A stretch of DNA of 10,532 bases from JAUXIQ01 sp030620925 [NCBI: Nitrospinota bacterium] (GTDB lineage: Bacteria > JAUXIQ01): the NCBI GenBank assembly GCA_030620925.1, contig JAUXIQ010000035.1:1-10532 (forward strand), written 5' to 3'. The position numbers and the translations under genes are program-made. Shown here in pieces: positions 1 through 10,532 of this stretch; positions within the stretch are counted from its first letter, which is position 1; each line of letters starts with the position of its first letter. The notes under the pieces are model-generated. The model did not search any database and was not told the DNA's origin. It saw only the letters and a list, made by a program, of their open reading frames with translations.

Positions 1-58
1 ATGCGTTCATTGCTTTGGGGTTGCAAATGGAGAGGTTGGCGGAGACTTTCGGCAGAGC

Positions 59-1585
59 TTATCGAGATCTTTTTTTTCTATTTTTATTAACCATTAAGGC
101 TATTTCTTTCATGGGATTCTTGAGAATATTTGCGCTTATTTGCACCTCTTTTATATCGATAATTTCCAGCAGGCGGTCGCAGCCGTTGAGCCTGTCCCAA
201 CAATAGCGTACGATATCCAGCCCATCGAGATGCGTTTTTTCGGCCAGGAAGTTTATTGCGCCGTGAGAAAAGCTGAGCTTTATGCCGGAGGTGTTAAAAA
301 ACTGGCCGATGAAATCTTCGAGAGGTTTTATGACCAGTACCCTTTTCAGAGTCTTTTGAGGGTTATTAACAGTATCTTTTGATATTGAGAGCTCGTGGAT
401 GTTTTTACCCGGAAGTTCGTATTTGAAATCCGCCAATGCCTTTTCACAAACGGTCATGAGGCCTCGGGCGCCTGTCTTCTCTTCGTACGCCAGTTGAGCG
501 ATGCGTTTCAGGGCTTCATCGGTGAAATTTAAATCGACGTCTATCAGCGAGAAATCGTGTACGTGCTGTCTTGTGATTGCGCAATGGGAATGCTGGAGGA
601 TTGAGTAGAAGTCTTCCACATCGAGGTCCTCGAGGATGACCCTGACAGGCAGCCGACCCACCAGCTCCTGGATGAGGCCGTATTCCACAAAATCTTCTGT
701 GGTTACATGGGGGAGGTAGTCGGTTTTTTCGCTCTCCGAGTGTACTTCACCCTTGAAACCGACCCGCTTGCTGTGCATGCGTTTTTTTATGATATCAGGC
801 AGCCCCGGGAAGGCCCCTCCTACTATGAACAGTATGTTTCTGGTGTTTATGGTGGGACGTCTGCCTTTTCCGCCGGCCATGATACCCTGCATCATGGAGA
901 CGGGATCGCTGGTGCTCACCAATTCGACTTCGGTTTCTTCCATGGGTTTAAGGAGCTCGGTCTGGACTCCTGTGCCGGTAATATCACGGCCCATAATGGT
1001 GCTGTCTGTAGCGATTTTGTCGATCTCATCGACAAATATCATGCCGCACTCGGCCAGTTTAATGTTGCCTTCCGCTTCTCGCACCAAGTCCCGGACGAGG
1101 TTTTCCACGTCTTCACCCACGTAACCTGTCTTGCTGAGTTTGGTAGCGTCCCCTAGTACCAGGGGAACACCTAATATCTTGGCCAGGCGCTTGAGGAGGA
1201 GGGTCTTGCCGACACCCGTGTTACCCACCATAATGATGTTGTTCTTCTGATAGTTCTCCTGGCGTATACCGGTCTTGAGCTCCTTTTCGATGTGTCTGTA
1301 GTGGTAAAAAGCTGCATTCGCAAGATACTTCTTGGCGGCATCCTGTTTGATGACATATTTGTCCAGTTCGGCCTTTATATCCCTGGGGGCGAGGTTAAAG
1401 TTGAGCTCGATCTTTTCTTTCGCGGGTTCTTTCTCCACCCCTATTTTGCCCAGTGGCACCTCAGGGCCCGTAACCATTCTGGCGCTGAGCTCCCGTAGGC
1501 CGTATTTTTCCTGCAATTTCTTGGCGAAATCCTGAATTTCCTTATATATCTCATCCTGGGCATTTTTGTCTTTGTCGTCAGACAT
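59..1585 (-). CDS. ClpX-like AAA+ unfoldase lacking the N-terminal zinc domain
   Basis: A 508-residue ATP-dependent unfoldase of the ClpX family, expected to unfold proteins and feed them to ClpP in the cytoplasm. Walker A is GNTGVGKT (121-128). The pore loop is GYVG (154-157), followed by the ClpX-like EDVENLVRDL. Walker B is MIFVDEID (182-189). The arginine-finger box GRLPV is at 310-314 and the sensor-2 box GARGL at 372-376. A VGF tripeptide (275-277) lies where ClpX carries its IGF loop for ClpP docking, so ClpP binding is plausible. Two things differ from classical ClpX: the first 60 residues are charged and helical with no CxxC pairs, so the C4 zinc domain is absent, and about 90 residues follow the usual C-terminus, ending in a basic KNRKKRSR tail. 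The start ATG has only a weak purine-rich stretch (AAAGAAAG) upstream. No clear terminator lies in the 58 bases left of the stop. HslU is less likely because the whole central region follows ClpX. Confidence 0.9.
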   Translation of the reverse strand: MSDDKDKNAQDEIYKEIQDFAKKLQEKYGLRELSARMVTGPEVPLGKIGVEKEPAKEKIELNFNLAPRDIKAELDKYVIKQDAAKKYLANAAFYHYRHIEKELKTGIRQENYQKNNIIMVGNTGVGKTLLLKRLAKILGVPLVLGDATKLSKTGYVGEDVENLVRDLVREAEGNIKLAECGMIFVDEIDKIATDSTIMGRDITGTGVQTELLKPMEETEVELVSTSDPVSMMQGIMAGGKGRRPTINTRNILFIVGGAFPGLPDIIKKRMHSKRVGFKGEVHSESEKTDYLPHVTTEDFVEYGLIQELVGRLPVRVILEDLDVEDFYSILQHSHCAITRQHVHDFSLIDVDLNFTDEALKRIAQLAYEEKTGARGLMTVCEKALADFKYELPGKNIHELSISKDTVNNPQKTLKRVLVIKPLEDFIGQFFNTSGIKLSFSHGAINFLAEKTHLDGLDIVRYCWDRLNGCDRLLEIIDIKEVQISANILKNPMKEIALMVNKNRKKRSR

Positions 1586-1647
1586 ATTAAATGCTTTCTT
1601 TAAATATTTTGAGGTAATGGCGGTAGAATTAGAAGAACTGAATAGCT

Positions 1648-1676
1648 ATCTCGTTTAAACGATTCTAATGCGAGAT
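1648..1676. promoter_or_regulatory. Palindrome in the upstream region of the ClpX-like gene
   Basis: TCGTTTAAACGA (1651-1662) is a perfect 12-base palindrome. A second inverted repeat, ATCTCG (1648-1653) with CGAGAT (1671-1676), overlaps it. Together they sit about 65-90 bases upstream of the ClpX-like start, just downstream of the candidate promoter. This has the look of an operator, but no regulator is identified and chance is not excluded. Confidence 0.35.
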
Positions 1677-1688
1677 TTTGTCTCTAAT

Positions 1689-1718
1689 AATATATACGGT
1701 TATTAGCGCTTGAAACAA
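1689..1718 (-). promoter_or_regulatory. Candidate sigma-70 promoter for the ClpX-like gene
   Basis: Read on the minus strand: TTGTTT (1713-1718), an 18-base spacer, then TATATT (1689-1694). It lies about 105 bases upstream of the start codon in the AT-rich gap between lrp and the ClpX-like gene. The -35 box is poor, so this is a tentative call. The gene might instead be read through from lrp, because no convincing terminator separates them. Confidence 0.3.
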
Positions 1719-1803
1719 AAGGGGTATTATCGGTTTATTGCAAGGTTATAGGAATTTATTTTGATGCGTTGAGAAGTGTAATTCAAAGGTACCGGTTAAA
1801 CTT

Positions 1804-2256
1804 CTAGTCTTCAAGGTAGAGGTAGGTCTCTTCTTTGAGAGAGGAGAGGACGACGTTAGTGAGCGTCCTCGCCACACCTGGTATAGCCCTGATTTTCTTG
1901 GAAATTATGTTTTCAAGCGTGGCGGTGTTCCTGGTTTTTACCTTGAGGAGGTAGGAGTAGTCGCCGGTGACGTGATGACACTCCAGCACGTCGTCAAGCT
2001 TGGTTACATCCACCACAAAAGCCTCCTCAAAGCTGGGGTTACTTACGTATACGTTAACGAAAGCTGTTAGCTCCTTGCCGATTTTCTTGTCATTAAGGAT
2101 CGCCGCGAAACGCTTTACGATGCCTTCGCTGCACAGTTTTTTAACTCTCTCACTGACCGAAGGAGCGGAAAGCCCCACAGTCTTTGCTATATTGGAATGG
2201 GCTTCTCTACCGTTTTCCTGGAGCAAAGTCAAAATTTTAATATCGACGAAATCCAT
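1804..2256 (-). CDS. Lrp/AsnC-family transcriptional regulator
   Basis: A 150-residue DNA-binding regulator of the feast/famine (Lrp/AsnC) family, which assembles as dimers to octamers and usually senses an amino acid. The N-terminal winged helix-turn-helix spans about residues 4-50, with the recognition region SAPSVSERVKKL (30-41). The C-terminal RAM effector domain runs about 64-140 and includes GDYSYLLKVK (98-107) and PGVARTLTNVVLSS (126-139), both typical of the family. Length matches the family norm. GGGGAGG seven bases before the ATG supports the start. It is transcribed divergently from the dehydrogenase / aminotransferase / aldehyde dehydrogenase genes, the classic arrangement for an Lrp protein controlling a neighbouring amino-acid pathway and itself. 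The mycobacterial LrpA beside lysine 6-aminotransferase is a similar pairing. The ligand is not visible from sequence; lysine or a branched or aromatic amino acid would fit. Confidence 0.93.
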   Translation of the reverse strand: MDFVDIKILTLLQENGREAHSNIAKTVGLSAPSVSERVKKLCSEGIVKRFAAILNDKKIGKELTAFVNVYVSNPSFEEAFVVDVTKLDDVLECHHVTGDYSYLLKVKTRNTATLENIISKKIRAIPGVARTLTNVVLSSLKEETYLYLED

Positions 2257-2311
2257 GAAGGTGCCTCCCCCGTATTAAATAATTGAAATAAAAAACACCC
2301 TCTCATATTTT

Positions 2312-2340
2312 ATAGTAAGGAGAAAAGGATATTTTGTCAA
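2312..2340 (-). promoter_or_regulatory. Sigma-70 promoter of lrp
   Basis: On the minus strand TTGACA (2335-2340), a 17-base spacer and TACTAT (2312-2317). This is a near-consensus site placed about 55 bases upstream of the lrp start codon, giving a short leader. Confidence 0.7.
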
Positions 2341-2396
2341 ATAATACTTGTATTGCAGGTGAATTTGATTAAAGATTTAAAAATTTTCCAGCTCAA

Positions 2397-2408
2397 ATTG
2401 CATGCAAT
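2397..2408. promoter_or_regulatory. Candidate Lrp-type operator palindrome
   Basis: ATTGCATGCAAT is a perfect 12-base palindrome lying between the two divergent promoters, 57 bases from the lrp -35 box and 73 from the dehydrogenase -35 box. A matching half-site ATTGCA starts 45 bases away at 2352. Lrp proteins bind AT-rich imperfect palindromes in phased sets, so autoregulation from here is plausible but inferred. Confidence 0.4.
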
Positions 2409-2480
2409 ATCTCCTCTTTAACTTGCCAGAAGGCCGAAAAAAAATTGTAACTTTATCCGCCGAGCTAACATAAGAATAAT

Positions 2481-2509
2481 TTGACAACACACCCATACAA
2501 CCTTATATT
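2481..2509 (+). promoter_or_regulatory. Sigma-70 promoter of the dehydrogenase-led gene cluster
   Basis: TTGACA (2481-2486), a 17-base spacer and TATATT (2504-2509). A transcript would begin near 2516 and carry a leader of about 155 bases before the first start codon. Confidence 0.7.
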
Positions 2510-2533
2510 ATAAAGGGTATACAGAATATATAC

Positions 2534-2607
2534 TACTATTCTAAGTATGAAATAGTATTATGGTTTATAAAGTAAACCTGTTTGTTTGAGGCTGTCGCCT
2601 CTTTTTT
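2534..2607 (+). promoter_or_regulatory. Structured leader with candidate attenuator
   Basis: Three inverted repeats follow one another in the leader: TACTATT/AATAGTA (2534-2540, 2551-2557), GGTTTA/TAAACC (2562-2567, 2573-2578), and GAGGC/GCCTC (2588-2592, 2597-2601) with a TGTC loop and then TTTTTT (2602-2607). The last has the form of an intrinsic terminator, although its stem is only five pairs. It sits between promoter and first gene, so it would act as an attenuator if functional. A nine-codon frame ATG...TGA (2560-2589, peptide MVYKVNLFV) ends exactly at the terminator stem, but no clear ribosome site precedes it. Confidence 0.45.
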
Positions 2608-2670
2608 CTTGTGTTCGCTAGGGGCAAAGGTGGTTTTAAAAGTTATCTTTAAAAGTAAAGGAGACCCGAC

Positions 2671-3813
2671 ATGCTACGGACCAAAGAAGTGAAAATAAAA
2701 GGATACGAAAGTGTAACGTTCCTGGAAGATAAAAAGATCGGGATGAGAGGATACGTGGCGATTCATGATACTTCGTTGGGTCCGGCGGTGGGTGGATGTC
2801 GAATGCTGAAATATGATAATCAGAACCTGGCCTTAAAAGATGCCCTCAGACTTTCCCGCGGAATGACTTATAAAAGCGCTGCAGTGGGGCTCAATTATGG
2901 CGGGGGTAAAACGGTTATCATAGCCAATGACGTCGGTTCCAGGCGCGAGATGGTTTTTGAGAGGCTCGGAAGTTTCATTAATGATTTGGGCGGAACGTAC
3001 ATCACCGGGGTAGATGCGGGCACCAACCTGTATGATATGAAATTTCTTAAAAGGCACACCGAATATGTCGCTGGAGTCCCGTCTCCAGGGCATGAGATCG
3101 GCGATCCTTCCATGGCCACGGCCTACGGGGTTTACATGGGTATGAAGGCCTGCATAAAAGAGAAGCTGGGACGCAGGGATTTCCAGGACCTTAGGGTGGC
3201 CATACAGGGAGCGGGTAAGGTGGGTGGCTACCTCATAGAAAGGCTCACCAAAGAAGGGAGTAAAATTATCCTGGCGGAGCCGCGAGAGGAGATCGCCCAA
3301 CAGATGGCCCAAGAATTCGGCGTGGATTTGGTCAAACCGAATCAAATATACAACGTCGAAGCGGATATATTTGCCCCGTGTGCGCTGGGAGGAATGCTGA
3401 ACAGCAGAACCATACCCAGGCTGAAAAGCCCTATAGTAGCAGGAGCGGCGAACAACCAGCTGTTGACAGACAAGGCCGGGGAACTTCTCCATACGCGAAA
3501 TATACTCTACGCTCCCGACTATGTGATTAATGCGGGCGGCCTCATCTGCGTGGTTCTGGATATGGAAGGTTCCAACATGGCAAACATCCTACTGAAGACT
3601 TCTCGCATATACGACACCCTTCTGGATGTCTTCAGAACCTCAAAGAGCGAAGACCTTCCTCCCTATCTGGTAGCCGACAGAATGGCGGAACGGAAAATTA
3701 TCAAAGCGAATACGGATAAAGAGATGGAAAAAAAGAAGCCGGAAGACACTCGCACGTCTTACGGTACGGATCAAGAGCAGACTAAGACTACCGCAGCAAG
3801 CATGCATGCTTGA
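2671..3813 (+). CDS. Glu/Leu/Phe/Val dehydrogenase-family amino acid dehydrogenase
   Basis: A 380-residue NAD-dependent amino acid dehydrogenase that oxidatively deaminates an L-amino acid to the 2-oxo acid plus ammonia and NADH. It follows leucine dehydrogenase closely, even in numbering: substrate lysine K68 (MTYK), catalytic K80 (GGGKT), D115 (TGVDAGT), N261-N262 (GAANNQL) and APDYVINAGG (281-290). The Rossmann loop is GAGKVG (180-185), with acidic E203 where leucine dehydrogenases have Asp, which favours NAD. Pocket residues G113 and L291 match the phenylalanine-dehydrogenase pattern rather than Ala/Val of leucine dehydrogenase, and V40 replaces Leu. The last 35 residues are a hydrophilic, low-complexity tail. 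AAAGGAG seven bases before the ATG fixes the start. It leads a co-directional group with the aminotransferase (57-base gap) and aldehyde dehydrogenase. It could regenerate the 2-oxo acid acceptor for the aminotransferase while making NADH. Exact substrate is unresolved. Confidence 0.9.
   Translation: MLRTKEVKIKGYESVTFLEDKKIGMRGYVAIHDTSLGPAVGGCRMLKYDNQNLALKDALRLSRGMTYKSAAVGLNYGGGKTVIIANDVGSRREMVFERLGSFINDLGGTYITGVDAGTNLYDMKFLKRHTEYVAGVPSPGHEIGDPSMATAYGVYMGMKACIKEKLGRRDFQDLRVAIQGAGKVGGYLIERLTKEGSKIILAEPREEIAQQMAQEFGVDLVKPNQIYNVEADIFAPCALGGMLNSRTIPRLKSPIVAGAANNQLLTDKAGELLHTRNILYAPDYVINAGGLICVVLDMEGSNMANILLKTSRIYDTLLDVFRTSKSEDLPPYLVADRMAERKIIKANTDKEMEKKKPEDTRTSYGTDQEQTKTTAASMHA
3797..3812. repeat. 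16-base perfect palindrome over the dehydrogenase stop codon
   Basis: CAAGCATGCATGCTTG reads the same on both strands and covers the last codons and the first two bases of the stop. AAGCATGC recurs at 3952-3959 inside the next gene. It could be a protein-binding site or a coincidence of the Ser-Met-His-Ala codons. Confidence 0.6.
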
Positions 3814-3819
3814 ACGTAA

Positions 3820-3846
3820 TTCCCTCATCCAAAGGGAGATTCTTTT
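3820..3846 (+). terminator. Weak hairpin between dehydrogenase and aminotransferase genes
   Basis: TCCCT (3821-3825) pairs with AGGGA (3833-3837) around a seven-base loop, one G-T pair can extend it, and a broken T-rich tract (TTCTTTT) follows. The stem is short, so it may reduce but probably does not stop transcription into the aminotransferase gene. Confidence 0.3.
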
Positions 3847-3870
3847 AGGTTAGAGGTTTCAAGGCTTCTG

Positions 3871-5346
3871 ATGAACAGGAAAAAAGCAGCGATAGATGTA
3901 AAAACTGAGATACCCGGGCCCAATTCGCAGAATTGGGTCGAAGCATATATGAAGCATGCTGCTCCCTCAACATACGCCTACCCCTTCGTGTGGGACGTTA
4001 CCTCCTGGGCGCAGGGACCTTTCTGCACTGATGCTGACGGAAACGTGTTCATCGATTTTTACGGACACGTGGGCGCTGCACCGCTGGGATACAACAACCC
4101 GAAGATACTCTCTGACTGCGGTGTGCCTTTCGACCCCGTAAAAACGGCTGAACACGATACCTTCCTCGCTGTGGGCAAGGACCCCTTTGGTTCTCGCAAC
4201 GTCCGTTTCAAAAAGCCCCGGGCATCCGACTTCAGGACTGCCACAGATCTTCAGAACCTTCTGGTAAAACTCACCTCCGGGTTCCAGATGGATATGGTTT
4301 TCCTGGTGAATTCGGGGGCCGAAGCGGTCTCCAACGCAATTAAGATAAGCATTCATAGGAAGTTCAGAGAGGTAAAGGCCAGGATAGGGGATGAGCTTTT
4401 CGGGGAAATGTGCAGACAACTGGGTATAGCGTCCAGCGGGCTATTCACAGACCTTTACGCAGACTATCCTTTGTTTGGTCTGGCAGCCGCGGGCGCTTTT
4501 CATGGCCGAACCATGGACGTGCTCTCCCTCACCAACAGCAAGAAAGCACAAAAAGAGGGTTTTCCCACCTTAGGCTGGGTAAAGCATGTGGATGTCGTGG
4601 ATTCGGTCTTCGATCCGGCAGAGCTGATGTGTGAGGCCGACCTTAAGACTCTCATCTTGAACAAGCGCCTGGGCAGGGTTGTGCATGAACAGGGAAGGGT
4701 GCCCGGAGAGTTGCTGGCTTATATAATAATCGAGCCCATCCAAGGTGAAGGGGGTTATAAGATACCCCGCACTGAGAACGTCAAGGTGCTCGCCGATGTA
4801 GCACAGCGTCATAACTCACTGTTGATCTCGGATGAGGTTCAGACCGGCATAGGAAGGACCGGCCACTGGTGGGGCATAGAGCACCACGGCGTCGTGCCCG
4901 ACGTGATAGCTGTCGCTAAGGGTCTTCGTGTGGGTGCGGTGATCAGCCGGGGCAACAATTTTCCCGGGGAGTCGGGGGTAATCTCCAGTACATGGTGCGG
5001 CGGCGAGATTTCCATTGCCGTGGGCTACAAGACGTTGCAAATTATAGAAGAGGAGGGCTTGGTGCAGAACGCCGCGCAATCCGGTGACTACTTGATGGAC
5101 GAGCTGCGGGGATTAAGGCGAGAGTATTCCTTTATAGAAGAAGTACGCGGTCGCGGGCTGATGGTGGGTATTGAGTTGTCGGACGCTGATAAAAGGGACA
5201 GGCTTGTGGAGATCTGTTTTGAGAAGGGGCTCCTTGTATTGGGTTGCGGCAAAAAGACCATCAGGATGCTGCCGCCACTTGACGTCAGGCCCAGGGAGAT
5301 GGATATGGCGGTGGCTGTATTCGAACGGGCTCTATCCGAGCTTTGA
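3871..5346 (+). CDS. Class III aminotransferase, lysine 6-aminotransferase-like
   Basis: A 491-residue PLP enzyme of fold type I, class III, which moves a terminal amino group to a 2-oxo acid and leaves an aldehyde. Visible landmarks are NSGAEAVSNAIK (147-158), AFHGRT (209-214), EPIQGEGG (288-295), DEVQTG (321-326), the PLP lysine K350 in AVAKG, and SSTWCGG (372-378). Several stretches recall mycobacterial lysine epsilon-aminotransferase more than GABA or ornithine aminotransferases: HGRxxxxLSLTNSK, the STW in place of the usual TFGGNP-type motif, and IRMLPPL (464-470) with R465. It is longer than Lat (about 450 residues). Roughly 20 extra residues lie between NAIK and AFHGR (about 165-200). 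The ATG has only a weak purine stretch upstream, and an in-frame TAG at 3850 limits extension. With the adjoining aldehyde dehydrogenase and Lrp regulator, lysine to 2-aminoadipate semialdehyde is the leading guess. Other omega-amino acids are possible substrates. Confidence 0.85.
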   Translation: MNRKKAAIDVKTEIPGPNSQNWVEAYMKHAAPSTYAYPFVWDVTSWAQGPFCTDADGNVFIDFYGHVGAAPLGYNNPKILSDCGVPFDPVKTAEHDTFLAVGKDPFGSRNVRFKKPRASDFRTATDLQNLLVKLTSGFQMDMVFLVNSGAEAVSNAIKISIHRKFREVKARIGDELFGEMCRQLGIASSGLFTDLYADYPLFGLAAAGAFHGRTMDVLSLTNSKKAQKEGFPTLGWVKHVDVVDSVFDPAELMCEADLKTLILNKRLGRVVHEQGRVPGELLAYIIIEPIQGEGGYKIPRTENVKVLADVAQRHNSLLISDEVQTGIGRTGHWWGIEHHGVVPDVIAVAKGLRVGAVISRGNNFPGESGVISSTWCGGEISIAVGYKTLQIIEEEGLVQNAAQSGDYLMDELRGLRREYSFIEEVRGRGLMVGIELSDADKRDRLVEICFEKGLLVLGCGKKTIRMLPPLDVRPREMDMAVAVFERALSEL

Positions 5347-5388
5347 GCATGTCAATAAATTTTAAATATCGTATCTCAAAAGGAGTCT

Positions 5389-5415
5389 AAGCCTCGCCTA
5401 TGCGGGGCTTTTTTT
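5389..5415 (+). terminator. Intrinsic terminator between aminotransferase and aldehyde dehydrogenase
   Basis: AGCCTCGC (5390-5397) pairs over eight positions (one G-T) with GCGGGGCT (5402-5409) around a CTAT loop, then a run of T to 5415. It is the strongest plus-strand terminator in the window. It either ends the aminotransferase transcript or attenuates transcription into the aldehyde dehydrogenase gene, whose own promoter I could not place. Confidence 0.75.
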
Positions 5416-5453
5416 CATCGCAATTCCCTCTTATCAGAGAAGGAAAGGCAGTT

Positions 5454-6965
5454 ATGGCTGAACACTCAAAACCAATAGAAGGAAAGAACTACATAGAAGG
5501 AGAGTGGGTGAGCTCCTCTTCAGATGATATTTTCGAGAGCAGAAACCCGGCTGATACCGACCAGGTATTGGGAGTTTTCCCTCGTTCGACGGAGCAAGAT
5601 GCAAAAAGAGCTGTTGAAGCCGCCGTCAAAGCTTTCAAGAACTGGAAGAGTCTCTCCCGCATTAAGCGGGGGGAGCTGTTCGACAATTTCGCCCAGATTG
5701 TGAAGAGTGAACAGGAAGAGCTCTCCCGGCTTGTTACCATGGAGTGCGGGAAGGGAATCAATGAGGGCCGGGCCGATGTGGTGGAAGGTATACACATGGT
5801 GCAGTATGTGTTCGGGAGCAGCCGGATGCCTTCGGGACAGGTGGTGGCATCAGAGATTGCGGAGAAGGAATCCTACATGAAGCGTCATCCTAAAGGTCAG
5901 GTGGCGGCCATTTCCCCCTGGAACTTCCCATTTGCAATACCATTGTGGCTGTTGGGCCCATCCCTCCTTGAAGGCAACACCGCGGTATTCAAACCTTCGG
6001 AGGACACGCCTCTCATAGGCCACAAATTGGCTGAATATTTTCATCGGGCGGGTTTCCCGCCCGGAGTAGTAAACGTCGTCCACGGATACGGGGAGGAGGC
6101 GGGCGCACCGCTGGCGGCTCATCCGGAAATAGACGTGGTCCTCTTTACCGGTTCCTACGAGGTGGGTTCCCGGATAAAGCAGATTTGCTCCAACTACTAT
6201 AACAAGATGGCGGTCTGCGAAATGGGCGGCAAGAACGCTCTCCTCATCCTGGAGGATGCAGACATGGACATCGCCGTCAGTTCAGCGGTGCTCAGCGCTT
6301 TTAAGACCAGCGGACAGCGGTGTGTCAGCGCCGGGCGCTTTATAGTTCATGAGAAGATGGCGGACGAGTTTACCGAGAAGTTTCTTGAAATGACCAACCG
6401 CATCGTTATCGGCAACCCCCTGAGGGAAGACGTTTTCATGGGCCCCATCATAAACGAGCAAGGCTTGAAGAAGGTGGAATACCATAACGAGATGGCCGTA
6501 AAAGAGGGGGCGGAAGTTCTCCTGAAAGGAGAGAGGCTTGGCGGAAAAGAGTACGATCGCGGCTTCTTCATTAACCCCTTCGTTTACAAGATGAAACATA
6601 ATCATGAGAGTTTCGTCCTGAGAGAAGAAGCCTTCGGACCTCACGTGGCCATAATCCCCGTGGGGAGCGTAGAGGAAGCCATAGAGGTTTACAACGATAC
6701 TGAGTATGGATTGTCGATGGCGGTCATTACCGAGGACTACAGGAAGGCCCGCCTGGTTGAAGAAAACTGCGAATATGGCCTGGGCTATGTAAACCTGCCC
6801 AGCATAGGCGCGGAGGTGCATCTGCCCTTCGGAGGCGTTAAGAGGAGTGGAACCGGGATGCCGTCGGCGGCCACCCTCATCGACGCTGTCACCCACCGGG
6901 TGGCATGGACCATAAATCACGGCACCGAGATTAAGATGGCGCAAGGGTTAGGTGTTGAGATATAG
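5454..6965 (+). CDS. NAD(P)-dependent aldehyde dehydrogenase
   Basis: A 503-residue cytosolic aldehyde dehydrogenase that oxidises an aldehyde to its carboxylate. Numbering from the chosen start: PWNFP with N157, K180 in KPSE, FTGS (231-234) of the cofactor fold, general base E256 in CEMGGK, catalytic C290 in SGQRC, EEAFGP (391-396) and the late PFGGVKRSG (458-466). All key residues are present and the length is normal. The ATG at 5454 is preferred because AAGGAAAGG lies just upstream. An ATG at 5400 is in the same frame but lies in the loop of the terminator hairpin and would add 18 residues with no family resemblance. Following an aminotransferase that makes a semialdehyde, it plausibly takes 2-aminoadipate semialdehyde (or its cyclic form) to 2-aminoadipate, as mycobacterial Pcd does, although its PWNFP motif is not the ALDH7-type variant. 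Succinate- or glutarate-semialdehyde are alternatives. Gap to the aminotransferase stop is 107 bases. Confidence 0.9.
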   Translation: MAEHSKPIEGKNYIEGEWVSSSSDDIFESRNPADTDQVLGVFPRSTEQDAKRAVEAAVKAFKNWKSLSRIKRGELFDNFAQIVKSEQEELSRLVTMECGKGINEGRADVVEGIHMVQYVFGSSRMPSGQVVASEIAEKESYMKRHPKGQVAAISPWNFPFAIPLWLLGPSLLEGNTAVFKPSEDTPLIGHKLAEYFHRAGFPPGVVNVVHGYGEEAGAPLAAHPEIDVVLFTGSYEVGSRIKQICSNYYNKMAVCEMGGKNALLILEDADMDIAVSSAVLSAFKTSGQRCVSAGRFIVHEKMADEFTEKFLEMTNRIVIGNPLREDVFMGPIINEQGLKKVEYHNEMAVKEGAEVLLKGERLGGKEYDRGFFINPFVYKMKHNHESFVLREEAFGPHVAIIPVGSVEEAIEVYNDTEYGLSMAVITEDYRKARLVEENCEYGLGYVNLPSIGAEVHLPFGGVKRSGTGMPSAATLIDAVTHRVAWTINHGTEIKMAQGLGVEI

Positions 6966-7072
6966 GTTTTCATGCAGAGGTTATGCTGACAAGAAAAAGG
7001 GCCGTGATAGATTACCCGCCACTTTTTTTCTCGAAAACTGAACGAATGGGAAGATTATAAATACCGCCAGGT

Positions 7073-7651
7073 TTATTCTTTTTCTTCTTCATTCTCTTCT
7101 TCCTGCAGGTTTTCCAGATCCTTACCCTCAAACTCGAGGTTTTCCATATTATCATCCAGTTCGTTTATCGCCGGAGGTGACTCTTCGTCATCGCTCCCGC
7201 TTTCCAGGTCGGCCAGTTTTATAGTGTCGGAAAAAAGGTTGACCAAAAGCTCAGAAGAGTTCTGCCGTGTCAATTTATCCTTATTTTCCCTCTCGGACTG
7301 GCAGTCCACGCAGTATTTGGCGAAGGGCAAGGCTTCCAGACGCTTAAAGGAAATTCTGCTATCGCATTCCTCACAAAAGCCGTAGGTCCCTTCTTCGATC
7401 CGGGTAAGGGCATCGTCTATGGCCATGAGCTCCTGCCGCTCATGGTCGCTGAGGAGGAGGTTCAGTTCCTCGTCTCTGGAAGTTGCTGCGAGGTCGGAGC
7501 TATCTCCCTTTCTTTCGGTCTTTTTCCCCTGGTGGGATAGAATACTGAGGCTGCTAATCAGGTTCTCCCGTCTATTGAGGAGAGCCTGTTTCTGTTTTTC
7601 AAGGTCTTTATCTTTCTTAACTTTGTCAGTCTTTGAGATTTTGCGCGTCAT
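7073..7651 (-). CDS. DksA/TraR-type zinc-finger regulator with acidic C-terminal tail
   Basis: A 192-residue protein of the DksA/TraR family, whose members enter the RNA polymerase secondary channel and, with ppGpp, alter promoter choice. A long charged coiled coil spans about residues 8-85. D50-x-x-D53-x-A55 at its likely turn matches the DxxDxA tip motif needed for DksA activity. The zinc finger is C93-x2-C96 ... C114-x2-C117, with the family pattern GTYGFCEEC and LPFAKYCVDCQ. After residue 140, where E. coli DksA (151 residues) is nearly finished, it continues with about 50 strongly acidic residues ending in EEENEEEKE. The ATG at 7651 has GGAAGGG eight bases upstream. A TTG nine codons earlier is possible but less well supported. 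Its promoter lies about 155 bases upstream. Convergent with the aldehyde dehydrogenase and divergent from the SDR gene, with no evident functional link to either. Confidence 0.9.
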   Translation of the reverse strand: MTRKISKTDKVKKDKDLEKQKQALLNRRENLISSLSILSHQGKKTERKGDSSDLAATSRDEELNLLLSDHERQELMAIDDALTRIEEGTYGFCEECDSRISFKRLEALPFAKYCVDCQSERENKDKLTRQNSSELLVNLFSDTIKLADLESGSDDEESPPAINELDDNMENLEFEGKDLENLQEEENEEEKE

Positions 7652-7805
7652 TTCGCGAACCCTTCCAGCTATAAGCAATCGCTATATCTGTTGTAACAAT
7701 TTGCATTAGGACTTAAGTGAACCTTTGCCTCACTTCTCTGTTTGTGTGCACTTCACAGAAAACATGCGCAGGGAGCCACTGACCTTTTCTTTGGAGTAAG
7801 TTTAT

Positions 7806-7835
7806 AATATAAGATGGCGAGGTGGATTTGGTCAA
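7806..7835 (-). promoter_or_regulatory. Promoter of the dksA-like gene
   Basis: On the minus strand TTGACC (7830-7835), 18-base spacer, TATATT (7806-7811). It would give a leader of about 150 bases, long enough to hold regulation. Confidence 0.55.
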
Positions 7836-7954
7836 GAGCTTAATGCTTTTTTATTAATAATTTGATTATTTACCGCCATAATTTATGCCAAGGGGTTATA
7901 AACCGGAATACTTGTCCGATACCTTTCTCCCTTCGGCAGATTCCCCGAAATAGA

Positions 7955-7983
7955 TTGAATTAACCGTCGGCCTATGCTATAAA
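7955..7983 (+). promoter_or_regulatory. Extended -10 promoter of the SDR gene
   Basis: TTGAAT (7955-7960), a 17-base spacer and TATAAA (7978-7983), with TG one base before the -10 box (7975-7976), the extended -10 element. The start codon is about 55 bases beyond the expected transcript start. Confidence 0.65.
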
Positions 7984-8046
7984 AAGCCAACCCGAGATAG
8001 GTTTAGAATAAAATATATCACACGAAAAGAGAGGGAGCATTCAGCG

Positions 8047-8808
8047 ATGAGCACTAATTTTTCTCTGGAAGGAAAAGTTGCGATAGTCACCGGCGGCGGG
8101 CGTGGCATCGGGAGAGCCGTCGCGCTGGGCTTGGCCGATACGGGTTGTGAACTGGCCATCTGCAGCAGGACTCCTGCTGAATTGGAAACTACGGCCAAAG
8201 ACATAGAAGCCAAAGGTCGCAAGTGCCTGGCGATGGAGACGGACCTCAGCGATTTCCAACAGATTCAGAAACTGGTGGAAGCCACCAAGGAAAAATTCGG
8301 CAAAATCGACATACTGGTGAATAACGCCGCCAGGAGCTTCCTTCGCCCTCTCATGGAACTGCGCGAGGACGGTTACGACAAGATCATGGATACCAACGTT
8401 AAAGCCCTCTTCTTTTTGAGCAGGGAATGCGCCCAGATCATGAAGGACCAGGGTGGCGGCCGCATTATAAACATCACCACGGTTGGAGCGGAACGGGCAG
8501 GCAAGGGACTGGGGGTATATCATTCCAGCAAAGCGGCGGTCAAGATGCTCGCCATGTGCATGGCCAACGAATGGGCCGAATATAATATAAACGTAAACTG
8601 TGTGGGGCCCGGATTAACGCGCACCGAATTCAGCCGGCCCATCTGGGAGAACCCGGAAATGGCCAAGCGTGTCGCCAGCGCCATTCCCAAGGGCCGCATC
8701 GCGGAACCGGAGGAGATTGCGGGAGCGGTAGTATACCTGGCTTCCGAAGCTTCCTCTTTCGTTACCGGTCAATCTATTTATGTTGACGGCGGCTCCATGG
8801 CCTCCTGA
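8047..8808 (+). CDS. Short-chain dehydrogenase/reductase (SDR)
   Basis: A 253-residue classical SDR, a soluble NAD(P)-dependent oxidoreductase acting on an alcohol or carbonyl group. The cofactor loop is TGGGRGIG (15-22). NNAA (92-95) and the active-site Y158-x3-K162 (YHSSK) are intact, and it ends with the usual VTGQSIYVDGG (239-249). R41 after beta-2 (ICSRT) suggests NADP preference, as in many FabG-like members. The position 13 residues before the tyrosine, normally serine, is T145 (NITTVG). Threonine keeps the hydroxyl. GAGGGAG nine bases before the ATG supports the start. It appears to be a single-gene transcript with its own promoter and a terminator shared with the converging nitroreductase gene. 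The substrate cannot be told: fatty-acid reduction, gluconate-type sugars and other hydroxy compounds are all within range. Confidence 0.92.
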   Translation: MSTNFSLEGKVAIVTGGGRGIGRAVALGLADTGCELAICSRTPAELETTAKDIEAKGRKCLAMETDLSDFQQIQKLVEATKEKFGKIDILVNNAARSFLRPLMELREDGYDKIMDTNVKALFFLSRECAQIMKDQGGGRIINITTVGAERAGKGLGVYHSSKAAVKMLAMCMANEWAEYNINVNCVGPGLTRTEFSRPIWENPEMAKRVASAIPKGRIAEPEEIAGAVVYLASEASSFVTGQSIYVDGGSMAS

Positions 8809-8825
8809 GCAATTGGAAAAACATA

Positions 8826-8861
8826 AAGGGGGAGAACCGATTCAACAGGCTGCTCCCCCTT
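8826..8861. terminator. Bidirectional terminator between SDR and nitroreductase genes
   Basis: AAGGGGGAG (8826-8834) and CTCCCCCTT (8853-8861) form a perfect nine-pair stem around an 18-base loop. On the plus strand CTGTTACTTTTCTT follows. On the minus strand TATGTTTTTCC follows. Both tails are imperfectly T-rich, fitting termination of the two converging genes. Confidence 0.7.
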
Positions 8862-8892
8862 CTGTTACTTTTCTTAAATCTCCATTTACCTT

Positions 8893-9567
8893 CTAATCCA
8901 GGCCTATCCAGCTGCAGACTGTATCCAGTTCCTCCCTGTATGTATCAGCTTTTGAGACGGGATTATCGTAGTCAGGATAGCCTACGCCTATGCCCACTAT
9001 GAGGCGTTTCTCGGGCGGTACCTGAAGAAATTCTTTAACGTCGAGCTCGTAGTTAAGCAGCATACCTATGCTGCAGGTAGCCAACCCCTCTTCCTGGCAG
9101 GCCAGGTGAAGGGCCATGCTGGCCGCACCCACATCGAGCAGGTAGCGGGTGTTGAGTCCCTTGTCTATGAAGAATAGAATGGCCGCGGGCGCCCCGTAGA
9201 ACCGGTAGCTTCCTTCCATCATTTCCTGATCGCTCAAGTTTACTTTGTATTTTTCCATTTCAGCGGTCATGAATTGACGGTGTTTGCCCATCCGTTCGGT
9301 ATAGGCCGGAGGGATGCTTTTGAAGGGCTGTTTGTTGGGTTCATCCGTGGAGAACTTCTTTTTCTCTCTGCTGAATTCCACCAGCATCTCGCTCAACTGC
9401 TGTCTCTTTTCTCCTGCAACAACCACCAGGTCCCAGGGCTGGACGTTTGAGCTGGATGGCGCTCTGATAGCCGCGTTGAGCACTTTCTTAATCAGATCAC
9501 TGGAAACAGGGTCCGGCTTGAATGCCCTTACAGTCTTGCGCTTAGCTATAGCATCATAGACGTTCAT
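8893..9567 (-). CDS. Nitroreductase-family FMN oxidoreductase
   Basis: A 224-residue protein of the nitroreductase/FMN oxidoreductase superfamily, normally homodimers with FMN at the interface that reduce nitro compounds, quinones or enones with NAD(P)H. The N-terminal RKTVRAFKPDPV (10-21) supplies the usual FMN-phosphate arginines. APSSSNVQPWDLVVV (36-50) is the family's APSxxNxQPW signature. GAASMALHLACQEEGLATCSIG (147-168) is the conserved helix and loop. IVGIGVGYPDYDNP (190-203) is the C-terminal strand and GYP motif. A somewhat longer charged insertion (about 66-118) sits in the usual variable region. No iron-sulfur cluster motif is fused. AAAGGAGG four bases before the ATG strongly supports the start. 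It stands alone on the minus strand. The physiological substrate is unknown. Confidence 0.92.
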   Translation of the reverse strand: MNVYDAIAKRKTVRAFKPDPVSSDLIKKVLNAAIRAPSSSNVQPWDLVVVAGEKRQQLSEMLVEFSREKKKFSTDEPNKQPFKSIPPAYTERMGKHRQFMTAEMEKYKVNLSDQEMMEGSYRFYGAPAAILFFIDKGLNTRYLLDVGAASMALHLACQEEGLATCSIGMLLNYELDVKEFLQVPPEKRLIVGIGVGYPDYDNPVSKADTYREELDTVCSWIGLD

Positions 9568-9745
9568 CCTTCCTCCTTTGCTATTGGTATAGATTGACGA
9601 TCATAAGCCATTAGAAGGTTCTCCGCCCCTTTCGGTTCCCCGTTGCAAGTATATTATAGATGTCTCTGCTATGAAAGGATATGACGGGTTTCAGCTTGAA
9701 AATCGTTTTTTTTTGAATAAAAGTGAAAAAAATTTCATTAAGGGG

Positions 9746-9773
9746 TTGATTTTTTCTGTTTTATTATTATATT
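9746..9773 (+). promoter_or_regulatory. Candidate promoter of the PxxKW gene
   Basis: TTGATT (9746-9751), 16-base spacer, TATATT (9768-9773) in a very AT-rich tract. It would give a leader of roughly 190 bases that includes all three hairpins. The AT richness makes chance matches easy. Confidence 0.4.
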
Positions 9774-9847
9774 GTTACTTTTAAATGCTCTGGGCGGGAA
9801 TCGATAATCAAATTTCTCAATCGGCCTCCTAGACGCCTTTCTATATG

Positions 9848-9935
9848 GGTTCAGTGGGACTCTCCTTCTGAACCGCTATCAAATGTTCCGGTTTGATAAT
9901 TGGGAAAAAAGTATGCGGTTCCGCGTTTGGAACCG
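9848..9935 (+). ncRNA. Three-hairpin structured leader of the PxxKW gene (candidate cis-regulatory RNA)
   Basis: Three perfect stems follow in 88 bases. Hairpin 1 is GGTTCAG/CTGAACC (9848-9854, 9868-9874), continued after a T-T mismatch by GGGA/TCCT (9856-9859, 9863-9866) closing a three-base loop. Hairpin 2 is TATCAAA/TTTGATA (9877-9883, 9892-9898). Hairpin 3 is CGGTTCC/GGAACCG (9916-9922, 9929-9935). Hairpins 1 and 3 share GGTTC/GAACC arms, and GTTCC in loop 2 (9885-9889) can pair with GGAAC in the 3' arm of hairpin 3, so alternative folds are possible. No T-run follows, so it is not a terminator. I do not recognise a known RNA family. Confidence 0.45.
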
Positions 9936-9972
9936 TCCACAGGGAAAAATTGTCTGAAAAAAAGGAGAAGAA

Positions 9973-10257
9973 ATGCTCTGCACCACGGTTAAAAAGGATA
10001 TCGACTGCAACTTCATGACCTCTCAGGGTTGTACCTTCAACGGCGGGAGCTGTCATACCATAGTGGAAAAGTGTAATGGGTGCGATCACGTGGTTTCCTT
10101 TCAGGGGAATCAGTATTGCAGGGCCTACGCCGACCCCTCTTCCAAATGGGTACTCGGCAGGTGTAACTTTGCCACTAACGTGATTAAGGATGGGTTGAAG
10201 GAAAGCAAGCGGTTGAACCCCCTTAAGGAGTCCAAGAGGAAAAGCAGGGGAAAATAG
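9973..10257 (+). CDS. PxxKW-type cysteine-rich small protein
   Basis: A 94-residue protein with eight cysteines (3, 12, 20, 27, 34, 37, 49, 64) and the motif P55-S-S-K-W59 (DPSSKW) that names the PxxKW cysteine-rich family, which I recall from Desulfobacterota genomes. Its function is not known to me. Cysteine pairs such as C34-x2-C37 would suit metal binding or disulfides, but no histidine-rich or known cluster motif is complete. There is no signal peptide or membrane segment, so it is probably cytoplasmic. The C-terminus from about 72 is basic and contains LKESKR twice (75-80, 84-89), encoded by different synonymous codons. AAAGGAG five bases before the ATG confirms the start. It appears to be a single-gene unit behind a long structured leader, which suggests post-transcriptional control. 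Confidence 0.85.
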   Translation: MLCTTVKKDIDCNFMTSQGCTFNGGSCHTIVEKCNGCDHVVSFQGNQYCRAYADPSSKWVLGRCNFATNVIKDGLKESKRLNPLKESKRKSRGK

Positions 10258-10301
10258 CGGGAAAATTCAAGCTCGCCATCCCACGGTAAAAAGTATACAG
10301 C

Positions 10302-10347
10302 GGGGCAGCCCTGGTCCTCCCCCCCTTCGTAACTTCAAGGCTGCCCC
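10302..10347. terminator. Long hairpin between converging genes at the right edge
   Basis: GGGGCAGCC (10302-10310) and GGCTGCCCC (10339-10347) pair perfectly over nine bases around a 28-base C-rich loop. Neither side has a strong T tract right after the stem. The minus side reaches CTTTTT about nine bases on. It probably ends the minus-strand gene at the right edge, the plus-strand PxxKW gene, or both. Confidence 0.5.
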
Positions 10348-10532
10348 ATACCTTCCTTATCAGAAGATATTTCATCTATGATAATCGTGATCCGATTATC
10401 GCTCCATCGCTGAAATATCAGGCGCACCGGCGCATCATCTTTCTTGCGGTGGGCGAGGCAGCCCTCTACGAGGATGTTCTGCCTCGTATCCTGAAAGACC
10501 ACCTCTAAATCCTGGTTTTTAAACTCATAAAG
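10335..10532 (-). CDS. Hypothetical protein, C-terminal fragment (runs off the right edge)
   Basis: An open frame of 65 codons enters from the right edge on the minus strand and stops at TGA (10335-10337). No start is inside the window. The visible part contains LEVVFQDTRQNILVEGCL and PVRLIFQRWSDNRITIIID, alternating hydrophobic and charged residues that suggest beta strands of a small soluble domain. It ends in a polar SSDKEGMGQP. I do not recognise it. The uninterrupted frame, strand-like pattern and hairpin at its end support a real gene. The last codons form one arm of the hairpin at 10302-10347. Confidence 0.6.
   Translation of the reverse strand, partial: LYEFKNQDLEVVFQDTRQNILVEGCLAHRKKDDAPVRLIFQRWSDNRITIIIDEISSDKEGMGQP

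What the first reader, a model, noticed from the sequence alone, without database searches (positions are those of the whole stretch)
9848..9935. Three-hairpin leader with interchangeable arms upstream of the PxxKW gene
Three perfect seven-pair stems in 88 bases are much more structure than expected by chance in an AT-rich intergenic region. Hairpins 1 and 3 use the same GGTTC/GAACC core and loop 2 can invade hairpin 3, so the RNA could switch between folds. No terminator follows, which points to control of translation, stability, or a separate small RNA. I know no described RNA element attached to PxxKW genes.
Basis: partly seen in the sequence, partly recalled or inferred. Interest (0 to 1): 0.65.

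Follow-up and report, generated by a model that had tools for sequence, protein, structure and literature searches.

The report
Folded RNA leader before PxxKW gene
The RNA in front of an uncharacterised cysteine-rich bacterial gene looks able to fold into a compact, possibly switchable structure, and many relatives of the gene carry a predicted transcription stop signal between promoter and gene, which suggests the gene is controlled by its own leader RNA.

Summary
The three perfect 7-bp stems are real (9848-9874, 9877-9898, 9916-9935) and unusual: three in 90 nt occur in 1 of 2000 shuffles and 1 of 70 sampled own-genome intergenic regions. Of 151 PxxKW leaders only the window has three. No relative of the element was found, so covariation is untestable. 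The predicted unit is larger: a 9-bp helix (9813-9821/9899-9907) closes a junction holding hairpins 1 and 2 (z -4.10), and hairpin 3 competes with a helix to the 5' end. The proposed exchange between hairpins 1 and 3 is energetically poor. Comparable folding scores occur in 12 of 61 own intergenic regions. The stronger result is family-wide: of 62 PxxKW leaders with a near-consensus promoter 60-200 nt upstream, 33 have a terminator-like hairpin between promoter and gene, against 1 of 26 controls and about 3 of 62 after shuffling. One lineage version gave one hit per genome, at PxxKW (candidates scored were capped). PxxKW is probably leader-controlled; the window's version lacks the U-run, so its mechanism is inferred.

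The parts
9746..9773 (+). best sigma-70-like promoter (TTGATT-16-TATATT, 9 of 12), predicted start near 9780
   Evidence: 4 promoter-like sites found in 9560-10400 against 1.5 +/- 1.2 in shuffles, so weak; a second 9-of-12 site lies at 9780-9808
9789..9806 (+). 5' strand of long-range helix P0, competes with hairpin 3
   Evidence: hairpin 3 pairing probability 0.00 when the RNA starts at 9780-9790, 0.95-0.99 when it starts at 9800 or later (RNA ending at 9990)
9813..9821 (+). 5' strand of closing helix P1 (9 pairs, one G-U)
   Evidence: domain 9811-9909 z -4.10, 0 of 200 shuffles
9823..9837 (+). small hairpin P2 in the junction
9848..9874 (+). hairpin 1 (7 pairs, with 4 further inner pairs GGGA/UCCU)
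   Evidence: -15.8 kcal/mol with inner pairs, pairing probability above 0.97
9877..9898 (+). hairpin 2 (7 pairs), directly next to the 3' strand of P1
   Evidence: probability about 0.45 in 9840-9945, 0.90-1.00 in 9780-9990
9899..9907 (+). 3' strand of closing helix P1
9912..9931 (+). 3' strand of helix P0, overlapping hairpin 3
   Evidence: enforcing hairpin 3 costs 5.3 kcal/mol (-59.9 against -65.2)
9916..9935 (+). hairpin 3, 57-38 nt before the AUG, a place where some relatives also have a leader hairpin; no U-run follows
9964..9967 (+). Shine-Dalgarno GGAG
   Evidence: sequence
9973..10257 (+). PxxKW / DUF6811 gene, 94 aa, 8 cysteines invariant among 24 aligned members

Best explanation
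The stems belong to the 5' untranslated leader of the PxxKW mRNA and act in cis on how much PxxKW is made. In about half of the relatives with a long leader the form is that of transcription attenuation: a near-consensus promoter, an intrinsic-terminator-like hairpin starting a median 24 nt from the predicted start, then readthrough into the gene. The window carries a divergent form. A junction domain (P1, P2, HP1, HP2; 9813-9907) is followed by hairpin 3, which competes with helix P0 to the leader's 5' end. Because hairpin 3 has no U-run, I infer that here the choice acts by RNA stability or translation, or that the terminator was lost. Shown: the sequence features, the family-wide enrichment, and one hit per genome for one lineage version. 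Predicted only: the folds, promoters and terminators. Inferred: transcription, regulation, signal.
For: Window: z -4.10 for 9811-9909; -3.58 on the sense strand against -1.78 on the antisense; the nearest upstream gene is divergent (nitroreductase 8893-9567, - strand), so the stems are unlikely to end an upstream + transcript. Family: 33 of 62 leaders with a promoter of at least 9.7/12 whose -10 ends at 60-200 nt have a terminator-like hairpin between promoter and start, against 1 of 26 control starts (Fisher 7e-6; with promoters of at least 10: 26 of 48 against 1 of 16, p 9e-4) and a mean of 2.9, maximum 8, in 40 shuffled sets. Best local hairpin z: median -1.95 (n=62) against -0.12 (n=314 controls), p 1e-9. 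16 of 54 groups (15 genome families and one named contig) have such a leader. R1 gave one hit in each of 14 of 17 genomes: 13 at PxxKW (its own training loci), the 14th at a contig edge in a genome whose PxxKW was not found. R2 set: two-sided changes in 7 cells, reached by 0 of 500 shuffles. A second promoter after the terminator in 1 of 33 argues for readthrough.
Against: No relative of the window's own element, so no covariation test. The window has no U-run and a weak promoter (9/12). 12 of 61 own-genome intergenic regions contain a 100-nt window with z below -4, so the folding score is not exceptional; the window's single best hairpin is only z -1.3 to -1.5. In RNA 9787-9938 the lowest-energy fold has P0 but the centroid has hairpin 3. 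With a promoter at 20-59 nt, 50 of 151 leaders qualify and none has a terminator; with promoters of at least 10.7 the long-leader contrast is 12 of 25 against 0 of 4, p 0.12. Of the six leaders nearest by protein or kinship (L003, L004, L006, L007, L008, L037) only three have a perfect 7-bp stem at -130 to -25. In the f66 terminator helix no pair changes on both sides.
Confidence: 0.45

Rival explanations
1. Ordinary intergenic structure: the stems have no regulatory role and the leader is simply one of several structured intergenic regions in this genome.
For: 12 of 61 own-genome intergenic regions reach z below -4 in some 100-nt window; these stems were found in no other leader.
Against: Three stems in 90 nt is rare (1 of 2000 shuffles, 1 of 70 regions); long PxxKW leaders are structured above control.
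Confidence: 0.3
2. A separate small RNA: promoter and hairpins make a short RNA that acts in trans, and PxxKW is merely next to it.
For: In relatives the predicted promoter-to-terminator unit is short, about 50-70 nt in the two modelled groups (my sum).
Against: Only 1 of 33 has a second promoter of at least 9/12 between terminator and gene; R1 gave one hit per genome, at PxxKW, although the called upstream ORFs differ; the window has no + strand terminator-like site.
Confidence: 0.1
3. The inverted repeats are DNA operator sites for a regulator of the divergent nitroreductase and PxxKW genes.
For: The gene pair is divergent; dyads 1 and 3 share GGTTC/GAACC half-sites.
Against: The three half-sites differ, the spacers are 13, 8 and 6, and the sites lie downstream of the best promoter-like site; folding bias for the sense strand. 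A search of the own genome found no second copy of the leader, but it would miss short sites.
Confidence: 0.08
4. Hairpin 3 is a terminator for leftward transcripts antisense to PxxKW.
For: The only terminator-like site in 9560-10400 is hairpin 3 on the - strand.
Against: 5 nt before the T-run; 0.9 such sites expected in shuffles; a GGGGCAGCC/GGCTGCCCC stem lies nearer the - strand ORF (sequence).
Confidence: 0.05

Closest known systems
Transcription attenuators with premature intrinsic terminators (class surveyed in PMC2965389; passages read)
   Same: Many relatives have promoter, leader hairpin with U-run, then the gene; the arrangement recurs while the sequence differs between lineages, as that survey describes for syntenic attenuators.
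   Different: The window has no U-run. In relatives the stem starts a median 24 nt (3-104) from the predicted start, and a leader ORF with Shine-Dalgarno is seen in only 3 of 33. I read passages of that paper only and cannot say whether its tables hold PxxKW.
Riboswitches (Rfam classes)
   Same: A predicted junction domain followed by a hairpin that competes with another pairing.
   Different: No Rfam match at gathering score in the window or in 19 relative loci, no aptamer sequence shared with relatives, no ligand evidence.

Membership tests
PxxKW / DUF6811 protein (PF20657, NF038144) | profile score above curated cut-off | tested here: met
   113.9 against 35.8 and 107.4 against 40 bits
Intrinsic-terminator attenuator (window) | GC hairpin followed by a U-run on the gene strand between promoter and start | tested here: not met
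   no + strand terminator-like site in 9560-10400
Intrinsic-terminator attenuator (window) | promoter upstream of the leader structure | tested here: inconclusive
   TTGATT-16-TATATT, 9 of 12
Intrinsic-terminator attenuator (window) | mutually exclusive alternative fold | tested here: inconclusive
   hairpin 3 against P0, predicted only and dependent on the RNA's ends; HP1/HP3 arm exchange unfavourable
Intrinsic-terminator attenuator (PxxKW relatives) | terminator-like hairpin between promoter and gene above background | tested here: met
   33 of 62 against 1 of 26 control starts and a mean of 2.9 of 62 shuffled
Intrinsic-terminator attenuator (PxxKW relatives) | regulated readthrough | not testable with these tools
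   needs term-seq or reporter assays
Known riboswitch or other Rfam family | covariance model match at gathering score | tested here: not met
   0 matches in the window and in 19 relative loci

The most novel reading that the evidence does not exclude
PxxKW genes form an undescribed, widely attenuated gene family. A fast-evolving, promoter-proximal leader RNA senses the state that the eight-cysteine PxxKW protein handles, perhaps the protein itself or a metal. The window carries a terminator-free version in which a junction domain sets whether hairpin 3 or helix P0 forms.
Probability: 0.2. Interest if true: 0.7.

Novelty: new member of a known kind. Interest (0 to 1): 0.45.

Why it matters
PxxKW (DUF6811) was found in 272 of 395 sampled genomes of one large phylum, and the paper library searched holds no paper that names it. 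Near-consensus promoters combined with leader terminators point to strong but conditional demand for the protein (inference). They offer a handle on its function: whatever relieves the terminator hints at what the protein is for. Two lineage models (R1, R2) make the idea testable.

Tried and rejected
Direct covariation of the window's stems: no homologue. In the own genome nothing but itself came below E 0.8. Model R3 gave 0 of 395 genomes at E 0.001 (stricter filters, and the tool notes that an empty answer without a positive control shows nothing) and, in 89 sources (the window and 88 of the loci held), nothing below E 2 outside the window. R1 and R2 do not match the leader: R2's best in the window is E 0.095 at 9665-9712, upstream of the promoter-like site, R1's is E 0.3 at 7981-8016.

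HP1-loop/Shine-Dalgarno pairing (UCUCCUU 9861-9867 with AAGGAGA): real, but 289 of 3000 shuffles have such a 7-mer, not used. CsrA-type GGA sites: recalled, not tested. Leader peptide: a candidate in 3 of 33 relatives. Structure of PxxKW: mean pLDDT 49, not usable, no fold search made. Solved structures: one match, E 0.17, a deoxycytidylate deaminase. One search placed the exchange helix one base off; one search has the corrected energy. Relatives of the window's genome: the 59 genomes are all 'same domain' only.

Rows dropped: L005 (duplicate of L001) and L002 (start unclear) were left out; of 158 leaders 7 with an identical last 120 nt were dropped, leaving 151. They come from genomes high in a capped, score-ordered list, not from all 272. 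Fifteen starts were set by alignment position rather than by motif. Control genes were called by a crude longest-ORF rule, so some starts are wrong, and many controls may be inside operons; with 100 nt or more free upstream the control is 1 terminator in 17 promoters of 314 starts. Leaders with promoters at 20-59 and 60-200 nt can overlap. Family labels were typed.

Full report
Observation. The three stems exist as described. Three non-overlapping perfect 7-bp stems within 90 nt occur in 1 of 2000 dinucleotide shuffles of 9641-9972, in 1 of 70 own-genome intergenic regions from 20 of 445 contigs, in 1 of 639 control gene starts and, of 151 PxxKW leaders, only in the window. The gene behind them is a PxxKW/DUF6811 gene. 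Rfam gives nothing at gathering score, and no tRNA is found.

The larger fold. The stems are only part of what the sense strand can form. Region 9811-9909 folds with z -4.10 (0 of 200 shuffles): a 9-bp helix P1 (9813-9821/9899-9907) closes a junction with a small hairpin, hairpin 1 and hairpin 2. In RNA from about 9780 to 9990, hairpin 3 is replaced by helix P0 (9789-9806/9912-9931; -65.2 against -59.9 kcal/mol with hairpin 3 enforced); with starts at 9800 or later hairpin 3 forms. In RNA 9787-9938 the lowest-energy fold has P0 but the centroid has hairpin 3, so the balance depends on the ends. The sense strand scores better than the antisense (z -3.58 and -1.78). Against this, 12 of 61 intergenic regions in the sampled contigs also reach z below -4 somewhere, and the window's single best hairpin has only z -1.3 to -1.5, so the folding score alone proves little.

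Relatives. The 59 genomes offered as relatives of the window's genome share only the domain with it. I collected 151 distinct leaders and 639 control gene starts from 40 stretches of mostly 20 kb. With a promoter of at least 9.7/12 whose -10 ends 20-59 nt before the start, 50 of 151 leaders qualify and none has a terminator. With 60-200 nt, 62 qualify and 33 have a terminator-like hairpin between promoter and start. In controls the second class holds 26 of 639 starts, 1 with a terminator (Fisher 7e-6); with promoters of at least 10 the contrast is 26 of 48 against 1 of 16 (p 9e-4), and with at least 10.7 it is 12 of 25 against 0 of 4 (p 0.12). Shuffled leaders give a mean of 2.9 of 62, maximum 8 in 40 sets. 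The most stable local hairpin in long PxxKW leaders has median z -1.95 against -0.12 in 314 controls. A perfect 7-bp stem at -130 to -25 is present in 49 of 151 leaders and in 50 of 274 controls. Counted by group, 16 of 54 have at least one leader with a terminator. Hairpin 3 of the window, 57-38 nt before the AUG, lies about where L004, L063, L110, L112 and L138 have a hairpin, but the position varies widely: among the 33, the stem ends 31-118 nt before the start.

Two lineage versions. In family f66, 13 leaders share GAGUUACC/GGUARCUC-type stems plus a U-run, most of them preceded by a hairpin that shares the GAG of the terminator arm (alignment A1). The terminator helix is 97.1% paired but has no two-sided change. 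The preceding hairpin has two pairs with two-sided changes, which 29 of 500 shuffles reach. Model R1 gave one hit in each of 14 of 17 genomes; 13 are the loci it was built from and the last lies at a contig edge in a genome whose PxxKW was not found. Only 150 first-look candidates per genome were scored, so other copies are not strictly excluded. In f93 and f133, nine leaders share CGGAUUG/CAAUCCG or close variants plus a U-run; 7 cells change on both sides, reached by 0 of 500 shuffles. R2's best match in 9 of 11 genomes is the PxxKW leader, again the loci it was built from, with weaker hits elsewhere in some genomes. Eight of nine f93 leaders have a co-directional ORF upstream, so there the terminator might also serve that gene. 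In f66 the called upstream ORFs vary: nine co-directional, three divergent, one with none.

Reading. Of 33 terminator-bearing leaders only 1 has a second promoter after the terminator and 3 have a candidate leader ORF, so readthrough attenuation without a leader peptide is the simplest account for them. For the window I infer the same role, control of PxxKW by its leader, through a different last step, because the U-run is missing. None of this is shown by experiment.

Literature. PxxKW, DUF6811, PF20657 and NF038144 occur in no paper of the library searched. The survey of premature terminators PMC2965389 was read in passages only; it describes syntenic attenuators that need not share sequence or sensing system, which resembles the pattern here. 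Other papers were seen in search listings only.

Noticed in passing
59-1585 (-): A 508-aa ClpX-like AAA+ protein that scores below two ClpX cut-offs (352.2 against 359, and 320.1 against 370.75), perhaps a second, divergent ClpX.
   Followed up: no
1804-6965: Lrp/AsnC-type regulator next to an amino-acid dehydrogenase, a class III aminotransferase and an aldehyde dehydrogenase (matches below the curated cut-offs): looks like an amino-acid degradation cluster.
   Followed up: no
L191:6604-6753 (own genome contig C20): The one other sampled intergenic region with three 7-bp stems contains GGGCAACC/GGTTGCCC-type palindromes, possibly a dispersed repeat.
   Followed up: no
A4 (24 PxxKW proteins): Eight invariant cysteines and a conserved basic C-terminal motif NPLKASKR (N, L, K, K, R invariant).
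   Followed up: partly
L007 and L008, about 96-61 nt before PxxKW: Two named deltaproteobacterial MAG contigs (CP070735.1, CP070692.1) share a GCCGGGG/CCCCGG hairpin with a T-rich tail before PxxKW.
   Followed up: partly
L219 and L221, between terminator and start codon: A second GC hairpin (CCCCG/CGGGG or CCCGG/CCGGG) sits just before the Shine-Dalgarno (read).
   Followed up: no
L264 (G427 C17:5661-5716, - strand): In G427 the PxxKW leader has no R2 hairpin, but an R2-like hit lies about 1 kb upstream on the same strand and contig.
   Followed up: no
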